This document shows positions 1 through 64,000 of a DNA stretch of 64,000 bases, one piece after another. The stretch comes from Candidatus Promineifilum breve (lineage in GTDB: Bacteria > Chloroflexota > Anaerolineae > Promineifilales > Promineifilaceae): positions 2,892,726 through 2,956,725 of the forward strand of contig NZ_LN890655.1 of NCBI RefSeq assembly GCF_900066015.1. Direction: 5' to 3'. Both the position numbers and the translations under genes were made by a program. Each line of letters starts with the position of its first letter. Position 1 is the first letter of the stretch. The notes beneath the pieces were generated by a model, which had not been told where the DNA came from, did no database searches, and was given only the letters and a program-made list of their open reading frames with translations.

Positions 1-235
1 CCAACTCCACCGGCGGCTCCTCGTCTTCCGGCAACAGGGGCAGGGTGAAGGTGGGTAGCTTGTCGCGTAGATTGAACGGGTGAAGATGGGCGCGCGGCCG
101 GGTGCTGGCCCGGCTGACGAGGATGCGATAGTCGCTGTCGATGGGCCGGCCCTGGATGGGCATCGGCCGCCCGGCGCGCAACAGGTCGATTTCGACATAG
201 CATAACAAAAGCGGGGGTGAAGCCGCGGCTACCGA
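1..235 (-). pseudogene. DUF4058 family protein, fragment running off the left edge
   Basis: The reverse strand reads open from about 235 to the left edge. It contains YVEIDLLRAGRPMP, SDYRILVSRA and LHPFNLRDKLPTF, which I recognise as the C-terminal half of DUF4058 proteins (function unknown, common in Cyanobacteria and Chloroflexota). An in-frame TGA at 236-238 and the absence of an ATG before the conserved core mean the N-terminal half is missing here. It is therefore either a 5'-deleted remnant or a frameshifted gene. The rest lies outside the window, so the 3' end cannot be judged. Confidence 0.55.
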
Positions 236-454
236 TCATTATTGCTAGTCGATCGGCAGCCGCTGCTTCGCGACTGGAGGAGATAACCCAAACTGCTACT
301 ACCATTATCCAAACGATCGTCAACAAATCGTCAACAAAACCCATATCCTGAGGGCAATATGTTAAAATGCGGTAATGTTCCGTAGACAACGCTCCGTTCT
401 CCGTAAAATGAGGGGTTTCGGTTCGTTTACGGTCGTCAACAACAAGGAACGGCC
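236..454. promoter_or_regulatory. Leader of the SARP-kinase gene with direct repeats and extended -10
   Basis: This 219-base spacer has no gene. Three copies of TCGTCAACAA lie at 317-326, 328-337 and 433-442; the first two start exactly 11 bp apart. An extended -10 (TG-T-TAAAAT) is at 360-368. AAGGAA at about 444 is a plausible ribosome site for the ATG at 455. SARP-type regulators are known to bind direct repeats with 11-bp periodicity, so autoregulation by the downstream protein is a reasonable inference. Confidence 0.4.
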
Positions 455-3400
455 ATGCAAGGATTATCGATCGCGGTGATGGGGGATATGCGCGTCATGG
501 CCGACGGGCGCGAATTCGGCGGTTTCCGCACGCGGCTGGCCCAGGCGCTGCTGATCTACCTGGCTTGCGAACCGGGCCGCCACCGCCGCGAGCATCTGAT
601 GTCTCTCCTGTGGCCCGGCTTGCCCCAGCTCTCGGCCCAGCAAAACCTGCGCCAGAATCTCTACTTCCTGCGCCAGAGCTTGCCGCTGGTGGCCGGGCGC
701 GGTAACGGGGACCGGACGCCGCTCATTCTGGCCGACCGCGAGGCGCTGCAACTTAACCCCCACGCGCTGGTGGAGGTCGATGCCCGGCGGCTGGCCGACC
801 TGCTCGATTTGCTCTACCCGACGCGGGCCTATCTGACCGAGGCCGCGGCCCTCTACCACGGCGATTTCCTGCGCGATTTCTACCTGCCCGACAGCAACCC
901 CTTTGAAGAGTGGGCCACTGCCAGGCGCGAATCGTTCCGGCGGGGGGTGTTGCAGGTGCTGGAACGATTGACCGCCCTGGCCCTGGCCGATGAAGATTAC
1001 GAGGGCGCCGAGGGGTACGTCCGCCGGCAGTTGGCGGTCGATCCGCTGCAAGACGCGGCCCACCGTAGCCTCATTGAAATATTGGCCCGCAGCGGCCGGC
1101 GCAGCGCCGCCCTGGCCCACTTTGAATCCTATAGCAAGCTGCTGAACGCCGAATTGGGCATCAATCCCGGCGCGGGGACGATGGCCTTGCTGGGTGCGAT
1201 CCAGTCCGGCGCGGTGGCCCGGAGCGACCGGCAGCCCCAGGCCATTCGCGGCTACGAATTGGGCGAGGAATTGGGCCGGGGCAGTTTCGGCCTGGTCTAC
1301 CGGGCCTATCAACCGGCCGTCGGCCGCGACGTGGCGATCAAGATCATCCCCGGCCGCTATGCCGACGACGCCGATTTCATTCGCCGCTTCGAGGCCGAGG
1401 CCCGCACCATTGCCCACCTGGAGCATCCCCAGATCGTCCCGCTCTACGACTATTGGCGCGAGCCGGGCCACGCCTATCTGGTCATGCGCTATTTGCGCGG
1501 CGGCAATCTGAGCACGCCGGTGCAGTGGTCGTTGGCGCAGGTGGCCCATATCGTCGATCAGGTGGCCGCCGCGCTCCATTACGCCCATCAGAACGGCATC
1601 ATCCACCGCGACGTGAAGCCGGCCAACGTCCTGCTGGACACGGACGGCAACGCCTATCTGGCCGACTTTGGGCTGGCCCGGCTTTTCCGGCCGGGCGACG
1701 GCCTGCCGCTCAGCGAGTCGCTGAGCGGCACGCCGGAGTTCCTCTCACCCGAACAGGCGCGCGGCGAGGCGACGTCGCCGTTGAGCGATCAATACAGTCT
1801 GGGCCTTCTCATCTACCAGACGCTGACCGGCGCGCCGCCGTTCCGGGCCGACTCGCTGCTGCACCTGATCGAGATGCACCTGCGCCAACCGCTGCCGGCG
1901 GCGCGCGCCTTGCGGCCCGACGTGCCGGCGGCCGTCGATGCCGTTCTGGCCAAGGCCACGGCCAAGCAGGCGGCCGACCGGTTCGCCGACGTGGGCGCAT
2001 TCGCGCAAGCCTTTCGCGCCGCCGCCGAGGGCCAACCGGCGCTTCTGATACCGCTGCAACCGCCGGCCGATATGCTCAATCCCTACAAGGGCTTGCTGGC
2101 CTTCACCGAGGCCGATAGCGAGCTGTTTTTTGGCCGCGCGGCCTTGACCAACCGCCTGGTGGCCCGGCTGTCGGCGCCGGAGGGGTCGCGGTTTCTGGCC
2201 GTCGTTGGGCCGAGCGGCAGCGGCAAGTCGTCGCTGGTCAAGGCCGGGCTGGTGCCCGCATTGCGCGCCGGAGCCATCCCCGGTTCCGAGAAATGGTTTG
2301 TCGTCGATATGATCCCCGGCCCGCACCCGTTCGAGGAATTGGAGACGGCTCTGCTGCGCGTGGCCGTCAACCCGCCGGACTCATTGGTGGAACAACTGCC
2401 AACCGACGAAGGAGGGATTTTGCGGGCGGTCAGGCGCTGTTTGCCGGGCAGCGGCGCGGAACTTTTGCTGATCATCGATCAATTTGAGGAGATGTTTACC
2501 CTGGTTGCCGACCGCGCCGTGGCGGCGCGCTTTCTCGATGGTCTGACGGCGGCGGTCAACGACCCGGATAGCCCGTTGCGCGTCATCCTCAGCCTGCGAG
2601 CCGACTTCTACGACCGGCCGCTGCTCCATCCCGGCCTGAGCGAGCTGATCCAACAGCGCACGGAAGTCGTCGTGCCGCTCACGACCGATGAATTGGTGCT
2701 GGCTATCGAGCGGCCGGTGGCGCGCTACGGCATCCAGGTGGAGCCGGAATTGGTGGCGGCGCTGGTGGCCGATGTGACTGAGCAGCCGGGGGCGCTGCCG
2801 CTGCTGCAATACACCCTCAGTGAGCTGTTCGAGGCGCGCCAAAACGGCCGGCTGACGCTGGGTGCGTACCGTGACCTGGGCGGCGTCAGTGGGGCGCTGG
2901 CCCAGCGGGCCGAGGCCATCTATGACGGCTTGAACGACGCCTGCCGGGCGGCCACCCACGCCCTTTTCTCCCGCCTGGTCACCCTGGGGGCGGAGGTGGA
3001 GGATACGCGGCGGCGCGTGTTGCGCGATGAGTTATTGGCCCTCGACGTGGCCGGCGGGCAACAAGCGCCCGGCGGGTCGCAGCAGTCGGCCATGGCCGAA
3101 GCCATCGACACCTATGGCGCGGCCCGCCTGCTGTTCTTCGACCGCGACCCGCTCACGCGCGGGCCGACGGTGGAGATCGCCCACGAGGCGCTCTTGCGCG
3201 CCTGGCCGCGGCTGCGCGACTGGCTGGATCAGGATCGCGGCGATTTGCGGCTGTGCCGATTACTGACCCAGGCCGAGGCGGAGTGGGCCGCCGCCGGCCA
3301 CGACGACGACTTCCTGTTGCGCGGCGCGCGGCTGAATCAGTTGGCCCCGCTGGCCGAGGGGCACATCCCCCTCACCGGCCGCGAACTGGCCTTTCTGGAG

Positions 3401-5833
3401 GCCAGCCTCGCCGCCCGGCGCGAGCGGCTGGCCGCCGAAGAGGCGCGGCGACAGAGCGAGCTGGCCACGGCGCAACGGCTGGCCGAGACGGAACAACAAC
3501 GGGCCGGCGAACAGGCATTGGCCGCGGCCCGGTTGCGGCGGCAGGCGGCGCTGCTGGCCGGGGCGCTGCTGGTGGCGGCGGCGCTGGCCGTGGCCGCCTT
3601 CCTGCTGGCCCGCCAGTCGGCCCGCAATGCCACGCTGGCCGCCGCCCGCGAACGCGAGGCGCTCGTCAACGCTGAACTGGCCGCCACGCGCGAGGCCGAG
3701 GCCATCGCCAGCGCCCGGGTGGCTACCTCGCGCGAGATTTCCCTGGCCGCGGCCAACACACTCAGCTTCGACCCGGAGTTGAGCATCCTGCTGGCCCTGC
3801 ACGCGCTCCAGACGGCGCCGACGCAACAGGGCGAGGAGGCGCTCCATCAGGCGTTGCAACAGATGCGGGTTTTGGCGTCGTTCCCGACCGCGACGACGGG
3901 CCAGACCGCGCCCCACTTCGCCCTCAGCCCCGACGGCCGGCAGGTCGCCACCGCCGACGCGACTACCCTGACCATCCGCGACACGCTCTCAGGCGAGGTG
4001 TTGCGCGCCTTACCGTTGGTGGCGACGGCGACCGCTCATTATCATCTGGCCTTTGATGCCGGCGGCGAACGCCTCACCATTTTATCGGCCACGAATGACC
4101 GTACGGCGTTGACCAGCCAGACCTGGAATCTGGCCGACGTCGAAACGGTGACCTCGGCCACGTTTCCGCTGGCGCTGGGCGATCCGGCGGTCATTGCCCT
4201 TAGCCCCGACTGGTCATTGATGGCCGTCGGCCGCAACGAAACGACCGTCGAGATATGGGACATCCCCGCCGCGCGGCCCATCGCCGTCCTGGATGGCTTT
4301 GAAGATATTGTGACCGACGTGGATTTTGATCCCACAGGTCAATTCATGGCTGCCGGCGTTCGCAATGGCGCGGTCACTCTGTGGGCGATGGCCGACCTGC
4401 GGGACAAAACCTTGCCGCCGCCGATTGCCACCATCGGCGGTCAATCGGACGCCGACGACGCCGGTGGATTGGTGCATCTGAGATTTATTGATGCTCGTAG
4501 CCTGGCCCTCGGCTTTTTAGGGCAGGTCGAGGTGTGGGACATTACTCAGCCCGACCGGCCGCGCTATACCCTGGTCGAGAACGCCTTGCTGACGCTGGAC
4601 GTGGCCGTCACGCCCGACCTGACCCGCCTGGCGACGGCCGGGCAGGACGGCACGGCCCACATCTGGCAGCCGGCGACCGGCGAACACATTCTGGCGCTGG
4701 CCCGCCATCAGTCGCCGGTGACGGCCGTGCGCTTCGGCCCCGGGCCGGAGCGGCTGTATACGCTGGATCGCGACGGGCTGTTCCGCGTGTGGGATGCGCG
4801 CCCCCACGCCCTGGGCGAGAAGGCCACGCTGACCGTCGACCGCGGCGTCTTTGATATTCAACTGAACCCCGACGAGACGGAATTGGCTCTGGGCAATGCC
4901 GCCGGCCCGGCGGCCGTCTGGGATATTGCCGGCGGCCAACGGCGCTTCGTGATGCCCGGCGATGTCGGCGGCGTCTATCGTGTGGCTTACGATCCGGCGG
5001 GGCAGTGGGTCGCCGCCGTGGGCACGGATAACCGGATTCGGATTTACGACGCGACCAGCGGCGAGATGCTCCGCCAATGGGCCGGTCATGGGGCCGGATT
5101 GACGGCCGGGTTGTTCCCCGGCACGCTGGACGTAGCCTTCAGCCCCGACGGGACGCGGCTGGCTACGGCCGGGGCCGACGGGTTGGCCAAGGTGTGGGAC
5201 GCCGCGACCGGCCGTGAGTTACTGACCTTTGCCGGGCACAGCGACAGCCTGCTGAGTCTGGTCTGGAGTCCGGACGGCCGGGCCATCGCCACGTCGAGCG
5301 ACGAAGGGGACGCCTCGATCCTGCTCTGGAACCCGGACACGGGCGAGATCATCCACCGGCTGGTGGGGCACACCATTCGCGCCTGGGGGCTGGCCTTCAG
5401 CCCGGACGGCGCGATCCTGATCAGCGGCGGGGCGCGCGGCGAGATCAAGGCCTGGGACGTGGCGACCGGGGCGAATCTCTATGCGGTGCTCGATGAGTCC
5501 GACGACATCGGCTCGGTGACGTTCACGCCCGACGGCCAACAGTTTTTCACCAGCGGCTCAGTGCCGCTGCGGTTGCGGCGCGTGGCCGACGGCGCGGAAC
5601 TGCTGTTCTTGTCCGATTCGCTAATCTGGTCAACGGCCATCAGCCGGGATGGGCGCTGGCTCTACGCCGCCGACGTGGCAGGCAGCGTGCGCGTCATGGC
5701 CGTCCATCTGGCCGACGCCGTGGCGATTGCCCACGAACGGCTGACCCGCTGGTGGCGGGCGGAGGAGTGTCTGGCCTATCTGCATACCGAGGAGTGCCCA
5801 CCTGCGCCGGAGGGGTTTGCAGCGAATGAGTAG
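455..5833 (+). CDS. SARP/BTAD - Ser/Thr kinase - STAND NTPase - WD40 regulator
   Basis: A 1792-residue signalling protein. Residues about 1-100 form a SARP-like winged helix and 105-255 a bacterial transcriptional activation (BTAD) helical domain. Residues 267-525 are a Ser/Thr kinase with GRGSFG loop, VAIKII lysine, HRDVKPANVLL catalytic loop (near 384), DFG and the activation-segment motif GTPEFLSPEQA, so it looks active. From about 541 comes an nSTAND1-type NTPase with Walker A GPSGSGKSS (near 585) and Walker B LLIIDQFEE (near 670). One transmembrane helix lies at about 1029-1053, and the C-terminal 650 residues are WD40 repeats (WDAATG, FSPDG motifs). It probably couples ligand sensing by the propeller to NTP-driven switching, phosphorylation and possibly DNA binding. 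A membrane anchor in a SARP-headed protein is unusual. It is transcribed alone from its own leader. Confidence 0.85.
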   Translation: MQGLSIAVMGDMRVMADGREFGGFRTRLAQALLIYLACEPGRHRREHLMSLLWPGLPQLSAQQNLRQNLYFLRQSLPLVAGRGNGDRTPLILADREALQLNPHALVEVDARRLADLLDLLYPTRAYLTEAAALYHGDFLRDFYLPDSNPFEEWATARRESFRRGVLQVLERLTALALADEDYEGAEGYVRRQLAVDPLQDAAHRSLIEILARSGRRSAALAHFESYSKLLNAELGINPGAGTMALLGAIQSGAVARSDRQPQAIRGYELGEELGRGSFGLVYRAYQPAVGRDVAIKIIPGRYADDADFIRRFEAEARTIAHLEHPQIVPLYDYWREPGHAYLVMRYLRGGNLSTPVQWSLAQVAHIVDQVAAALHYAHQNGIIHRDVKPANVLLDTDGNAYLADFGLARLFRPGDGLPLSESLSGTPEFLSPEQARGEATSPLSDQYSLGLLIYQTLTGAPPFRADSLLHLIEMHLRQPLPAARALRPDVPAAVDAVLAKATAKQAADRFADVGAFAQAFRAAAEGQPALLIPLQPPADMLNPYKGLLAFTEADSELFFGRAALTNRLVARLSAPEGSRFLAVVGPSGSGKSSLVKAGLVPALRAGAIPGSEKWFVVDMIPGPHPFEELETALLRVAVNPPDSLVEQLPTDEGGILRAVRRCLPGSGAELLLIIDQFEEMFTLVADRAVAARFLDGLTAAVNDPDSPLRVILSLRADFYDRPLLHPGLSELIQQRTEVVVPLTTDELVLAIERPVARYGIQVEPELVAALVADVTEQPGALPLLQYTLSELFEARQNGRLTLGAYRDLGGVSGALAQRAEAIYDGLNDACRAATHALFSRLVTLGAEVEDTRRRVLRDELLALDVAGGQQAPGGSQQSAMAEAIDTYGAARLLFFDRDPLTRGPTVEIAHEALLRAWPRLRDWLDQDRGDLRLCRLLTQAEAEWAAAGHDDDFLLRGARLNQLAPLAEGHIPLTGRELAFLEASLAARRERLAAEEARRQSELATAQRLAETEQQRAGEQALAAARLRRQAALLAGALLVAAALAVAAFLLARQSARNATLAAAREREALVNAELAATREAEAIASARVATSREISLAAANTLSFDPELSILLALHALQTAPTQQGEEALHQALQQMRVLASFPTATTGQTAPHFALSPDGRQVATADATTLTIRDTLSGEVLRALPLVATATAHYHLAFDAGGERLTILSATNDRTALTSQTWNLADVETVTSATFPLALGDPAVIALSPDWSLMAVGRNETTVEIWDIPAARPIAVLDGFEDIVTDVDFDPTGQFMAAGVRNGAVTLWAMADLRDKTLPPPIATIGGQSDADDAGGLVHLRFIDARSLALGFLGQVEVWDITQPDRPRYTLVENALLTLDVAVTPDLTRLATAGQDGTAHIWQPATGEHILALARHQSPVTAVRFGPGPERLYTLDRDGLFRVWDARPHALGEKATLTVDRGVFDIQLNPDETELALGNAAGPAAVWDIAGGQRRFVMPGDVGGVYRVAYDPAGQWVAAVGTDNRIRIYDATSGEMLRQWAGHGAGLTAGLFPGTLDVAFSPDGTRLATAGADGLAKVWDAATGRELLTFAGHSDSLLSLVWSPDGRAIATSSDEGDASILLWNPDTGEIIHRLVGHTIRAWGLAFSPDGAILISGGARGEIKAWDVATGANLYAVLDESDDIGSVTFTPDGQQFFTSGSVPLRLRRVADGAELLFLSDSLIWSTAISRDGRWLYAADVAGSVRVMAVHLADAVAIAHERLTRWWRAEECLAYLHTEECPPAPEGFAANE

Positions 5834-5858
5834 ACCTGACCACGCCTACTATCAAATA

Positions 5859-5867
5859 TGGTATAAT
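5859..5867 (+). promoter_or_regulatory. Extended -10 promoter, leaderless start
   Basis: TG-G-TATAAT ends 7 bases before the ATG at 5875, so transcription should begin at or next to the start codon. No Shine-Dalgarno sequence is present, consistent with a leaderless mRNA. A clear -35 box was not seen. Confidence 0.5.
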
Positions 5868-5874
5868 TGCCGGC

Positions 5875-6276
5875 ATGTCGGAATATGTGTCGGTCTCTAT
5901 CCCTGAAGCGCTGGCGCGGCGAGCGCGCGAGCTGGCCCGCGAACGCCGTCGTTCCCTCGATACCGTGATTGCCGAGGTGCTGGATGAGGCGTTGCCGCCG
6001 GGAGAAACTCCCGAACCGGCCGATGGCGAGGACGAGGTTGTTTTGCGCGAGATGCAGGCTTACACCGCGCTTTACCCGGCATTGCGGGCATCGTATCCTG
6101 GACAACACGTCGCGGTAGTAGACGGCCAACTTGTCGACCACGACGGCGATCCGGAGGCCCTCTATCGTCGCGTCATCGCTCGCTACCCGGATCGCTTCGT
6201 CTGGCTAACAAAAGTCGAAGATGAACCGCTGGCGACATTGAATTTCCGATCACCACGCCTTATCTCGGTTCCATGA
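5875..6276 (+). CDS. DUF5678-like protein with RHH-like N-terminus
   Basis: 133 residues. The N-terminal 45 (VSVSIPEALARRARELARER) resemble a ribbon-helix-helix or antitoxin-like segment. The C-terminal part (YPGQHVAVVDGQLVDHDGD ... FRSPR) matches the DUF5678 pattern. Its last bases overlap the ATG of the next gene (ATGA-type), so the two are translationally coupled. DUF5678-like proteins are often found beside retropepsin-like proteins, as here. The function is unknown; an antitoxin-like or protease-partner role is a guess. Confidence 0.7.
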   Translation: MSEYVSVSIPEALARRARELARERRRSLDTVIAEVLDEALPPGETPEPADGEDEVVLREMQAYTALYPALRASYPGQHVAVVDGQLVDHDGDPEALYRRVIARYPDRFVWLTKVEDEPLATLNFRSPRLISVP

Positions 6277-6662
6277 CAGCGATTTACACCTTTAACTACG
6301 ATACATCTTATAATCCGTCCATCCCTTCCGTTGATCTGGAAATCGGCCCGGCGCTTGGTGAAATGGCGATGGAACTGAAGGCAGTAGTTGATTCGGGTGC
6401 TGACGCCAGTCTTGTGCCTATTCACTATCTGCAACAGCTTGGGGCGCGACGCAGCCGCAAAGCGTGGATGCGGGGCACAACGGGCGAGCGCGTCCTTGTG
6501 GATCTGTACGCAGTAGCGATCCGTATTGGCCCTTACCAACAGGGCCTACTGGATGTCGTCGGAACCACGATCGACGATGAGGTGATCATTGGTCGGGATG
6601 TATTGAACCATCTGACCGTCACCCTTAACGGCCCCGCATCTGTAGTTGAACTCCTCGCCTAG
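6273..6662 (+). CDS. Retropepsin-like aspartic protease domain protein
   Basis: 129 residues. The segment AVVDSGADASLVP carries the D-(S/T)-G-A motif of single-domain (dimeric) aspartic proteases of the retropepsin clan, and IIGRDVLNHLTVTLNG matches the conserved second half. No signal peptide or membrane segment is visible, so it is probably cytosolic. The start overlaps the stop of the DUF5678-like gene. Proteolytic activity is inferred from the motif alone. Confidence 0.75.
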   Translation: MTAIYTFNYDTSYNPSIPSVDLEIGPALGEMAMELKAVVDSGADASLVPIHYLQQLGARRSRKAWMRGTTGERVLVDLYAVAIRIGPYQQGLLDVVGTTIDDEVIIGRDVLNHLTVTLNGPASVVELLA

Positions 6663-6672
6663 TGGTGTTGAA

Positions 6673-7794
6673 TCATTCCACCGTCGCCCACTCCAACCCC
6701 AACTGCCCGGCGCGGGCCGTATAGTTCAGGATATGGCGCTGGGTGACGGTGTGCATATCCTCGCCCGCCTGATAGGCCTTGAACCAGTCGGTGATCTCCG
6801 TCAGCGCCTCGACCCAGGTGTAGACCGGCCGCCAGTTGAGGCGGTGGGCGGCCTTGTCCCAACTGAGGCGCAACAGGCCGGTCTCGACCTCGGCGTAGCC
6901 CGGCCGGGTGTGCTCCCATGAGCCGCTGCCCCATAGCTCCACCAGCTTATCGGCCAGAGCCGCGGCGGGCACGCCCTTCTGCTCCAGCGGGCCGAAGTTC
7001 CACGCCTCGCCATAGGCCGGGCCGTCGTGCAGCAGGCGCGCCCCCAGCCACAGATAGCCGCTGAGCGGCTCCAGCACGTGTTGCCACGGCCGCACGCTGA
7101 GCGGATTGCGCACGCCGATGGGCCGGCCGTCCATGAGGGCCTTCATGCAGTCGGGCACGAGCCGGTAGTCGGCAAAATCGCCGCCGCCGATGACGTTGCC
7201 GGCGCGGGTAGAGGCCAGGGCGACGTGGTGGCTCTGGCCGTGGGCGGCGGGCGGGAAGTAGGTGTGGCGATAGGCGGCGATGGCGAGTTCGGCCATGGCC
7301 TTGCCGGCGCTATAGGGGTCGTGGCCGCCCAGCGTGTCGCTCTCGCGGTAGCCCCACAGCCACTCCTGATTCTCGTAGACCTTATCGGTGGTGATGCTGA
7401 CCAGGGCGCGGACGCTGTCGGCGTGGCGCGTGGCTTCCAGCACGTTGACCGTGCCGCCGGCATTGGTGTCGATGGTCAGCTTGGGCAGCTCGACCGAGCG
7501 CAGGACGATGGGCTGGGCGGCCAGGTGGAAGATGATCCGCGGCTGATGGGCGGCGATGGTGGCGGCCAGGGCGTCGTAGTCGCGGATGTCGCCGCGCACG
7601 TCGCTGATGCGCTCGGCCAGGCCGGAGGCCACGAAGTTACTCGGCCGCGTCGGCGGGTCGGGCAGGCTATAGCCAATCACGTCGGCCCCCAGTTCGAGCA
7701 GCCAGGTGACCAGCCACGAGCCTTTAAACCCGGTGTGGCCGGTGACGAGCACGGGCAGGTTGTGGTAGGTGTTGAGGTAGGGTGGAGTAGTCAT
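6673..7794 (-). CDS. rfbG: CDP-glucose 4,6-dehydratase
   Basis: 373 residues, the usual length of the family. The NAD-binding motif GHTGFKGSWL is near the N-terminus and the catalytic region YRESDTLGGHDPYSAGKAMAE lies near residue 145. These are typical of RfbG, an extended SDR that converts CDP-glucose to CDP-4-keto-6-deoxyglucose for dideoxy or branched sugars of surface polysaccharides. The gene runs with the glycosyltransferase upstream (7926-9068), separated by a repeat cluster. The partner cytidylyltransferase (rfbF) is not in the window. A related GDP-mannose-type dehydratase is the alternative. Confidence 0.85.
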   Translation of the reverse strand: MTTPPYLNTYHNLPVLVTGHTGFKGSWLVTWLLELGADVIGYSLPDPPTRPSNFVASGLAERISDVRGDIRDYDALAATIAAHQPRIIFHLAAQPIVLRSVELPKLTIDTNAGGTVNVLEATRHADSVRALVSITTDKVYENQEWLWGYRESDTLGGHDPYSAGKAMAELAIAAYRHTYFPPAAHGQSHHVALASTRAGNVIGGGDFADYRLVPDCMKALMDGRPIGVRNPLSVRPWQHVLEPLSGYLWLGARLLHDGPAYGEAWNFGPLEQKGVPAAALADKLVELWGSGSWEHTRPGYAEVETGLLRLSWDKAAHRLNWRPVYTWVEALTEITDWFKAYQAGEDMHTVTQRHILNYTARAGQLGLEWATVE

Positions 7795-7798
7795 AATA

Positions 7799-7925
7799 GT
7801 TGACAGTGGGCAGTGGACAGTGGGTCGTTATCGCTATCGCTATCGCAATCGCTGTCGTAATCGTTCTTCAGTCGCCAGTCGCCAGCGCTCGGCGCTCTTC
7901 ATTCCTAATTCGTAATTCGTAATTC
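7799..7925. repeat. Composite short-repeat cluster
   Basis: Successive arrays of ACAGTGG-type 7-mers, TATCGC-type 6-mers, CAGTCGC units and AATTCGT 7-mers fill the spacer between rfbG and the glycosyltransferase. The first two modules recur in inverse orientation at about 13368-13445. Confidence 0.75.
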
Positions 7926-9068
7926 CTAATTCGTAATTAGATCATACACCCGCAACGTCTCCAACGCCGTATGTTCCCAGTTAAATTTGGCCGCCTGTTC
8001 CGGCCCCTGGCGGCGCAGGTCGGCGGCCAGATCGTCATCGACCAGGATGGAGATGATCGCCCCGGCCATACCGCGGGCGTCGTCGGGAGCGATGACGAAG
8101 CCGGCCGAGCCAACGACCTCCGGCAGCGAGCCGCCATCGGCCACCACGACCGGCGTACCGCAGGCCATCGCCTCCAGCGGCGGCAGGCCGAACCCCTCGC
8201 GCCGGCTGGGGAAGGCAAAGACCGACGCGCGGCGATAGAGCAGCGGCTTGTCGGCCTCGTCCACGTAGCCGAGCCAGCGCACGTGGTCGCTCAGGCCGGC
8301 GCGGGCGATCATGCCGTCGTAGTCGGGGTAGTTGTCCGAGACGGCCTCGGGCTTGCGGCCGGCCAGCAGCAGCGGGTAATCCTTCCCCAATGCCTGGGCC
8401 ACGAAGGTGTAGGCGTGGAGCAGGGTCATCACGTTCTTGTGCAGCTCGTAGCCGCCCAGATAGAGGACGTAGGTCTCCGGCAGGTCGTACTTTTGGGCCA
8501 CGGCCATCGCCAGCAGGCTATTATCTTCTTGCGGCGAGAAGCGCGGGCTGACGCCCAGATAGACGGCCGTCACCCGCTCTTCGGGAATGTCCAGGTGGTC
8601 AAGGATGTCGAGCTTGCTGGAGAAGGAGTCGGTCAGGACGTGATTGGCCCCGCGGGCGGCGGCTCCCACCAGCGCGTTATAGAGCCGGGGGCGCGCGCCG
8701 CGGTTGTAGTGCGGCTCCAGCAGGGTCGTCAGGTCGTGGATGGTGACGACCAGCGGCGCGGGCGAACGCAAGGGCGGCCCCCAGTAGGGCACGTGGGCCA
8801 ACGTGGCCCCCACGCGGCGGCAGGCGGCGGGAAAGCCGCGCTGCTCGAACAGCACCTTACCCAGATGGCCGGGCCGGGTGGGCACGCACATCGTGCCCAC
8901 GCCGGGCGGCACGTCCAACGGCTCCGGCTCGTCGGGCGTGGCCGGATAGATGAGGGTGATCGCCAAATCGGACACCAGCCGGCGCAGATGGCCGGCGAGT
9001 TGGCGGGTATACTGGCCGCTGCCGGTGTGGGGGCGGTTCCAGAAGTAGGCGTTTAGGGCGACATGCAT
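7926..9068 (-). CDS. Group 1 (GT4-type) glycosyltransferase
   Basis: 380 residues. The N-terminus (NAYFWNRPHTGSGQYTRQL) is the acceptor-side Rossmann start with the GxGxY loop. The C-terminal half shows the GT4 donor-site signature: SRREGFGLPPLEAMACGTPVV followed by ADGGSLPEVVG, with the EX7E-type glutamates. It is a cytosolic or membrane-associated retaining glycosyltransferase, probably for exopolysaccharide or glycolipid together with the dehydratase downstream. Sugar and acceptor cannot be told. Confidence 0.85.
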   Translation of the reverse strand: MHVALNAYFWNRPHTGSGQYTRQLAGHLRRLVSDLAITLIYPATPDEPEPLDVPPGVGTMCVPTRPGHLGKVLFEQRGFPAACRRVGATLAHVPYWGPPLRSPAPLVVTIHDLTTLLEPHYNRGARPRLYNALVGAAARGANHVLTDSFSSKLDILDHLDIPEERVTAVYLGVSPRFSPQEDNSLLAMAVAQKYDLPETYVLYLGGYELHKNVMTLLHAYTFVAQALGKDYPLLLAGRKPEAVSDNYPDYDGMIARAGLSDHVRWLGYVDEADKPLLYRRASVFAFPSRREGFGLPPLEAMACGTPVVVADGGSLPEVVGSAGFVIAPDDARGMAGAIISILVDDDLAADLRRQGPEQAAKFNWEHTALETLRVYDLITN

Positions 9069-9099
9069 CAGATCGTGATTATATGCCAGGGGGATAATA

Positions 9100-9206
9100 A
9101 ATAGAACACGGATAACACGGATTGACGCGGATTTTCACGGGTAAGAAATAGAATCCGAATAAATCCGCGTCGATCCGCGAAAATCCGTGTCATCCGCGTT
9201 CTATTC
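9100..9206. repeat. Inverted short-repeat hairpin (ACGGATT family)
   Basis: Units of the ACGCGGATT/CACGGATAA kind read forward and then in reverse complement, ending AATAGAAC...GTTCTATT. This divergent spacer should fold into a long imperfect hairpin. Confidence 0.7.
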
Positions 9207-9277
9207 CCCAGTTGTGGCGCAACTTTACCGGGCCGGATGGCTATGATATAGTTGCGGCGCGGATCGGCGCTAAGCAG

Positions 9278-10597
9278 ATGGAAAAACGAGAGCGGCAATT
9301 CATCCCTGGTCTGAGCATCCTGTTGCTGGCGATCTTCCTCCTGGGCATCATCGGCGCGCTGCTCCACGACTTTAATGGCGTGGGGTATGGGGCGGCCGGG
9401 GCGTTCATCTGGGGTGGGGGAACGTTGATCACGTTTATCCTGGGCACGATCTACCTGTCGCGGCGCTTGCTGCCGGTGCAGGGCAATGCCGGCTGGTCGG
9501 AGGGGTTTCGCCTGTTGTGGCGCAACTACACGATGGGCGCGGCCAACCTGCTCTATGGCCGGCCGCGCGAAACGCCGGCAACCACCGCCGCCGCCCGCAA
9601 GAAGCAAAAGGAGGCTCAATCCGAACTGGCCCCCAGTTTCAAGCTGCTGGGCGCGGGCTTCTTCTTTAGCCATGAGGCGGCGGCCATCACCCGCGGCAAC
9701 AGCTACCGGCGGGCGGCCGGGCCGGGGCTGGTCTTTCTGAATGCCGGCGAGTCGGTTGCCCAGGTGTTCGATCTGCGGCCGCAATCGCGCAGCATGCCCG
9801 TCAACGCCATCACCAAGGACGGTATCCCGGTGGTGACGAGCGTCTCGGTCTCGTTCCGGGTGCAGCGGCCCACGCCCGGCAGCCGGCCGCGCTCCATCGA
9901 AGCCGACGCCATCCCCTATCCCTATGACCGTGACGCGCTGTTCGAGTTGAATTATGCCGGCAGCGTGGACGAAGACAACCGCCGCGGCTGGACGGAACAG
10001 GTATGTCCGCAGGCGGCGTCGCTGCTGGTGACGGAGATCGCCAAGTTCACGCTAGATCAATTGCTGCTCAGCGGCGCGTCCGATCCACTGAAAACGATCA
10101 AGGCCCAGGTCAAGGAAGGTTTGCTGGAACTGCAAAAGCCGGAAGTGGCCGATGCCCACCCGGAACCGGGGCAGGGTAATCAAGCGCCACGACAGATATT
10201 GCCGCGGGGAATCGAGATCACCAGCGTTAGCGTGGGGACGTTAAATTTGCCGGCAGAGGTGGTGGCCAAGCGTATTGCGATGTGGGAGGCGGGCTTGGCC
10301 AACCGGATGTCGCGCGAGAAGATGGCCGGCGAATTGGAAGCACAGAAGCTCTTTCAACAAGCCCGCGTCCAGGCCCAGGTCGAGAATATCGAGAAATTGC
10401 TGACCAGCATCGATCTGATGCGCCAGCAAGGCGGCAATGAGCTGCACGAAGTCGTGATGTTGCGCCTGATGGAGATGGCCGAGGCCATGTCGGCCAACCT
10501 GGCGGTGCGCCGGCTGGACAGGGGCGGGCAAATGGTCCAGCTATCGGCCGAGGCGGCCAGTGAATTGCGCCAGGCGCTGGGGCGGGATGAGGAGTAG
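9278..10597 (+). CDS. Membrane-anchored SPFH/band-7-like protein (first of pair)
   Basis: 439 residues from the ATG at 9278; an upstream in-frame ATG at 9212 lies in weakly supported sequence. Two hydrophobic segments (residues about 8-30 and 35-62) are followed by an SPFH-like region (DGIPVVTSVSVSFRVQ, then DALFELNYAG and EIAKFTLDQLL) and a helical, Ala/Glu-rich C-terminus (EKMAGELEAQKLFQQARVQAQ), as in stomatin/flotillin relatives. Such proteins form membrane microdomain scaffolds. The next gene, a divergent paralogue, starts 3 bases after the stop, so the two probably form a hetero-oligomer. Confidence 0.7.
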   Translation: MEKRERQFIPGLSILLLAIFLLGIIGALLHDFNGVGYGAAGAFIWGGGTLITFILGTIYLSRRLLPVQGNAGWSEGFRLLWRNYTMGAANLLYGRPRETPATTAAARKKQKEAQSELAPSFKLLGAGFFFSHEAAAITRGNSYRRAAGPGLVFLNAGESVAQVFDLRPQSRSMPVNAITKDGIPVVTSVSVSFRVQRPTPGSRPRSIEADAIPYPYDRDALFELNYAGSVDEDNRRGWTEQVCPQAASLLVTEIAKFTLDQLLLSGASDPLKTIKAQVKEGLLELQKPEVADAHPEPGQGNQAPRQILPRGIEITSVSVGTLNLPAEVVAKRIAMWEAGLANRMSREKMAGELEAQKLFQQARVQAQVENIEKLLTSIDLMRQQGGNELHEVVMLRLMEMAEAMSANLAVRRLDRGGQMVQLSAEAASELRQALGRDEE

Positions 10598-10600
10598 CGG

Positions 10601-12073
10601 ATGAGCACTGCCGCCCCGCCGCGCCGCCCTGCCGCTCCCCGTGCCCGGCCGACCTTGCCCTGGCCGTCGGTCAACTGGCCGTGGCTGGTCCTGGCGCTCA
10701 TTTTTATCGGCTACTGGTTGTTCGTCAGCCGGCTGGAACGGGTCGATGCCGCCGTGGTGTTGGCCCGCTTCTTTGTGCCCGGGTTGCCGCCCAGCCAGGC
10801 GGTGCTCGTGCCCTTCAATCCCGTGGCGGTCTGGCTGGTGGAGTTGTTCCACCCGCGCGTGCTGCGTCATCTCATCCCGATCATCGTCGGTTGGCGGTTG
10901 GCCGTGGAGGCAGCCATCAGCCTGATGCAGGTGCTCTATCATTGCCCTGACCGGCCGCTGGCGGCTAAGGTGCTGGGCCGCCAGCGCCGCAATCGGGTCA
11001 GCGCGACCGATTCCGTCTATACCGCCCTGCCGGATAAGCTGGCCGCGGATCGCGAGCAACCGATCCTGGCGGAGAAGTCGGCCCAGGATCGCGAGCAATC
11101 GCTCCTGCTGCGCATCGGCGGGCCGGCCCGCGTCCACGTGCCCAACGGCTATGCCGCCGTGACGGAGCGCAACGCGCGCTTTATGCGCGTACTGCGGCCC
11201 GGCGTCCACGACCTGGGGCGCTTTGAATATTTGCAGGCGGTCGTCGATTTGCAGCCGCAGGATCGCACGGCCAAGGACGTGAAGGTGCTGACGCGCGAGG
11301 GCATCCCGTTGCAGGCCGACGTGGGGCTGACCTTCCGCGTCGATCCCGGCAACACGCAGGCCACCCCCAAGACTCCCTTTCCCTATCGCGAAGAGGCGGT
11401 GCGGGAGTTGGCCTATGCGGGCGCGGTGGAGGCTAACAGCAAAATGCGTTCGTGGACGCAGGGGCCGATTGGCCAGGTACGCGGCGCGCTGGCGAGTTGG
11501 GTGGCCGAGAACACCCTTGACAGCCTGCTGGCCAACCCCGACTCGTCCGATGCCCACGCCTTACTGACCGAAGAAGTGTTGAAACGGGCCTGGGCGGGGA
11601 TGCCCAAGGAGATCAAGCCGTTGCGGGTGCGTGTCAGCAGCCTAACCCCGCCCTTGGAGGTCAGGGATCAACTGACCAAGATGTGGTTGAACAATCAGGA
11701 CGCGGAATATGTCCTGGCGCGGGCCAAAGGCCTGGCGCCCCTGATGGAGGAGGAGGAAGTGGCGCGCATTGACGCCGAGATCGCCATGATTCAAGCCATC
11801 GAGGATAGCATTCGCCACACGCGGCAGGAAGTCGGCCCCAATCTATCCAGCTACATTTTGGCGTTACGGCTCATGGAGGCGTTGCGACGTATGTTCAATT
11901 ATTCGGCCGACAGTATCCAGAACGCCGGCGGCGAGAGCCACAGGGAGTTGGGCCAGGGGGCCGTGGCTCAATTGCAGGCTGAAGTCGAGCGGGTCGACGA
12001 ACGCTTGGCGGACATGGAAGAGCAGTTGCGCCCGCCGTCATCGCCCAATTTCCGGCCGTCCACGAATGGCTAA
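10601..12073 (+). CDS. Membrane-anchored SPFH/band-7-like protein (second of pair)
   Basis: 490 residues. A Pro/Arg-rich N-terminus precedes a transmembrane helix at about 27-46 and a second hydrophobic stretch at about 75-110. The SPFH-like part resembles that of the preceding gene: VKVLTREGIPLQADVGLTFRV parallels its DGIPVVTSVSVSFRV, and AVRELAYAGAVEANS parallels DALFELNYAGSVDED. The C-terminus is helical and Glu-rich. Three bases separate it from the upstream paralogue and 28 from the downstream gene, so the three form one operon. Function is unknown beyond the family role in membrane scaffolding. Confidence 0.65.
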   Translation: MSTAAPPRRPAAPRARPTLPWPSVNWPWLVLALIFIGYWLFVSRLERVDAAVVLARFFVPGLPPSQAVLVPFNPVAVWLVELFHPRVLRHLIPIIVGWRLAVEAAISLMQVLYHCPDRPLAAKVLGRQRRNRVSATDSVYTALPDKLAADREQPILAEKSAQDREQSLLLRIGGPARVHVPNGYAAVTERNARFMRVLRPGVHDLGRFEYLQAVVDLQPQDRTAKDVKVLTREGIPLQADVGLTFRVDPGNTQATPKTPFPYREEAVRELAYAGAVEANSKMRSWTQGPIGQVRGALASWVAENTLDSLLANPDSSDAHALLTEEVLKRAWAGMPKEIKPLRVRVSSLTPPLEVRDQLTKMWLNNQDAEYVLARAKGLAPLMEEEEVARIDAEIAMIQAIEDSIRHTRQEVGPNLSSYILALRLMEALRRMFNYSADSIQNAGGESHRELGQGAVAQLQAEVERVDERLADMEEQLRPPSSPNFRPSTNG

Positions 12074-12101
12074 GCAACGATTCGAGAGCCGATAATCCAG
12101 C

Positions 12102-13301
12102 ATGCCACCCACAGCTTCCTCCAACCAGGACCCGGCTCGGCAACTGACCAGCGGCGAACCACGCCCGGTACGCGATACCTACCATGTGCTGGAGCGTCTG
12201 TTGGATATCCTGTTTCCCGGTGAGCCGCCGGTGGACATTATCACTGTGGCTAACATCCTCCACCGCTATCCGCGGACGGGCTTTAAGGCCCCGGCCCTGG
12301 CGGCCATGGAGCAGTCGCAGCGCATCGTGCGCTCGCTGGCCAATTTCAGTCTGGTAGGGTTGAGCGAATTTCACCTCGGCCTGATTTATCTTTATTGGGA
12401 CGATTGCCGGGCGGCGGCCAACCATTTCGCCGGGGCGCAGCAGGCGTGGTCGCTGGCGAACGACGCGGCGGCCATGTGCCTGGCCCATTATGCCCACGGG
12501 GCGGCCCTGTTCCATGGCCTCCACAGCGAGCCGGCCATGGTGCAATATAGCCGGGCCGAACGGTTACTGACCAAGACGGCCGGTAGCGCCCAGACCAGGC
12601 GTCTGGACGGGCTGCGGGCGGAGATGAAGGAACTGCTGCATACCGCCCAGGAGACCTTGCGCGACATCATGTGGCCGAAGGATCAGGTACCGGCTGAAAT
12701 GCTGGAGGCCGACTATCTGACCGTGCCGCCCGACGTTGCGGCCCCACCGCCGGGCCCACCGCCGGGCCCACCGCCAGGCCCACCGCCAGGCTCATCCTCA
12801 ACCCCTCCGCCAGGCCCACCGCCGCCCCCTCCGCCGGCCGAACCACCTGGCGAGCGCCGCGAGTGGCCCGGCGACGGGGCGCAAGCAAGCTCAAAAGGGG
12901 GCGGTAACCAGGAAGAAGCGCGGCGCGGGCCGCTGCCGGGCCACCATTGCATCGACGACCGCTTCGACTGGTATCTGATCAGTGAGCGGCGGGGGGTATT
13001 CCTGCCGCTCGCGGCTGCCGGGATGTGGCTGCTGGCCGACCGCGAGGTGGATGACCAGCCGCCGGCAGCGCGCGCGTACGTGGTGGTGGGCAGCCCGCGG
13101 GCCGACCTGGGCAGCATCGCTGTGCGGCCTATCTCCCATTCCAGCACCATGCCCTATTGCTATCTGGGCCAACAACTGGCCGACGGGGACGCGCCGGGCG
13201 GGTTGCGCCTGGTGCTCGATGAGTCGGGCCGGTCGCCGGCGGCGCGGGATGCGTTTGTGCTGGCGTTGGTGGAGGGATTTTGGTTGGGGGTGGGGGAGTG
13301 A
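12102..13301 (+). CDS. TPR-like protein with PPGP repeat linker, function unknown
   Basis: 399 residues in three parts. Residues 1-200 are alpha-helical with TPR-like character (LVGLSEFHLGLIYLYWDDCRAAANHFAGAQ). Residues about 212-252 are a low-complexity PPGPPPGPPPGP linker encoded by a 12-bp tandem repeat. Residues 280-399 form a compact domain I do not recognise (RFDWYLISERRGVFLPL). No signal peptide is visible. It is the last gene of the SPFH operon and may be a cytosolic adaptor for the SPFH assembly; this is inferred from position only. Confidence 0.6.
   Translation: MPPTASSNQDPARQLTSGEPRPVRDTYHVLERLLDILFPGEPPVDIITVANILHRYPRTGFKAPALAAMEQSQRIVRSLANFSLVGLSEFHLGLIYLYWDDCRAAANHFAGAQQAWSLANDAAAMCLAHYAHGAALFHGLHSEPAMVQYSRAERLLTKTAGSAQTRRLDGLRAEMKELLHTAQETLRDIMWPKDQVPAEMLEADYLTVPPDVAAPPPGPPPGPPPGPPPGSSSTPPPGPPPPPPPAEPPGERREWPGDGAQASSKGGGNQEEARRGPLPGHHCIDDRFDWYLISERRGVFLPLAAAGMWLLADREVDDQPPAARAYVVVGSPRADLGSIAVRPISHSSTMPYCYLGQQLADGDAPGGLRLVLDESGRSPAARDAFVLALVEGFWLGVGE
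12736..12840 (+). repeat. 12-bp in-frame tandem repeat encoding PPGP
   Basis: About four near-perfect copies of a 12-base unit (GGCCCACCGCCG and variants), then degenerate copies, encode a collagen-like or polyproline linker inside the TPR-like protein. Copy number could vary between strains by slippage. Confidence 0.7.
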
Positions 13302-13304
13302 GGA

Positions 13305-13445
13305 GTGGCGGGTGGCGAGTAGCGAGTGGCGGGTGGCGAGTGAAGACCGTCGACCGTCGAGCATGGGGTACTGAAGAGCGATTACGAATACGATAGCGAT
13401 TGCGATAGCGACTTACTGACCACTATCCACTGTCCACTGACCACT
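13305..13445. repeat. Composite short-repeat cluster
   Basis: GGGTGGCGAGT-type units, GATAGCGATTGC units and CCACTGT 7-mers fill the spacer before the PfkB kinase. The last two modules match the cluster at 7799-7880 in inverse orientation. Confidence 0.7.
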
Positions 13446-13460
13446 CATAAAGGGGCACGC

Positions 13461-14390
13461 ATGGCTGAGCACGTTCTGGTAATCGGGGCGACGCTGCTGG
13501 ATACGAAGGGCAAGCCGGTGGCCGGGCTGGAGCCGGGCACGTCGAACCCGGCCGAGATTCGCTCGACGCGCGGCGGGACGGCGCGCAACGTGGCCGAGAA
13601 CCTGGCCCGGCTGGGGGCCGAGGCGACCCTCATCTCGGCCGTCGGCGACGACGCGACCGGCCGCCAACTGCTGATCCAGACGGCCGAGGCGGGCGTGAAT
13701 CTGGATTACGTGCAGATGTTGCCCGGCCGCACGACCGGCTCCTATATCGCGTTGCTGGAGGCCGACGGGCTATTGTCGGTGGCCCTCGATGACGTGCGGG
13801 TGATGGAGGCGATCACGCCCGATTTCCTGAATCGCAACCGGGCGCTGTTTCGCGATGCGTCGCTGGTGATGTTCGACGGCAGCCTGAGCGAGGCGGCCAT
13901 ACGCACGGCGGTGCGGCTGGCCAAGGAGTACGATGTGCCGCTGTGCGCCGACCCGGCCTCGGCCCGGCTGGCCTACAAGCTGCGGCCCTACCTGGCCGAT
14001 TTACGGTTGGTCGTGCCCAATCAGGTGGAGGAGGCAGTGTTGTGCGGCGTCGATTTCCCCGGCTATGACCCCGTGGCCGGGCTGGCGCTGGCGCGGCGGC
14101 TGCTGGCCGAGGGGGTCGATATTGTGGTGGTGACGCTGGCCGATTTCGGGCTGGATTACGCCACGGCCGACGAGATGGGCTACATTCCGCCGTCGCACAC
14201 CCGGTTTGTCGATAGCACGGGCACGGGCGACGCGGTGACGGCGGCCATCCTGTTCGGGCTGTTGAACGATCTGTCGCCCATCGAGGCCATCCGCCTGGGC
14301 GCGGCGGCGGCGGCGGTGACGTTGCAGACGGCCGAGACGGTTGTGCCTGATTTGAGCTTGGATATGTTGTATGACCATCTTATCGTGTGA
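13461..14390 (+). CDS. PfkB-family kinase (ribokinase/pseudouridine kinase-like)
   Basis: 309 residues, usual family length. It has the N-terminal GGTARNVAENLARLG substrate/lid motif, LISAVGDDATGRQLL, and the C-terminal anion-hole motif DSTGTGDAVTAAI with the catalytic Asp. The GG(T/V)ARNVAENLARLG form is closest to pseudouridine kinase (PsuK) among PfkB enzymes, but PsuG is not in the window, so the substrate remains open. The ATG at 13461 is preceded by AAAGGGG. Confidence 0.8.
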   Translation: MAEHVLVIGATLLDTKGKPVAGLEPGTSNPAEIRSTRGGTARNVAENLARLGAEATLISAVGDDATGRQLLIQTAEAGVNLDYVQMLPGRTTGSYIALLEADGLLSVALDDVRVMEAITPDFLNRNRALFRDASLVMFDGSLSEAAIRTAVRLAKEYDVPLCADPASARLAYKLRPYLADLRLVVPNQVEEAVLCGVDFPGYDPVAGLALARRLLAEGVDIVVVTLADFGLDYATADEMGYIPPSHTRFVDSTGTGDAVTAAILFGLLNDLSPIEAIRLGAAAAAVTLQTAETVVPDLSLDMLYDHLIV

Positions 14391-14394
14391 AAGA

Positions 14395-14480
14395 AATGAC
14401 GAATGACGAATGACGAATGACGAATGAAGAGCGCTGACCACTGACCACTGACCACTACCCACTGACCACTACCCACTGAT
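14395..14480. repeat. GACGAAT array plus ACCACTG array
   Basis: Four GACGAAT 7-mers ending GAAGAGCGC are followed by CCACTGA 7-mers. The GACGAAT part is matched in reverse complement at 15172-15212, so the two arms flank the following gene. Confidence 0.75.
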
Positions 14481-14484
14481 CCCC

Positions 14485-15150
14485 ATGAGCAACACCCTCG
14501 GCATCATCATCTGTTTTGGCTACATCTTCATCATCATCGGCGCGGCCGAAGCGCTGCGGCGCTGGCGAGGCTACGGCTCCGGTTTCACGCGCAAGGTCAT
14601 CCACATCGGCGTGGGCATGATGAGCTGGGCCTTGCCGTTTCTGTTCACGTCGCCCTGGCCGTTCGTCTTCGCCTGCGTCGTGTTTATGATCATCAACCTG
14701 ATCGATTGGCGCTACGGCCTCATCGGGTCGATGCAGAGCAAGCACCGCAATAACCTGGGGACGGTCTATTTTCCGCTGGCGGCGGCCGTGGCGGCGCTGA
14801 TCTTCTGGGAACAGCCGCCGCTGCTGGTGGCGTCGCTGATGCCGCTGACCTGGGGCGACGGCCTGGCCCCGGTGATCGGCGCGGCTTACGGCAAGCGCTT
14901 CTATCGCGTCCACACCAGTACGCGCACGCTGGAGGGATCGGCCGGATTCTTCGTGGCCGGGTTTGTGTTCACCTGGCTGGCGCTGTGGCTCATGCCCGGC
15001 GCGCCCGACATCAGCCCGGCCGGGGCGCTGCTGCCGGCGCTGGTCATCATGGCCGTGACGACGCTGATCGAGGCCGTGTCGATCTGGGGGCTGGATAATC
15101 TGGCCGTGACCGCCGCGGCGATCCTCATCTTAAGCGTCTGGCGATTCTAA
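14485..15150 (+). CDS. Phytol/dolichol kinase-family membrane protein
   Basis: 221 residues, mostly hydrophobic with about six to seven membrane segments. RKVIHIGVGM near the start and the C-terminal LTWGDGLAPVIGAAYGK and HTSTRTLEGSAGFF match the CTP-dependent polyprenol/phytol kinase family (Sec59/Dgk1/VTE5 type). It would phosphorylate an isoprenoid alcohol or diacylglycerol at the membrane. A geranylgeranyl-reductase-like gene occurs far downstream (47498), loosely fitting isoprenoid lipid metabolism. The exact substrate is not determinable. Confidence 0.75.
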   Translation: MSNTLGIIICFGYIFIIIGAAEALRRWRGYGSGFTRKVIHIGVGMMSWALPFLFTSPWPFVFACVVFMIINLIDWRYGLIGSMQSKHRNNLGTVYFPLAAAVAALIFWEQPPLLVASLMPLTWGDGLAPVIGAAYGKRFYRVHTSTRTLEGSAGFFVAGFVFTWLALWLMPGAPDISPAGALLPALVIMAVTTLIEAVSIWGLDNLAVTAAAILILSVWRF

Positions 15151-15171
15151 CCACCGCCGACCGTCTATGCC

Positions 15172-15212
15172 GCCGCTCTTCATTCGTCATTCGTCATTCG
15201 TCATTCGTCATT
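15172..15212. repeat. ATTCGTC array, inverse partner of the 14395 array
   Basis: CGCTCTTC followed by four ATTCGTC units is the reverse complement of the array ending GAAGAGCGC upstream of the kinase gene. Confidence 0.75.
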
Positions 15213-15215
15213 ATC

Positions 15216-15884
15216 TCACCAGCCCTCATCGCCAATAAGCGGCACGAAGGCCACCGGGACGAGCATCTCTTCCGTGGCGCGGCCGTCTTCGCCTTGGGTC
15301 AGGAGGACGAGCGTTTGCCGGCGGCGGTCGCGGCCGATGGGCATGATGAGACGGCCGCCGGGGGCCAACTGGCCGCGCAAGGTCTCGGGCACCGACGGCC
15401 CACCGGCGGCGACGATGATGGCGTGGTAGGGGGCATGGTCGGGCCAGCCCAGCGTGCCGTCGCCGTGGCGCACCTGCACGTTGTCGTAGCCCAGTTCGGC
15501 CAGGCGTTGGCGCGCGTAGTCAACCAGCCCGGCGTGGCGCTCGACGCTGTAGACGGCGGCGGCGATACGACTCATCACCGCCGCCGCGTAGCCCGACCCG
15601 GCGCCGATCTCCAGCACGCGGTCGGCGGCCGACAGGCGCAACATGGCGATCATGTAGGCCACGATGTAGGGTTGGGAGATGGTCTGGTTGGCGGGGATGG
15701 GCAGCGGGGTGTCGTCGTAGGCGTAGGGGCGATACGGCTCCAGGACGAAGCGCTCGCGGGGCACGAGGCGCATGGCGCGCAGCACGGCCGGGTCGGCGAT
15801 GCCGCGACTCTCCAGCTGCTCGGCGACCATGCGCCGCCGGGCGTCGGCATAGGGGTCGGCGTCGGACTCGGCGGGAGTAGCCAT
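15216..15884 (-). CDS. pcm: Protein-L-isoaspartate O-methyltransferase
   Basis: 222 residues from the ATG at 15884 (MATPAESD), the usual Pcm length. An open frame extends to 16091 but only through the REP repeat. Conserved features are RMVAEQLESRGI, PRERFVL, LPIPANQTISQPYIVAYM (the hallmark Pcm region), SAM-binding VLEIGAGSGYAAAVM and YDNVQVRHGDGTLGW. It repairs isoaspartyl residues in aged proteins in the cytosol. It is divergent from the metzincin-like gene, with the REP palindrome between them. Confidence 0.9.
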   Translation of the reverse strand: MATPAESDADPYADARRRMVAEQLESRGIADPAVLRAMRLVPRERFVLEPYRPYAYDDTPLPIPANQTISQPYIVAYMIAMLRLSAADRVLEIGAGSGYAAAVMSRIAAAVYSVERHAGLVDYARQRLAELGYDNVQVRHGDGTLGWPDHAPYHAIIVAAGGPSVPETLRGQLAPGGRLIMPIGRDRRRQTLVLLTQGEDGRATEEMLVPVAFVPLIGDEGW

Positions 15885-15910
15885 TGTCAATTGATACCAC
15901 AAAGCCCCGA

Positions 15911-15946
15911 CAGGTGCGACGCACTTTCCGAAGTGCGTCGCACCTG
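15911..15946. repeat. REP-like palindrome type A
   Basis: Perfect 16-base arms (CAGGTGCGACGCACTT and its complement) around a 4-base loop. Other copies are at 20298, 26749 and 39191, with partial copies at 19000 and 44127. Confidence 0.85.
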
Positions 15947-15954
15947 AGAGAAAC

Positions 15955-15963
15955 TGATATACT
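15955..15963 (+). promoter_or_regulatory. Extended -10 promoter
   Basis: TG-A-TATACT lies just after the REP palindrome and about 22 bases before the ATG at 15985. GAGGTG at 15971-15976 would be the ribosome site. No clear -35 box. Confidence 0.4.
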
Positions 15964-15984
15964 TGGGCTAGAGGTGCGTATTGT

Positions 15985-16644
15985 ATGGTGGGTCTGCTGT
16001 GGGAACTATTCAATCTGTTAAAGGAAGTCGCCAACCGGGTGCTCAAGCTGCCGGAGTTCTTGCTGACCCTGGTGGGGGTGCGCTTCGGCAAGCGGTTGCG
16101 GGTGCGGGTGGTGGTGCTGCGCGACGAGCGCGGGCTGCCGCTGGCTAGTGACGCCGAGGTGCGGCCGGCCTATGAGGAGGCGCAGCGCATCCTGGCCCGC
16201 ATGGCCGGGGTGGCCGTGGAGCCGGCCGGCTGGCGGGTGGTGACCGCGCCCCACGCCGCACCCAAGGCGGCGCTGGACGTGCGCTGCACCGATGGCGCCT
16301 GGCGGGATGATTTGGGGCAGGCGGGGGCGTTCTTCCGCAGCCTGATGGCCTCGACGCCGGCCGGGATGCTGACCGGCTACGGCCAGCCGGTGACGGTCTT
16401 CGTGGTACGTTCGATGACCACCCACAACGGCTGCTCGCTGGGCGCGGCGGCCGATTACGTGACGGTGGAGGCCAAATCGCTGCGCACGGCGCGGCGGCTG
16501 CTGGCCCACGAGGTGGCCCACGCCTGCGGGCTGTGGCATAGCAAGCGGCCGAATAACCTGATGCTGCCCCAGGGGCCGGGCGAGGAATTAACCCATATGC
16601 AGGCGGCGGTGCTGCGGTCGTCGCGGCACGTCACCTATTTTTAA
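15985..16644 (+). CDS. Small metzincin-type zinc metallopeptidase-like protein
   Basis: 219 residues. The motif HEVAHACGLWH fits HExxHxxGxxH, the zinc site of metzincins, and NNLMLPQG shortly after could supply the Met-turn. A hydrophobic N-terminus of 20-30 residues (LLWELFNLLKEVANRVLKLP) looks amphipathic rather than a clear signal peptide. ORFs of this kind are usually annotated as hypothetical. Peptidase activity is inferred from the zinc motif; target unknown. Confidence 0.65.
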   Translation: MVGLLWELFNLLKEVANRVLKLPEFLLTLVGVRFGKRLRVRVVVLRDERGLPLASDAEVRPAYEEAQRILARMAGVAVEPAGWRVVTAPHAAPKAALDVRCTDGAWRDDLGQAGAFFRSLMASTPAGMLTGYGQPVTVFVVRSMTTHNGCSLGAAADYVTVEAKSLRTARRLLAHEVAHACGLWHSKRPNNLMLPQGPGEELTHMQAAVLRSSRHVTYF

Positions 16645-16647
16645 TTA

Positions 16648-16755
16648 TGAATTAGGAATTAGGAATTATGAATTATGAATAAAGAGTGGTGGGTGGCACG
16701 CTCTATCTTAATTCGCAATTCCTAATTCGTAATTCGTAATTCCTAATTCGTAATT
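16648..16755. repeat. AATTAGG/AATTCGT inverted array hairpin
   Basis: GAATTAG/GAATTAT 7-mers are followed, after a short unique loop, by AATTCGT/AATTCCT 7-mers in inverse sense. The right arm ends directly at the next start codon and contains no Shine-Dalgarno sequence. Confidence 0.75.
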
Positions 16756-17631
16756 ATGATGAAGCATTATGGCGGGCAAACTATGATCGCGCCGTTGCAG
16801 ACGGTGCTGGTGCGGCGGCCGGATGAGGCTTTCGGCGCGGCCGATCCGGCGCTGTGGCATTACACCGACCAGCCCTATCTGCCGCTGGCCCAGCAGGAGC
16901 ATGACGCCTTCGTCAATACGCTGCTGGGGCGCGGCGTGGAGGTGGTCTACCACGACGCGCCGCTGCGCGACCGGGCCGACGCCATCTTCGTCCACGACCC
17001 GGCGCTGCTGACCGACCGCGGGGCGATTATCCTGCGCATGGGCAAGTCGCTGCGAGTGGGCGAGGAGGACGCGCTGGAGATGACGCTGCGGCGGCTGGGC
17101 GTGCCCATCCTCTACCGGCTGAGCGGCGCGGCGACGGCCGAGGGGGGCGATCTCATGTGGCTGGACGAGCGGACGCTGTGCGTGGGGCTGGGCTTTCGCA
17201 CCAACGCCGCCGGCTTGGCCCAATTGGGCGAGGCCCTGGCCGGGTCGGGGGTCGAACTGGTGCCGGTGCAGTTGCCGTATTTCGAGGGGCCGGACGCCTG
17301 CCTGCACCTGATGTCGCTGATCAGCATGGTCGATGATGATCTGGCGGTGGTCTATCGGCCGCTGCTTCCTGTACCGTTCTACCAACTGTTGGAAGCGCGC
17401 GGCGTAGAACTGATCGACGTGAGCGATGAGGAGTTCGCCACGATGGGCACCAACGTGCTGGCATTGGGGCCGCGCGATTGCCTGATGCTGGATCACAACC
17501 ACGAGACGCGGGCGGCGCTGGAGGCGGCCGGCTGCCGGGTGACGGTGTATCGCGGGGATGAACTATCGCTGAAGGCCGAGGGCGGGGCGACCTGCCTGAC
17601 GCGGGCGATTTTAAGAGAAACCACAGATTAA
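16756..17631 (+). CDS. Dimethylargininase/arginine deiminase-family hydrolase
   Basis: 291 residues, typical of N,N-dimethylarginine dimethylaminohydrolase-like enzymes of the guanidino-group modifying superfamily. Catalytic elements are seen in order: AEGGDLMWLD (acid cluster), a central His in DACLHLMSLI, and the nucleophile Cys in GGATCLTRAIL at the C-terminus. It would hydrolyse a guanidino compound such as methylarginine. I keep the first ATG because HYGGQ before MIAPLQ looks conserved in relatives; an alternative start is 16783. Confidence 0.8.
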   Translation: MMKHYGGQTMIAPLQTVLVRRPDEAFGAADPALWHYTDQPYLPLAQQEHDAFVNTLLGRGVEVVYHDAPLRDRADAIFVHDPALLTDRGAIILRMGKSLRVGEEDALEMTLRRLGVPILYRLSGAATAEGGDLMWLDERTLCVGLGFRTNAAGLAQLGEALAGSGVELVPVQLPYFEGPDACLHLMSLISMVDDDLAVVYRPLLPVPFYQLLEARGVELIDVSDEEFATMGTNVLALGPRDCLMLDHNHETRAALEAAGCRVTVYRGDELSLKAEGGATCLTRAILRETTD

Positions 17632-17765
17632 AGAAGAAGAGTGATCCGCAGATTTCGCAGATTACGCAGATTAAGAAAACATTCTTAAAAATCTGCGTAA
17701 TCTGCGAAATCTGCGGATCATATCTCTTAAATCTGTGAAATCTGTGTAATCTGTGGTTGCTCTTT
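17625..17765. repeat. Nested 9-mer hairpins
   Basis: An outer pair (ACCACAGATT ... AATCTGTGGT) encloses an inner complete hairpin of GCAGATTAC/GCAGATTTC 9-mers with arms starting GATCCGCAGA and ending TCTGCGGATC. The inner element appears to have inserted into the outer one. Confidence 0.75.
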
Positions 17766-17771
17766 TTTCTT

Positions 17772-19001
17772 ATGCCACGAATCAGAGAACTGGGTTTCTA
17801 CGAGAGCGAGCTGCCGCCGGGGCCGCGCAACGCCATCAGTGACGTGGCCGGGGTGACGGTGGGGCATTCCACGTTGATCAGGGGCGAGGGCGCGGCTGAC
17901 TCCAATTGGCGGCCGGGTCATGGCCCATTCCGCACCGGGGTGACGGTTATCCTGCCCCACGGCGGCAACCTGTACGAGCAGAAAGTGGTTGCCGCCGTAC
18001 ATACCATCAACGGCTACGGCAAGCCCATCGGCTTCGAGCAGGTGCGCGAGTTGGGGGTCATCGAGTCGCCCATCGCCCTGACCGGCACGCTGAACGCGCC
18101 ACGGGTGGCCGACGCGCTGATCACCCTGGCCGTGGAGCAAAATAACCACATCGGCGTGGGCTTCGCGGCCACGGGCTACCGGGGGTATGCCAGCGTGAAC
18201 CCCATCGTGGGCGAGACCAACGACGGCTATCTGAGCGACTTGCAGGGGCGGCCCGTCGGCCTGGCCGAGGTGCGGGCGGCCCTGGCGGCGGCCTCGACCG
18301 AGGTGACCGAAGGCGCGGTCGGCGCGGGTACGGGCACGAGCTGCTACGGTTGGAAGGGCGGCATCGGTACGGCGTCGCGGGTCTTGCCGGGCGAGGCGGG
18401 CGGCTACACGGTCGGGGTGCTGGTGCAGAGCAACTTCGGCCGGGCGGAGGAGTTGACGGTGTGTGGGGTGAGAGTGGGGAAGTTGTTGTGCCCACCGGAA
18501 AAGGGGGCTGGAAAAACAGCAGGGGAGCAGGGGAGAAAGGGAGCAGGGGAGAAAGAAGCGCTCTTCACCCCTGCTCCCCTGCCCCCCCGCTCCCCTGCTT
18601 CCCTGCCCCCCCGCTCCCCTGCTTCCCCCGCAGGCTCCATCATGATCGTCCTCGCCACCGACGCGCCGCTGGAGGCGCGCGGGCTGGGGCGGCTGGCGCG
18701 GCGGGTGGCGCTGGGGCTGGCGCGCACGGGCCACACCGGCCACGGCAGCAGCGGCGATTTCGTCATCGCCTTCTCCACGGCCCAGTCCATCGCCGACCGG
18801 CCGCAGCGACTCGTGGCGCGAACGGTCATCGACGAGCAGCCCATCCTGGATTGGCTGGCCCTGGCGGTGGTGGAGAGCGTGGAGGAGGCGGTCTACAATA
18901 GTATGCTGATGGCCCGGACAGTGGTAGGGCGCAATGAGCACGTGCGCTATGGGTTGCCGGGGGAAGAGGTGGCGCGGATTGTGGGGCGGCCACGTCCTTA
19001 G
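17772..19001 (+). CDS. P1/S58 family aminopeptidase (DmpA-like), with repeat insertion
   Basis: 409 residues from ATG 17772 (MPRIRELGF). PGPRNAISDVAGVTVGHST at the start, GAVGAGTGTSCYGWKGGIGTASR in the middle, and IVLATDAPLEARGLGRLARR plus GHGSSGDFVIAFST at the end are hallmarks of the self-processing DmpA/BapA family (L-aminopeptidase/D-esterase or beta-peptidase). Between the core and the C-terminal part, residues about 243-290 are encoded by an inverted GGGGAGCA array (18515-18632) that keeps the frame and yields a Gly/Lys then Pro/Ser-rich segment absent from the family. The TAG stop lies inside a half REP copy. Confidence 0.85.
   Translation: MPRIRELGFYESELPPGPRNAISDVAGVTVGHSTLIRGEGAADSNWRPGHGPFRTGVTVILPHGGNLYEQKVVAAVHTINGYGKPIGFEQVRELGVIESPIALTGTLNAPRVADALITLAVEQNNHIGVGFAATGYRGYASVNPIVGETNDGYLSDLQGRPVGLAEVRAALAAASTEVTEGAVGAGTGTSCYGWKGGIGTASRVLPGEAGGYTVGVLVQSNFGRAEELTVCGVRVGKLLCPPEKGAGKTAGEQGRKGAGEKEALFTPAPLPPRSPASLPPRSPASPAGSIMIVLATDAPLEARGLGRLARRVALGLARTGHTGHGSSGDFVIAFSTAQSIADRPQRLVARTVIDEQPILDWLALAVVESVEEAVYNSMLMARTVVGRNEHVRYGLPGEEVARIVGRPRP
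18515..18632. repeat. In-frame GGGGAGCA inverted array within the S58 peptidase gene
   Basis: GGGGAGCA/GGGGAGAAA units are followed by GCGCTCTTCA and then CCCCTGCT/CCCCCGCT units in inverse sense. Despite the repeat the peptidase frame is open throughout. Confidence 0.8.
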
Positions 19002-19014
19002 GTGCGACGCACTT
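19000..19014. repeat. Half copy of REP type A
   Basis: AGGTGCGACGCACTT without its inverse arm. It supplies the last bases of the TAG stop of the S58 peptidase gene. Confidence 0.55.
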
Positions 19015-19056
19015 GTTTCGTCAGAATATATAAGTAGTTATATAATAGTTGAAGTT

Positions 19057-19113
19057 ATGAAGTCGCTACGATTTGTCGGTTCAAGATCGCCAATTTGCAG
19101 GAAAAACCAATGA
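19057..19113 (+). pseudogene. Remnant of a HigB/Gp49-like toxin gene
   Basis: An 18-codon frame beginning MKSLRFVGS, the typical N-terminus of phage-derived Gp49/HigB-type toxins (M-K-x-L-x-F/W-V-G-S), then nine unrelated codons. Its TGA overlaps the ATG of the antitoxin at 19110 as in intact toxin-antitoxin operons. Roughly 80-100 toxin codons are missing, consistent with an internal deletion that preserved the coupling. This is inference from a short match. Confidence 0.45.
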
Positions 19114-19406
19114 GTGAAATGGTTCACGAGTCGAGTGGCAATGTATTTACCGATCTGGGGTTTGATGATGGTGAGGCGGCTATCCTGCAAATGCGGGCCA
19201 AGTTGCTCGCTGACCTGCGCGAGAACGTTATCGCCAGCGGCATGACGCAAACGCAGGCGGCCAAGAGGCTGGGCATTGCCCAATCGCGGCTATCCGATTT
19301 GATGCGCAATAAATGGGAGAAATTTAGTCTGGAGATGCTCATCACCCTGGAGGCCAGGGCCGGGCGGCAGGTGATAGTGGAACTGGCCGGGGTTTCTACG
19401 CTATGA
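19110..19406 (+). CDS. HigA-type XRE/HTH_37 antitoxin, orphan
   Basis: 98 residues from ATG 19110 with AGGAAAA just upstream; the frame could open at a TTG at 19095 but that is less likely. ESSGNVFTDLGFDDGEAA is the N-terminal signature of HigA-2-like antitoxins. The helix-turn-helix follows (MTQTQAAKRLGIAQSRLSDLMRNKWEKFSLEML). Such proteins bind the toxin and the operon operator. The upstream toxin is reduced to a stub, so this antitoxin is probably a relic or a repressor with another job. Confidence 0.8.
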   Translation: MSEMVHESSGNVFTDLGFDDGEAAILQMRAKLLADLRENVIASGMTQTQAAKRLGIAQSRLSDLMRNKWEKFSLEMLITLEARAGRQVIVELAGVSTL

Positions 19407-19418
19407 GCAATCGTAATG

Positions 19419-19424
19419 TATAAT
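19419..19424 (+). promoter_or_regulatory. -10 box TATAAT before 19441 gene
   Basis: TATAAT 12 bases after the antitoxin stop; GAGGTGG at 19431-19437 is the ribosome site for ATG 19441. Gives a leader of about 10 bases. Confidence 0.4.
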
Positions 19425-19440
19425 TGTAGCGAGGTGGAAG

Positions 19441-19731
19441 ATGACAGTATTCGAGCCGTTACCTTTGCCCAAGCTCAAGAAATTACCGCGCAGTATGCCT
19501 GAGGAGGGCGCGATCACCATTATTCTCCAGGAAGGTGTGCCAATCTTCCGCGCCTCACGATCGGTTCAAGAACGGATACAAACGCTACTGGATAAAGCAT
19601 CGGCTCATAACCTGACCGTGGTCGAAAATGAGGAGCTAGATCGCTATCAGGAAGTCGATGATTATCTAAGCCACCTCAATCGACTGATCAGAAATTCCCT
19701 TCTAGCACGCGCCACTAAGGTCAATTTCTAA
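19441..19731 (+). CDS. Conserved-looking small protein, function unknown
   Basis: 96 residues, no membrane segment. It has a Pro/Lys-rich N-terminus, then a mixed alpha/beta region (ITIILQEGVPIFRASRSVQERIQTLLDKA) and an acidic C-terminal helix (EELDRYQEVDDYLSHLNRLIRN). It begins with a good GAGGTGG ribosome site. It sits directly after the orphan antitoxin, and its size and charge fit a toxin-antitoxin or mobile-accessory protein, but nothing in the sequence shows a function. Confidence 0.6.
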   Translation: MTVFEPLPLPKLKKLPRSMPEEGAITIILQEGVPIFRASRSVQERIQTLLDKASAHNLTVVENEELDRYQEVDDYLSHLNRLIRNSLLARATKVNF

Positions 19732-19754
19732 CTTACTTTATACACTCCATCGCG

Positions 19755-19760
19755 TACAAT
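19755..19760 (+). promoter_or_regulatory. -10 box giving leaderless panD
   Basis: TACAAT ends 7 bases before the ATG at 19768 and there is no Shine-Dalgarno sequence, so panD transcription probably starts at the initiation codon. Confidence 0.4.
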
Positions 19761-19767
19761 TACCCCC

Positions 19768-20109
19768 ATGCGATGGGTTATGCGTTCCAAGATTCACAAG
19801 GCGACGGTCGTGCAGGCCGACGTCAATTATGTCGGCAGTATCACGATCGATGAAGACCTCATGGATCGCGTGGGGTTGTGGGAGCGGGAGAAGGTGCTGG
19901 TGGTCAGCAACACCAGCGGCGCGCGGCTGGAGACGTATGTCATCCCCGGGGCGCGCGGCACGGGGGTGATCAATATGAACGGGGCGGCGGCGCACCTGAT
20001 CAAGGCGGGGGAGGAGATCATCATCATCGCCTTTGAATTGACCGATAAGCCGATCCCCGCCCGGCAGATCCTGGTGGATAAAGAGAACCGCTACGTGCGC
20101 GATTTGTAA
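19768..20109 (+). CDS. panD: Aspartate 1-decarboxylase
   Basis: 113 residues, normal for Pan[25 protein letters not shown] contains the Gly-Ser self-cleavage site (G-S in YVGSI) that generates the pyruvoyl cofactor. [30 protein letters not shown] is the conserved core. It makes beta-alanine for pantothenate and CoA in the cytosol. It is a single gene between unrelated neighbours; other pan genes are not in the window. Confidence 0.95.
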
Positions 20110-20114
20110 GAGAA

Positions 20115-20243
20115 TCCACAGATTTCACAGATATAAGAATAGTGGGCAGTGGTCAGTCTGGATACTGATCACTGTCCACTGCCCACTGTCCACTCTCTTC
20201 AGTCTGTGAAATCTGTGAAATCTGTGGATTCTCTTCTCTATGA
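20115..20243. repeat. Nested hairpins of two repeat families
   Basis: Outer arms GAATCCACAGATTTCACAGA and its inverse near 20200-20235 are 9-mer arrays; between them sits a complete inverted array of CAGTGGN 7-mers (GTGGGCAGTGGTCAGT ... ACTGATCACTGTCCAC). One family is inserted inside another. Confidence 0.8.
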
Positions 20244-20273
20244 AATCCGCGGATTGTGTGGTTTCATTGGCGG

Positions 20274-21785
20274 ATGACGAGTGATGGGCGGGTGTCTCAG
20301 GTGCAACGCACCTCGGAAGGTGCGTCGCACCGGCCGTATGTGGAGGCGCGGCGGCTGACGAAGGTGTATCGCACCCCGGCGGGGGAGTTCACGGCGCTGA
20401 AGGGCATCGACTTACAGGTGCAGCGCGGTGAATTCGTGGCCGTCATCGGCAAGAGCGGCAGCGGCAAGTCGACCCTGATCAATTTGCTGACCGGCATCGA
20501 CCGGCCGACGGCGGGCGAGGTGATCATCGGCGGGGAGCCGCTGCACACCTACGACGAGGAGCAACTGGCGGCCTGGCGCGGCCGGAATATGGGCATCGTC
20601 TTCCAGTTCTTCCAGCTCTTGCCGACGCTGACGCTGGTGGAGAACGTGATGCTGCCGATGGACATCAACCGCCTCTACCCCCCGGCCGAGCGGCGCGAGC
20701 GGGCCATGCTCTTGCTGGAGATGGTGGAACTGGCCGAGCAGGCGGGCAAGCGGCCGTCGCAAGTGTCCGGCGGGCAGCAGCAGCGGGTCGCTATCGCCCG
20801 CGCGCTGGCCAATGACCCCGGCCTGCTCATCGCCGACGAGCCGACGGGCAACCTCGATTCGGCCACGGCCGAGAGCATCTTCGGCCTCTTTGCCCGGCTG
20901 GCGGCCGAGGGCACGACCATCCTCATGGTGACCCACGACGAGACATTGGCCGCCCGCACCCACCGTGCGGTGATGATCGCCGATGGCGAAGTGGTCAACG
21001 AGCACGTCAGCCGGGCGCTGTGGGTGTTGAACTACGACCAACTGGCCGAGGTGCAGCGGCATGTGACGCCCATCACCTACGCGCCGGGCAGCGTCATTAT
21101 ACGCCAGGGAGAGATGGGCGAGCATTTCTACATCCTGACCGGCGGCCGGGCCGACGTCTTCGTGGAACATCCCGACGGGCACGAGATGCCGGTCGATCAT
21201 CTGCGGGCCGGGCAATATTTCGGCGAGATGGCCCTCATCGGCCGGCAGGCGCGGCGGGCCACGGTGCGGGCGGCCGACGATGGGCCGGTGGAGGTGGCGG
21301 CGCTGGATCGGGCGGCTTTTAACGCCCTGGTGGAGGCGTCGCCGGGGTTGCGCCACGAGCTACAGCGGGTCATCAGCCTGCGTCAGTTGCAGAGTGAGGT
21401 GGATGCGCTGCAAGATGTCGATCGAGCGACGTTGCAGCGGCTGACGGCCGACGCGCCGACGCGCCTCATCGCGCCGGGCGAGACGATCATTCGCCGGGGC
21501 GAACTGGGCGAGACGTTCTACTTTATATTGGAAGGGGCGGTGGAGGTGTTTGCCGGGCGCAATGGGCAGGAGGCGCTCATCGACCGGTTGGGGCCGGGCG
21601 CTCATTTCGGCGAGCTGGCGCTGCTGGGCAACCGGCGGCGGGTGGCGACGGTGCGGGCGGCGGGCGACGGGCCGGCGCGGCTCATTGAACTGGACGAGAC
21701 GGCCTTCGCCCAGTTGCGCCAACTCTCCGCCCGCTTTGCCGGCCAGGTGGAGCAGACGGCGGCCGAGCGGCAGGCGCGGATATAA
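20274..21785 (+). CDS. ABC transporter ATPase fused to two cyclic-nucleotide-binding domains
   Basis: About 503 residues. The N-terminal ABC domain is of the MacB/LolD class: Walker [11 protein letters not shown]-loop, signature [15 protein letters not shown], Walker [14 protein letters not shown]. Two cNMP-binding domains follow, each with the phosphate-cassette pattern ([21 protein letters not shown] and [21 protein letters not shown]). It would power the FtsX/MacB-like permease encoded next, with transport gated by a cyclic nucleotide or similar ligand. The start is uncertain: ATG 20274 reads through a REP palindrome, while GTG 20338 just after it gives a typical ABC N-terminus. Confidence 0.85.
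20298..20332. repeat. REP-like palindrome type A at the ABC gene start
   Basis: Copy with one arm changed (CAGGTGCAACGCACC / GGTGCGTCGCACC). It either forms the N-terminal peptide of the ABC protein or ends 5 bases before its GTG start. Confidence 0.8.
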
Positions 21786-21813
21786 GAGAAGAGAAGCCAC
21801 AGTTTACATTCCG

Positions 21814-24345
21814 ATGAACACTCTGCGGATCAAGACGTGGCGGGATTTGTGGCTCTATCGGGCGCGGACGGCGCTGGTGGTCATCGCCATTGCTGTGGGC
21901 GTGGCCGCCGGCGGCGTGGCGACGACGAGCCTGATCGTGCTGCGCCGCGATTTACGGGAGGGGTACGCGGCCACCAACCCGGCCCACGCCATCCTCGACG
22001 TTTCCTATATGAATGAAGGGCTGGCCGAGCAAGTGGCCGATCTGCCGGAGGTGGACGGGGCGGAGATACGGCGCGCCACATCAGCGCGGCTCATCCTGGA
22101 CGGCGAGGCGCGCCCGCTGCAATTGGCGACGCTGCCCGATTTCGCCGCGACGACAATCGCCTTGCTGCGGCCGGAGGCGGGGGCGACCGTGCCGCCGCCG
22201 GAGGGGGCGCTGCTGCTGGAGCGTTCGGCCGGGGCGGCGCTGGGCATCGCGCCGGGCGACGTGTTGACCGTGCGGCTGCTGGACGGCGACGAGGCGCAAT
22301 TGGCCGTGGCCGGCTTCGTCCACGATCTGGCCGTGGCCCCGACGACGGTGCAGCCGGGCGTCAACGGCTACATCACCGACGCCACGGCGGCGCGGCTGGG
22401 GCTGCCGGAGGCGTATAACCAGCTCTATCTGACCGTGGCCGCGGCCGACCCCGACCGGGCGGCGGTGGAAGCGGCGGTGACGGCCGTGGGCGAATGGCTG
22501 GCGGACGAGGGCGTAGTGGTGACGCGGGCCTCGATTCCCGAGCCGAACGTCCACCTGATGCAGGGCAACGTCGATACCGGCCTGCTGATGATCGGCATCC
22601 TGGGCGGGCTGACGCTGCTGCTGGGGGCGTTTTTGGTGACCAATGTGATGTCGGCCGTCGTCGCCCAGCAGGTGCCGATCATCGGCGTGCTGAAGGCGTT
22701 GGGCGGCGGGCGGCGGCTGGTGCTGTGCCATTATGGGCTGATGGTGCTCATCTTTGGGCTGCTGGCGCTGTTGTTGGCCGTGCCGCTGGGCCTGTTCGGC
22801 GCTTACTTCATGTCCAGCTTTCTGGCCGGGCAACTCAATTTCGACATTCCGTCGTTCGGGCTGCCGTGGCCGACAGTGGTCGTGCAACTGGCCGGGGCGC
22901 TGCTGGTGCCGGCCCTGGCCGCGCTGGGGCCGGTGCGCACGGCGGCGGGACTGACCATCCGCGAAGCCCTGGGTGGAATGTCGAATGACGAATTACGAAT
23001 GACGAATTCAGAGCGCGTTCGTCATTCGTCATTCGGAATGCGCCATTCGTCACTTGTTCTCGTGGTTTGGCGCAACGTGGCCCGGCGCAAGGGGCGGCTG
23101 GCGCTGACGCTGGCGGCGCTGAGTCTGGCCGGGGCGCTGTTCATGGCGACGTTTGGGCTGCGGCTGGGGCTGGAGGCGGCGATTGAGATATTGGTCAGTG
23201 AGTTTCCCTATGACGTGCAGATCGATTTTGCCGAGGGGGAGGATGGGCGGTTGGTGGAGCGGGTGGCCGGGGAGGCAATGCAGGGGAGCGGGGGGGCAGG
23301 GGAGCAGGGGGGCACGTCCCTCGCCCTGGGGGAGAGGTTAGGAGAGGGGCTTCGATTTGAACTGTGGGGCGTGGCTGACGCGCGGCGGGTGTATGGCGAT
23401 GGCCGGGTGGGCAGCAGCTTCACCCTGTTCGGCGTGCCGCCCACGACGCGGATTGCGCCCTTTGCCGAGGGAGCGGGGCGGTGGCTGGAAGCGCAGGGGG
23501 GCAGGGGAGCAGGGGTGCAGGGGGGCGGCGAACTCTACATCAATTACGAGGCTGAGAAGTTGATTGGGCGGCCGGCGGTGGATGATGGGCTGATCATCCG
23601 GGTCAATGGGGATGAGGAGCAACTGTTGCGGCTGGTCGGCATGAGCCTGCGGCCGTTCGACGCTCAGGCGTACATACCCTACGAAGCCTTCGAGGAATTG
23701 ACGGGGCGGCGGGGGGAGGTGGGGCGGCTGGTAGTGTATCTGGGGGAAGCGCAGGGGAGCGGGGGAGCAGGGGAGCAGGGGTGCTCTTTCTCCCCTGCTC
23801 CCCTGCTCCCCTGCCCCCCTGCTAACGAAACAGCCGTCGCCAACGCCCTCGTAGCCGCCTTCGAAGCCGCCGGCATGCCCGTGGCGCGGGCGGAGACGGC
23901 GACCAGCATCCGCGACGGCTACCGGGCGCAGTTCAACAATCTGGTGGTGCTGCTGATGGCGTTGGCCGGGCTGACGGCGCTGGTGGGCGGGCTGGGGCTG
24001 GCCAATACGATGGCCCTCAACGTGCTGGAGCGCTCGCGGGAGATCGGCGTGCTGCGGGCGATGGGGGCGCGGCGGCCGTTGTTGCGGCGGCTGGTGCTGG
24101 CCGAGGGGCTGGCCGTGGCCCTGCTCAGCGCCTTCTTCGCCGTGTTGCTGGCCGTGCCCCTGACGCTGGCGCTGGATCGGGTGATGGGCGTTTCGCTGCT
24201 GGGCAGCCCGCTGGCCTTCGCCTTCGCGCCGGGGGCGGCGTTGGGCTGGCTGGGGCTGGTGGTGGTGATTGGGTTGGTGGCGTGTTGGGTGCCGGCGGAG
24301 GGGGCGGGAAGGATGACGATCAGGGAGGCGTTGGCGTACGAGTGA
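21814..24345 (+). CDS. MacB/FtsX-like ABC transporter permease with in-frame repeat insertions
   Basis: 843 residues from ATG 21814 (MNTLRIKTWRDLW). The frame is open from 21550 but that part overlaps the ATPase gene. Two FtsX-like halves: an N-terminal TM helix, an extracytoplasmic domain and three TM helices (near residues 255-370), then a second helix, domain and TM block (residues 700-840). LDVLL-type FtsX motifs and MTIREAL ends recur in both halves. Four stretches are encoded by repeats: residues 389-413 (GAATGAC hairpin), 489-500, 562-572 and 646-670 (GGGGAGCA arrays). It pairs with the preceding ATPase to move lipoprotein, lipid or peptide substrates. Confidence 0.85.
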   Translation: MNTLRIKTWRDLWLYRARTALVVIAIAVGVAAGGVATTSLIVLRRDLREGYAATNPAHAILDVSYMNEGLAEQVADLPEVDGAEIRRATSARLILDGEARPLQLATLPDFAATTIALLRPEAGATVPPPEGALLLERSAGAALGIAPGDVLTVRLLDGDEAQLAVAGFVHDLAVAPTTVQPGVNGYITDATAARLGLPEAYNQLYLTVAAADPDRAAVEAAVTAVGEWLADEGVVVTRASIPEPNVHLMQGNVDTGLLMIGILGGLTLLLGAFLVTNVMSAVVAQQVPIIGVLKALGGGRRLVLCHYGLMVLIFGLLALLLAVPLGLFGAYFMSSFLAGQLNFDIPSFGLPWPTVVVQLAGALLVPALAALGPVRTAAGLTIREALGGMSNDELRMTNSERVRHSSFGMRHSSLVLVVWRNVARRKGRLALTLAALSLAGALFMATFGLRLGLEAAIEILVSEFPYDVQIDFAEGEDGRLVERVAGEAMQGSGGAGEQGGTSLALGERLGEGLRFELWGVADARRVYGDGRVGSSFTLFGVPPTTRIAPFAEGAGRWLEAQGGRGAGVQGGGELYINYEAEKLIGRPAVDDGLIIRVNGDEEQLLRLVGMSLRPFDAQAYIPYEAFEELTGRRGEVGRLVVYLGEAQGSGGAGEQGCSFSPAPLLPCPPANETAVANALVAAFEAAGMPVARAETATSIRDGYRAQFNNLVVLLMALAGLTALVGGLGLANTMALNVLERSREIGVLRAMGARRPLLRRLVLAEGLAVALLSAFFAVLLAVPLTLALDRVMGVSLLGSPLAFAFAPGAALGWLGLVVVIGLVACWVPAEGAGRMTIREALAYE
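22979..23052. repeat. In-frame GAATGAC/GTCATTC hairpin inside the permease gene
   Basis: GAATGAC, GAATTAC, GAATGAC units, a short loop GAGCGCG, then ATTCGTC units in inverse sense. It lies between the two FtsX halves, where length is probably tolerated. Confidence 0.8.
23279..23823. repeat. Three in-frame GGGGAGCA arrays inside the permease gene
   Basis: Arrays at 23279-23313, 23499-23528 and 23749-23823; the last is an inverted pair. The first continues into CCTCGCCCTGGGGGAGAGG, another G-rich repeat. All are open in the permease frame and encode Gly/Ala/Gln-rich loops. Confidence 0.75.
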
Positions 24346-24349
24346 GAAG

Positions 24350-24475
24350 AGAATCCACAGATTTCACAGATTTCACAGATTGATCATCCGCAGATTAGGC
24401 AGATTAAAGAACCCCTTTCAATCATCTGCCTAATCTGCCCAATCTGCGGATTATTCTTCTTCATTCTGTGCAATC
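24350..24475. repeat. Nested 9-mer hairpins
   Basis: CACAGATTT units enclose an inner inverted array of GCAGATTAG/GGCAGATTA units (arms near 24386-24402 and 24424-24450). It separates the convergent permease and S10 peptidase genes. Confidence 0.7.
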
Positions 24476-24482
24476 TGCGTTT

Positions 24483-25967
24483 TTACTCCCCATCAATAAA
24501 CCCATCCAAATCCCCCTTCAACTCCCCTAACGACGGCTCATGAATATACATCATATGCCCCGCCTCATAATGCCGCATGACAACATTCCCCCGCCGCTCA
24601 GGATCAAGTTCCAGGTGGTCGAACGTATAGCGCGTCGCCAGATAGGGTGTCGCCAGGTCATAGTAGCCATTGGCGACGAAGACGCGCAGGTGGGGGTTCA
24701 TGCTCATCGCCTTGCGCAACGTCTCGCCGGTGTTGACGTAGGCGTTTTCGTGGTCGGCGAACGACCAGGGGTGAACGCGCTCGCTGATGATCTCGTAGGG
24801 CAGGTCGCTGGCGAAGCCCAGTTCGCGGCGCACGTAGTCGTTGAACGTGCCGCCGTAGGCCCCCTGGATGATGGCGTAGCTGGGATCATATTCGTGCCCT
24901 TCGCCGGCGGCGTCGCGGTCGATGCCGGTGAAGCGGCTGTCGAGGCGGCCGACGGTGCGCCGTTGGTCGCGCAATAGCTCCTTGACGAAGCGGTGGATGT
25001 TGACCCGCAGGTTGGTCGATTCGATATAGGCGACCGCCAGGCCGGTGTAGCGGGCCAGACGGGCGGCGATGTCGGCCTGTTGCGCGGCGGGCAGGGCATC
25101 GCCTTGCAGCAGGGCCGTGGCGTAATCGCCCAGGGCGAACGCTTCGGCTTCGGCCAGGGCGCGGCCGAGGTCGGCTTGCAACTCCGGGGCCAGCTTATTG
25201 TGGTAGTGGGCCGTGGCCGTGTAGGTCGGCAGAAAGAGGAGGAAGGGCAGGTCGTTGCCGGGATCGAATTCCAGCGTCAGGAAGTTGAGCACCACCGAGA
25301 CGAGGATGATGCCGTTCAGGTAGAAGCCGTGGCGCTCCTGCAAATAGCCGGCCAGCCCGGCGGCGCGCGTCGTGCCGTAGCTCTCGCCGATGAGATAGCG
25401 CGGCGACCCCCAGCGGTGGTAGCGCGAGACGTAGAGGCGGATGAAGTCGCCCACCGATTCGATGTCGGGCTTGAAGCCGTGGAACTGTTTGTCCTTTTCG
25501 CCGGGCACGGCGCGGCTGAAGCCGGTGGTCACCGGGTCGATGAAGACCAGGTCGCATTTGTCCAGCAGGCAGAAGTCGTTGTCGACCAGACGATAGGGCG
25601 GGGGCAGCAAGCGGCCGTCGTGCTCCAGGGCGACGCGGCGCGGCCCCAGCAAGCCCATGTGGAGCCAGACCGACGACGAACCGGGGCCGCCGTTGAACGA
25701 GAAGGCGATGGGGCGGCTGGCGGGGTCGGCCGCGCCTGTGCCTTCCGGCGGGTCGAGGGTGTAGGCGACGAAGAAGATGGCCGCTTTGGGCTTCTCGCCC
25801 TCCTTTTCGTCCTCGGCCTTCAGGATGATGCGGCCGGTGGTGGCCGTATAGTGGAGGGTCTCGCCGCCAAGGGTGATGGTGTGGCGCGTTTGGGTGATGG
25901 CGTCCTGGGGCGGGGGGAGGGCCGCCTTTTCGTCTTGCTTTTCAGGTTCGGGGGACTGGTTGGGCAT
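24483..25967 (-). CDS. Peptidase S10 family serine carboxypeptidase-like protein
   Basis: 494 residues. PIAFSFNGGPGSSSVWLHMG (oxyanion region), GESYGTTRA (nucleophile Ser), NGYYDLATPYLA (Asp) and YEAGHMMYIH (His) give the full carboxypeptidase triad in order. The N-terminus is a charged Pro/Glu/Lys-rich stretch without an evident signal peptide, so cytosolic location is likely. It would remove C-terminal residues from peptides. It is a lone gene convergent with the ABC operon. Confidence 0.85.
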   Translation of the reverse strand: MPNQSPEPEKQDEKAALPPPQDAITQTRHTITLGGETLHYTATTGRIILKAEDEKEGEKPKAAIFFVAYTLDPPEGTGAADPASRPIAFSFNGGPGSSSVWLHMGLLGPRRVALEHDGRLLPPPYRLVDNDFCLLDKCDLVFIDPVTTGFSRAVPGEKDKQFHGFKPDIESVGDFIRLYVSRYHRWGSPRYLIGESYGTTRAAGLAGYLQERHGFYLNGIILVSVVLNFLTLEFDPGNDLPFLLFLPTYTATAHYHNKLAPELQADLGRALAEAEAFALGDYATALLQGDALPAAQQADIAARLARYTGLAVAYIESTNLRVNIHRFVKELLRDQRRTVGRLDSRFTGIDRDAAGEGHEYDPSYAIIQGAYGGTFNDYVRRELGFASDLPYEIISERVHPWSFADHENAYVNTGETLRKAMSMNPHLRVFVANGYYDLATPYLATRYTFDHLELDPERRGNVVMRHYEAGHMMYIHEPSLGELKGDLDGFIDGE

Positions 25968-26005
25968 ATTTATTACCTTAAGTGATCTTGTCGGTCGCCT
26001 GCTTC

Positions 26006-26284
26006 CTATGCCAACTCCACTACTAACCGCTTTCCCACTGCCCGCGCCAACCGCTCTAGCGAGTCCAGCGTCACCGCCGTATTCTCCGGGTCGAGCAGAC
26101 GGTCCAGTTGGGAACGGCTGGTCTGCATGCGTTCCGCAAGTTCGGTCTTGGTCAATTGCGTTTCGGCCATGATGTCCTGAAGCTGAAGCGCCAGTAAGCG
26201 CTTGTGAGCCCGTGCGGTTACCTCTTCCAGGATACCTTCTTCGGCCAGAAAATCATCGAAATCGCTACCGGTGTACTGATTCAT
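26006..26284 (-). CDS. XRE-family antitoxin of a HigBA/Gp49-type pair
   Basis: 92 residues from ATG 26284; a longer open frame to 26434 overlaps the toxin and lacks support. GAAGGG upstream is a fair ribosome site. The helix-turn-helix is TKTELAERMQTSRSQLDRLLDPENTAVTLDSLERLARAVGKRL, as in antitoxins that accompany Gp49-like toxins. The toxin gene ends 4 bases upstream. It should neutralise the toxin and repress the operon. Confidence 0.85.
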   Translation of the reverse strand: MNQYTGSDFDDFLAEEGILEEVTARAHKRLLALQLQDIMAETQLTKTELAERMQTSRSQLDRLLDPENTAVTLDSLERLARAVGKRLVVELA

Positions 26285-26288
26285 TTTC

Positions 26289-26638
26289 TCACCCTTCCAG
26301 CCATAGATTCTTCCGCCGGCGGGCCAATTCCATTTCTTGTGGCGGTGTTTTCTGTGATTTCTTGCTAAACCCGTGTAACAAGGCCATTTCGCCTGCCCGA
26401 ACGGTGAAGACCATCCTCGCGATGCGTCCACCACCCAGATGACTGCGTACTTCCCAAAGCTCTGGCTCTAGCTTGCGCACAAGCGGCATCGCCAGCGGCC
26501 AGCGAAACTGCACCAATTTGACATCTTCCCCAATTACCTTGCGGTCGTCCTTTTCAAGTTCCTTCAGCCAACTCCTTACTGGTTCTTCTCCAGTTCTTGA
26601 ACGAAAGAAGACAACGTGTAGGATGGCTGATCGCTCAT
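26289..26638 (-). pseudogene. Gp49-like (RelE/HigB fold) toxin with an apparent 1-base frameshift
   Basis: The main frame reads VVFFRSRTGEEPVRSWLKEL ... GEDVKLVQFRWPLAMPLVRK ... LWEVRSHL ... ALLHGFSKKSQKTP, a nearly full Gp49-like RNase toxin. It has no start codon of its own in a sensible place. The expected N-terminus (MSDQPSYT) is present from ATG 26638 but in another frame; one extra base near 26615 would join the two into 116 codons. So the toxin is either inactivated, uses a rare start, or the base is a sequencing error. Confidence 0.7.
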
Positions 26639-26648
26639 GACCATGAAT

Positions 26649-26666
26649 TGTACCTTAAATGGTACA
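26649..26666. promoter_or_regulatory. Inverted repeat, candidate toxin-antitoxin operator
   Basis: TGTACC-TTAAAT-GGTACA, a perfect 6-base dyad with a 6-base centre, lies immediately upstream of the toxin start. This is the usual place for antitoxin-binding operators. Confidence 0.5.
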
Positions 26667-26748
26667 CAGATGCAACTCCCTTGTCCTTTTTCAAGACCTC
26701 GCTATACTAGCGCATTATTGAAACACCATTCCACCATGTGAACCAGAA

Positions 26749-26782
26749 GGTGCGACGCACTTCAGAAAGTGCGTCGCACCTG
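26749..26782. repeat. REP-like palindrome type A
   Basis: AGGTGCGACGCACTT and its complement around a 4-base loop, 24 bases before the KamA start codon. AAAGGAG follows it as the ribosome site. Confidence 0.85.
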
Positions 26783-26805
26783 AGACTCGATAAAGGAGCG
26801 CCCTC

Positions 26806-28209
26806 ATGCCCAAACCCACCACCTCCCCCCTGACCGACCCGGTCTACACCCGCGCCCCCTATTGGGCCGACGTGCCCGACGAACAGTGGATGGATTGGCG
26901 CTGGCAAATGTCCAACCGCCTCAATTCCGTTGACGAACTCGGCCGCGTCATCAATCTGACCGACTCCGAGCGGCGCGCCCTGACCGCCAAGGGGCTGTTC
27001 CGCGTCGATATTACGCCCTATTTCGCCAGCCTCATCGACCCCAACGACCCCCATTGCCCGGTGCGCAAGCAGGTCATCCCCACCGACCGCGAGATGGTGC
27101 CCTTCGAGTCGATGATGGAAGATTCGCTGGCCGAGGACAAGCATTCCCCCGTGCCCGGCCTCGTCCACCGCTACCCCGACCGGGTGCTGATGCTCATCAC
27201 CACCCAGTGCGCCAGCTATTGCCGCTACTGCACCCGCAGCCGCATCGTCGGCGACCCGACCCAGACCTTCAGCCGGGCCGACTTCGACGCCCAGATCGAC
27301 TACATCGAGCGCACGCCGCAAATCCGCGACGTACTGCTGTCCGGCGGCGACCCGATGGTGCTGGCCCCCAAGCTGCTGGATATGATCCTCGGCCGCCTGC
27401 GGGCCATCCCCCACATCGAGATCATCCGCATCGGCTCGCGTGTGCCCGTCTTCCTGCCCATGCGTGTGACGCCTGAGTTCTGCGACATGCTGGAGAAGTA
27501 CCACCCGTTCTGGCTCAACATCCACGTCAACCATCCCAAGGAGATCACGCCCGAGTTGGCCGCGGCCACCGACCGTCTGACCCGCGCCGGTGTACCGCTG
27601 GGCAACCAGAGCGTGTTGCTGGCCGGGGTCAACGACTCCGTCCACATTCAGCGCAAACTGGTGCATGATCTGGTGAAGATTCGCGTGCGACCGTACTACC
27701 TCTATCAGTGCGACCTGGTGGAAGGCTCCGGCCATCTGCGCACGACGGTCAGCAAGGGCATCGAGATCATCGAAGGGCTGCGCGGCCACACGTCGGGCTA
27801 CGCGGTGCCGACCTACGTCGTGGACGCCCCCGGCGGCGGCGGCAAAATCCCGGTCATGCCCAACTACGTCGTCAGCCAGGCCCCCGGCCGGGTCGTCCTG
27901 CGCAACTTCGAGGGCTTCATCACCACCTACACCGAGCCGCTTGACTACGACCCGCGCGAGATCGAGCACCAGGAAGCGCTCATCGCCCGGCGGCCGGAGC
28001 CGGGGCAGTCGGGTATATTGGGCCTGCTGGAAGGGGAGCGCATGTCGATCGAGCCGGAAGGCTTCGGCGACACCCACGCCCGCGGCGGCATTGAGCACCG
28101 CCTGCGCAGCGGCGACATCGCCCAAAAGTGGCAGCCCCTCGGCGTCGGCTCCGTCGAAGTCCATAAGCCCCGCGAGCGCCTGTCTTCGGGCAATAGCAAC
28201 GAAGAATAA
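26806..28209 (+). CDS. kamA: Lysine 2,3-aminomutase (KamA, radical SAM)
   Basis: 467 residues, slightly longer than the roughly 420 of clostridial enzymes. The radical-SAM cluster motif is CASYCRYCTR. LLSGGDPMVL and IRIGSRVPV follow. The PLP lysine lies in DAPGGGGKIPVMPNY. Asp residues in YQCDLV and VVDAPG, which bind the substrate amino group in lysine 2,3-aminomutase, are both kept, favouring lysine over glutamate as substrate. It makes L-beta-lysine for lysine fermentation or as precursor of the solute N-acetyl-beta-lysine. No acetyltransferase (AblB) or other lysine-degradation gene is adjacent. AAAGGAG precedes the ATG. Confidence 0.92.
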   Translation: MPKPTTSPLTDPVYTRAPYWADVPDEQWMDWRWQMSNRLNSVDELGRVINLTDSERRALTAKGLFRVDITPYFASLIDPNDPHCPVRKQVIPTDREMVPFESMMEDSLAEDKHSPVPGLVHRYPDRVLMLITTQCASYCRYCTRSRIVGDPTQTFSRADFDAQIDYIERTPQIRDVLLSGGDPMVLAPKLLDMILGRLRAIPHIEIIRIGSRVPVFLPMRVTPEFCDMLEKYHPFWLNIHVNHPKEITPELAAATDRLTRAGVPLGNQSVLLAGVNDSVHIQRKLVHDLVKIRVRPYYLYQCDLVEGSGHLRTTVSKGIEIIEGLRGHTSGYAVPTYVVDAPGGGGKIPVMPNYVVSQAPGRVVLRNFEGFITTYTEPLDYDPREIEHQEALIARRPEPGQSGILGLLEGERMSIEPEGFGDTHARGGIEHRLRSGDIAQKWQPLGVGSVEVHKPRERLSSGNSNEE

Positions 28210-28213
28210 GAGG

Positions 28214-28278
28214 TATCATCCGCAGATTACGCAGATTGCGCAGATTTAAGAAAATTTCTTAAATCTGCACAATCTGCG
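28214..28278. repeat. GCAGATTAC 9-mer inverted hairpin
   Basis: ATCCGCAGATTACGCAGATT arrayed forward, then TTAAATCTGCACAATCTGCG in inverse sense. It fills the spacer between kamA and the IclR gene; the next ATG follows without a Shine-Dalgarno sequence. Confidence 0.75.
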
Positions 28279-28292
28279 GATCACTTTTCTTT

Positions 28293-29051
28293 ATGAATGA
28301 GACGATTCCCGGCACCCAGGCCATCCGCCGCGCCGTGGCCCTGCTCAAGGCCTTCGACGACGACCACCCCGCGTGGAGCCTGTCGGAGTTGGCGCGCGAG
28401 ATGGGGCTGAACAAGACCACCGCCTACCGCCTGCTGTCCGCGCTGGAGCGCGAGGGGCTGCTCGGCCGCGCGCCGGATGAGCGCTACGTCCTCGGCCCGG
28501 AGATCGTCGTCCTGGGCGGCCGGGCGCTGCGGGCCAACAACCTGCGCGCCGTGGCCCGGCCGGAGCTGGAGCGGCTGGCCGAGGAGACGCGCGAGACGGC
28601 CTCGCTGGAAATCCTGTCTGGCCACGAGATGCTGGTCATTGATGAGATCGTCGGCGGCCATCTGATGAGCGGCGTGCCCGACCTCGGCAGCCGCTGGCCG
28701 CTCCACGCCTCGTCCACCGGGCTGGCCGTGCTGGCCTTCCGGCCCGACACGGATGAGCTGTTGCCGCGCGTCCTGACGCCCGTCACGCCGGCCACCCTCA
28801 CCGGCCGCGTCCCCCTGCGCGCCGAACTGGCCTGCATCCGCGCCCGCGGCTACAGCATCGCCGACGAGACGCTCGAGCACGGCCTCATCGCCCTGGCCGC
28901 GCCCATCTATGACCACGACGGCCGGGTGGTCGCCGCCCTCAGCGTCGCCGGGCCGAAGCTGCGCCTGACGGCTGAGTGTGTGCCCACCATTGGCGACGGC
29001 GTCCGCGCGGCGGCCGAGCATGTGTCGGCGCGGCTTGGCTATCGGCGCTAA
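28293..29051 (+). CDS. IclR-family transcriptional regulator
   Basis: 252 residues, the family length. The N-terminal winged helix (AIRRAVALLKAFDDDHPAWSLSELAREMGLNKTTAYRLLSALEREGLL) is followed by an effector domain with LHASSTGLAVLAF and IADETLEHGLIALAAPIYDHDGRVVAALSVAG, both typical of IclR. It binds DNA as a dimer or tetramer and responds to a small metabolite. It lies just after kamA in the same direction, so control of kamA or lysine metabolism is possible but not shown. Confidence 0.88.
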   Translation: MNETIPGTQAIRRAVALLKAFDDDHPAWSLSELAREMGLNKTTAYRLLSALEREGLLGRAPDERYVLGPEIVVLGGRALRANNLRAVARPELERLAEETRETASLEILSGHEMLVIDEIVGGHLMSGVPDLGSRWPLHASSTGLAVLAFRPDTDELLPRVLTPVTPATLTGRVPLRAELACIRARGYSIADETLEHGLIALAAPIYDHDGRVVAALSVAGPKLRLTAECVPTIGDGVRAAAEHVSARLGYRR

Positions 29052-29084
29052 TGTCATCTGGTGTCTATGCTTTTTGTTAATATA

Positions 29085-30010
29085 ACCCAAGTTGCTACCC
29101 TAGGACATAATGCAAGCTAAGGCCCAGGACGAACAGGACGACCTTCATCTCAAAACCAGCGGCGGTCACGGCATGAATGCTCTTGGGCATGCAACGCTGG
29201 ATCAGGCTGCCTGCCGTCTCAACGACTTTGCGCTTGGCACTAATCAAGGTGGTCAACCACGCTGGGTGGGGACGCTTGGAGTTCTTCTTGCGCAGGGGCA
29301 AGAGGTGAATGCCTACCTGGGTCAGTTCGTCTTCAATGCGATAGTCGTTGTAGGCCTTGTCGGCATAGACATGCGAGCCTTCCGGCAAGTCAAAGTTGAA
29401 CAACTGCAAGCCGGTGACATCGCCACAGCTAGCGGGGGTCAGGAAGAACTCGACCGGCTGACCGTGGGCGGTAACCATCAGATGGAGCTTGAGGCCATAG
29501 TAGTACCGGCGCTTACTGGCCTGATAGCCGCGATACGCCTCGCCGTCATAGAGACGAACGCGGATGACGCGGTACGGGTCACACGCGGCCACCGGAAAGG
29601 TGTCCAGAGCGTACCACGACGCCTCGTTCTGCGCCTTCCACTCCTCGGCCAACGTCTCAAAGAGGCTCAGCAAGAGCGGCATGACCCGTCGCAGACGGCG
29701 ATTCAGCCGGCTCCGACTCACCATCAGGGGCATGTAACGTGGCTCGGCCAGCATCACCCGTGCCCGCTCGATGATGCCGCCGAAGTACCGCGCAGCCACA
29801 ATGGCTACGGTCATCACTTCGGCGTCAATCAGGCGGCGTTGGCGGTCTTCGACGTGGTTCATCGCTTTCAAAAAGTCGTCACACAGACAGTAAATGGTTA
29901 TGATCTCGGTGTCCATGAATTACTCCTGGTTGGTTGCGGACATTGGCGTGTTACCAACCACTAGGATAGTTCATGGACTCCTTTTTGTTAAACAAGGTAG
30001 CAACTTGGGT
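29085..30010. mobile_element. Complete IS982-family insertion sequence
   Basis: The element is 926 bp. Terminal inverted repeats begin ACCCAAGTTGCTACC at both ends (15 identical bases, one mismatch, one more match). It is flanked by a 7-bp target duplication TAATATA at 29078-29084 and 30011-30017. One intact transposase gene is inside on the minus strand. Intact ends and duplication suggest recent insertion. Confidence 0.92.
29095..29916 (-). CDS. IS982-family DDE transposase
   Basis: 273 residues, close to the family norm. ALDTFPVAACDPYRV supplies the first catalytic Asp, VYADKAYNDYRIEDEL the second, and AKRKVVETAGSLIQ the Glu region, as in IS982 transposases. No frameshift is visible, so it is probably active. 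The start ATG 29916 lies 94 bases inside the right terminal repeat. Confidence 0.9.
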   Translation of the reverse strand: MDTEIITIYCLCDDFLKAMNHVEDRQRRLIDAEVMTVAIVAARYFGGIIERARVMLAEPRYMPLMVSRSRLNRRLRRVMPLLLSLFETLAEEWKAQNEASWYALDTFPVAACDPYRVIRVRLYDGEAYRGYQASKRRYYYGLKLHLMVTAHGQPVEFFLTPASCGDVTGLQLFNFDLPEGSHVYADKAYNDYRIEDELTQVGIHLLPLRKKNSKRPHPAWLTTLISAKRKVVETAGSLIQRCMPKSIHAVTAAGFEMKVVLFVLGLSLHYVLG

Positions 30011-30078
30011 TAATATAGGCAGACAATAGAAGGCTCCCCCAGCCCCCAATCTTCTAATAATCAAATCAGTGCTGAATG

Positions 30079-30087
30079 TGGTAAAAT
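30079..30087 (+). promoter_or_regulatory. Extended -10 promoter of the PIN toxin-antitoxin pair
   Basis: TG-G-TAAAAT about 35 bases before ATG 30122; GAGGTG at 30108-30113 is the ribosome site. Confidence 0.4.
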
Positions 30088-30121
30088 ATCGTCTAATCAT
30101 TTCGCTTGAGGTGATGACAAG

Positions 30122-30346
30122 ATGCTGGCGACCATCGAAATAGAACTGGACGAGCAAACCGCGCAAGCCTATATCAATGCCCCGCTGGATGCCCAGGAAA
30201 AACTTCGGGCGTTACTCAACGTTTGGATGCGAGAATTCGAAGAGCCGACATCTGAATTTGGTCTACTTATGGATCAGATCAGTGACAATGCTATCGCGCG
30301 AGGGCTGACGCCGGATATTTTAGAGTCCCTTCTCGATGACGAGTGA
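30122..30346 (+). CDS. Putative antitoxin of PIN-type pair
   Basis: 74 residues, acidic. The N-terminus is an amphipathic strand-helix (MLATIEIELDEQTAQAYINAPLD) and the C-terminus is Leu/Asp-rich (LTPDILESLLDDE). Size, charge and an 11-bp overlap with the PIN gene fit an antitoxin. It lacks a clear DNA-binding motif, though the N-terminal strand could belong to a ribbon-helix-helix-like fold. Confidence 0.75.
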   Translation: MLATIEIELDEQTAQAYINAPLDAQEKLRALLNVWMREFEEPTSEFGLLMDQISDNAIARGLTPDILESLLDDE

Positions 30347-30758
30347 ACTCCGATTCGTTTTCGATACGAACTCCGTCGTCAGTGCAGTTCTCTTAAAGCA
30401 GTCTGTCTCCCGACGAGCATTTGATCGCGCTCGCGAATCGGGCAAACTGCTTGTCTCGGTGGAAACGCTATCTGAGTTGGCCGATGTGCTTCGACGAAGC
30501 AAATTCAACAAGTACATTTCCGAACGGGAGAGGCAACTATTCTTGGCTGCCTATATACGGGAAGCCATCCTGATTGAGCCAACGGAAGTCATTCAGGCTT
30601 CCCGCGATGCCAACGATGATAAATTCCTTGAATTAGCTGTCAGTGGCCTTGCCACGTTGATTGTGACTGGTGATCGCGATCTGCTTGTGTTGGCTCCATT
30701 CCGAGGAATACCCATTTTGTCGCCAGGCGAATTCCTCACGTATTCCTTGGACGATTGA
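30336..30758 (+). CDS. PIN-domain toxin (COG1569-type)
   Basis: 140 residues. FVFDTNSVVSAVL gives the first catalytic Asp, ETLSELADVL the Glu, and DANDDKFLELAVSGLATLIVTGDRDLL the remaining acids of the PIN nuclease site. LAPFRGIPILSPGEFL is the typical C-terminus of the 'putative toxin, PIN family' group. It would cleave RNA when released from the antitoxin encoded just upstream. Confidence 0.88.
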   Translation: MTSELRFVFDTNSVVSAVLLKQSVSRRAFDRARESGKLLVSVETLSELADVLRRSKFNKYISERERQLFLAAYIREAILIEPTEVIQASRDANDDKFLELAVSGLATLIVTGDRDLLVLAPFRGIPILSPGEFLTYSLDD

Positions 30759-31010
30759 TCATCAGGTGATTCTGGATGAATAGTCGAGCCAAGTAAAAGG
30801 ATTACCATATCTGAAAGTCGCGCGCCTATGGGCTTAAGACCACAGTCCATACCCGCTTGACAATTCCCCTCCGCAATGAGTATTATCTAGTTCGATTGCC
30901 GCCGGTCTCGTCAAGGCTTGTCTTGTCTAGGGTGATAAGGGAAAAATTAACATGTCAGCATCAACGTGGTCAGCCTCTGCACCCATCGTGCGCCTCAGTG
31001 CCCCGTGCCT
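30759..31010. other. Spacer before the FGE-SIR2-STAND operon
   Basis: About 250 bases with no supported gene. A short frame from ATG 30952 (19 codons) ends at the TGA overlapping ATG 31011 and could be a leader peptide, but no conservation can be judged. No strong promoter was picked out. Confidence 0.35.
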
Positions 31011-32090
31011 ATGAGCATGCCCACGACGAACGCGCCCTACCTCCACGACCTGCTGCGCCAGATCGACAGCCTCTTCTCCCTTGAAGACGTCCAAACCCTC
31101 TGCCTGTCGCTCGGCTTCGATTACGAGAACCTGCCCGGCCGCACCCGCGAAGGTCTCATCCGCGAGCTGATGCGCTGCCTCCTCGACCAGGATCGCCTGC
31201 AAGCGTTGGTCGACCTGGCCCGCGTCCAGCGCCCGGCCGTTGCCTGGGCCGACGTGCCGGCCGATTTGCCCTTTATCACCGGCGACCCCTTCGACGAACA
31301 ACAATACCGCCGCCTGGACTTCGAGCCGGAGATGGTGCGCGTGCCGGCCGGGCCGTTCCTCATGGGCAGCGACAACGATACCCCGGCCGAAGCGCCGCGC
31401 CATTCGGTCACCCTGCCCGCCTTCGCCATTGCCGTCTACCCCATCACCAACGAGCAATACGCGCGCTATCTGCGCGACGCCCGCCGCGCCGCCTCGCCTC
31501 TGCTGCTGTGGGACGGCAACCGCCCGCCCGCCGGCCGCCTGCGTCATCCGGTCACCGGCGTCACCTGGCACGAGGCCATCGATTACTGCCGCTGGCTGGC
31601 CCAGCAGACCGGCCGCCCCTACACACTGCCCACTGAGGCCCAATGGGAAAAGGCCGCCCGCGGCTCCGACGGCCGCGTCTTCCCCTGGGGCGATGAGTGG
31701 CTGCCCGACCGCGCCAACACCGCCGCCGACATCACCCCCGTCGATGCCTTCCCCGCCCAGAGTATCTACGGCGGCCGCGATCTGGTCGGCAACGCCCGCG
31801 AGTGGACGCTCAGCGCCTGGGGCAGTGATCCGCGCGTCCCGGATCCGCTCTTTGCCTACCCGTGGCGGGAGGATGAGCGCAACGACCCGGAGCAGCCGAA
31901 TGCGGTGCGGCGGGTCTTTCGGGGCGGCCGCACTCTTGCTCCCCTGCTCCCCCGCCCCCCTGCTCCCCTGCCTCTTCACCCCTACCGCTGCAGCGCCCGC
32001 GACGCTTTCCTGCCCGACAAGGCCGGGCCGTCCGGCAACCGCCACGGTTTTCGCGTGGCCCTGACCATTGAACAAGGGCGGCAACGATGA
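31011..32090 (+). CDS. Effector-associated domain (EAD) + FGE-sulfatase-fold protein
   Basis: 359 residues from ATG 31011. Residues about 8-75 (LLRQIDSLFSLEDVQTLCLSLGFDYENLPGRTREGLIRELM) resemble the small death-like effector-associated domains of bacterial conflict systems. Residues 105-355 are an FGE/SUMF1 (C-type lectin) fold: EMVRVPAGPFLMGSD, YPITNEQYARYL, HPVTGVTWHEAIDYCRWLA, LPTEAQWEKAARG, GNAREWT, GFRVAL. The copper-site cysteines of true formylglycine-generating enzymes are not seen. A GGGGAGCA-type array (31928-31978) inserts a Pro/Leu-rich loop after RGGR. The stop overlaps the SIR2-like gene by 4 bases. Confidence 0.8.
   Translation: MSMPTTNAPYLHDLLRQIDSLFSLEDVQTLCLSLGFDYENLPGRTREGLIRELMRCLLDQDRLQALVDLARVQRPAVAWADVPADLPFITGDPFDEQQYRRLDFEPEMVRVPAGPFLMGSDNDTPAEAPRHSVTLPAFAIAVYPITNEQYARYLRDARRAASPLLLWDGNRPPAGRLRHPVTGVTWHEAIDYCRWLAQQTGRPYTLPTEAQWEKAARGSDGRVFPWGDEWLPDRANTAADITPVDAFPAQSIYGGRDLVGNAREWTLSAWGSDPRVPDPLFAYPWREDERNDPEQPNAVRRVFRGGRTLAPLLPRPPAPLPLHPYRCSARDAFLPDKAGPSGNRHGFRVALTIEQGRQR
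31928..31978. repeat. In-frame CCCCTGCTC array in the FGE-like gene
   Basis: CTCCCCTG/CTCCCCCG units, one arm only, encoding LAPLLPRPPAPLPLHP in the loop after the conserved RGGR. Confidence 0.75.
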
Positions 32091-33223
32091 GCCGACAGCG
32101 CCTGAAGGAATGGACCGAGCAGAAGCGCAAGGAGCAGCAGGAAGCTGAGCCGGCCGACATCTGGAGCGAACTCGCCCCGCGCATCGCCGACGGGCAGATC
32201 ATCCCCATCGTCAGCAACTCGATCTATCAGGACCTCGTCTTCGCTTCGCTGCTGGCCGAGCCTGAACCGGGCGCGACCAAGGGGGATGCCACCGGCGCCA
32301 ACGATCTGAATTACAACGCCGAGGATATTTTGGCCGATGCCTGGGCCACCGACGTCGGCTTTCCGCTGCCTGAGCAACATTGGCTGCCCCGGGTGGCCCT
32401 CTTCGTGCGCGTCGCCCGCAGCAAGACCACGCGTGAGGCCAAGGCCACCTATCTCAACTTCCTCAAGGATACGCTGACCTTCCTGGCCCGCACCGAGGGC
32501 AAGGCCGATGCCGCGACCCTGGACGAGATTGGCGCTGACCGCGAGCGCTACAGCTTCACCGAGGTGGCCGCCGAGTTGGGCTATCCGGTCGCCGGCAAAT
32601 CGCCCAACCCCATCGACCTGCTGGCCCAGCTCAACCTGCCCATCTACATCACCACCAGCCATTTCGATTTTTTGGAGCGGGCCATCCGCGCCAACGGTCG
32701 CGAGAACGTGCGCACCCAGGTCTGCTTCTGGTCGGGCGAACCGACGAAATGGGCCGACCCATCGCACAAGACCGATTTCGATTTTGAGCCGACCGAGGCC
32801 ACACCGCTGGTCTACCACGTCTTCGGTTTGGAGACTTATCTCGAATCGATGGTGCTGACCGAGGATGATTATCTCGATTTTCTCAGCACGCTGGCCCGCG
32901 ATACCAGCTCGGAAAATCGCATCATGCCCCCCTATCTGCAAAAGGCCATCGCCAAGTCGTCGCTGTTGATGCTGGGCTACCGGCTGCGCGACTGGGAATT
33001 TCGCGTCATGTTTCGCGGCCTCATCCGCCCCTCCACGCTGCGTGAGTTCAATCTGGCGATCCAGATGGATTTGCACCGCCAGAGCGCCCGCGCCACGGCC
33101 GAACAGATCAAGGCTTATCTGGAAAAGTATCTCCTCGACAACGCCAACTTCACCGTTTCCTGGGATTCCCCCCAGGCCTTTATGAATCGCCTGTGGGAAG
33201 AGTGGCAAGAATGGCGACGCTAG
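32087..33223 (+). CDS. Divergent SIR2-like protein of a STAND conflict operon
   Basis: 378 residues. After a charged N-terminus comes a Rossmann-like core: GQIIPIVSNSIYQD at the GAGxS position, LPIYITTSHFDFLERAI at the TTNYD position, LVYHVFGLETYLESMVLTEDDYLDFL at the HG position, and SSLLMLGYRLRDWEFRVMFRGLI at the end. These match SIR2-type NAD-processing domains of bacterial defence proteins, but the glycine loop and catalytic Asn are changed, so NADase activity is uncertain. It overlaps its neighbours at both ends (4 and 13 bases), showing tight co-translation. Confidence 0.75.
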   Translation: MSRQRLKEWTEQKRKEQQEAEPADIWSELAPRIADGQIIPIVSNSIYQDLVFASLLAEPEPGATKGDATGANDLNYNAEDILADAWATDVGFPLPEQHWLPRVALFVRVARSKTTREAKATYLNFLKDTLTFLARTEGKADAATLDEIGADRERYSFTEVAAELGYPVAGKSPNPIDLLAQLNLPIYITTSHFDFLERAIRANGRENVRTQVCFWSGEPTKWADPSHKTDFDFEPTEATPLVYHVFGLETYLESMVLTEDDYLDFLSTLARDTSSENRIMPPYLQKAIAKSSLLMLGYRLRDWEFRVMFRGLIRPSTLREFNLAIQMDLHRQSARATAEQIKAYLEKYLLDNANFTVSWDSPQAFMNRLWEEWQEWRR

Positions 33224-36200
33224 GCAACACCGCACCCAACGCCGCCAGCACCCCCGCGCCGGTCGCGGACGATGCCGAGGCGCACAAGCCCTACGTCGGC
33301 CCGCGCACCTTCCAGCCGTCGGAAGCGGCGCGCTTCTTCGGCCGCGACCGGGAGGCGCGCGATCTCATCGCCCGCATCATCTCCGAGCGCTTCCTCCTCT
33401 TCTATGCCCAGTCGGGCGCGGGCAAAAGCTCGCTCATCAACACGCGCATCGTGCCGGGGCTGGAGGCCGAGGGCTTCGAGGTGCTGCCCATTGCCCGGGT
33501 CAGCGGCCACGACGGGCGATTCGTCACCGCCGAGAACATCTACGTCTACAACCTGCTCTCCAGCCTCCACAAGCACGAGAACGCGCCGCCCGCCCTGGGG
33601 ACGATGAACATCGCCCACTTCCTCGATAACCTGGTCTGTCACGACGGCGTCTTCTTCTATGATGACGCCTACGTCTGGCCCGACGATGCCGAGTTGAAGC
33701 CGCGCGTGCTCATCATCGACCAGTTCGAGGAGATCACCACCACCAACACCCCCTTCTGGGAGCAGCGCGAGCCGTTCTTCCGCCAACTGGGCGAGGCGTT
33801 GGCCGCCGACGAAACGTTGTGGGTTGTCCTGTCGTTGCGCGAGGATTTCCTGGCCGGCCTCGACCGCTATCTCCACCTGGTCAACAACGGCATTCGCCAG
33901 CGCTTCTACATGCAGCAGCTCAATCGCGACGCGGCCATCGAGGCTATCTGCCGCCCGGTCGTCGAGCGGCGGCCGTTCGAGCCGGGCGCGGTGGAGGAAC
34001 TGGTCGATAACCTGATGACCTCGCGCCGCCAGGATGAACCCGGCGGCGAGAACCACCAGGCTGAATTCGTCGAGCCGGTGCAACTCCAGGCCGTCTGCTA
34101 CCAGATGTGGGAAAAGCTCCAGACGCGCCCCGGCCCCACCATCACCCTGCAAGACGTGCGCGATTTCGCCGACGTGGATACGGCCCTGGTCAGCTTCTAC
34201 GAAGACACCATTGCCGATACCCTGGCCTGGGCCGCCACCCGCCCCGAACCGGCCATCACCGAGACCGACCTGCGCCACTGGTTCGAGACCAAACTGGTCA
34301 CCGAGTCCGGCACGCGCAACATGGTCTTTCGCGGCCAGGAAGTCAGCGGCGACCTGCCCACGCCCGTGGCCGATTACCTGCGTTCGCGCTTCATTATGCG
34401 CGAAGTCGTGCGCCCCGGCGGCGTCTGGTACGAACTGGTGCACGATGGCTTCATCAAGCCCATCCAGGACGCTAACCGCAAATGGCTGGAGCGGCAGCCG
34501 CTGCTGCAACTGGCCCAGCAATGGGAAAGCTCCGACCGCAGCGAGACCCGCCTGCTGACCGGCAGCCAATTCGAGGAATTCTCGGCCACCAAATGGCAGG
34601 CGCTGGGGCCGCGGGTCGCCGCCTTCATGGAGGCCAGCCGCCTGGGCCGCCGCGACCTGGAGCGGCGCAAGGCTCTCTTGCGCACTATGGGTATTGGCGC
34701 GGCACTGCTGTTCCTGATTATGATGGTCATCTTCTTGTACCGCTCCGGCCTCAGCGCCGAAGCCCAACGCAATGAGTTGGCGACCCGCAACGCCGAGTTG
34801 AACCAGTCGAACGCCATCAAGGACGCCAACGCCACGGCCGTGGCCGACGCCAACGTCGCCATCCAGTCGCAAAACGTGGCCCTCAGCACCCGCCAGGCCG
34901 AACTGGACGAGGCCAATGAGGCGTTGCGCGCCTCCCGGCTGGTCGATAACGCCGCCGACTATCTGGCCCAGGGCAGCCTGGAACCGGCCATCTTGCTGAG
35001 TTACAAGGCGCTGGAAATAAATGAGGCGGATCCGACGCGCCGCATTCGCGCCGTGCTCTTCAACGCCCTCAGCCGCAAGATCGAAGGGGGTACACCCGAT
35101 TCCCCCCTGCGCGGCGTCCACCTCGCCCCGGTCGACACCGCCGGCTACCCGCTGCCGCTGGGCGATCTGTTCACCGGCCCGGAACCAGATACCCTGGCGA
35201 CACTGGTCGATGGGGTCATCCATACCTGGCCGGTTGATGCCAGCGGCGAACCACCTGTTGCCACACCCTACGCCCTGCCCGCCGCGGTCGGCCCCGGCCT
35301 GTCGCGCGCCGCGTTCCACGCCGGGCAGGGGCTGCTGGCGACCGTCGCCGATGCCGGGCTGTCCCTGTGGCGGCCGGCCGATGCCGCTGATCCCGGCCGG
35401 CAACTGCTGGTCGAGGGCGACATCACCACTCTGGCCTTCAGTCCCGACGGCGGGCAACTGGCCGTGGCCCAGGCCTGCGCCGGCCCCGGCCAGTGCCCCA
35501 TCCACATCTTCGCCCTCGATTTGACCGGCGAGCCGGCGCCCATCGCCCCCCTGTTTACCATGCCTCAGCCGGCCGAGGTGATCGACCTGGCCTTCCTGGC
35601 TGACGGGCGCCTGGCCTGGACGGATTCCTATGGCGTCATCGTCATGGATCCCGCCACCCAAACCAGCGAGACGCTGCCCCGCGCCACGGGCCAGAAGGGG
35701 AAAATCAGCGCCCTGGCCGTGGCCCCGACCACCAATTTGCTCATCGTCGCCGGATGCGACGACATCGCCCTCCTCCTGCCCGACGGCTCCACGCCCACGC
35801 CGCCGCCGGCCGGCGCGCCCGCCCGCTGTGACGACGACGACGACCCGTGGCTCGAGTGGTGGTTCCTGGGGCCGAAAAATCCGGCCAATTTCCGCCTCGA
35901 CGTGGCTGCGCCGCTCGATTTGATCTTTCTGCCGGATCGCGAGCAGATGTTGTTCGTGCGCCGGAATGGCGCGGCCGGGGTCTTCACCTATGGGTCGGTC
36001 AGCGAAGAACTGGCGCGGGCCAATGCCTGCGCCGTGGCCGGTCGCAATCTGACGGCCGAAGAGTGGCTCCAGGCCAACCCCGAAGCGTCGGCGGAAGCGT
36101 ATGAACCCTATTGCCTGGATTTGCCCAGCCACCCCAGCGTCCTGGCCCCGCTGGTTCAGGCCTGCCACGACCAGCCGGAGGCGACGGCCGCGGCCTGCTG

Positions 36201-39180
36201 GTCGGCGCTGTCGGCCCGCGTCGGGGGCGAGATCGACCCGGCTCAACTACAGGCCTTCGATGAGCGCCTGGTTGCCGCCCGCGCCGGCCTGAGCGCCCAA
36301 CGGCGCACGACCTCCCTGCGCTATCTGGCCGAGGCCGGCGCGCTGGCCCGCGCCCTGCCGGACGGTTTGCGGCCTCTGCTCAATGCGACGCTGGCCGCCG
36401 AATATACCGCGCTGTGCATCGATGGAGCCGTCACCGACTCGCCGGCCCTCAGCGAGGCCTGCGCCTTCGGCAGCGATTCGGCCGCGGCGCTGCTGGGGCA
36501 GGGGGCCGAGGCCGCGGGCGACCAGCGGCTATGGCGCATCGAGGGGCAGGCCGGGCAGGTGCTCATCGCCGCCGTCGAAGTGCTGGAGGGCGGCGATGCC
36601 ACCTTGCGCCTGCTCGATGGCGATGGCACGGTTGAGCTGGCCTACAACGATGATTACAACGGCCTCAATCCGCGCCTGATGAGCCGACTGGCAGACGATG
36701 GGCATTACCAGATCGAGGTCGGCTGGCTGGGGTTGCCCGGCCGTTATCGCCTGACGACCCAGGTCGAGACGCCGGAACTGTTGCCGGTTGGCGCGGCCGT
36801 CGCCGCCGAAGCCGACCGTGTCCTGTGGCGCTTCAATGGTCGGGCCGGCGATCTCGTCAATCTGGCGCTGGACGCCGGGAACCCTGGGAATGATGCCCGC
36901 TTGCGCCTGCTGGACGCGAATTTTGTAGAAGTGGCCTTCAACGACGACTTCCAGGGCTTCGACCCGCAACTCGATGTGCCCCTGACGGCCGACGGCCCTT
37001 ACTACGTCGAGGTCAGTTGGAACGGCGCGCCCGGCCCCTACAGCCTCACCCTGACCAAATCGGAGGTCGAGGCCATCGCCCTGGGCGACACGCTGGAGGC
37101 CATCGATCCCGAACAGCGGCTGTGGCGTTTCGACGGCCGGGCGGGCGACTACGTGATCATCGCCGTCACCGCGCCGGACGTTGACGCCGACCTGCTGTTG
37201 CGCCTCAAAGGCCCCAGCGGCAGCGAGTTGCTCTATAGCGACGCCTACTACTCCGGCGCGATCGATCCGCAGCGCGAGCAGATTGAAACGCTCCTGCTGG
37301 AGGACGGCTCCTATACGATTGAAGTCGAATGGCGCTCGCCGACCGTCGCGCCCTACACGCTGACGACGCAACGCATCGAGTCCGCTGCGTTGACCCTCGG
37401 TCAGACCGTGGAGGTCACGCCGGAGCAACCGCTGTGGCGCTTCGACGGCCGGGTGGGCCAGCAGATTAGCCTGTCCGCCGCGCCGCTGCCGGGCAACGAC
37501 ATCTTTCTGCATCTCTATGACGCGCAGTACGCGCTCATCGGCGAAGCCTATTCCACCTACGACGCGCCGGTCGCCCAACTATCGACCGTATTGACCGCCA
37601 ACGGCCCCTACTTTGTCCGCGTCGGTTGGTACTTCACGCCGGAGCCGGTCACGCTGACCACGGCCGCCAACGAGATGCCGTTGCTGCCGCTCGACGTGGC
37701 CCAAGAGGCGGCCGACACCGGGCAGACGTGGTGGCGGTATGAGGGCCAGCCGGGCGAAATCGTCGTCTTCACCGTGGCGACCGAGGCTGTCTATGATGCC
37801 TGGCTGCAACTCCGGGATGACCAGTTTACCGTGCTGGCCTACGATGATGCCTTGAACGATGGCCTGGCCCAACTGGCCTACCGACTGCCCGACAACGGCA
37901 CGGTCTTGGTCGAGGTGGGCTGGTGGAACACGCCCGCGCCCTATGCCATCCGCGCCACGACCCTGGCTCCCCAGGCGTTGACGCCGGGCGAACCCGCCCT
38001 TGAGGCCGGCCCCGACCAACGCATCTGGCAGGTGGCGGGCCGGGCGGGTGAGCTGATGAGCTTCGCCGTACAGGCGCTGGACGGGGCCGACCCCATCCTC
38101 TTCTTACGCAATGAACAGTTCGAGATATTGGCCGTCAACGACAACTTCTCCGGCCTCTACAATCCCCAGATCGCCTACGCGCTGCCGCAAGACGGGAGCT
38201 ACTACCTGGAAGTCGGTTGGAACGGCCCGCCCGGTTCGTATGCCCTCACCGCGAGCCGGCCCGTGCCGGAAGCGCTGCCCATCGAACGGGCCGTCACGGC
38301 CGAGGCCGCGTCGCTCTGGCTGTTCAGCGGCGCGGCGGGCGATCTGGTGACGATCGCCCTCGATGCGCCGGGCGACAGCTATCACTTCCTGCGCCTGCTG
38401 GACACCCAATTTGTCGAACTGGCGACCGGCACAGAGGACGGGGGGCGGCCGAATCCGCGCCTGACCTATCTGCTGCCCGCCGACGGCGTCTACTTCATCG
38501 AGGTGGGCACGGACGACAACCCCGCCCCCTATACCCTGCGCGTCGAGCGCAGCGCGCCGGTCGTGCTGCCGCTGGACGAAACCGTGGCCGGTGGGGTGGA
38601 CGCGCCGGCGGTCTGGTCGTTTGTCGGCCGCGCCGGCGACATCGTGACCGCGGCCATCGCGGCGCTAGATGACGGCGATACCTATCTGAGCCTCTATGAC
38701 GCCCAACACCTCATGGTCGCCTCTAGCGACGACTTCGACGATCTGAACCCGCGCCTCATCGCCCGCTTGCCGGCCGACGGCCTGTATACGCTGGAGATGG
38801 GCTGGCAGGATTGGTCGTTCATCGAGGGTCTGACCGCGCCGGTCGCGCCGATGTATGGCCCTTACCGGCTGACCGCGGCCGTCGTGCCGCCCGAGCCGCT
38901 GATGATTGGCGAGACCGTGACTGATGTCCCCGCCGACCGGGGGCTGTGGCGCTTCACGGGGCGGGCGGGCGACGTGGTGACGCTGGCTGTCGAGGCCCTG
39001 GGCGGCGGCGATAACCCCTGGCTGCGGCTACTGGATGACCAACTACAGACGGTGGCCTTCAATGATAACGCCGACGGCCTGAACCCGCGCCTGTCGGTTG
39101 AGTTGCCGGCTGATGGCGACTACTTTATCGAGGTTGGCTGGTTTGGGGAGGTGGGGACTTATCGGCTTGTTACCGAGTAA
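33211..39180 (+). CDS. Giant STAND NTPase with TM helix and nine PPC-like repeats
   Basis: 1989 residues from ATG 33211, overlapping the SIR2-like stop. Residues 25-450 are an nSTAND1-type NTPase: PYVGPRTFQPSEAARFFGRDRE, Walker A AQSGAGKSS (66-74), Walker B RVLIIDQFEE (near 165), then a helical winged-helix segment. One TM helix is at about 492-513, followed by a short coiled coil. Residues 620-950 look like a degenerate beta-propeller (FSPDGGQLAVAQ). Residues 1094-1989 are nine repeats of about 99 residues with RLWRFDGRAGD ... LRLLD ... YYVEVGWNG, like pre-peptidase C-terminal beta-sandwiches. NTPase inside and repeats outside suggest a transmembrane sensor-switch. Confidence 0.82.
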   Translation: MATLGNTAPNAASTPAPVADDAEAHKPYVGPRTFQPSEAARFFGRDREARDLIARIISERFLLFYAQSGAGKSSLINTRIVPGLEAEGFEVLPIARVSGHDGRFVTAENIYVYNLLSSLHKHENAPPALGTMNIAHFLDNLVCHDGVFFYDDAYVWPDDAELKPRVLIIDQFEEITTTNTPFWEQREPFFRQLGEALAADETLWVVLSLREDFLAGLDRYLHLVNNGIRQRFYMQQLNRDAAIEAICRPVVERRPFEPGAVEELVDNLMTSRRQDEPGGENHQAEFVEPVQLQAVCYQMWEKLQTRPGPTITLQDVRDFADVDTALVSFYEDTIADTLAWAATRPEPAITETDLRHWFETKLVTESGTRNMVFRGQEVSGDLPTPVADYLRSRFIMREVVRPGGVWYELVHDGFIKPIQDANRKWLERQPLLQLAQQWESSDRSETRLLTGSQFEEFSATKWQALGPRVAAFMEASRLGRRDLERRKALLRTMGIGAALLFLIMMVIFLYRSGLSAEAQRNELATRNAELNQSNAIKDANATAVADANVAIQSQNVALSTRQAELDEANEALRASRLVDNAADYLAQGSLEPAILLSYKALEINEADPTRRIRAVLFNALSRKIEGGTPDSPLRGVHLAPVDTAGYPLPLGDLFTGPEPDTLATLVDGVIHTWPVDASGEPPVATPYALPAAVGPGLSRAAFHAGQGLLATVADAGLSLWRPADAADPGRQLLVEGDITTLAFSPDGGQLAVAQACAGPGQCPIHIFALDLTGEPAPIAPLFTMPQPAEVIDLAFLADGRLAWTDSYGVIVMDPATQTSETLPRATGQKGKISALAVAPTTNLLIVAGCDDIALLLPDGSTPTPPPAGAPARCDDDDDPWLEWWFLGPKNPANFRLDVAAPLDLIFLPDREQMLFVRRNGAAGVFTYGSVSEELARANACAVAGRNLTAEEWLQANPEASAEAYEPYCLDLPSHPSVLAPLVQACHDQPEATAAACWSALSARVGGEIDPAQLQAFDERLVAARAGLSAQRRTTSLRYLAEAGALARALPDGLRPLLNATLAAEYTALCIDGAVTDSPALSEACAFGSDSAAALLGQGAEAAGDQRLWRIEGQAGQVLIAAVEVLEGGDATLRLLDGDGTVELAYNDDYNGLNPRLMSRLADDGHYQIEVGWLGLPGRYRLTTQVETPELLPVGAAVAAEADRVLWRFNGRAGDLVNLALDAGNPGNDARLRLLDANFVEVAFNDDFQGFDPQLDVPLTADGPYYVEVSWNGAPGPYSLTLTKSEVEAIALGDTLEAIDPEQRLWRFDGRAGDYVIIAVTAPDVDADLLLRLKGPSGSELLYSDAYYSGAIDPQREQIETLLLEDGSYTIEVEWRSPTVAPYTLTTQRIESAALTLGQTVEVTPEQPLWRFDGRVGQQISLSAAPLPGNDIFLHLYDAQYALIGEAYSTYDAPVAQLSTVLTANGPYFVRVGWYFTPEPVTLTTAANEMPLLPLDVAQEAADTGQTWWRYEGQPGEIVVFTVATEAVYDAWLQLRDDQFTVLAYDDALNDGLAQLAYRLPDNGTVLVEVGWWNTPAPYAIRATTLAPQALTPGEPALEAGPDQRIWQVAGRAGELMSFAVQALDGADPILFLRNEQFEILAVNDNFSGLYNPQIAYALPQDGSYYLEVGWNGPPGSYALTASRPVPEALPIERAVTAEAASLWLFSGAAGDLVTIALDAPGDSYHFLRLLDTQFVELATGTEDGGRPNPRLTYLLPADGVYFIEVGTDDNPAPYTLRVERSAPVVLPLDETVAGGVDAPAVWSFVGRAGDIVTAAIAALDDGDTYLSLYDAQHLMVASSDDFDDLNPRLIARLPADGLYTLEMGWQDWSFIEGLTAPVAPMYGPYRLTAAVVPPEPLMIGETVTDVPADRGLWRFTGRAGDVVTLAVEALGGGDNPWLRLLDDQLQTVAFNDNADGLNPRLSVELPADGDYFIEVGWFGEVGTYRLVTE
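36490..39177 (+). repeat. Nine-fold protein repeat (about 297 bp units) in the STAND gene
   Basis: Nine units start near each (L/I)W(R)F-G-AG-D motif. The DNA has diverged although the protein pattern is clear, so the array is old rather than freshly amplified. Confidence 0.75.
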
Positions 39181-39190
39181 TTTAATGGCC

Positions 39191-39226
39191 CAGGTGCGAT
39201 GCACTTTCCGAAGTGCGTCGCACCTG
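39191..39226. repeat. REP-like palindrome type A
   Basis: CAGGTGCGATGCACTT / AAGTGCGTCGCACCTG, 10 bases after the STAND gene stop; it could act as a transcript 3'-end hairpin. Confidence 0.85.
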
Positions 39227-39241
39227 ATGCCCAATGAAACC

Positions 39242-39781
39242 ATGAAGCGCGTCGTCGTCGTCGGCTCCACCGGGGCGGGCAAATCCACTCTGGCCGAGCA
39301 GTTGGCGGCCGGCCTGGACGGCGCGTTTGTCGATCTGGACGCGCTCAACTGGGGGCCGAACTGGACGCCCGCCCCGCTGGACGTTTTCCGCGCGCGGGCT
39401 GCGGCGGCGTTGACCGTCGAGCGGTGGGCCGTGGCCGGCAATTACCGCAACCTGCGCGACATCACCTGGGGCCGGGCCGACACGCTGGTGTGGCTCGATT
39501 ATCCGCTGCCGCTCATCATGGGGCGGCTGCTACGGCGCACTGTCCGCCGCATTGTGACCCAGGAAGAGCTATGGGGCGGCAACCGCGAGACCCTCCGAAT
39601 GCAATTCACCGGCCGCGATTCCATACTCCTCTATGCCGCCCGCACCTACGCCCGCCGCCGCCGCGAAATCACGGCCGAACTGGCCCGGCCGGAGCATGAA
39701 CATCTGACCGTGTGGCATTTCCGCCGCCCGGCCGAGACGGCGGCCTGGCTGGCGGACAGGTTGGCGGAATGGCGGGTATAA
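39242..39781 (+). CDS. P-loop adenylate-kinase-like protein (topology-modulation/FlaR type)
   Basis: 179 residues from ATG 39242 (MKRVVVVGSTGAGKSTLAEQL). Walker A is GSTGAGKST. DLDALNWGPNW, WAVAGNYRNLRDITWGRADTLVWLDYPLPLIMGRLLRRT and LLYAARTYARRRREI match the small 'AAA/adenylate kinase' group once called DNA topology modulation proteins. The enzymatic role is not established; a nucleotide kinase is likely. An alternative start 15 bases upstream lies at the edge of the REP repeat. Confidence 0.75.
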   Translation: MKRVVVVGSTGAGKSTLAEQLAAGLDGAFVDLDALNWGPNWTPAPLDVFRARAAAALTVERWAVAGNYRNLRDITWGRADTLVWLDYPLPLIMGRLLRRTVRRIVTQEELWGGNRETLRMQFTGRDSILLYAARTYARRRREITAELARPEHEHLTVWHFRRPAETAAWLADRLAEWRV

Positions 39782-39782
39782 T
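39777..39782 (+). promoter_or_regulatory. -10 box inside the kinase end, leaderless dehydrogenase
   Basis: TATAAT ends 6 bases before ATG 39788; it overlaps the stop codon of the upstream gene. The absence of a Shine-Dalgarno sequence fits leaderless translation. Confidence 0.4.
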
Positions 39783-39787
39783 CAGGT

Positions 39788-40768
39788 ATGGCTGACCTAC
39801 ACGTCCATTTCGACCGCCCCCTGACCGCCGACGAGGCGGCCGTCCTCAAGCCGCTTTTGTCGCCCGCCATCGCCCTGAGCGCAGGGGCGGACGCGCCGGC
39901 CGATGCCACCATTCTCATTTCCGGCCGCCCGACGCGCGAGCAACTGGCCGCCGCGCCCGGCCTGCGGGCCGTGGTCATCCCCTGGGCCGGGCTGCCGGGC
40001 GAGACGCGCGACCTGCTGGCCGATTTCCCCGGCGTGGCCGTCCATAACCTGCACCACAACGCCGCGCCGGTGGCCGAACTGGCCCTGATGCTGCTGCTGG
40101 CCGCGGCCAAGTTCGCGCTGCGCTATGACCGGGCGCTGCGGGCCGGCGACTGGCGGCCGCGCTATGAGCGGGCCACGCCGGCGCTGCTGCTGGACGGCAA
40201 GACGGCGCTCATCCTGGGCTATGGGGCCATCGGCCGGCGGGTGGCCGCCGCCTGTCGCGCCCTGGGCATGACCACGCTGGCGACGCGCCGCCGCCTGAGC
40301 GCGCCGGCGATGGACGAGGGCACGCTGGTGCATCCGCCGGCGGCGCTGGCCGACCTGCTGCCGCGGGCCGAGGCGCTGATCATCTGCCTGCCGCACACGC
40401 CGCGGACGGACGGACTGCTGGGCGCGGCCGAACTGGGGCTACTCCCTTCGCATAGTGTTCTGGTGAATATCGGCCGGGGGCGCATTGTGGACGAGGCCGC
40501 GCTCTACGCCGCCTTGCGCGACGGCCGGCTGCGGGCCGCCGGGCTGGACGTGTGGTACAGCTACCCGCCCGACGAGGCCGCCCGCGCCGCCTGGCCGCCG
40601 TCGGCCTACCCCTTCCACGAACTGGACAACGTGATCATGAGTCCCCACCGCGGCGGCGCGGCCGACGAGACGGCCCGGCTGCGAATGACGGCGCTGGCGG
40701 CGATGCTCAACGACGCGGCCAGGGGGCGGGAGATGGGGAATCGGGTGGATGTGGAGGTGGGGTATTAG
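39788..40768 (+). CDS. D-2-hydroxyacid dehydrogenase family protein
   Basis: 326 residues. NAD-binding LILGYGAIGRRVAAACRALGM, catalytic Arg in LVNIGRGRIVDEAALYAAL, and the His of NVIMSPHRGG are in order. The family acts on 2-keto or 2-hydroxy acids. The catalytic Glu is probably in GLDVWYSYPPDEA. The N-terminal domain (LISGRPTREQLAAAPGLRAVVIPWAGL) is usual. Substrate unknown. It follows the P-loop kinase by 6 bases. Confidence 0.85.
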   Translation: MADLHVHFDRPLTADEAAVLKPLLSPAIALSAGADAPADATILISGRPTREQLAAAPGLRAVVIPWAGLPGETRDLLADFPGVAVHNLHHNAAPVAELALMLLLAAAKFALRYDRALRAGDWRPRYERATPALLLDGKTALILGYGAIGRRVAAACRALGMTTLATRRRLSAPAMDEGTLVHPPAALADLLPRAEALIICLPHTPRTDGLLGAAELGLLPSHSVLVNIGRGRIVDEAALYAALRDGRLRAAGLDVWYSYPPDEAARAAWPPSAYPFHELDNVIMSPHRGGAADETARLRMTALAAMLNDAARGREMGNRVDVEVGY

Positions 40769-40926
40769 GGGAGCAGAAGGGAACACGCTGAGCATTACGC
40801 ACGGGTTTCAACGGTTTGTTAATTGAATATTGTCGGATTCAGTGTTACAGTGACGGAGGTCGCAATGGTAGCAGCTGTAATATGCCTTCATGCGTGGCTG
40901 TACTGGATTCGTAGAGGTATTGATAG
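40769..40926. other. Spacer with base composition shift
   Basis: 158 bases with no gene. G+C drops here and stays low through the helicase gene. AGAGG at 40914-40918 is the ribosome site I use for GTG 40927. Confidence 0.3.
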
Positions 40927-43900
40927 TGGCTGATGAAATAAAAGCGAAAGCTCAAATTCTGGATTATTGGCGCGCAATCGAACTTTTTTCCCCTCAGGGC
41001 ATTCCTAAAGTTAATCCACGAGATAAATACGAGCCTGTCATCGAGCTAATTGCTGATTCACTCCCTCCTTGGCACCCAGACCATCCTTTGCAACGGCGTT
41101 CAAATGATCGCGAACTGACCTGGCGCCATCAGGTCTATTGCGGCATCTTTGAACTGGCTAGGGTCCTAAAATTATTAGAAGATAAAGTTGGACGTGATCC
41201 TGATTCACCCGATGAATATGTGATGCAGGAAAGCGCTGTTTGTACGTTTACAGTAACAAATAACGGCCAACTTCTTTCTAATTCACTGGTAATTTCAACC
41301 TGTCCCTGGGCAGCCGCGCGTACTATTAATCCCGGGCCTCAAGATCCTGGTTGGTTATACGGCTTTGATGAGCTTTCAGCGAAAATCGCTAGCCATTTCA
41401 ATAAGACGCCGCAAATCAAACAGGACGCTTCTCAGCTCGAAAATCTGTCACCAAACGAAGTTGAACAACTTACCACTCCAATATTGTCGGCCGCAGATGT
41501 CTTTAGAGAGGCATCGAAAATTATTGTAGAGCTTGGTGCTCATGCCTTTATCGATCACTTGGCTATCCGGGTCAAATCATATCGAATTTCTCGTCGTCGG
41601 GAGGAGGTAGCCGACGATAATGATTCGCTCAATAGTTTTTTTATTAACGATCTGGAGAGGGTTAGCTCTTCGGTCCAGTCCGCTAATTTAGGGGATGGAC
41701 TAGCGACATTACTCAGAAGTCGTACTCCTGATATTATTTCCAAGCGGATAGACGTAAGAGAAGACCATGTCACCACCTATGACTTGTTGTCGCCGGCTCG
41801 TTTTCCCCAGGGTTGTTGGCCGGCTAGAAACAAAGCGTCCCTTTTCCTAAGTCAACAGCTTGCCGTCAATTGGATAATGGCCAAATTCGCCACGAATTTG
41901 GGAATCACATCCGTTAACGGGCCACCAGGTACCGGAAAAACGACGCTTATTCGCGAATTAATCGCATCCGTCGTGGTTGAACGGGCGAAACGACTCGCAG
42001 AACTCAAGAGCCCTGACCAAGCCTTTTCCGGTGTGGTTGAGAGGTGGTTGGACAATGGCTATACCCGTTCAGTTTCTTTTTGGCACCATAGTTTGGAAGG
42101 ATTTGAACTCGTAGTTGCCTCAACCAATAATGGTGCAGTAGAAAACGTTGTATTGGAAATACCCGGAAGAGATGCTGTAGATCCAGACTACACGCGAGAG
42201 GACACATATTTTGCTAGCTTTGCTGAACGGTTACTGGATGCGCCTGCGTGGGCGCTTATCGCAGCTCGACTCGGTAACAAGTCTAATCGCAGCGCTTTCG
42301 TAAATAAGTTCTGGTATGCCGGGGCGAACCAAGAGCAATCGGGGCCGGGGGAGAAGGTTATTGAAAAAAGCAATTTTCTCGAATATCTCAAGGATAAACG
42401 CGAAGGAGTTTTCGATTGGACCATAGCTGTTGACCGGTTTAAGAAGGCTATTCAAAAGGAAACTCAACTGCGTAATGAACGACTGGCTGTATACCAACTT
42501 GCCAAGACGATTCCTGCTCTTCGCAGTTGTGTGAGCGGCCTGATTCGGGAAGTTGATGAAGCTATGGATCTTCGCCAAGCCATCATGGAGGATTTGTCAA
42601 CTGCGGAAGCTACTCTTGATCGAAATACAAAGGCCATCGAAGCGACAATCAATGATCGCCTTTTGCACCAAAATTTTCGACCGGGCCTCTGGCAGATCAT
42701 ATTCTCCCTTGGAAAGGAATTACGAAGATGGCAAGGTAAGGACCATGCACTGGAGATGTTGGTTACAGAGTTAAAGGCTGAGCAGCCTAAACTCATGGCG
42801 GCGGTCGTTGATATAAAAACTCAATTAATGACGATTACCGCAGGTATTGAACGTTTACAACGTAAATGGGAAGCTGCTGAAACCGATTTATGCGAGAAGC
42901 TGGGGCAACTTGATGAGGCAAGGAGGTGGCTAGGCTCATATTTGCTCGAACCCGAGATGCTCGATGATGCTGAAGCTAGAGAACGCATACAACCCTGGTC
43001 TGATCCGGAATGGAATGAGGCTCGCACTCAAGTTTTTATCGAGGCGCTTCGACTACATAAATCGTTTATACATTGCAACGCTCATCGATTTCGGAACAAC
43101 CTTATGGTTGCAATGGATATATTGTCTGGAAAAGTATCTACAAGTATTACTTCAGCCGGTGCCCAACATGCATGGGCAAGTCTATTTTTCATCATCCCCG
43201 TCATCTCTACAACATTTGCTTCGTTTGATCGTCTATTTCGTCATTTAAAGCGTGAGCAACTAGGATGGCTCATCATCGATGAGGCAGGTCAAGCCATACC
43301 ACAGGCTGCCGTAGGTGCGATTTGGCGCGCCAAAAGAACCGTGGCGTTAGGTGATCCAATGCAACTAGAACCAGTTGTCACCTTGCCTCTATCTGTTCAA
43401 CAGGCCCTCCGATTACATTATGAGGTGGACAAGGCATGGATTCCCGGCCAGGTTTCGCTTCAGCAATTGGCTGATGAAGTCAATCCTGTTGGTAGTAACG
43501 TCGATCTCCGCTATGGGTCGATGTGGGTGGGATCACCATTGCGTGTGCATAAACGCTGCGATAAACCCATGTTTGATATCTCCAACACGGTCGCTTATGG
43601 AGGACAGATGGTTTTTGATACCCCAATCAGGGAGCCCATGGAACTGAGGCCAAGCACGTGGATCGATGTGGTGAGTGATGAGGTGGATGGCCATTGGGTT
43701 CCCGCTGAAGGTGTACAAGTTCGACAACTGCTCCATGAGATATTTGCTTGTAATGAGGATATGGATCGAATATTAATTTTATCACCCTTTCGAACTGTCG
43801 CCCGTCGCCTTTGGGACTTAACTAAATCCAATGAGAATGTGCAAGTGGGTACTATCCATATCGCCCAAGGCAAGGAAGCAGATGTGGTTGTTTTGGTTTT

Positions 43901-44084
43901 GGGTGGTAACCCGGAACGTCCAGGCGCATTTCGCTGGGCTTCAGCCAGACCCAATATGGTCAACGTCGCGGTAAGTCGTGCCAAGCGACGTCTGTACATT
44001 GTGGGAAACAAGACCTTGTGGTCAAAATATCCATATTACGGAGACTTAGCTCATATCCTTGATTTGCATGGAAATGCGAACTAA
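40927..44084 (+). CDS. Upf1-like SF1 helicase/ATPase, low-GC, likely acquired
   Basis: About 1051 residues from GTG 40927 (MADEIKAKAQILDYWRAIELFSP); ATG 40890 is the alternative. The N-terminal 300 residues are an unrecognised domain. Motif I is VNGPPGTGKTT (near 330), followed by a long coiled coil (about 510-690). Then come motif II WLIIDEAGQAIPQ, motif III VALGDPMQLEPV, VGTIHIAQGKEADVVVLVL (V) and NMVNVAVSRAKRRLYIVG (VI), all as in Upf1/Dna2-type SF1B helicases. G+C is clearly below the neighbours and codon use differs. Position after a STAND conflict operon and composition suggest a defence or accessory function. Confidence 0.85.
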
Positions 44085-44126
44085 TAGTTAAGTTCTCAGC
44101 ATGTTATAAGCACGATGTGCTCTCTG

Positions 44127-44141
44127 AGGTGCATTGCACCT
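44127..44141. repeat. Short degenerate REP type A
   Basis: AGGTGCATTGCACCT, a reduced palindrome with outer arms only, upstream of the amidase gene. Confidence 0.5.
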
Positions 44142-44210
44142 GACCCCCTTCTTCTGCTAGAATGTCCCCCAACACGGCGAAGCGCCCCACGCCCTTCGCC
44201 CCCAAATGCC

Positions 44211-46499
44211 ATGAGAACCTTCACTCGCTCCCTGGCCGCGCTGCTGATCATGCTGGCCGCCACCGTCCTCTCGGCCGCGGCCTATCAGCCTGCCGCCGAT
44301 CGCGCCCCGATGGAAGACCTGATCATCCCCGCCGCCGACCTGACGGCCGACATCGAGAAGGGCACGACCATCATCGGCGGCGCGCTGGCCCCGGAATTGG
44401 CGAGCGGCGCGTCGTTCACCACAGAAGTGATCGAAGCGCCCATCCCATTCAACGCCGTCGTGCCCCATTGGACGGGCGACAACGCCGAAACCATCAGCCT
44501 GCAAGTGCGCACCGGCCCCGACGGCGCGACGTGGGGCGATTGGCTGGCCGTCCACGCCAATCACGACTGGATGGAGCCGGGCGAGACGGAGATCGTCGGC
44601 GAGATGGTGCTCGTGCCCCAGGCGGGCGTGACGCATCGCTTTGTTCAGGTGCAGGTGCTCTTCAATTCTCCCGAAACCGAGTTTTTTCCTGAAAACTCGG
44701 TTTCTACCCCCAGCCTCAGCCGCCTGCGCCTGACCTTCATCGACACCCACGACGGCCCCACGGCCGACGAACTGCTCGACCTACAGTCCGAGATCGACAA
44801 GGACGCGCCGCTGCTGCTGCCGGAGGCCCTGACCAACTACCCCAAGCCGTTCGTCGTCAGCCGCGCCGCCTGGTGCCAGCACGCCGATTGCAACTACAGC
44901 GACGGGCTGGAGTTCCATCCGGTCAGCCATCTCATCGTCCACCACACCGTGTCCAACAACGCCAGCGCCGACTGGCCGGCCGTGGTGCGGGCCATCTGGA
45001 ACTTCCACACCTACAGCCGCGGCTGGGGCGACATCGGCTATAACTACCTGGTCGATCCCAACGGCGTGCTCTACGAAGGGCACAACGGCGGCGAGGACGT
45101 GGTGGGCGTCCACGCGTCGGGGGCCAACACGGGCAGCATGGCCCTGGCCCTGCTGGGCACGTTCACGGCCTACTCGCCCGGCATCCGCCCGCCGGACGCC
45201 ATGCTCAATTCGGCCGTCGAGCTGCTCGCATGGGCCGCCGACCGGCGCGACATCAACGTCTTCGACGCCAGCGACGCGCTGCCTGATATAGCGTGGGGCC
45301 TGCCCCACCTGATGGGCCACCGCGACGTCTACGGCACGACGGAGTGCCCCGGCGACCAGGCCCATCTGCTCATCCCCTGGCTGCGCGAGCAGATCGCCGG
45401 GCGCATCGGCCTGGTCGATCCCTTCCTCTATGCCGACGACCAGACCACGGCCTTCACCAAAAGCGCCGGCGCCAACTGGTTCGTGCCGCCCTACCTGTGC
45501 GGCTTCAACAACCACGCCTGGTACACCTGGTCGGTCGATAGCCCGGCGTCGAGCGCCAACTGGGGCGAATGGCGGCCGAACATACCGGCGACAGGCCGCT
45601 ATCGCATCGACGTCTACGCCCCCTATTGCCGCACCGGCCGGGGCGAGACGGGCAGCGCCACCTATACCATCAGCCACGCCGGCGGGGCCGGCACGCGCAC
45701 CATTAACTTGCAGGCCAACATCGGCCTGTGGACGACGCTGGGCGAGTACAATCTGAGCCAGGGCAACGGCAACGTCATCCGCCTGACCGATTTGACCGGC
45801 GATAGCGGGCTGGGGGTGTGGTTCGACGCCGTGCGCCTGCTGCCGCTGAGCACGCCGCCGCCGCCCCCGCCGCCGCCCGCGCCCAATAACGTGGATCCGG
45901 GGGTGGGCAACTGGCGCACCAACCGCAACGTGGCCTTCGCCTGGCAAATCGCCAACCCGGAGATGGTGACGGTGACCACGCTGCAAGTGGCCGTCGATCC
46001 CGGCTTCGGCAATGTGCTGGTGAACCAGAGTTGGTTCGGCGCGCCGACGAGCCACAGCCACACCTTCGGCCAGGATTACCCCGACCTGTACTGGCGGGTG
46101 TTGGTGGCCTGGTCGGGCGGGCCGCTCATCTCCAGCCTGCCGACGCGCTTCCGGCTGGACGCCACGCCGCCGCAATCGGCCGTGGGCACGCCGCTCTACT
46201 ACCTGCCCCGGCTGGGCCGCTACGTGGTCGGTTGGAGCGGCGACGACGCGCTGGCCGGGGTCGATCGCTTCCACGTCGATTTCCGCCCGGCCGGCGGCAC
46301 GTGGACGCGCTGGCTGAGCGACACGCGGCTGCGCTCGGCCAACTTCGCGCCGCCGGTGGCGGGGCAGGTGTACGAGTTTCGCTCGCAGGCCATCGATGCC
46401 GCCGGCAACGTGGAACCGCCCGCCGCCGCGGCCGATGCCACCACCGCCGGGGCCATCCACCTGCCGGACACGCTCTTTTTGCCCAACCTCCGGCGCTAA
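44211..46499 (+). CDS. Secreted PGRP/amidase_2 protein with golvesin-like and Fn3-like domains
   Basis: 762 residues from ATG 44211, giving a signal peptide (MRTFTRSLAALLIMLAATVLSAAA). Residues about 220-405 are a peptidoglycan-recognition/N-acetylmuramoyl-L-alanine amidase domain: VSRAAWCQH, LIVHHTVS (Zn His), WGDIGYNYLVDPNGVLYEG, LMGHRDVYGTTECPGD (Zn His/Cys). Residues 440-545 resemble a golvesin C-terminal domain (GRYRIDVYAPYC ... GVWFDAVRLLPL). A poly-Pro linker and Fn3-like domains end the protein. A palindromic repeat at 44673-44704 encodes PETEFFPENSVST in frame near residue 160. It probably cleaves or binds cell-wall material outside the cell. Confidence 0.85.
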   Translation: MRTFTRSLAALLIMLAATVLSAAAYQPAADRAPMEDLIIPAADLTADIEKGTTIIGGALAPELASGASFTTEVIEAPIPFNAVVPHWTGDNAETISLQVRTGPDGATWGDWLAVHANHDWMEPGETEIVGEMVLVPQAGVTHRFVQVQVLFNSPETEFFPENSVSTPSLSRLRLTFIDTHDGPTADELLDLQSEIDKDAPLLLPEALTNYPKPFVVSRAAWCQHADCNYSDGLEFHPVSHLIVHHTVSNNASADWPAVVRAIWNFHTYSRGWGDIGYNYLVDPNGVLYEGHNGGEDVVGVHASGANTGSMALALLGTFTAYSPGIRPPDAMLNSAVELLAWAADRRDINVFDASDALPDIAWGLPHLMGHRDVYGTTECPGDQAHLLIPWLREQIAGRIGLVDPFLYADDQTTAFTKSAGANWFVPPYLCGFNNHAWYTWSVDSPASSANWGEWRPNIPATGRYRIDVYAPYCRTGRGETGSATYTISHAGGAGTRTINLQANIGLWTTLGEYNLSQGNGNVIRLTDLTGDSGLGVWFDAVRLLPLSTPPPPPPPPAPNNVDPGVGNWRTNRNVAFAWQIANPEMVTVTTLQVAVDPGFGNVLVNQSWFGAPTSHSHTFGQDYPDLYWRVLVAWSGGPLISSLPTRFRLDATPPQSAVGTPLYYLPRLGRYVVGWSGDDALAGVDRFHVDFRPAGGTWTRWLSDTRLRSANFAPPVAGQVYEFRSQAIDAAGNVEPPAAAADATTAGAIHLPDTLFLPNLRR
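44673..44704. repeat. In-frame palindromic repeat type B
   Basis: GAAACCGAGTTTT...AAAACTCGGTTTC inside the amidase coding sequence; two related copies lie at 62215 and 62368 in a spacer. Confidence 0.85.
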
Positions 46500-46573
46500 C
46501 TCGCCCGCGCCGTTTGCTCTGTCCTTATCCGCGCCCTGACCGTAGGTGTTATCTTGATCCGCAAAGGTTGCTG

Positions 46574-47269
46574 ATGATGAATGCCGCTATGGAACAATTG
46601 CCTCAATTGAGTAAGCGCGAAGGGGAAGTGGTCGATCAACTCCGGCAGGGCAAAAGCAATAAGTTGATCGCGGCCTCCCTCGGCATCTCCGAGCGCACCG
46701 TTGAATTCCACCTAAAAAATGTTTATGACAAGCTGCAAGTGAGTTCACGGGTCGAACTGGTGCTAAAACTGGGGGAATCCACAGTTGTGGAGCAGGGGGC
46801 AGATCCTGAAAATAGAGACACTCTCAATTCAAGGAATTGGGTGACATCCATCAGAGAAGCCGTCTCTACAATCGGCAAGGATCTAAAGATGACAGATATA
46901 GATATATTGAAGGCAGATGCCCGCAATGAAGGGAGCGGGATGACATTTTTCCAGTCGATTCGGGTGTGTCTGACCCAATACGCGGAGTTCAACGGCCGCG
47001 CGTCGCGGGCGGAGTTTTGGTGGTTTGCGCTGTTCGTCACCCTGGTGGCCGGGGCGTTGGGCTACTTGCACGAGAACGTGGCCGCCATCTTCATGATCGC
47101 CGTGCTGCTGCCCTTCCTGGCCGCCGGCGCGCGCCGCCTGAATGACATCGGCAAGAGTCCGTGGTGGCTGCTGATCATATTAGCTCCGGTTGGCGGCCTC
47201 GTCGCGCTGGGGTTTTTGTGGGCCATGCCGGCGGCCGACCTGCTGCCCGAAGACAAATTCGCGGCCTGA
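46574..47269 (+). CDS. LuxR-type HTH fused to DUF805 membrane domain
   Basis: 231 residues from ATG 46574, preceded by AAAGG. Residues 10-70 are a LuxR/GerE helix-turn-helix (LSKREGEVVDQLRQGKSNKLIAASLGISERTVEFHLKNVYDKLQV). After a linker, residues about 130-225 are a DUF805 domain with three hydrophobic segments (YAEFNGRASRAEFWWFALF, ARRLNDIGKSPWWLL). This suggests a membrane-tethered transcription factor whose activity responds to the membrane state or to proteolytic release. The target genes are unknown. Confidence 0.8.
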   Translation: MMNAAMEQLPQLSKREGEVVDQLRQGKSNKLIAASLGISERTVEFHLKNVYDKLQVSSRVELVLKLGESTVVEQGADPENRDTLNSRNWVTSIREAVSTIGKDLKMTDIDILKADARNEGSGMTFFQSIRVCLTQYAEFNGRASRAEFWWFALFVTLVAGALGYLHENVAAIFMIAVLLPFLAAGARRLNDIGKSPWWLLIILAPVGGLVALGFLWAMPAADLLPEDKFAA

Positions 47270-47302
47270 TGGCGATAGGCCAGGGCTTTGCCAGAGTCAG
47301 AT

Positions 47303-47368
47303 AACGCGGAGGGCGCGGAGCGCAGACGCGGAGGGCGCGGAGAGTTTTTTCTCCGCGCCCTCCGCGTT
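47303..47368. repeat. GCGGAGGGC inverted hairpin, terminator-like
   Basis: ACGCGGAGGGCGCGGAG arrays before and their exact inverse after a TTTTTT-containing loop (best stem 17 bp, 47325-47367). It follows the LuxR-DUF805 stop and may end transcription, although the T-run is in the loop. Confidence 0.65.
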
Positions 47369-47459
47369 CCTTTTCCTAACCATTGGACCTGGGAATCTAT
47401 CATTTCCAATTGCGATTTCGGGTTATAATAAGAATCCGTCAACCCAACCGGAGTTATTC

Positions 47460-47495
47460 GTTCTCCGAATTCGTAATTCGTAATTCGTAATTCTC
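47460..47495. repeat. AATTCGT 7-mer array
   Basis: ATTCGTTCTCCGAATTCGT and two further AATTCGT units end 3 bases before ATG 47498; no Shine-Dalgarno sequence. Confidence 0.6.
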
Positions 47496-47497
47496 TT

Positions 47498-48682
47498 ATG
47501 TCCAAAGTTGAAACCATTGACGTTCTGATTATCGGTTCCGGCCCGGCCGGCACATCGACGGCGCTGCACCTGCTGAAGAGCGATCCCGCCTGGGCCGGGC
47601 GCATCATCATCGTCGACAAGGCCGTCCACCCGCGCGAGAAGCTGTGCGGCGGCGGGCTGACCCATCTGGGCCAGAACATCCTGGCCGATCTGGGGCTGGA
47701 ACTGGAGCCGCGCCACTTCGAGGTGAAGGAAGCCCGGCTCGTCTATCGCGGCCAGAGCTATTCGTTCTATGGCGACCCCGTGTTTCGCATTGTGCGGCGC
47801 GATGAGTTCGACCAATGGCTGGCCCGCACGGCCGAGAAGCGCGGCGTACAGTTGCGCGAGGGCGAGGCGGTCAAGGAGATCAACCCGCGCGACGAGTACG
47901 TCGAGGTCATCACCGAGCGCGCTGTCTACCATGCCCAGGTGCTGGTGGGGGCCGACGGCTCGCGCAGTTTCGTGCGCCGCAAGCTGAAGTGGGACGACGA
48001 TTCGCGCGTGGCCCGGCTGGTGGAGGTGCTGACGCCCGAAGACCCGGCAGCCACGCCGGAGTTCCGCGAGGCGGTGGCCGTCTTCGACTTCACGCCGCTG
48101 GACGACGGCTTGCAGGGCTACTATTGGGACTTCCCCAGCTTCATCAAGGGGCAGGCCTACATGAACCGGGGCGTGTTCGACAGCCGCGCCCGGCCGGAGA
48201 AGGACAAGGCCGACCTGAAGGAGATTCTGGGCGGGGAGATGGCCGAGCGCGACCGCGAACTGGATGATTACGAATTGAAGGGCCATCCCATCCGCTGGTG
48301 GAGCAGCGACGGCCGCTTCGCCCAGCCGCGCGTCATCCTGGTGGGCGACGCCGCCGGGGCCGACCCGCTGATGGGCGAGGGCATCTCCTTCGCCCTGGGC
48401 TACGGCCAACCGGCGGCCGAGGCCATCCGCGACGCCTTCGCCCGCGCCGACTTCAGTTTCGACACCTACGGCGCTCGCCTGAAGCGCCACCCGCTCTTCG
48501 TGCAGCTAAGCGTGCGCACGTGGCTGGCGCGCTTCGTCTACCGGATCAACAATCCAATGGTGGTGCGCATCGGTTGGCGGGTGATGCAGCTGCTGGTGCG
48601 CCTGACCCCGTGGCGGCGGCGCGATTATGTGCCCGGCCGCCGGCCGGATTTTCGGCTGACGGATACGGCTTCGCAGCATTAA
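47498..48682 (+). CDS. Geranylgeranyl reductase family FAD-dependent oxidoreductase
   Basis: 394 residues. DVLIIGSGPAGTSTALHLL (FAD dinucleotide motif), EKLCGGGLTHLGQ, VLVGADGSRSFVRRKL and VILVGDAAGADPLMGEGISFALGYGQPAAEAI are the family signatures. Members reduce isoprenoid chains (chlorophyll, archaeal or menaquinone side chains) or related polyenes. Substrate not determinable. It converges with the response regulator and overlaps its end by 4 bases. Confidence 0.82.
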   Translation: MSKVETIDVLIIGSGPAGTSTALHLLKSDPAWAGRIIIVDKAVHPREKLCGGGLTHLGQNILADLGLELEPRHFEVKEARLVYRGQSYSFYGDPVFRIVRRDEFDQWLARTAEKRGVQLREGEAVKEINPRDEYVEVITERAVYHAQVLVGADGSRSFVRRKLKWDDDSRVARLVEVLTPEDPAATPEFREAVAVFDFTPLDDGLQGYYWDFPSFIKGQAYMNRGVFDSRARPEKDKADLKEILGGEMAERDRELDDYELKGHPIRWWSSDGRFAQPRVILVGDAAGADPLMGEGISFALGYGQPAAEAIRDAFARADFSFDTYGARLKRHPLFVQLSVRTWLARFVYRINNPMVVRIGWRVMQLLVRLTPWRRRDYVPGRRPDFRLTDTASQH

Positions 48683-49389
48683 AGCTGACTCTGGAAGCTA
48701 TACCCCACCCCGCGCTCGGCCAGAATATAGACCGGGCTATTGGGGTCTTGCTCGATCTTGCCCCGCAGCCGGTGGACGTGGACGTGGAGCCGGTCTTCCT
48801 TGGCGTCCTGCATGGGCCAGATGCGATTGAGCAGGAACTCGGTGGTCACGATGCGGCCGCCGTTGCGCACCAGGATGTAGAGCAGCTTCGTCTCCGTCGG
48901 CGTCAGCGAGACCAGCTCGCCCTCGACCGTCGCCTCGCGCAGGGGGAAGTTGATCAGCAGCCGCTCGTCGATGCGCGTCGTGGATTCCAGGGTGTAGGTG
49001 TAATTTTCCATGCGGGCCAGCACGCGCCGCACTCGGGCGATTAGCTCCGGCGGGTTGAACGGCTTGACCATGTAATCCTCGGCGTGCTCCTCCAACCCCT
49101 CGACGATGGTCTCTTCGGTGTTGGCCGCGGTCAGCATGATGACCGGCACGTCGCTGAACTCATGGATGGTGCGGCAGAACTCGAAGCCGCTCATCTCCGG
49201 CATGTGGAGATCGACGATCGCCAGATGGGGCAGGCCGTAGCGGTTGATGAGCTTCAGCCCTTCCGCCCCGGAAATAGCCGTGGAAACTTCGTAGCCGGCC
49301 TGCTCCAGCGTGTGCTGTACGATGCGCAGGGTATAGGTGTTGTCGTCAACGACCAGGACGCGTTGCGTTTCGGGAACCGATTCAAGCAT
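48679..49389 (-). CDS. OmpR-family response regulator
   Basis: 236 residues. The receiver domain has VLVVDDN, the phosphoacceptor Asp in AIVDLHMPEMSG, Thr in MLTAAN and Lys in DYMVKPFNPPEL. The C-terminal winged helix (LTPTETKLLYILVRNGGRIVTTEFLLNRIWP ... LHVHVHRLRGKIEQDPNSPVYILAERGVGYSF) is OmpR/PhoB type. No histidine kinase is adjacent, so it is an orphan here. It is divergent from nuoA. Confidence 0.9.
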   Translation of the reverse strand: MLESVPETQRVLVVDDNTYTLRIVQHTLEQAGYEVSTAISGAEGLKLINRYGLPHLAIVDLHMPEMSGFEFCRTIHEFSDVPVIMLTAANTEETIVEGLEEHAEDYMVKPFNPPELIARVRRVLARMENYTYTLESTTRIDERLLINFPLREATVEGELVSLTPTETKLLYILVRNGGRIVTTEFLLNRIWPMQDAKEDRLHVHVHRLRGKIEQDPNSPVYILAERGVGYSFQSQL

Positions 49390-49400
49390 AAGGGGAGTAA

Positions 49401-49503
49401 ACCACAGATTGCCCAGATTTCACAGATTTAATCAAGAAAGTGGGTAGTGGACAGTGGTCAGTATCCAGACTGACCACTGTCCACTACCCACTGCTTCTTT
49501 CTT
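49401..49503. repeat. 9-mer array and perfect CAGTGGN hairpin upstream of nuoA
   Basis: ACAGATT units, then a near-perfect long hairpin (arms AGAAAGTGGGTAGTGGACAG and inverse, about 49435-49500). It lies between the divergent response regulator and nuo genes; a TGCTATAAAT box follows at about 49521. Confidence 0.75.
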
Positions 49504-49583
49504 GCGCTTATCCCTTCCTGTGCTATAAATGAGAGAAATTTCACAATTGCGCTCCGCAAACCAGAAGAGGATGAGGAACCACT

Positions 49584-49940
49584 GTGCTGGCTGACTGGCA
49601 ATACATCGGTATTTTCGTGGCGTTATCGCCAATTTTCCCACTGGCCCCTGTGGTGCTTAACCGTTTGTTGGGTCCACATCGGCCGAATCCGATCAAGCAA
49701 CAGACCTATGAATGCGGCATCGAGACCGTGGGTGACACCTGGATTCAGTTCAAGGTGCAATATTACATCTACGCCCTCGTCTTCGTCGTGTTCGACATCG
49801 AGGCCGTTTTCCTGTTCCCGATCGCCGCGGCCTATGGACAGCTTGACCTGTTCGCCATTGGGGCGACGGCGCTGTTCATTTTCCTGCTGGCCGACGGCCT
49901 CATTTATGCCTGGAATCGGGGGGTTCTGGAGTGGGTCTAG
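49584..49940 (+). CDS. nuoA: NADH-quinone oxidoreductase subunit A
   Basis: 118 residues from GTG 49584 with GATGAGGA just upstream. Three TM helices; KQQTYECGIETVGDTWIQFKVQYYIYALVFVVFDIEAVFLFP is the NuoA hallmark with the quinone-side Cys/Glu loop. It is normally followed by nuoB, but here nuoH comes next, so B, C, D and I must be elsewhere. Confidence 0.95.
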   Translation: MLADWQYIGIFVALSPIFPLAPVVLNRLLGPHRPNPIKQQTYECGIETVGDTWIQFKVQYYIYALVFVVFDIEAVFLFPIAAAYGQLDLFAIGATALFIFLLADGLIYAWNRGVLEWV

Positions 49941-50027
49941 CGCCCACCGGCGACAGGGATGGGGGAAGGGGCGCGAGGCGTATGGCTGCGCCCGCTTGAA
50001 TGCCTCATACAGTGACAAGGCACCGCT

Positions 50028-51380
50028 ATGGATATTCTTCTTGACCTACTGAAGAGTCTACTCTCATTAAGTCTCGGCGACTTCATTCGCCGCACCTTCG
50101 GGGAAGGACCGGGCACGGAACTGCTGATCGACATCGGCGGCGTGGTGCTTCTCAGTACCTTCTGCCTGCTGATCGTCATCTTCCTGATCTGGCTGACGCG
50201 CAAGCTGGTGGCCCGGATGCAGGACCGCATCGGCCCCAATCGCGTCGGTGGCCGCTTCGGGCTGCTCCAGACGGTGGCCGACGTCGTCAAGCTGCTGATT
50301 AAGGAAGTCATCCACCCGTCGGGCGCCGACTGGGTGGCCTATAACGCCGCGCCCATCCTGACCGTCATCGCCGCCCTGCTGGTGTGGGCGGTCATGCCCT
50401 TTGCCCCCGGCGTCATCGGCGTCGATCTGAATATCGGCATCTTCTACGTCCTGGCCATTAGCTCGGCTTCGGTGGTGGTGCTGCTGCTGGCGGGGTGGGG
50501 ATCGAACAACAAGTATGCCCTGCTGGGCGCGTTCCGGGCCGTGGCCCAGATGGTCAGCTACGAAGTGCCGATGATCCTGGCCCTGCTCGTGCCCATCATC
50601 CTGGCCGGCACGATGTCGACCAAGGGCATCATCGACGCCCAGACCATCCCCTTCCTGTTTGTGGCTCCCCTCTCCGCCCTCATCTTCTACATCTCAACCC
50701 TGGCCGAGACCGGCCGCACGCCGTTTGACCTGCTGGAAGCGGAGTCGGAGATCGTCGCCGGCTTCCACACCGAATACGGCGGCATGAAGTTCGGCATGTT
50801 CTTCCTGGCCGAGTTCGTCACCACGCTCTTCTGGTCGGGCATGTTCGTCACCATCTACCTGGGCGGCTATCGCTTCTTTGGGCTGGAGAACTGGGTCAGC
50901 GGCGACGGCTATCCCTACGGCCGTCTCATCGGTCTGATCGCTTTCTTCGCCAAGACCTTCTTTATCTATTTCGTCTACGACTGGGTGCGCGGCACACTGC
51001 CGCGCGTCCGTGTCGATCAGATTCTCAACTTCAACTGGAAATTCCTGGTGCCGCTATCGCTGGTGCTCATCTTCGCCGTCGCCATCGTGGATAAGCTCAT
51101 CCCGGCCGGGGCCGGGCCGGTGGCGCGCATGGCGATTCATTTGGCGCTGAACCTGCTGCTGGCCCTGGGCACGCTGCAAATTCTGCGGCGGCGCGGCCGG
51201 CAGGTGCGCGAAGCCATGACCGGCGGCGACGGCCCCGGCGGCCGCGAGACCTTGCACAGTGGCGGCCATGACGGCCACGCCACGCATGGCAGCCCGGCCG
51301 CCCACGGGAGCGCGGGCCACGGCGAAGCCGGTGACTCGCCGCTGGGCGCGCGCGAGCCGATCACCGTGCCGATTCATTAG
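50028..51380 (+). CDS. nuoH: NADH-quinone oxidoreductase subunit H, with His-rich tail
   Basis: 450 residues, longer than the usual 330-360. Eight or so TM helices; RMQDRIGPNRVGGRFGLLQTVADVVKLL, SYEVPMILAL, GRTPFDLLEAESEIVAGFHTEYGG and RVDQILNFNWKFLVPLSL are diagnostic. It links the quinone site to the membrane arm. The C-terminal extra 50 residues (HSGGHDGHATHGSPAAHGSAGHG) are hydrophilic and His/Gly-rich, probably cytoplasmic, and could bind metal. An N-terminal extension of about 40 residues is also present. Confidence 0.95.
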   Translation: MDILLDLLKSLLSLSLGDFIRRTFGEGPGTELLIDIGGVVLLSTFCLLIVIFLIWLTRKLVARMQDRIGPNRVGGRFGLLQTVADVVKLLIKEVIHPSGADWVAYNAAPILTVIAALLVWAVMPFAPGVIGVDLNIGIFYVLAISSASVVVLLLAGWGSNNKYALLGAFRAVAQMVSYEVPMILALLVPIILAGTMSTKGIIDAQTIPFLFVAPLSALIFYISTLAETGRTPFDLLEAESEIVAGFHTEYGGMKFGMFFLAEFVTTLFWSGMFVTIYLGGYRFFGLENWVSGDGYPYGRLIGLIAFFAKTFFIYFVYDWVRGTLPRVRVDQILNFNWKFLVPLSLVLIFAVAIVDKLIPAGAGPVARMAIHLALNLLLALGTLQILRRRGRQVREAMTGGDGPGGRETLHSGGHDGHATHGSPAAHGSAGHGEAGDSPLGAREPITVPIH

Positions 51381-51402
51381 ATCATCGAACTGAGGCGCAC
51401 GC

Positions 51403-51960
51403 ATGAGCCAACAGATCGTCTTTTTTATCCTGTCTGCCATCATCCTGACCTCGGCCATCGTCGTGGTCACGATTCGCAACCTGTTCCACGCGGCGCTGGC
51501 CCTGATGGTGACCTTTCTGGGTGTGGCCGGCATCTACGTGCTGCTGGAGGCGGGCTTTCTGGCCATGGCCCAGTTGCTCGTCTACATCGGCGCTATCTCC
51601 ATCCTGATCATCTTCGCCATTATGATGACCCGCCGCCTGATGCAGACGCGGGAGACGCCGTTCAATGGCCAATCGGTGGCCGCCCTCATCGGCTCGCTGC
51701 TGGTGATGATCCTGCTGGTCTTCGTCATCTCGCGCCTCTACCCGCTGGCCCCCGGCGGTGAGTCGGCGTTCACCGCGCCGCTGGCTGTGGATCAGGCCAT
51801 CATCGATGACAGCGTGGCCCGGATGGGGCGCTCCTTCGTCAGCGCCGACGCCTACGTGTTGCCGTTCGAGTTGGCTTCCGTGTTATTGCTGGCGGCGCTG
51901 GTTGGTTCCATCATTATCGCCTGGCCGCGTCGCGGCAGCGGCGAGGAGGATAACCTGTGA
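51403..51960 (+). CDS. nuoJ: NADH-quinone oxidoreductase subunit J
   Basis: 185 residues, five TM helices. FHAALALMVTFLGVAGIYVLLEAGFLAMAQLLVYIGAISILIIFAIMM is the conserved NuoJ region, including the pi-bulge helix involved in coupling. Start ATG 51403; the stop overlaps the GTG of nuoK. Confidence 0.95.
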   Translation: MSQQIVFFILSAIILTSAIVVVTIRNLFHAALALMVTFLGVAGIYVLLEAGFLAMAQLLVYIGAISILIIFAIMMTRRLMQTRETPFNGQSVAALIGSLLVMILLVFVISRLYPLAPGGESAFTAPLAVDQAIIDDSVARMGRSFVSADAYVLPFELASVLLLAALVGSIIIAWPRRGSGEEDNL

Positions 51961-52265
51961 TTCCTCTGTCCTGGTATTTGCTGCTCAGCGCGGCGCTCTT
52001 TGCCATCGGCCTGTTTGGCGTGCTGGGCCGGCGCAACGCCATCGCCATCCTGATGGGCGTCGAGTTGATGCTCAACGCCGTCAATATTAATCTGATCGCC
52101 TTCTGGCGCTATTTGACGCCGGATCGTTCGGTGGGGCTGGTCTGGGCCACGTTTGTACTGACCGTGGCCGCGGCCGAAGCCGCCGTCGGTCTGGCCCTGA
52201 TCATTTCCGTCTATCGCAATCGCGATTCGGTCATCGCCGAAGAGCTGGACACATTGAAGAATTAG
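51957..52265 (+). CDS. nuoK: NADH-quinone oxidoreductase subunit K
   Basis: 102 residues from GTG 51957 (overlap GTGA with nuoJ; GAGGAGG upstream). Three TM helices. The two membrane glutamates of the E-channel are present (MGVELMLNAVN and AAAEAAVGLAL). Confidence 0.95.
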   Translation: MIPLSWYLLLSAALFAIGLFGVLGRRNAIAILMGVELMLNAVNINLIAFWRYLTPDRSVGLVWATFVLTVAAAEAAVGLALIISVYRNRDSVIAEELDTLKN

Positions 52266-52334
52266 TGATCAGGGGACAGTGGTCAGTGATCAGTAAGACC
52301 ACTGACCACTGTCCACTGACCACTGACCACTGTG
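52266..52334. repeat. CAGTGGN hairpin between nuoK and nuoL
   Basis: ACAGTGGTCAGTGATCAGT then ACCACTGACCACTGTCCACTG; the right arm runs to the nuoL start. It would form an mRNA hairpin within the operon. Confidence 0.75.
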
Positions 52335-54596
52335 ATGCTTATGAACGAGCAGCTACTAACCACAATGACCTGGCTGATCCCGGCCATGCCCATCCTGGCC
52401 TTCTTTCTGATCGCCCTGTTCGTCCATCGCAACCGGACGTTGAGCTGGATGCTCGCCTGGGTGGCGATCATCAGTTCGCTGATCATGAGCTGGACGGTGG
52501 CGATCAACGTGCTGGGCCGCGGCCTGCACGCGCTGGAAGAACACCCGGTGCAGGTGGCCGGGGCGCTCGATTGGCTGCCGCTGGGCGACTTTTTCGAGGG
52601 CCAATGGTTCCGCATGGGCGTCAACGTCGATCCGTTGGGGGCCATCATGCTGATGATGGTCTCATTGGCGACGACGATGATCTTCATCTACAGCGTCGGC
52701 TACCACAACTGGGGCCACGGCCTGGGCAAGCACAAGGGCGAGCCGCAACACGACATGACCGAGGAGCCGCTGCTGGCGCGCTTCTTCGGCTATATGTGTC
52801 TCTTCGGCGGCTCCATGCTGCTGCTGGTGGTGGCCGATAACCTGCTGCTGCTCTTCTTCGGTTGGGAACTCATGGGCTTCTGCTCCTACTCGCTCATCGG
52901 CTTCTGGTATGCGCGTAATTATCCGGAGCAACAGGAGATCAAACGCATTCCGCCGCGCCAGGCAGCCATCAAGGCTTTTATGACCACCCGCGTGGCCGAC
53001 GTGGTGATGCTGTTGGGCATCGTCTTCATGTGGGTCGCCTTCGGCACGTTGAACTTCAGCGAGGCGTTCACCGTGGAGGGCTTCGAGCACGTCCTGGGCG
53101 TGGTCGGGGCGGGCGGGCTGGGGCTGATGACCCTGCTGCTCTTCACCGGCACGGTCGGCAAGTCGGCCCAGTGGCCGCTCCACGTCTGGTTGCCCGACGC
53201 GATGGAAGGCCCGACGCCGGTCAGCGCCATCATCCATGCCGCGGCCATGGTCTCGGCCGGTATCTTCATGCTGTTGCGCATCTTCCCGCTCATCGCCGTC
53301 AGTATCGAAGGGACGCCGTGGGTGGGGTTGGTCATCGCCGGCATCGGCGCGTTCACGGCCATCATGGCCGCCACCATCGCCGTGGCCCAATACGACGTGA
53401 AGGCCGTGCTGGCCTATTCGACCATCTCGCAACTGGGCTTCATGGTCGCCGCCATCGGTCTGGGGGCCTACGTGGCCGCCGCCTTCCATCTGATCACCCA
53501 CGCTTTCTTCAAGGCGCTGCTGTTCCTGGCTTCCGGTTCGGTCATCCACGGCATGGAGCACGGCGCGGTACACGTCCACGACCACCACCACGACCCGCAG
53601 GACATGCGCAACATGGGCGGGCTGCGCCAGAAGATGCCCATCACCTTCTGGACGTTCCTCATCGGTGGCCTGGCGCTGTCGGGCTTCCCGTTCGTCACCG
53701 CCGGCTTCTGGTCGAAGGACGAAATTTTCGCCGATGCCTGGTATCAGTGGTCGCACGATCAGAAGGTGCTGGCCCTGGTGGTGTTCGTCACGCTGGCGAC
53801 GGCGGCGCTGCTGACCGCCTTCTATACCATGCGCCAGATCAGCATGACATTTTTGGGCAAGCCGCGCACGGCGCTGGCCGACCACGCCCACGAGAGCAGC
53901 GGCTTTATGACCGTGCCGCTGATGGTGCTGTCGGTTTTCGCCGTCGGCGCGGGCTGGTTCGGCATCTCCGACCACTTCCTGGGCACGGACGGCATCTTCA
54001 CCAACTTTTTCCACCATTACGTCGGAGCGCAATATTTCCACCTGATGGAAGAACTGCACGAGTTGGGGCTGGTGGGGCACGCCATCGAGACGCTGCCCTG
54101 GTCGTGGGTGCCGCTCATCGTCTCGCTTGTCGTGGCCCTGGGCGGGCTGGCGCTGGGCTGGTTGGTCTATGCCCGACGGCCGCTGAGCGCCGGGCAGCCG
54201 GACCCGTTGGTCAAGACGCTCGGCCCGATCCATCCCTTCCTCAATAATAAATGGGGCTGGGACGGCCTGTACAACAGCCTGTTCATCCAGCCGACCGTCC
54301 GCCTGTCGGAGAAGGTGATCTACGAGTTCATCGACAAGGGCATCATCGACGGCACGCTGCACCTGATCGCCCGCACAGTCTATGCCATCGGCGGCTACCT
54401 GAAGCGCTTTGAAGAGGTCGTCGTCAGCGGCGGCGTGGACTGGGTAAAAGATCGCTTCTTGTCCATGGCCAAAGAGTTCCGCTATCTGCAAACGGGCAAG
54501 GTGCAGGAGTACGCGCTCATTTCGGTCTTCATCGCCACGGCGCTGGCGGTTGTCATTCTACTGATTAGTAGCGGCTGGCTGGACTACATCTTTTAA
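52335..54596 (+). CDS. nuoL: NADH-quinone oxidoreductase subunit L, extended
   Basis: About 753 residues versus roughly 610-650 in common NuoL. Antiporter-like core: FFGWELMGFCSYSLIGFWY (Glu), VGKSAQWPLHVWLPDAMEGPTPVSAIIHAAAMVSAGIFML (Lys), AVLAYSTISQLGFMVAAIG and HAFFKALLFLASGSVIHG. The C-terminal part carries the long lateral amphipathic helix; between YLKR and YLQTG, residues about 692-716 (EEVVVSGGVDWVKDRFLSMA) form an extra segment not seen in ordinary NuoL. Together with two NuoM genes downstream this fits a lengthened membrane arm. No Shine-Dalgarno sequence; ATG 52341 is an alternative start. Confidence 0.93.
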   Translation: MLMNEQLLTTMTWLIPAMPILAFFLIALFVHRNRTLSWMLAWVAIISSLIMSWTVAINVLGRGLHALEEHPVQVAGALDWLPLGDFFEGQWFRMGVNVDPLGAIMLMMVSLATTMIFIYSVGYHNWGHGLGKHKGEPQHDMTEEPLLARFFGYMCLFGGSMLLLVVADNLLLLFFGWELMGFCSYSLIGFWYARNYPEQQEIKRIPPRQAAIKAFMTTRVADVVMLLGIVFMWVAFGTLNFSEAFTVEGFEHVLGVVGAGGLGLMTLLLFTGTVGKSAQWPLHVWLPDAMEGPTPVSAIIHAAAMVSAGIFMLLRIFPLIAVSIEGTPWVGLVIAGIGAFTAIMAATIAVAQYDVKAVLAYSTISQLGFMVAAIGLGAYVAAAFHLITHAFFKALLFLASGSVIHGMEHGAVHVHDHHHDPQDMRNMGGLRQKMPITFWTFLIGGLALSGFPFVTAGFWSKDEIFADAWYQWSHDQKVLALVVFVTLATAALLTAFYTMRQISMTFLGKPRTALADHAHESSGFMTVPLMVLSVFAVGAGWFGISDHFLGTDGIFTNFFHHYVGAQYFHLMEELHELGLVGHAIETLPWSWVPLIVSLVVALGGLALGWLVYARRPLSAGQPDPLVKTLGPIHPFLNNKWGWDGLYNSLFIQPTVRLSEKVIYEFIDKGIIDGTLHLIARTVYAIGGYLKRFEEVVVSGGVDWVKDRFLSMAKEFRYLQTGKVQEYALISVFIATALAVVILLISSGWLDYIF

Positions 54597-54607
54597 TTGA
54601 GAAAGAG

Positions 54608-54680
54608 AAACCACAGATTACACAGATTACACAGATTTATACCGCGTAATCTGCGAAATCTGTGAAATCTGTGGATGCTT
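54608..54680. repeat. CACAGATTA 9-mer hairpin between nuoL and nuoM
   Basis: ACCACAGATTACACAGATTA forward, then GTAATCTGCGAAATCTGTGA in inverse sense. Confidence 0.75.
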
Positions 54681-54702
54681 CTTAAAGCTTGGCGACTAGA
54701 TT

Positions 54703-56247
54703 ATGGACGCAATTCTCGATAACTTACTGATACTGACCATCTTCTTCCCGGTGGCCGCGTCGCTTTTCATCTTTGTGCTGCCCGACGACGCGAAGAACAC
54801 CATCCGCCGGCTGGCGCTGCTGCTTAGTCTGGTGCCGCTGGTGCTGGCCCTGGTGATGTGGTTCAACTATGACCGCCTCGATGCCGGCTTGCAGTATGAG
54901 ACGCTCCTGCCCTGGTTCCCGTCTATCGGTTCCAGCTTCCACATCGGCCTCGACGGCATCAGTCTGGCGATGGTGCTGCTGACGACCATCCTGACCCCCC
55001 TGGCGATCCTGGCTTCCTATGAGATCGAAGAGAACGTGCGCACCTATATGTTCCTCTTCCTGCTCATGGAGACGGCCATGCTGGGCCTGTTCGCCTCGCT
55101 CGACCTGATCATCTTCTTCATCTTCTGGGAGTTCGGTCTGGTGCCGATGTACTTCCTGATCAAGCTATGGGGCGGCAAGGATCGCGAATATGCCTCCTTT
55201 AAGTTCATCATCTACACCATGGCCGGCAGCCTGGGCTTGCTGCTGGCGATTCAGGTGATGGGCATCTCGATGGGCACGTTCGACATCCCGGAACTGATGA
55301 ACGTCTGGGTCAATACACCGGCCGGCGGGGTGTTGCCCAACGGCCTGTCGGTCGATCTGGTGAAGGGCATTTCCTTCTGGGCCTTCGTCATCGCCTTCGC
55401 CATCAAGGTTCCCATCTGGCCCTTCCACACCTGGCTGCCCGACGCCCACACCCAGGCCCCCACCGCCGGATCGATGATCCTGGCCGGGGTGCTGCTGAAG
55501 CTGGGCGCCTATGGCTTCATCCGTCTGGTCATCCCCCTCTTCCCGGCCCAGGCCACGGCCACGGCGGGCATCCTGGCCGTGCTGGGTATGCTCAGCATCG
55601 TCATGGGCGCGTTTGCCGCCTTCGGCCAGTGGGATTTCAAGCGGCTGGTGGCCTACTCCTCGGTCAACCACATGGGCTTTGTGGTGTTGGGCATCGCCGT
55701 CATGGCCTATGCCTATGGCCTGCCGGGGGAGGTGGAGGGGCTAAACTATAGCGCCATCATCGCCACCAACGGCGCGGTGATGCAGATGTTCAATCACGGC
55801 CTGTCGGCGGCGGGCATGTTCTTCCTGGTCGGCGTCATCTATTCGCGCACCCACACCCGCGACCTGAAACAATACGGCGGCATCTGGTCGGTCATGCCCG
55901 TCTACGGCATGATCCTCATCTTCACCAGCATGGCCTCGCTGGGGTTGCCGGGCCTCAACGGTTTCGTGGGCGAGTTTCTGGTGGCCCGCGGCGCGTGGCC
56001 GGTGTTCACGATTCAGTTGGCATTGTCGATGATTGGCTTGCTGATGACCGGGGCCTACATCCTGAAGGGCATCGGCGAGACGCTCCACGGCCCGCTGAAG
56101 CCGGAATGGGCCGGGCTGCCGCAGATGACGCTGCGCGAGCACCTGGTCATTTGGCCGCTGATGGCCCTTATGTTGTCGCTGGGCATCTGGCCCCAGTGGC
56201 TGCTGGCCGTGATCAACGATACGGTGACGAGAATGTTCAGTGGCTAG
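54703..56247 (+). CDS. nuoM: NADH-quinone oxidoreductase subunit M, copy 1 (canonical)
   Basis: 514 residues, standard length, 14 or so TM helices. Key pumping residues are present: Glu143 in FWEFGLVPMY, Lys235 in AFAIKVPIWPFHTWLPDAH and Lys in LLKLGAYGF. RLVAYSSVNHMGFVVLG and NHGLSAAGMFFLVG follow. It is one of the antiporter-like proton pumps of the complex I membrane arm. Confidence 0.95.
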   Translation: MDAILDNLLILTIFFPVAASLFIFVLPDDAKNTIRRLALLLSLVPLVLALVMWFNYDRLDAGLQYETLLPWFPSIGSSFHIGLDGISLAMVLLTTILTPLAILASYEIEENVRTYMFLFLLMETAMLGLFASLDLIIFFIFWEFGLVPMYFLIKLWGGKDREYASFKFIIYTMAGSLGLLLAIQVMGISMGTFDIPELMNVWVNTPAGGVLPNGLSVDLVKGISFWAFVIAFAIKVPIWPFHTWLPDAHTQAPTAGSMILAGVLLKLGAYGFIRLVIPLFPAQATATAGILAVLGMLSIVMGAFAAFGQWDFKRLVAYSSVNHMGFVVLGIAVMAYAYGLPGEVEGLNYSAIIATNGAVMQMFNHGLSAAGMFFLVGVIYSRTHTRDLKQYGGIWSVMPVYGMILIFTSMASLGLPGLNGFVGEFLVARGAWPVFTIQLALSMIGLLMTGAYILKGIGETLHGPLKPEWAGLPQMTLREHLVIWPLMALMLSLGIWPQWLLAVINDTVTRMFSG

Positions 56248-56248
56248 T

Positions 56249-56325
56249 GATCAGTGAACAGTGGACAGTGGTCAGTGGGCAGTATCGAGATTCTGCCCAC
56301 TGACCACTGTCCACTGCCTACTGTT
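56249..56325. repeat. CAGTGGN hairpin between the two nuoM genes
   Basis: ACAGTGGACAGTGGTCAGTG, a short loop, then CCCACTGACCACTGTCCACTG. The arms pair almost perfectly. Confidence 0.78.
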
Positions 56326-56339
56326 CTGAAGGCGAAACT

Positions 56340-57998
56340 ATGGAATTCCCTTATCTTTCAATCATCGCATTATCGCCAATCCTCTTCGCGATCATCATCC
56401 TGCTGCTGCCCAAGGAGCGGGGGGAGAACGCCCGCATGTTGGGGCTGGCGGCCATGGTTCTGGGCCTGGTGTTGTCGATCTACGTCTACGTCGCCACCTA
56501 CCAGAATTTGCCCGCGGCCGGCACGCCCTGGCGCGATACGCTCATGTTCCTGGAAGAGCATAGCTGGGTTCCCAGCATCGGCATCAACTATATCGTCGGC
56601 GTCGATGGGCTGAGCGCCACGCTGGTGCTGCTGACGTCGATCGTCGGCCTGGGCGGGGTGCTCATCTCCTGGAGCGTGGACGACCGGCCGCGCGAGTTCT
56701 ACGCCTTCTTCATGTTGCTGGTGGCCGGCGTGCAGGGCGTGTTCATCGCCGTCGATGCCTTCCTGCTCTTCTTCTTCTACGAGCTGGCCGTCTTGCCCAT
56801 GTACGTGATGATCGTCGTCTGGGGCTGGAAGGTGACCCGCGAATACGCGGCCATGAAGCTGACCCTCTATCTGCTCATCGGCAGCTTCGTGTCGTTCATC
56901 GCTTTCCTGGTGCTCTACTTCACGCCGGTGGAGGGGGGCGAGGCGCTACGGACGTTTGACCTGCGCGTCTGGTCGGAGGCCAACTTCGCCTTTGACATCC
57001 AGCGAATCTGGTTCATGCCCCTCTTCCTGGGCTTTGGCGTGCTGGCCGGTCTGTGGCCGTTCCACAACTGGTCGCCCGACGGCCACGTGGCCGCGCCCAC
57101 GGCCGTGTCGATGATCCACGCCGGGGTGCTGATGAAGCTGGGAGCCTATGCTTCCATGCGGGTCGGCATCCAACTGCTGCCCGAGGGCGCGGTCTACTGG
57201 CTGCCGTTCGTAATCATCCTGACCCTGGTCAACGTCGTCTATGGCTCATTCATCGCCATGCGCCAGCGCGACATGAAGTACCTGATCGGCTACTCCAGCG
57301 TCAGCCACATGGGGCTGGTGTCGATGGGCTTCGCGGCCATGACCCTCGTCGGCTTCACCGGGGCGGGCATCCAGATGGTCAGCCACGGTGTCATGACCGC
57401 TCTCTTCTTCGCCGTCGTCGGCATGATCTACGACCGGGCGCACACGCGCAACATGGATGAACTGAGCGGTATGCGTAAGGCGCTGCCCTGGACGGTGGTG
57501 GCCTTCATCATCGGCGGTCTGGTGTCGATGGGTATGCCCGGACTGTCGGGCTTTTTGGCCGAGTTCCCCATCTTCCTGGGGGTGTGGGAGGGGCGCGGCA
57601 TCGATCTGAGCGCGGTGTTTGGTCTGAACCCGTCGAATTTCTACGGCTGGGTCGCCATCATCTCCGTGCTGGGCATCATCATCACCGCGGCCTACATCCT
57701 GCGGGCCGTGCAAAAAGTATTCTTCGGCGATTACGAGGGCGAGAAGTGGCACGACATGCGGCCGCTCATGGCTATCGACAAATTCGTCCTCGTCGCCTTC
57801 TGCGTCATCCTGATCGTCATCGGCGTCGTGCCGGCCGTCATCGCCCCCATCGTTGAGTCGGGCATGGAGCCGGTCGTCGGGCGCTTGCAGGCGGCGCAAG
57901 AGGCGGCCCAGTTCACCGGCGGAGGCGTTACCAATGCCGCGCAGGATATGTTCCGCATCGTCGCCGCTAACCTCATGTCCTGGCTGGGAGGTGCATAA
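56340..57998 (+). CDS. nuoM: NADH-quinone oxidoreductase subunit M, copy 2 (divergent)
   Basis: 552 residues. It has the antiporter-like core with Glu in FFYELAVLPMYVMIVVWGW, HAGVLMKLGAYASMR and YLIGYSSVSHMGLVSMG. At the position of the TM7 pumping lysine of copy 1 (Lys235) this copy has Leu235 (GFGVLAGLWPFHNWSPDGH). It also has longer loops. Two tandem NuoM subunits are the signature of '2M' complex I variants thought to have an extra antiporter module. It begins after an intergenic hairpin and is followed directly by nuoN. Confidence 0.93.
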   Translation: MEFPYLSIIALSPILFAIIILLLPKERGENARMLGLAAMVLGLVLSIYVYVATYQNLPAAGTPWRDTLMFLEEHSWVPSIGINYIVGVDGLSATLVLLTSIVGLGGVLISWSVDDRPREFYAFFMLLVAGVQGVFIAVDAFLLFFFYELAVLPMYVMIVVWGWKVTREYAAMKLTLYLLIGSFVSFIAFLVLYFTPVEGGEALRTFDLRVWSEANFAFDIQRIWFMPLFLGFGVLAGLWPFHNWSPDGHVAAPTAVSMIHAGVLMKLGAYASMRVGIQLLPEGAVYWLPFVIILTLVNVVYGSFIAMRQRDMKYLIGYSSVSHMGLVSMGFAAMTLVGFTGAGIQMVSHGVMTALFFAVVGMIYDRAHTRNMDELSGMRKALPWTVVAFIIGGLVSMGMPGLSGFLAEFPIFLGVWEGRGIDLSAVFGLNPSNFYGWVAIISVLGIIITAAYILRAVQKVFFGDYEGEKWHDMRPLMAIDKFVLVAFCVILIVIGVVPAVIAPIVESGMEPVVGRLQAAQEAAQFTGGGVTNAAQDMFRIVAANLMSWLGGA

Positions 57999-59492
57999 GT
58001 GAGTCCCAACGTTACCCTTTCGTGGGTATTGGCCCTGGCCCCGGAGATCGGGCTGCTGGTCGTTTTGTTCATGGTGCTAATCTTCGACCGGCTATTCAAG
58101 CCCGCCGACCGGCGACAGGTGGGCCTGTTCACGGCCTGGGGCGCGCTGGCGGTGCTGCTGCTGACGGCCGCACTGTTCTGGCTGTTTCAACAACCCAACA
58201 GCGCATGGTCGGCGGCCGAAAGCGTCTTCTGGGGCGGCATGATGCGCAACGACCTGGTGACCTTCGTCTTCCGCCTCATGTTCCTGTCGGCGCTCATCCT
58301 GACCTCGCTGCTGTCGATGGACGTGCCGCGGCTGCAACGGATCGAGTATTACGCCCTGCTCATCACGGCCACCATCGGCTTCAGCCTGATGGCCGCCTCG
58401 ACCGACCTGATCATGATCTACGTCGCGCTGGAGACGGCCAGTATCTCGTCTTACCTGCTGGCCGGCTTCTATAGCGGCGAAACCCGCTCGGCCGAAGCGG
58501 GCATGAAATACTTCGTCTATGGCGCGTTCACCACGGCGGTCATGCTCTACGGCATGAGCCTGCTCTACGGCGTGACCGGCCAGACCAACCTGTACTTGCT
58601 GGGCAGCGCCTTCAGCGGCCGGCAGATTGCCGTGGTGCAGCCGCTGCTCTTGTTGGCCGCCGTGCTCATCACGGTCGGCTTTGCCTTCAAGACGTCGATC
58701 GTCCCCTATCACTTCTGGACGCCCGACGTGTATGAGGGCGCGCCGACGCCTTTCACCGGCTTCCTGTCCACGGCTTCCAAGGCCGCCGGGTTCGCCGTGT
58801 TCCTGCGCGTCTTCCTGGCCGGCGTCGTGGGGCCGGCCAACACCGGCTCGGAGTGGTGGGCCATGCTCGTCGCCATGTGTATCATCACCATGACGCTGGG
58901 CAACTTCGTGGCTATCTTCCAGACCAACATCAAACGCCTGCTGGCCTATTCCAGCATCGCCCAGGCCGGCTACGCGCTCATCGGCCTCGTCACGCTGTCG
59001 CAAGACGGCTCCGGGGCGACGATGTTCTATCTGCTGATGTACGTCTTCACCAACATCGCCGCCTTCGGCGTGGTCATCACCGTCAGCAACGTGACGAAAT
59101 CCGACGACCTGAAAGATCTGTCGGGCCTCAATCGCCGCTCGCCGCTGCTGGCGTTGGTGATGCTGTTCGCGGTGTTGTCGCTGGGTGGCATCCCGCCCAC
59201 GGCCGGCTTCTTCGGCAAGTTTTTCCTGTTCAAGGCCGCCGTCGATACCGGCATGTGGTGGCTGGCCCTCATCGGCATCCTGAATGCCTTCATCGGCCTG
59301 TACTACTACCTGGCGATTATCAAGTATATGTATCTCTATCGCTCAGAAGAGGACGACGTAGCCATCCCCGTGTCGCGCGCGGCGCGGGTGGGGCTGATCG
59401 CCTCGGTGCTGCTGATCATCTATCTGGGCATCAGCGCCAACTCGGCCTTTGAACTGACGCGCCAGGCGGCGGCGGCATTTTTCTCTGGTTAA
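57999..59492 (+). CDS. nuoN: NADH-quinone oxidoreductase subunit N
   Basis: 497 residues from GTG 57999, immediately after the nuoM2 TAA; GGGAGGTG upstream. About 14 TM helices. YVALETASISSYLLAGF (Glu), FAFKTSIVPYHFWTPDVYEGAPTP (Lys) and LAYSSIAQAGYALIG are typical NuoN. It is the last nuo gene; the spacer to the F0 genes is 143 bases with a repeat hairpin. Confidence 0.95.
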   Translation: MSPNVTLSWVLALAPEIGLLVVLFMVLIFDRLFKPADRRQVGLFTAWGALAVLLLTAALFWLFQQPNSAWSAAESVFWGGMMRNDLVTFVFRLMFLSALILTSLLSMDVPRLQRIEYYALLITATIGFSLMAASTDLIMIYVALETASISSYLLAGFYSGETRSAEAGMKYFVYGAFTTAVMLYGMSLLYGVTGQTNLYLLGSAFSGRQIAVVQPLLLLAAVLITVGFAFKTSIVPYHFWTPDVYEGAPTPFTGFLSTASKAAGFAVFLRVFLAGVVGPANTGSEWWAMLVAMCIITMTLGNFVAIFQTNIKRLLAYSSIAQAGYALIGLVTLSQDGSGATMFYLLMYVFTNIAAFGVVITVSNVTKSDDLKDLSGLNRRSPLLALVMLFAVLSLGGIPPTAGFFGKFFLFKAAVDTGMWWLALIGILNAFIGLYYYLAIIKYMYLYRSEEDDVAIPVSRAARVGLIASVLLIIYLGISANSAFELTRQAAAAFFSG

Positions 59493-59534
59493 AATTGACC
59501 GAGTGATCGATTGTGATACAATGCGCAAACGATA

Positions 59535-59628
59535 GAGAAATTAGGAATTACGAATTACGAATTAGGAATTAAAGATAAAACCTAACGAAAACGGGATTCC
59601 TAATTCTTAATTCCTAATTCCTAATTAT
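59535..59628. repeat. AATTAGG/AATTACG inverted array between nuoN and F0 genes
   Basis: AATTAGGAATTACGAATTAC forward and TTCCTAATTCTTAATTCCTA in inverse sense around an AT-rich loop. The right arm ends near the GTG at 59636. Confidence 0.75.
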
Positions 59629-59635
59629 TAAAAAC

Positions 59636-59929
59636 GTGTCTCAAGATCCGAACCTCAGACAGGCGGCCGCGCTGACCAACACCGTTGGGCAGGTCGGTTG
59701 CGTCACTGCCTTCGCGGCCCTGATCATCATCGGCATCGCTTTCGGCGCCGGATGGTTTCTGGATGGCTATCTGGGCAATGAGCGTAAGATCTTTACCGTA
59801 ATTTTCATGCTCGGCAGCTTCCCGGTCACGCTATATGCCATGATTCGCATCAGCCTGTGGATGATGGAAAAAGCCAACCGGTCGGTCGAGCGCATAAACC
59901 AGGAAGAAAAGGACAAGACCGCAACATGA
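59636..59929 (+). CDS. AtpZ/AtpI-family F0 accessory protein
   Basis: 97 residues from GTG 59636, two TM helices (ALIIIGIAFGAGWFLDGYLG and VIFMLGSFPVTLYAMIRISLWMM). Position before atpB and the WFLDGYLG turn match the AtpZ/AtpI group, which assists c-ring assembly or Mg2+ supply. The stop overlaps the atpB start (ATGA). A charged N- and C-terminus lie in the cytoplasm. Confidence 0.8.
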   Translation: MSQDPNLRQAAALTNTVGQVGCVTAFAALIIIGIAFGAGWFLDGYLGNERKIFTVIFMLGSFPVTLYAMIRISLWMMEKANRSVERINQEEKDKTAT

Positions 59930-61074
59930 GAATAAAGAAACGCTACATTCTCCTTATCCTCATCGCCCTGATGATCCTCTTCGGCTCGGTCATCGCCTAC
60001 ACCAAGCCCGTATTGCCCTTCATCCAGTTGCCCGGCGAACCGTATCCGGGCACGGAAGGGCTGATGCCGTCGTTCTTGTTCAACAACGCCGGGCTGATCA
60101 ACACCTTCGTCGCCACGCTGGTGGCCTGGGGGGTGGTGTTGTTGCTGGCGTTTGGCTTGCGCGCCCGCTCGCGCACGGCCGATGAAGTGCCGACCGGCTT
60201 CTACAACGTCTTTGAGATGATTCTGGAAGGGGCCTATAACTTCGCCCAGAACATCGCCGGGCCGAAAGTGCGGGAGTTCTTCCCCTACTTTATGAGCTTC
60301 ATCCTGATCATCCTGGTCTCCAACTGGATGGGCCTTATCCCCGGCTATGACAGCATCGGCCTGTGGGAGCACAAGCCGCACTTTGCCGAGTTGGAAGTGG
60401 AAAAGGAGCTTACCGCGGCGGCCGCCGCCGCGGGGGAAGAGGTCGATCACACCGCGCTGGAAGAGGCCATGCACGAAGCCGGGCTGGCCGAAGACGAGAC
60501 CAACGCCTGGGGCCTGCGCGATGGACTGTTCCTGATTCGCGCCGATAACGCCCAGGAAGGCGCGGCCATCGAGACCGACTCGCACGGCCGGGCCGTGGGT
60601 CGCAATATCGAAACCGCCGACTGGACGATTGTGCCCCTGCTGCGCCCGGCATCGACCGACCTGAACTTCACCCTGGCCTTTGCCCTCATCGCGATGGTGA
60701 TGGTGCAGTACTTCGGCTTCAAGCACCTGGGCTTCAGCTATCTGCAAAAGTTCTTCCCCTTCCTGGAAAAGAACTGGGTGGATAAGGTCAAGGGCAACCC
60801 CATCAAGGCCATCGACCCGGCGGTCGGTATCCTGGAACTGGTCAGCGAGATCTCCAAAATCATCTCGTTCTCCTTCCGTCTTCTGGGCAATATGTTCGCC
60901 GGCATGGTCTTGCTGTTCGTCATGGGCTACATTCTGTCCGTCGCCAACCTGGCCTTCTTCGGACTGGAATTGTTCGTCGGCGTCATCCAGGCGCTCGTGT
61001 TTGCCCTGCTGACGCTCATCTTTATGAATAGCGCCACCGAACATCATGGCGGTGGTGGTGAAGAGCATCACTAG
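59926..61074 (+). CDS. atpB: ATP synthase F0 subunit a, with loop insertion
   Basis: 382 residues versus about 240-290 usually. The catalytic Arg lies in SFSFRLLGNMFAGMVLL (Arg318). VSNWMGLIPGYDSIG and STDLNFTLAFALIAM are normal elements. Between them, residues about 146-240 form an acidic, Ala-rich loop (HFAELEVEKELTAAAAAAGEEVDH ...) roughly 70 residues longer than standard. The start ATG 59926 overlaps atpZ/I; the longer frame from 59857 lies inside that gene. A His-rich C-terminus (EHHGGGGEEHH) ends the protein. Confidence 0.93.
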   Translation: MRIKKRYILLILIALMILFGSVIAYTKPVLPFIQLPGEPYPGTEGLMPSFLFNNAGLINTFVATLVAWGVVLLLAFGLRARSRTADEVPTGFYNVFEMILEGAYNFAQNIAGPKVREFFPYFMSFILIILVSNWMGLIPGYDSIGLWEHKPHFAELEVEKELTAAAAAAGEEVDHTALEEAMHEAGLAEDETNAWGLRDGLFLIRADNAQEGAAIETDSHGRAVGRNIETADWTIVPLLRPASTDLNFTLAFALIAMVMVQYFGFKHLGFSYLQKFFPFLEKNWVDKVKGNPIKAIDPAVGILELVSEISKIISFSFRLLGNMFAGMVLLFVMGYILSVANLAFFGLELFVGVIQALVFALLTLIFMNSATEHHGGGGEEHH

Positions 61075-61084
61075 AATGAAGCGG

Positions 61085-61122
61085 GCGGCCGCGGCCCACA
61101 AGGCCCCGGCCGCCACTCAACA
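61085..61122 (+). other. GC-rich hairpin between atpB and atpE
   Basis: GGCGGCCGCGGCC and GGCCCCGGCCGCC pair around CACAA. It may stabilise the atpE mRNA or set the expression ratio of subunit c. GGAGG precedes the atpE ATG. Confidence 0.5.
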
Positions 61123-61162
61123 ATTGGCACCAATCATTACATTCATATCGGAGGACTGACAC

Positions 61163-61411
61163 ATGGATGAACTATCAGCAGCAGCACTCGCCGAAGGCCT
61201 GAAGGCTATTGGCGCCGGTCTGGCTATGTTGGGCGCGATCGGCGCCGGCGCCGGTATCGGTATTCTGGTCGGCGGCGCCGTCCAGGGTATCGCCCGTAAC
61301 CCGGACGCCAGCGGCAATATCCAGACCAACATGATTCTTGGTATCGCCTTCACTGAAGCGGTCGCCATCTACGCCCTGGTTGTGGCGTTGATCATCTTGT
61401 TCGTGTTCTAA
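61163..61411 (+). CDS. atpE: ATP synthase F0 subunit c
   Basis: 82 residues forming two TM helices joined by the polar loop ARNPDASG. The ion-binding Glu65 is in [12 protein letters not shown]; it is followed by Ala and there is no helix-1 Gln at the sodium position, so the ring is probably proton-coupled. A strong GGAGG ribosome site fits high expression. Confidence 0.95.
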
Positions 61412-61494
61412 AAGGATACCCGGTGGGTGGGTCGTCGGCCGATTCATCGTCGTACGATGGCTCGTCAGTCGACCAGTTTGAATGAGGAAAACTT

Positions 61495-62202
61495 ATGGAA
61501 GCATTAGGTATTAACTTAGGCTACCTGCTGACACAGATTCTGGGTATCACCGCCTTGCTGCTGATCCTGTCCGCTTTTGTCTACAAGCCGATGTTGCGCG
61601 TGCTGGACGAGCGGAAGGCGCGCATTGCCAAGGGCCTGGAAGACGCGCGACAGGCATCGATCGCCCGCGAGAACGCCGACATGGAAGCCAAGCGCATCCT
61701 GGACGAGGCCCGCGCCGAAGCCGCCACGCTGCGCCGCGAGGCCGTTGTGGCCGCTGAGGGCGCCGGCAAGGACGTGGAGGCCAAGGCCCGCGAGGATGCA
61801 CGGGCTATCGTCGCCAACGCCCAGGCCGATGCCACCGAGGAGCGCAACCGTATTCTGGCCGACTTGCGCGGTCAGGTGGCGGCCATCTCCATCGCCGCCG
61901 CCAATCGGCTGGTCGGCGATTCGCTGGATGAAAAGCGCCAGCACCAACTCATCAACGATTTCTTCAGCCGCGTACCGGCCGGCGTGTCGGAACTTCAGGG
62001 CGAAAAGGCCGAAGTCACCAGCGCCCTGCCGCTGACCGACGCCGAGAAGCAGTCGGCGATGAAGATGTTGGGCGTCAAGGACGTGCAGTTCAAGGTCGAT
62101 CCGTCGATCCTGGGCGGCCTGGTGGTGCGCGTGGGCGACCGGGTGGTGGACGACAGCGTCTCCAACCGCATGAGCGCCCTGCAAGAATCGCTGCGCCGCT
62201 AA
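61495..62202 (+). CDS. atpF: ATP synthase F0 subunit b with delta-like C-terminus
   Basis: 235 residues, longer than the usual 160. The N-terminal TM helix (LLTQILGITALLLILSAFVYKPM) and a long Ala/Glu/Arg coiled coil are typical of subunit b. The C-terminal 65 residues (VTSALPLTDAEKQSAMKMLG ... VDPSILGGLVVRVGDRVVDDSVSNRMSALQESL) match the C-terminal domain of subunit delta. It is thus a partial b-delta fusion without the delta N-terminal helical domain. GAGGAAAA precedes ATG 61495. No atpH, A, G, D or C follows. Confidence 0.9.
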   Translation: MEALGINLGYLLTQILGITALLLILSAFVYKPMLRVLDERKARIAKGLEDARQASIARENADMEAKRILDEARAEAATLRREAVVAAEGAGKDVEAKAREDARAIVANAQADATEERNRILADLRGQVAAISIAAANRLVGDSLDEKRQHQLINDFFSRVPAGVSELQGEKAEVTSALPLTDAEKQSAMKMLGVKDVQFKVDPSILGGLVVRVGDRVVDDSVSNRMSALQESLRR

Positions 62203-62214
62203 TTATGGGTTCCG

Positions 62215-62248
62215 AGAAACCGAGTTTTTTCCGAAAAACTCGGTTTCT
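62215..62248. repeat. Palindromic repeat type B
   Basis: AGAAACCGAGTTTTTTCCG and inverse arm, 12 bases after the atpF stop; related to the in-gene copy at 44673. Confidence 0.85.
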
Positions 62249-62249
62249 A

Positions 62250-62362
62250 GTTAGCTCATCACTCTCGTTGAGAGGGGAGAAGACGGCCGCCGCGCCGAAA
62301 CGGCAGCCTTGCATGGCAGATACGAACAGGCTGGGGATTGTGATCGCCCGGCCTGTTTTTTT
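62250..62362 (+). promoter_or_regulatory. Candidate attenuator/riboswitch-like leader with terminator
   Basis: A structured 110-base stretch lies between two type B palindromes. It shows a CTCTC-GTT-GAGAG hairpin, a GCCG...CGGC stem and an intrinsic terminator. The segment CAGCCT (62304-62309) can pair with AGGCTG (62328-62333), which is the left side of the terminator stem, so the two folds exclude each other. This is the logic of an attenuator for the CDP-alcohol phosphatidyltransferase gene. No known riboswitch class was recognised. Confidence 0.35.
62325..62362 (+). terminator. Intrinsic terminator after the F0 genes
   Basis: ACAGGCTGGG pairs with CCCGGCCTGT (one G-T pair) and is followed by seven T residues (62356-62362). 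It ends the nuo/F0 transcript or attenuates the downstream operon. Confidence 0.7.
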
Positions 62363-62367
62363 GCCGG

Positions 62368-62409
62368 CCCTAGAAACCGGGTTTTTTCCTAAAAACCCGG
62401 TTTCTAGGG
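62368..62409. repeat. Palindromic repeat type B (GGG variant)
   Basis: CCCTAGAAACCGGG and CCCGGTTTCTAGGG arms around a T-rich and A-rich centre; compensatory changes relative to the copy at 62215 keep the stem. Confidence 0.85.
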
Positions 62410-62449
62410 CCCACATTATGCAACCTGTGCAGTCTGATAGGGGAATAAT

Positions 62450-63073
62450 ATGAACCCGGATCAGCCCATCAAACAACGCGCCACACTGACCGACCAGTTG
62501 CGCCTACGCGCCAAGGTCATCATCGATCCCATCGTCGACGTGTTGGCCCGCTATAAGCTGGGGCCGGACTTCCTGACGGTGCTGGGCTTCCTGACCCATA
62601 TCTTCTTTGCTTACCTGCTGGCTATAGGCGAGTTTCGCTGGGCGGCGGTGGCCATCGCCCTGCTGTCGCCGCTGGATGCGCTGGACGGCGCGCTGGCCCG
62701 CAAGCTGGGCCGCAAGCAGGGCGGCTTCGGCGCGTTCCTCGATTCCACCCTCGACCGGCTGGCCGAGATCGTCCTCTTCGGCGGCTTCATCTATTACTAC
62801 TATGCCCAGGCCGATCAGACCATGCTGGCCGTGGCCTATCTGGCCGTCACCGGCTCGTTGATGGTCAGCTACGCCCGCTCGCGGGCCGAGGCGCTGGGGT
62901 TCGAGGCCAAGATGGGCGTCCTCAGCCGCGTCGAGCGCTACGTGGTGCTCGTCGTCTTCCTGGCCCTCGAACTGCCCCACATCGCCCTGGCGATTTTGGC
63001 CGCGTTCACCTACTTCACCTTCTTCCAGCGCATGTGGGCCGTCTGGCAGCAATCGCGCGAGCCGAACGAGTAG
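62450..63073 (+). CDS. CDP-alcohol phosphatidyltransferase (PIP-synthase-like)
   Basis: 207 residues, about five or six TM helices. The motif DALDGALARKLGRKQGGFGAFLDSTLD fits D-x2-D-G-x2-A-R-x8-G-x3-D-x3-D. SYARSRAEALG resembles phosphatidylinositol-phosphate or archaetidylinositol-phosphate synthases. It transfers a CDP-lipid phosphatidyl group to an alcohol (glycerol-3-phosphate or inositol-phosphate) in the membrane. lgt follows after 3 bases, so both serve membrane lipid/lipoprotein synthesis. Confidence 0.85.
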   Translation: MNPDQPIKQRATLTDQLRLRAKVIIDPIVDVLARYKLGPDFLTVLGFLTHIFFAYLLAIGEFRWAAVAIALLSPLDALDGALARKLGRKQGGFGAFLDSTLDRLAEIVLFGGFIYYYYAQADQTMLAVAYLAVTGSLMVSYARSRAEALGFEAKMGVLSRVERYVVLVVFLALELPHIALAILAAFTYFTFFQRMWAVWQQSREPNE

Positions 63074-63076
63074 GCC

Positions 63077-64000
63077 ATGAGCCGGCGGATTGAACCCTAT
63101 TGGTATGCCATCGGCCTGGTGCTGGCCGCCGCCGCCGCGCTCTATGGCTATCATCTGGCGACCGGTCTTACCCCGTCACGGGCGGCGGTCATCATTCTCG
63201 GCTTCCCCATCTACTGGTACGCCTCGTGGATCATCACCGGCATCGTCCTGGGGGCGTGGGTCGTGTCCCGGCTGGCCGCCGAGCGAGCGCGGCGCGTCTT
63301 CGAGGCGACCGTGCCCACCGGCGTCCGCGCCCGCCCGTTGGCCGAGTTGGCGCTGCCGGAGGTGATCGCGGCGCGCCTGGCGAAGCGCCGCTTCACCACG
63401 CTGGGCGACATCTTGTGGGCGGCCGGTCTCGACCCGCGCCGTCTGGGCCTGAAGAAAGCGGCCACCGATGAGGTTGTGGCCGCTCTGGCCGACGCGCCGG
63501 GTACGGACGCGGCCTGGCTCACGGCTGCCCCCTGGCAGCGCTGGAACCCCGACCACGCCTGGAACGGGTTGATGTGGGCGCTCATCCTGGGCCTCATTGG
63601 CGCGCGCGTCTACCACATCCTGACCCCCTCGCCGAGCATGGCCGCCGTGGGCATCTACTCACCGCTCGACTATCTGCGCGATCCGCTGCAACTGCTCAAT
63701 TTTCGCGGCGGCGGTTTGGGCATCTACGGCGGGCTGGCCGGCGGCGCGTTGGGCCTCTACATCTTCACCCGCCGCAACCGGCTGGCGATGCTGGATTGGA
63801 GCGATCTGGCCGTGGTCGGTCTGGCGCTGGGGCAGGCCATCGGCCGCTGGGGCAATTTCTTCAATCAGGAACTCTATGGCCGGCCGACCAACGTGCCGTG
63901 GGCCGTCCATATCGATCCCGTCAACCGCCTGCCCGACTACGCCGCCTTCGAGCGCTTTCACCCGGCCTTCCTGTACGAATCGCTGTGGAGCCTGCTGACC
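63077..64000 (+). CDS. lgt: Prolipoprotein diacylglyceryl transferase with inserted domain, cut by window edge
   Basis: An open frame of 308 codons from ATG 63077 to the right edge. Lgt elements: FPIYWYASWIITGIVLG at the N-terminus, LILGLIGARVYHIL, RGGGLGIYGGLAGG, and GRWGNFFNQELYGRPTN with the catalytic-region Arg/Asn, then HPAFLYESLW. Between the first helices and the LIGAR helix, residues about 75-160 hold an extra soluble segment (LPEVIAARLAKRRFTTLGDILWAAGLDPRRLGL) resembling a helix-hairpin-helix. It attaches diacylglycerol to lipobox cysteines. The C-terminus lies outside the window. Confidence 0.88.
   Translation, partial: MSRRIEPYWYAIGLVLAAAAALYGYHLATGLTPSRAAVIILGFPIYWYASWIITGIVLGAWVVSRLAAERARRVFEATVPTGVRARPLAELALPEVIAARLAKRRFTTLGDILWAAGLDPRRLGLKKAATDEVVAALADAPGTDAAWLTAAPWQRWNPDHAWNGLMWALILGLIGARVYHILTPSPSMAAVGIYSPLDYLRDPLQLLNFRGGGLGIYGGLAGGALGLYIFTRRNRLAMLDWSDLAVVGLALGQAIGRWGNFFNQELYGRPTNVPWAVHIDPVNRLPDYAAFERFHPAFLYESLWSLLT

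What the first reader, a model, noticed from the sequence alone, without database searches (positions are those of the whole stretch)
44673..44704. Palindromic type B repeat coding inside a secreted amidase
The same palindrome that occurs twice in the spacer after atpF encodes PETEFFPENSVST in the amidase. This parallels Rickettsia palindromic elements that insert in frame into proteins. The reading frame and the stem are both intact.
Basis: partly seen in the sequence, partly recalled or inferred. Interest (0 to 1): 0.6.

Follow-up and report, generated by a model that had tools for sequence, protein, structure and literature searches.

The report
Mobile-type DNA hairpin inside an amidase
A 32-letter hairpin sits about 90 times in this bacterium's genome and is the repeat that brackets a transposase-like gene in relatives from several phyla; in about ten places, this amidase among them, it lies inside a protein gene and is translated without breaking it, which is a known but uncommon fate of such repeats.

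Summary
The perfect palindrome at 44673-44704 is read in frame (PETEFFPENSVST) inside a secreted Amidase_2 protein, and two more copies lie in the spacer at 62202-62450. The genome has 92 copies (up to 3 mismatches; 0 with the reversed pattern). About 72% are between called genes; neighbours are mostly convergent pairs. About 10 copies, in 9 genes, are truly inside reading frames. One, in a GH13 glucosidase, is a clean +12-residue (36 bp) insertion against four relatives 82-86% identical. In the amidase, five orthologs at about 70% identity lack the palindrome, but the loop varies in length, so insertion there is likely rather than shown. The Rickettsia comparison is fair as an analogy. The element itself is a REP (repetitive extragenic palindrome): in a genus-mate, a poribacterium, a planctomycete, a Litorilinea and a Calothrix, the same GAAACC-type hairpin lies beside a REP-associated tyrosine transposase (RAYT) of one clade, mostly on both sides. 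The poribacterial copies match the commonest copy here letter for letter. This genome lacks that RAYT, so its REPs look orphaned. In-frame REPs inside genes are already published: a new family of a known kind.

The parts
44673..44704 (+). REP palindrome, in frame inside the amidase gene (encodes ETEFFPENSVS)
44211..46499 (+). secreted amidase gene carrying the REP (likely start; the open frame begins at 44115)
   Evidence: Amidase_2 (residues 238-384) and Golvesin_C (420-545)
44652..44732 (+). approximate variable loop region between conserved VQVQVLF and LSRLRLTFID, in which the REP lies
   Evidence: five genus-level orthologs without the palindrome, loop 1-6 residues shorter
62216..62247 (+). 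second REP copy, 13 bp after the stop of the upstream gene
62373..62404 (+). third REP copy, GGG/CCC variant, stem extended by flanks to 21 bp arms

Best explanation
The palindrome is a REP, a repetitive extragenic palindrome of the kind handled by REP-associated tyrosine transposases (RAYT/TnpA_REP). A RAYT of the 'YHxYNRG...PNHYH...YIHLNP' clade, bracketed by the same hairpin in relatives, presumably spread it through the genome as single-stranded hairpins. In this genome that RAYT is now missing (shown by search), so the copies look orphaned (inferred). Most copies survive between genes. A few landed in gene segments coding for variable loops; five of the six reading frames of the element have no stop, so when the net length change is a multiple of three the host protein stays open and carries about 11-12 extra residues. 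The amidase copy is one of these and is most likely neutral. Shown: copy number, distribution, in-frame reading, RAYT flanking in relatives, and a clean +36 bp insertion in one other gene of the genome. Inferred: movement by RAYT, the insertion event in the amidase itself, and neutrality.
For: 92 near-identical copies, reversed-pattern control 0. 66 intergenic, 8 at gene edges. 15 of 19 close neighbours are convergent + - pairs, P = 1e-6. RAYT bracketed by the hairpin: genus-mate G281, REPs 7 bp past the stop and 15 bp before the ATG; Poribacteria, 8 and 6 bp away, REPs letter-identical to the commonest own copy; Litorilinea and Calothrix, genomes added only in a later search. Pirellulaceae and classmate G087 have the hairpin on at least one side within 20 bp, and Planktothricoides has many arms around it. 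NCBIfam calls these RAYTs REP_Tyr_transpos, the G281 protein below the cut-off, the Planktothricoides protein above it. GH13 gene: +12 residues against four relatives 82-86% identical. Two more genes with indels at the element: glycosyltransferase-like L040, 9-11 residues longer than several relatives, and a Type ISP enzyme, 29 longer than its ortholog, with both REPs of a convergent pair read in frame.
Against: The window's own genome has no RAYT of this clade: its best match is 31% identical, with no hairpin within about 1.4 kb. Two RAYTs of the wider clade (L305, L288) have no GAAACC hairpin beside them. The hairpin lacks the usual GTAG or CGTC head. The amidase loop differs in length between orthologs, so the ancestral empty site cannot be pinned down.
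Confidence: 0.86

Rival explanations
1. It is a Rickettsia-type palindromic element whose main way of life is insertion into protein genes, kept because the encoded peptide is tolerated.
For: Several in-frame copies inside real proteins; five of six frames open; 7 of 10 in the hydrophilic ETEF...NSVS frame.
Against: About 10 of 92 copies in genes where roughly 75-84% would be expected at random (P < 1e-37; coding density from my own gene calls in the window). The repeat is bound to RAYT genes in relatives.
Confidence: 0.06
2. It is an intrinsic terminator or an mRNA 3'-end stabiliser spread by selection.
For: Strong hairpin. 22 of 38 intergenic copies within 25 bp of a gene have a gene 3' end as nearest neighbour.
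Against: 16 of 64 intergenic copies lie between divergent genes, where a terminator makes little sense. The U run is short. Near-identity across 92 sites including loops, convergent pairs and in-gene copies are not expected of terminators.
Confidence: 0.04
3. It is a miniature element moved by another transposase (for instance a DDE enzyme with TA target duplication).
For: Flanks often read CTA...TA.
Against: Column -1 is A in only 43 of 92 copies while +1 is T in 90 of 92, so there is no symmetric duplication. No other transposase was seen bracketed by it, but I did not search for all families.
Confidence: 0.04

Closest known systems
REP sequences with RAYT/TnpA_REP (REPtrons; Nunvar 2010 PMC2817692, Di Nocera 2013 PMC3733652, 2018 TnpAY1 survey PMC6006769)
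   Same: Short palindrome, about 100 copies, mostly extragenic, inverted pairs, brackets a tyrosine transposase gene in relatives, some copies in frame inside genes.
   Different: No GTAG or CGTC head; stem GAAACCnRGTTTT of 13-14 bp; the same core recurs in Chloroflexota, Poribacteria, Planctomycetota and Cyanobacteria; in this genome the matching RAYT is absent.
Rickettsia palindromic elements (RPE)
   Same: Palindrome read in frame inside unrelated proteins. Di Nocera 2013 files RPE-4 and RPE-6 under CGTC REPs.
   Different: Here mainly extragenic and without a CGTC head. RPE-1 is described there as a longer insertion. No RPE sequence was compared here.
REPINs (Bertels and Rainey 2011, PMC3116915)
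   Same: Two hairpins in inverted orientation a short distance apart.
   Different: Spacers (15-146 bp) look unrelated between pairs, so I see no sign that the pair is copied as one unit; single copies are common.

Membership tests
REP (RAYT-associated palindrome) | short (20-40 bp) palindrome in many copies | tested here: met
   32 bp, 92 copies
REP (RAYT-associated palindrome) | predominantly extragenic | tested here: met
   about 10 of 92 inside genes; gene calls are my own codon-usage calls
REP (RAYT-associated palindrome) | often in inverted pairs | tested here: met
   15 of 19 close neighbours + -
REP (RAYT-associated palindrome) | same palindrome brackets a RAYT gene in relatives | tested here: met
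   both sides in G281, Poribacteria, Litorilinea, Calothrix
REP (RAYT-associated palindrome) | cognate RAYT in the same genome (usual, not required of orphan sets) | tested here: not met
   only a distant RAYT, C1:556427, unflanked; so this would be an orphan set
GTAG or CGTC REP superfamily | GTAG or CGTC tetranucleotide at one end | tested here: not met
   5' flank mostly C[T/C][A/C] before GAAACC
Rickettsia palindromic element | in-frame copies inside proteins | tested here: met
Rickettsia palindromic element | sequence kinship with known RPE families | not tested
   no RPE sequences were compared
intrinsic terminator | location at transcript 3' ends only | tested here: not met
   16 of 64 intergenic copies between divergent genes

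The most novel reading that the evidence does not exclude
One RAYT clade with a headless GAAACC-type REP has spread across at least four phyla with its hairpin almost unchanged (letter-identical between Poribacteria and this chloroflexote), and its REPs repeatedly enter the same protein loops, supplying new in-frame peptide segments.
Probability: 0.35. Interest if true: 0.6.

Novelty: new member of a known kind. Interest (0 to 1): 0.42.

Why it matters
It ties a palindrome seen as an oddity in one gene to a defined transposase clade, gives good cases of REP-made protein segments (GH13, Type ISP enzyme), and shows a REP core shared across phyla. That makes it testable whether RAYTs carry their REPs along in horizontal transfer.

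Tried and rejected
PF01797 alone missed the key RAYT in G281 (E = 0.032); it was found only because a hit next door showed the hairpins. The three Y1 genes of the own genome were checked for nearby hairpins, also degenerate ones: none. Eight ORF calls that placed a REP 'inside' a gene (L030, L032, L053, L061 twice, L065, L076 twice) were set aside because a better start lies downstream of the REP (inference from the translations). AlphaFold of the amidase part alone was useless (pLDDT 34). The core sequence was not found as this repeat in the text of the paper library (two unrelated hits).

Full report
What is there. The 32-bp palindrome GAAACCGAGTTTTTTCCTGAAAACTCGGTTTC lies at 44673-44704 in the open frame of a secreted Amidase_2 protein and is read as PETEFFPENSVST. 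Two relatives of it lie at 62216-62247 and 62373-62404. All three fold strongly as single strands.

Census. The window lies in a 5.03 Mb genome of three contigs. With up to 3 mismatches the pattern occurs 92 times and its reversed control never. Density is 9.5 per Mb on contig C1 and 54 per Mb on C2. I fetched about 4 kb around every copy and called genes with a codon-usage model trained on the window: 66 copies intergenic, 8 at gene edges, 18 inside called ORFs. Reading the translations, 8 of the 18 lie upstream of a better start. That leaves 10 copies in 9 genes: a B12-binding radical SAM protein (L025), four membrane or glycosyltransferase-like proteins (two in L036, L038 near its C-terminus, L040), a GH13 glucosidase (L043), the window amidase (L044), a Type ISP restriction-modification enzyme with two copies (L056), and a protein with the REP near its C-terminus (L063). 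Families are; L040 and L063 have no Pfam match above cut-off. At coding densities of 0.75 to 0.84, 10 of 92 has P below 1e-37, so copies in genes are strongly depleted.

Anatomy. Oriented by the asymmetric loop, copies read CC[T/C][A/C/G]-GAAACC[GAG or GGG]TTTTTTCYTGAAAA[CTC or CCC]GGTTTC-T. Of 19 neighbours closer than 400 bp, 15 are + then - (P = 1e-6), with spacers of 15-146 bp that look unrelated. The 5' side faces the nearer gene in 51 of 64 intergenic copies; pair members are not independent, so that P value is optimistic.

In-frame insertion. The clearest case is the GH13 gene. Relatives G094, G281, G035 and G399 (82-86% identical) read RV-GQAQ-AR or similar, this genome RV-RKETEFPGRNSVSGDP-AR: exactly 12 more codons. 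The L040 protein is 9-11 residues longer than several relatives at the REP, while G399 carries a REP in the same loop in the other orientation. The Type ISP enzyme has 29 residues more than its G035 ortholog at the convergent REP pair, inside its Type_ISP_C domain. In the amidase, orthologs in G094, G035, G281 and G399 at 69-72% identity, and more distant ones, lack the palindrome; in the four closest the loop between VQVQVLF and LRLTFID is 1 to 6 residues shorter and differs in sequence. Insertion is the best reading there, but the empty site cannot be reconstructed. Frames: 7 of 10 use ETEF...NSVS, 3 use RNRVxKKKxGF, the latter in PMT-like membrane proteins. The bias is weak (P = 0.05).

Origin. 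In genus-mate G281 a 189-aa RAYT is bracketed by it. In a poribacterium a 191-aa RAYT is bracketed by copies letter-identical to the commonest copy here. The Pirellulaceae RAYT has a GAAACCCGG hairpin 17 bp from its start and a variant hairpin at 1310-1343 that overlaps the end of its called ORF. G087 has one hairpin right after its stop. Planktothricoides has many arms around its RAYT. Litorilinea and Calothrix genomes, which had been picked for holding the palindrome, proved to have RAYTs of this clade with such hairpins on both sides. In a quick tree the G281 and poribacterial RAYTs group together (support 0.85), with G087 next; Pirellulaceae and Planktothricoides group apart with the CCCGG form. 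Other RAYTs of the wider clade have hairpins of other sequence. The own genome has no RAYT of this clade; its nearest, C1:556427, is 29-31% identical and unflanked, though it passes the NCBIfam cut-off for a REP-associated transposase.

Known background. Nunvar et al. 2010 (PMC2817692) describe RAYTs as always flanked by two inverted REPs. Di Nocera et al. 2013 (PMC3733652) report REPs inside coding regions in several species and file Rickettsia RPE-4 and RPE-6 among CGTC REPs. The 2018 survey (PMC6006769) notes REPs inserted within tnpA_REP genes themselves without disrupting the frame. So the mechanism class is known. This family has neither GTAG nor CGTC head, and its core was not found as a repeat in the open paper library.

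Verdict. An ordinary REP by kind, with a new sequence family, an orphaned host, an unusually wide spread of the same core, and several good cases of REP-made protein segments. The amidase copy is a likely, not a proven, insertion.

Noticed in passing
G000 contigs C1 and C2: REP density is nearly six times higher on C2 (54/Mb) than on C1 (9.5/Mb).
   Followed up: no
L036:3076-5280 (-) and L341: Another repeat (AATTACGAATTA-like) also appears translated in proteins: ITNYELRITNSE in the L036 protein and MTNDELRMTNEED in the G035 Type ISP ortholog.
   Followed up: no
L285:455-3273: In Poribacteria the RAYT with its REPs lies between a cas4-like and a cas1-like gene (my reading of the translations).
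   Followed up: no
L334 vs L040: Orthologs in two species carry a REP in the same loop in opposite orientation, suggesting independent insertion or inversion.
   Followed up: partly
L284:64-564: An IS200-like Y1 transposase gene lies right next to the REP-flanked RAYT in G281.
   Followed up: no
window 16643-16741, 17642-17720, 23751-23822, 49439-49492, 56249-56326: Several other families of inverted repeats with longer arms fill spacers of the window.
   Followed up: no
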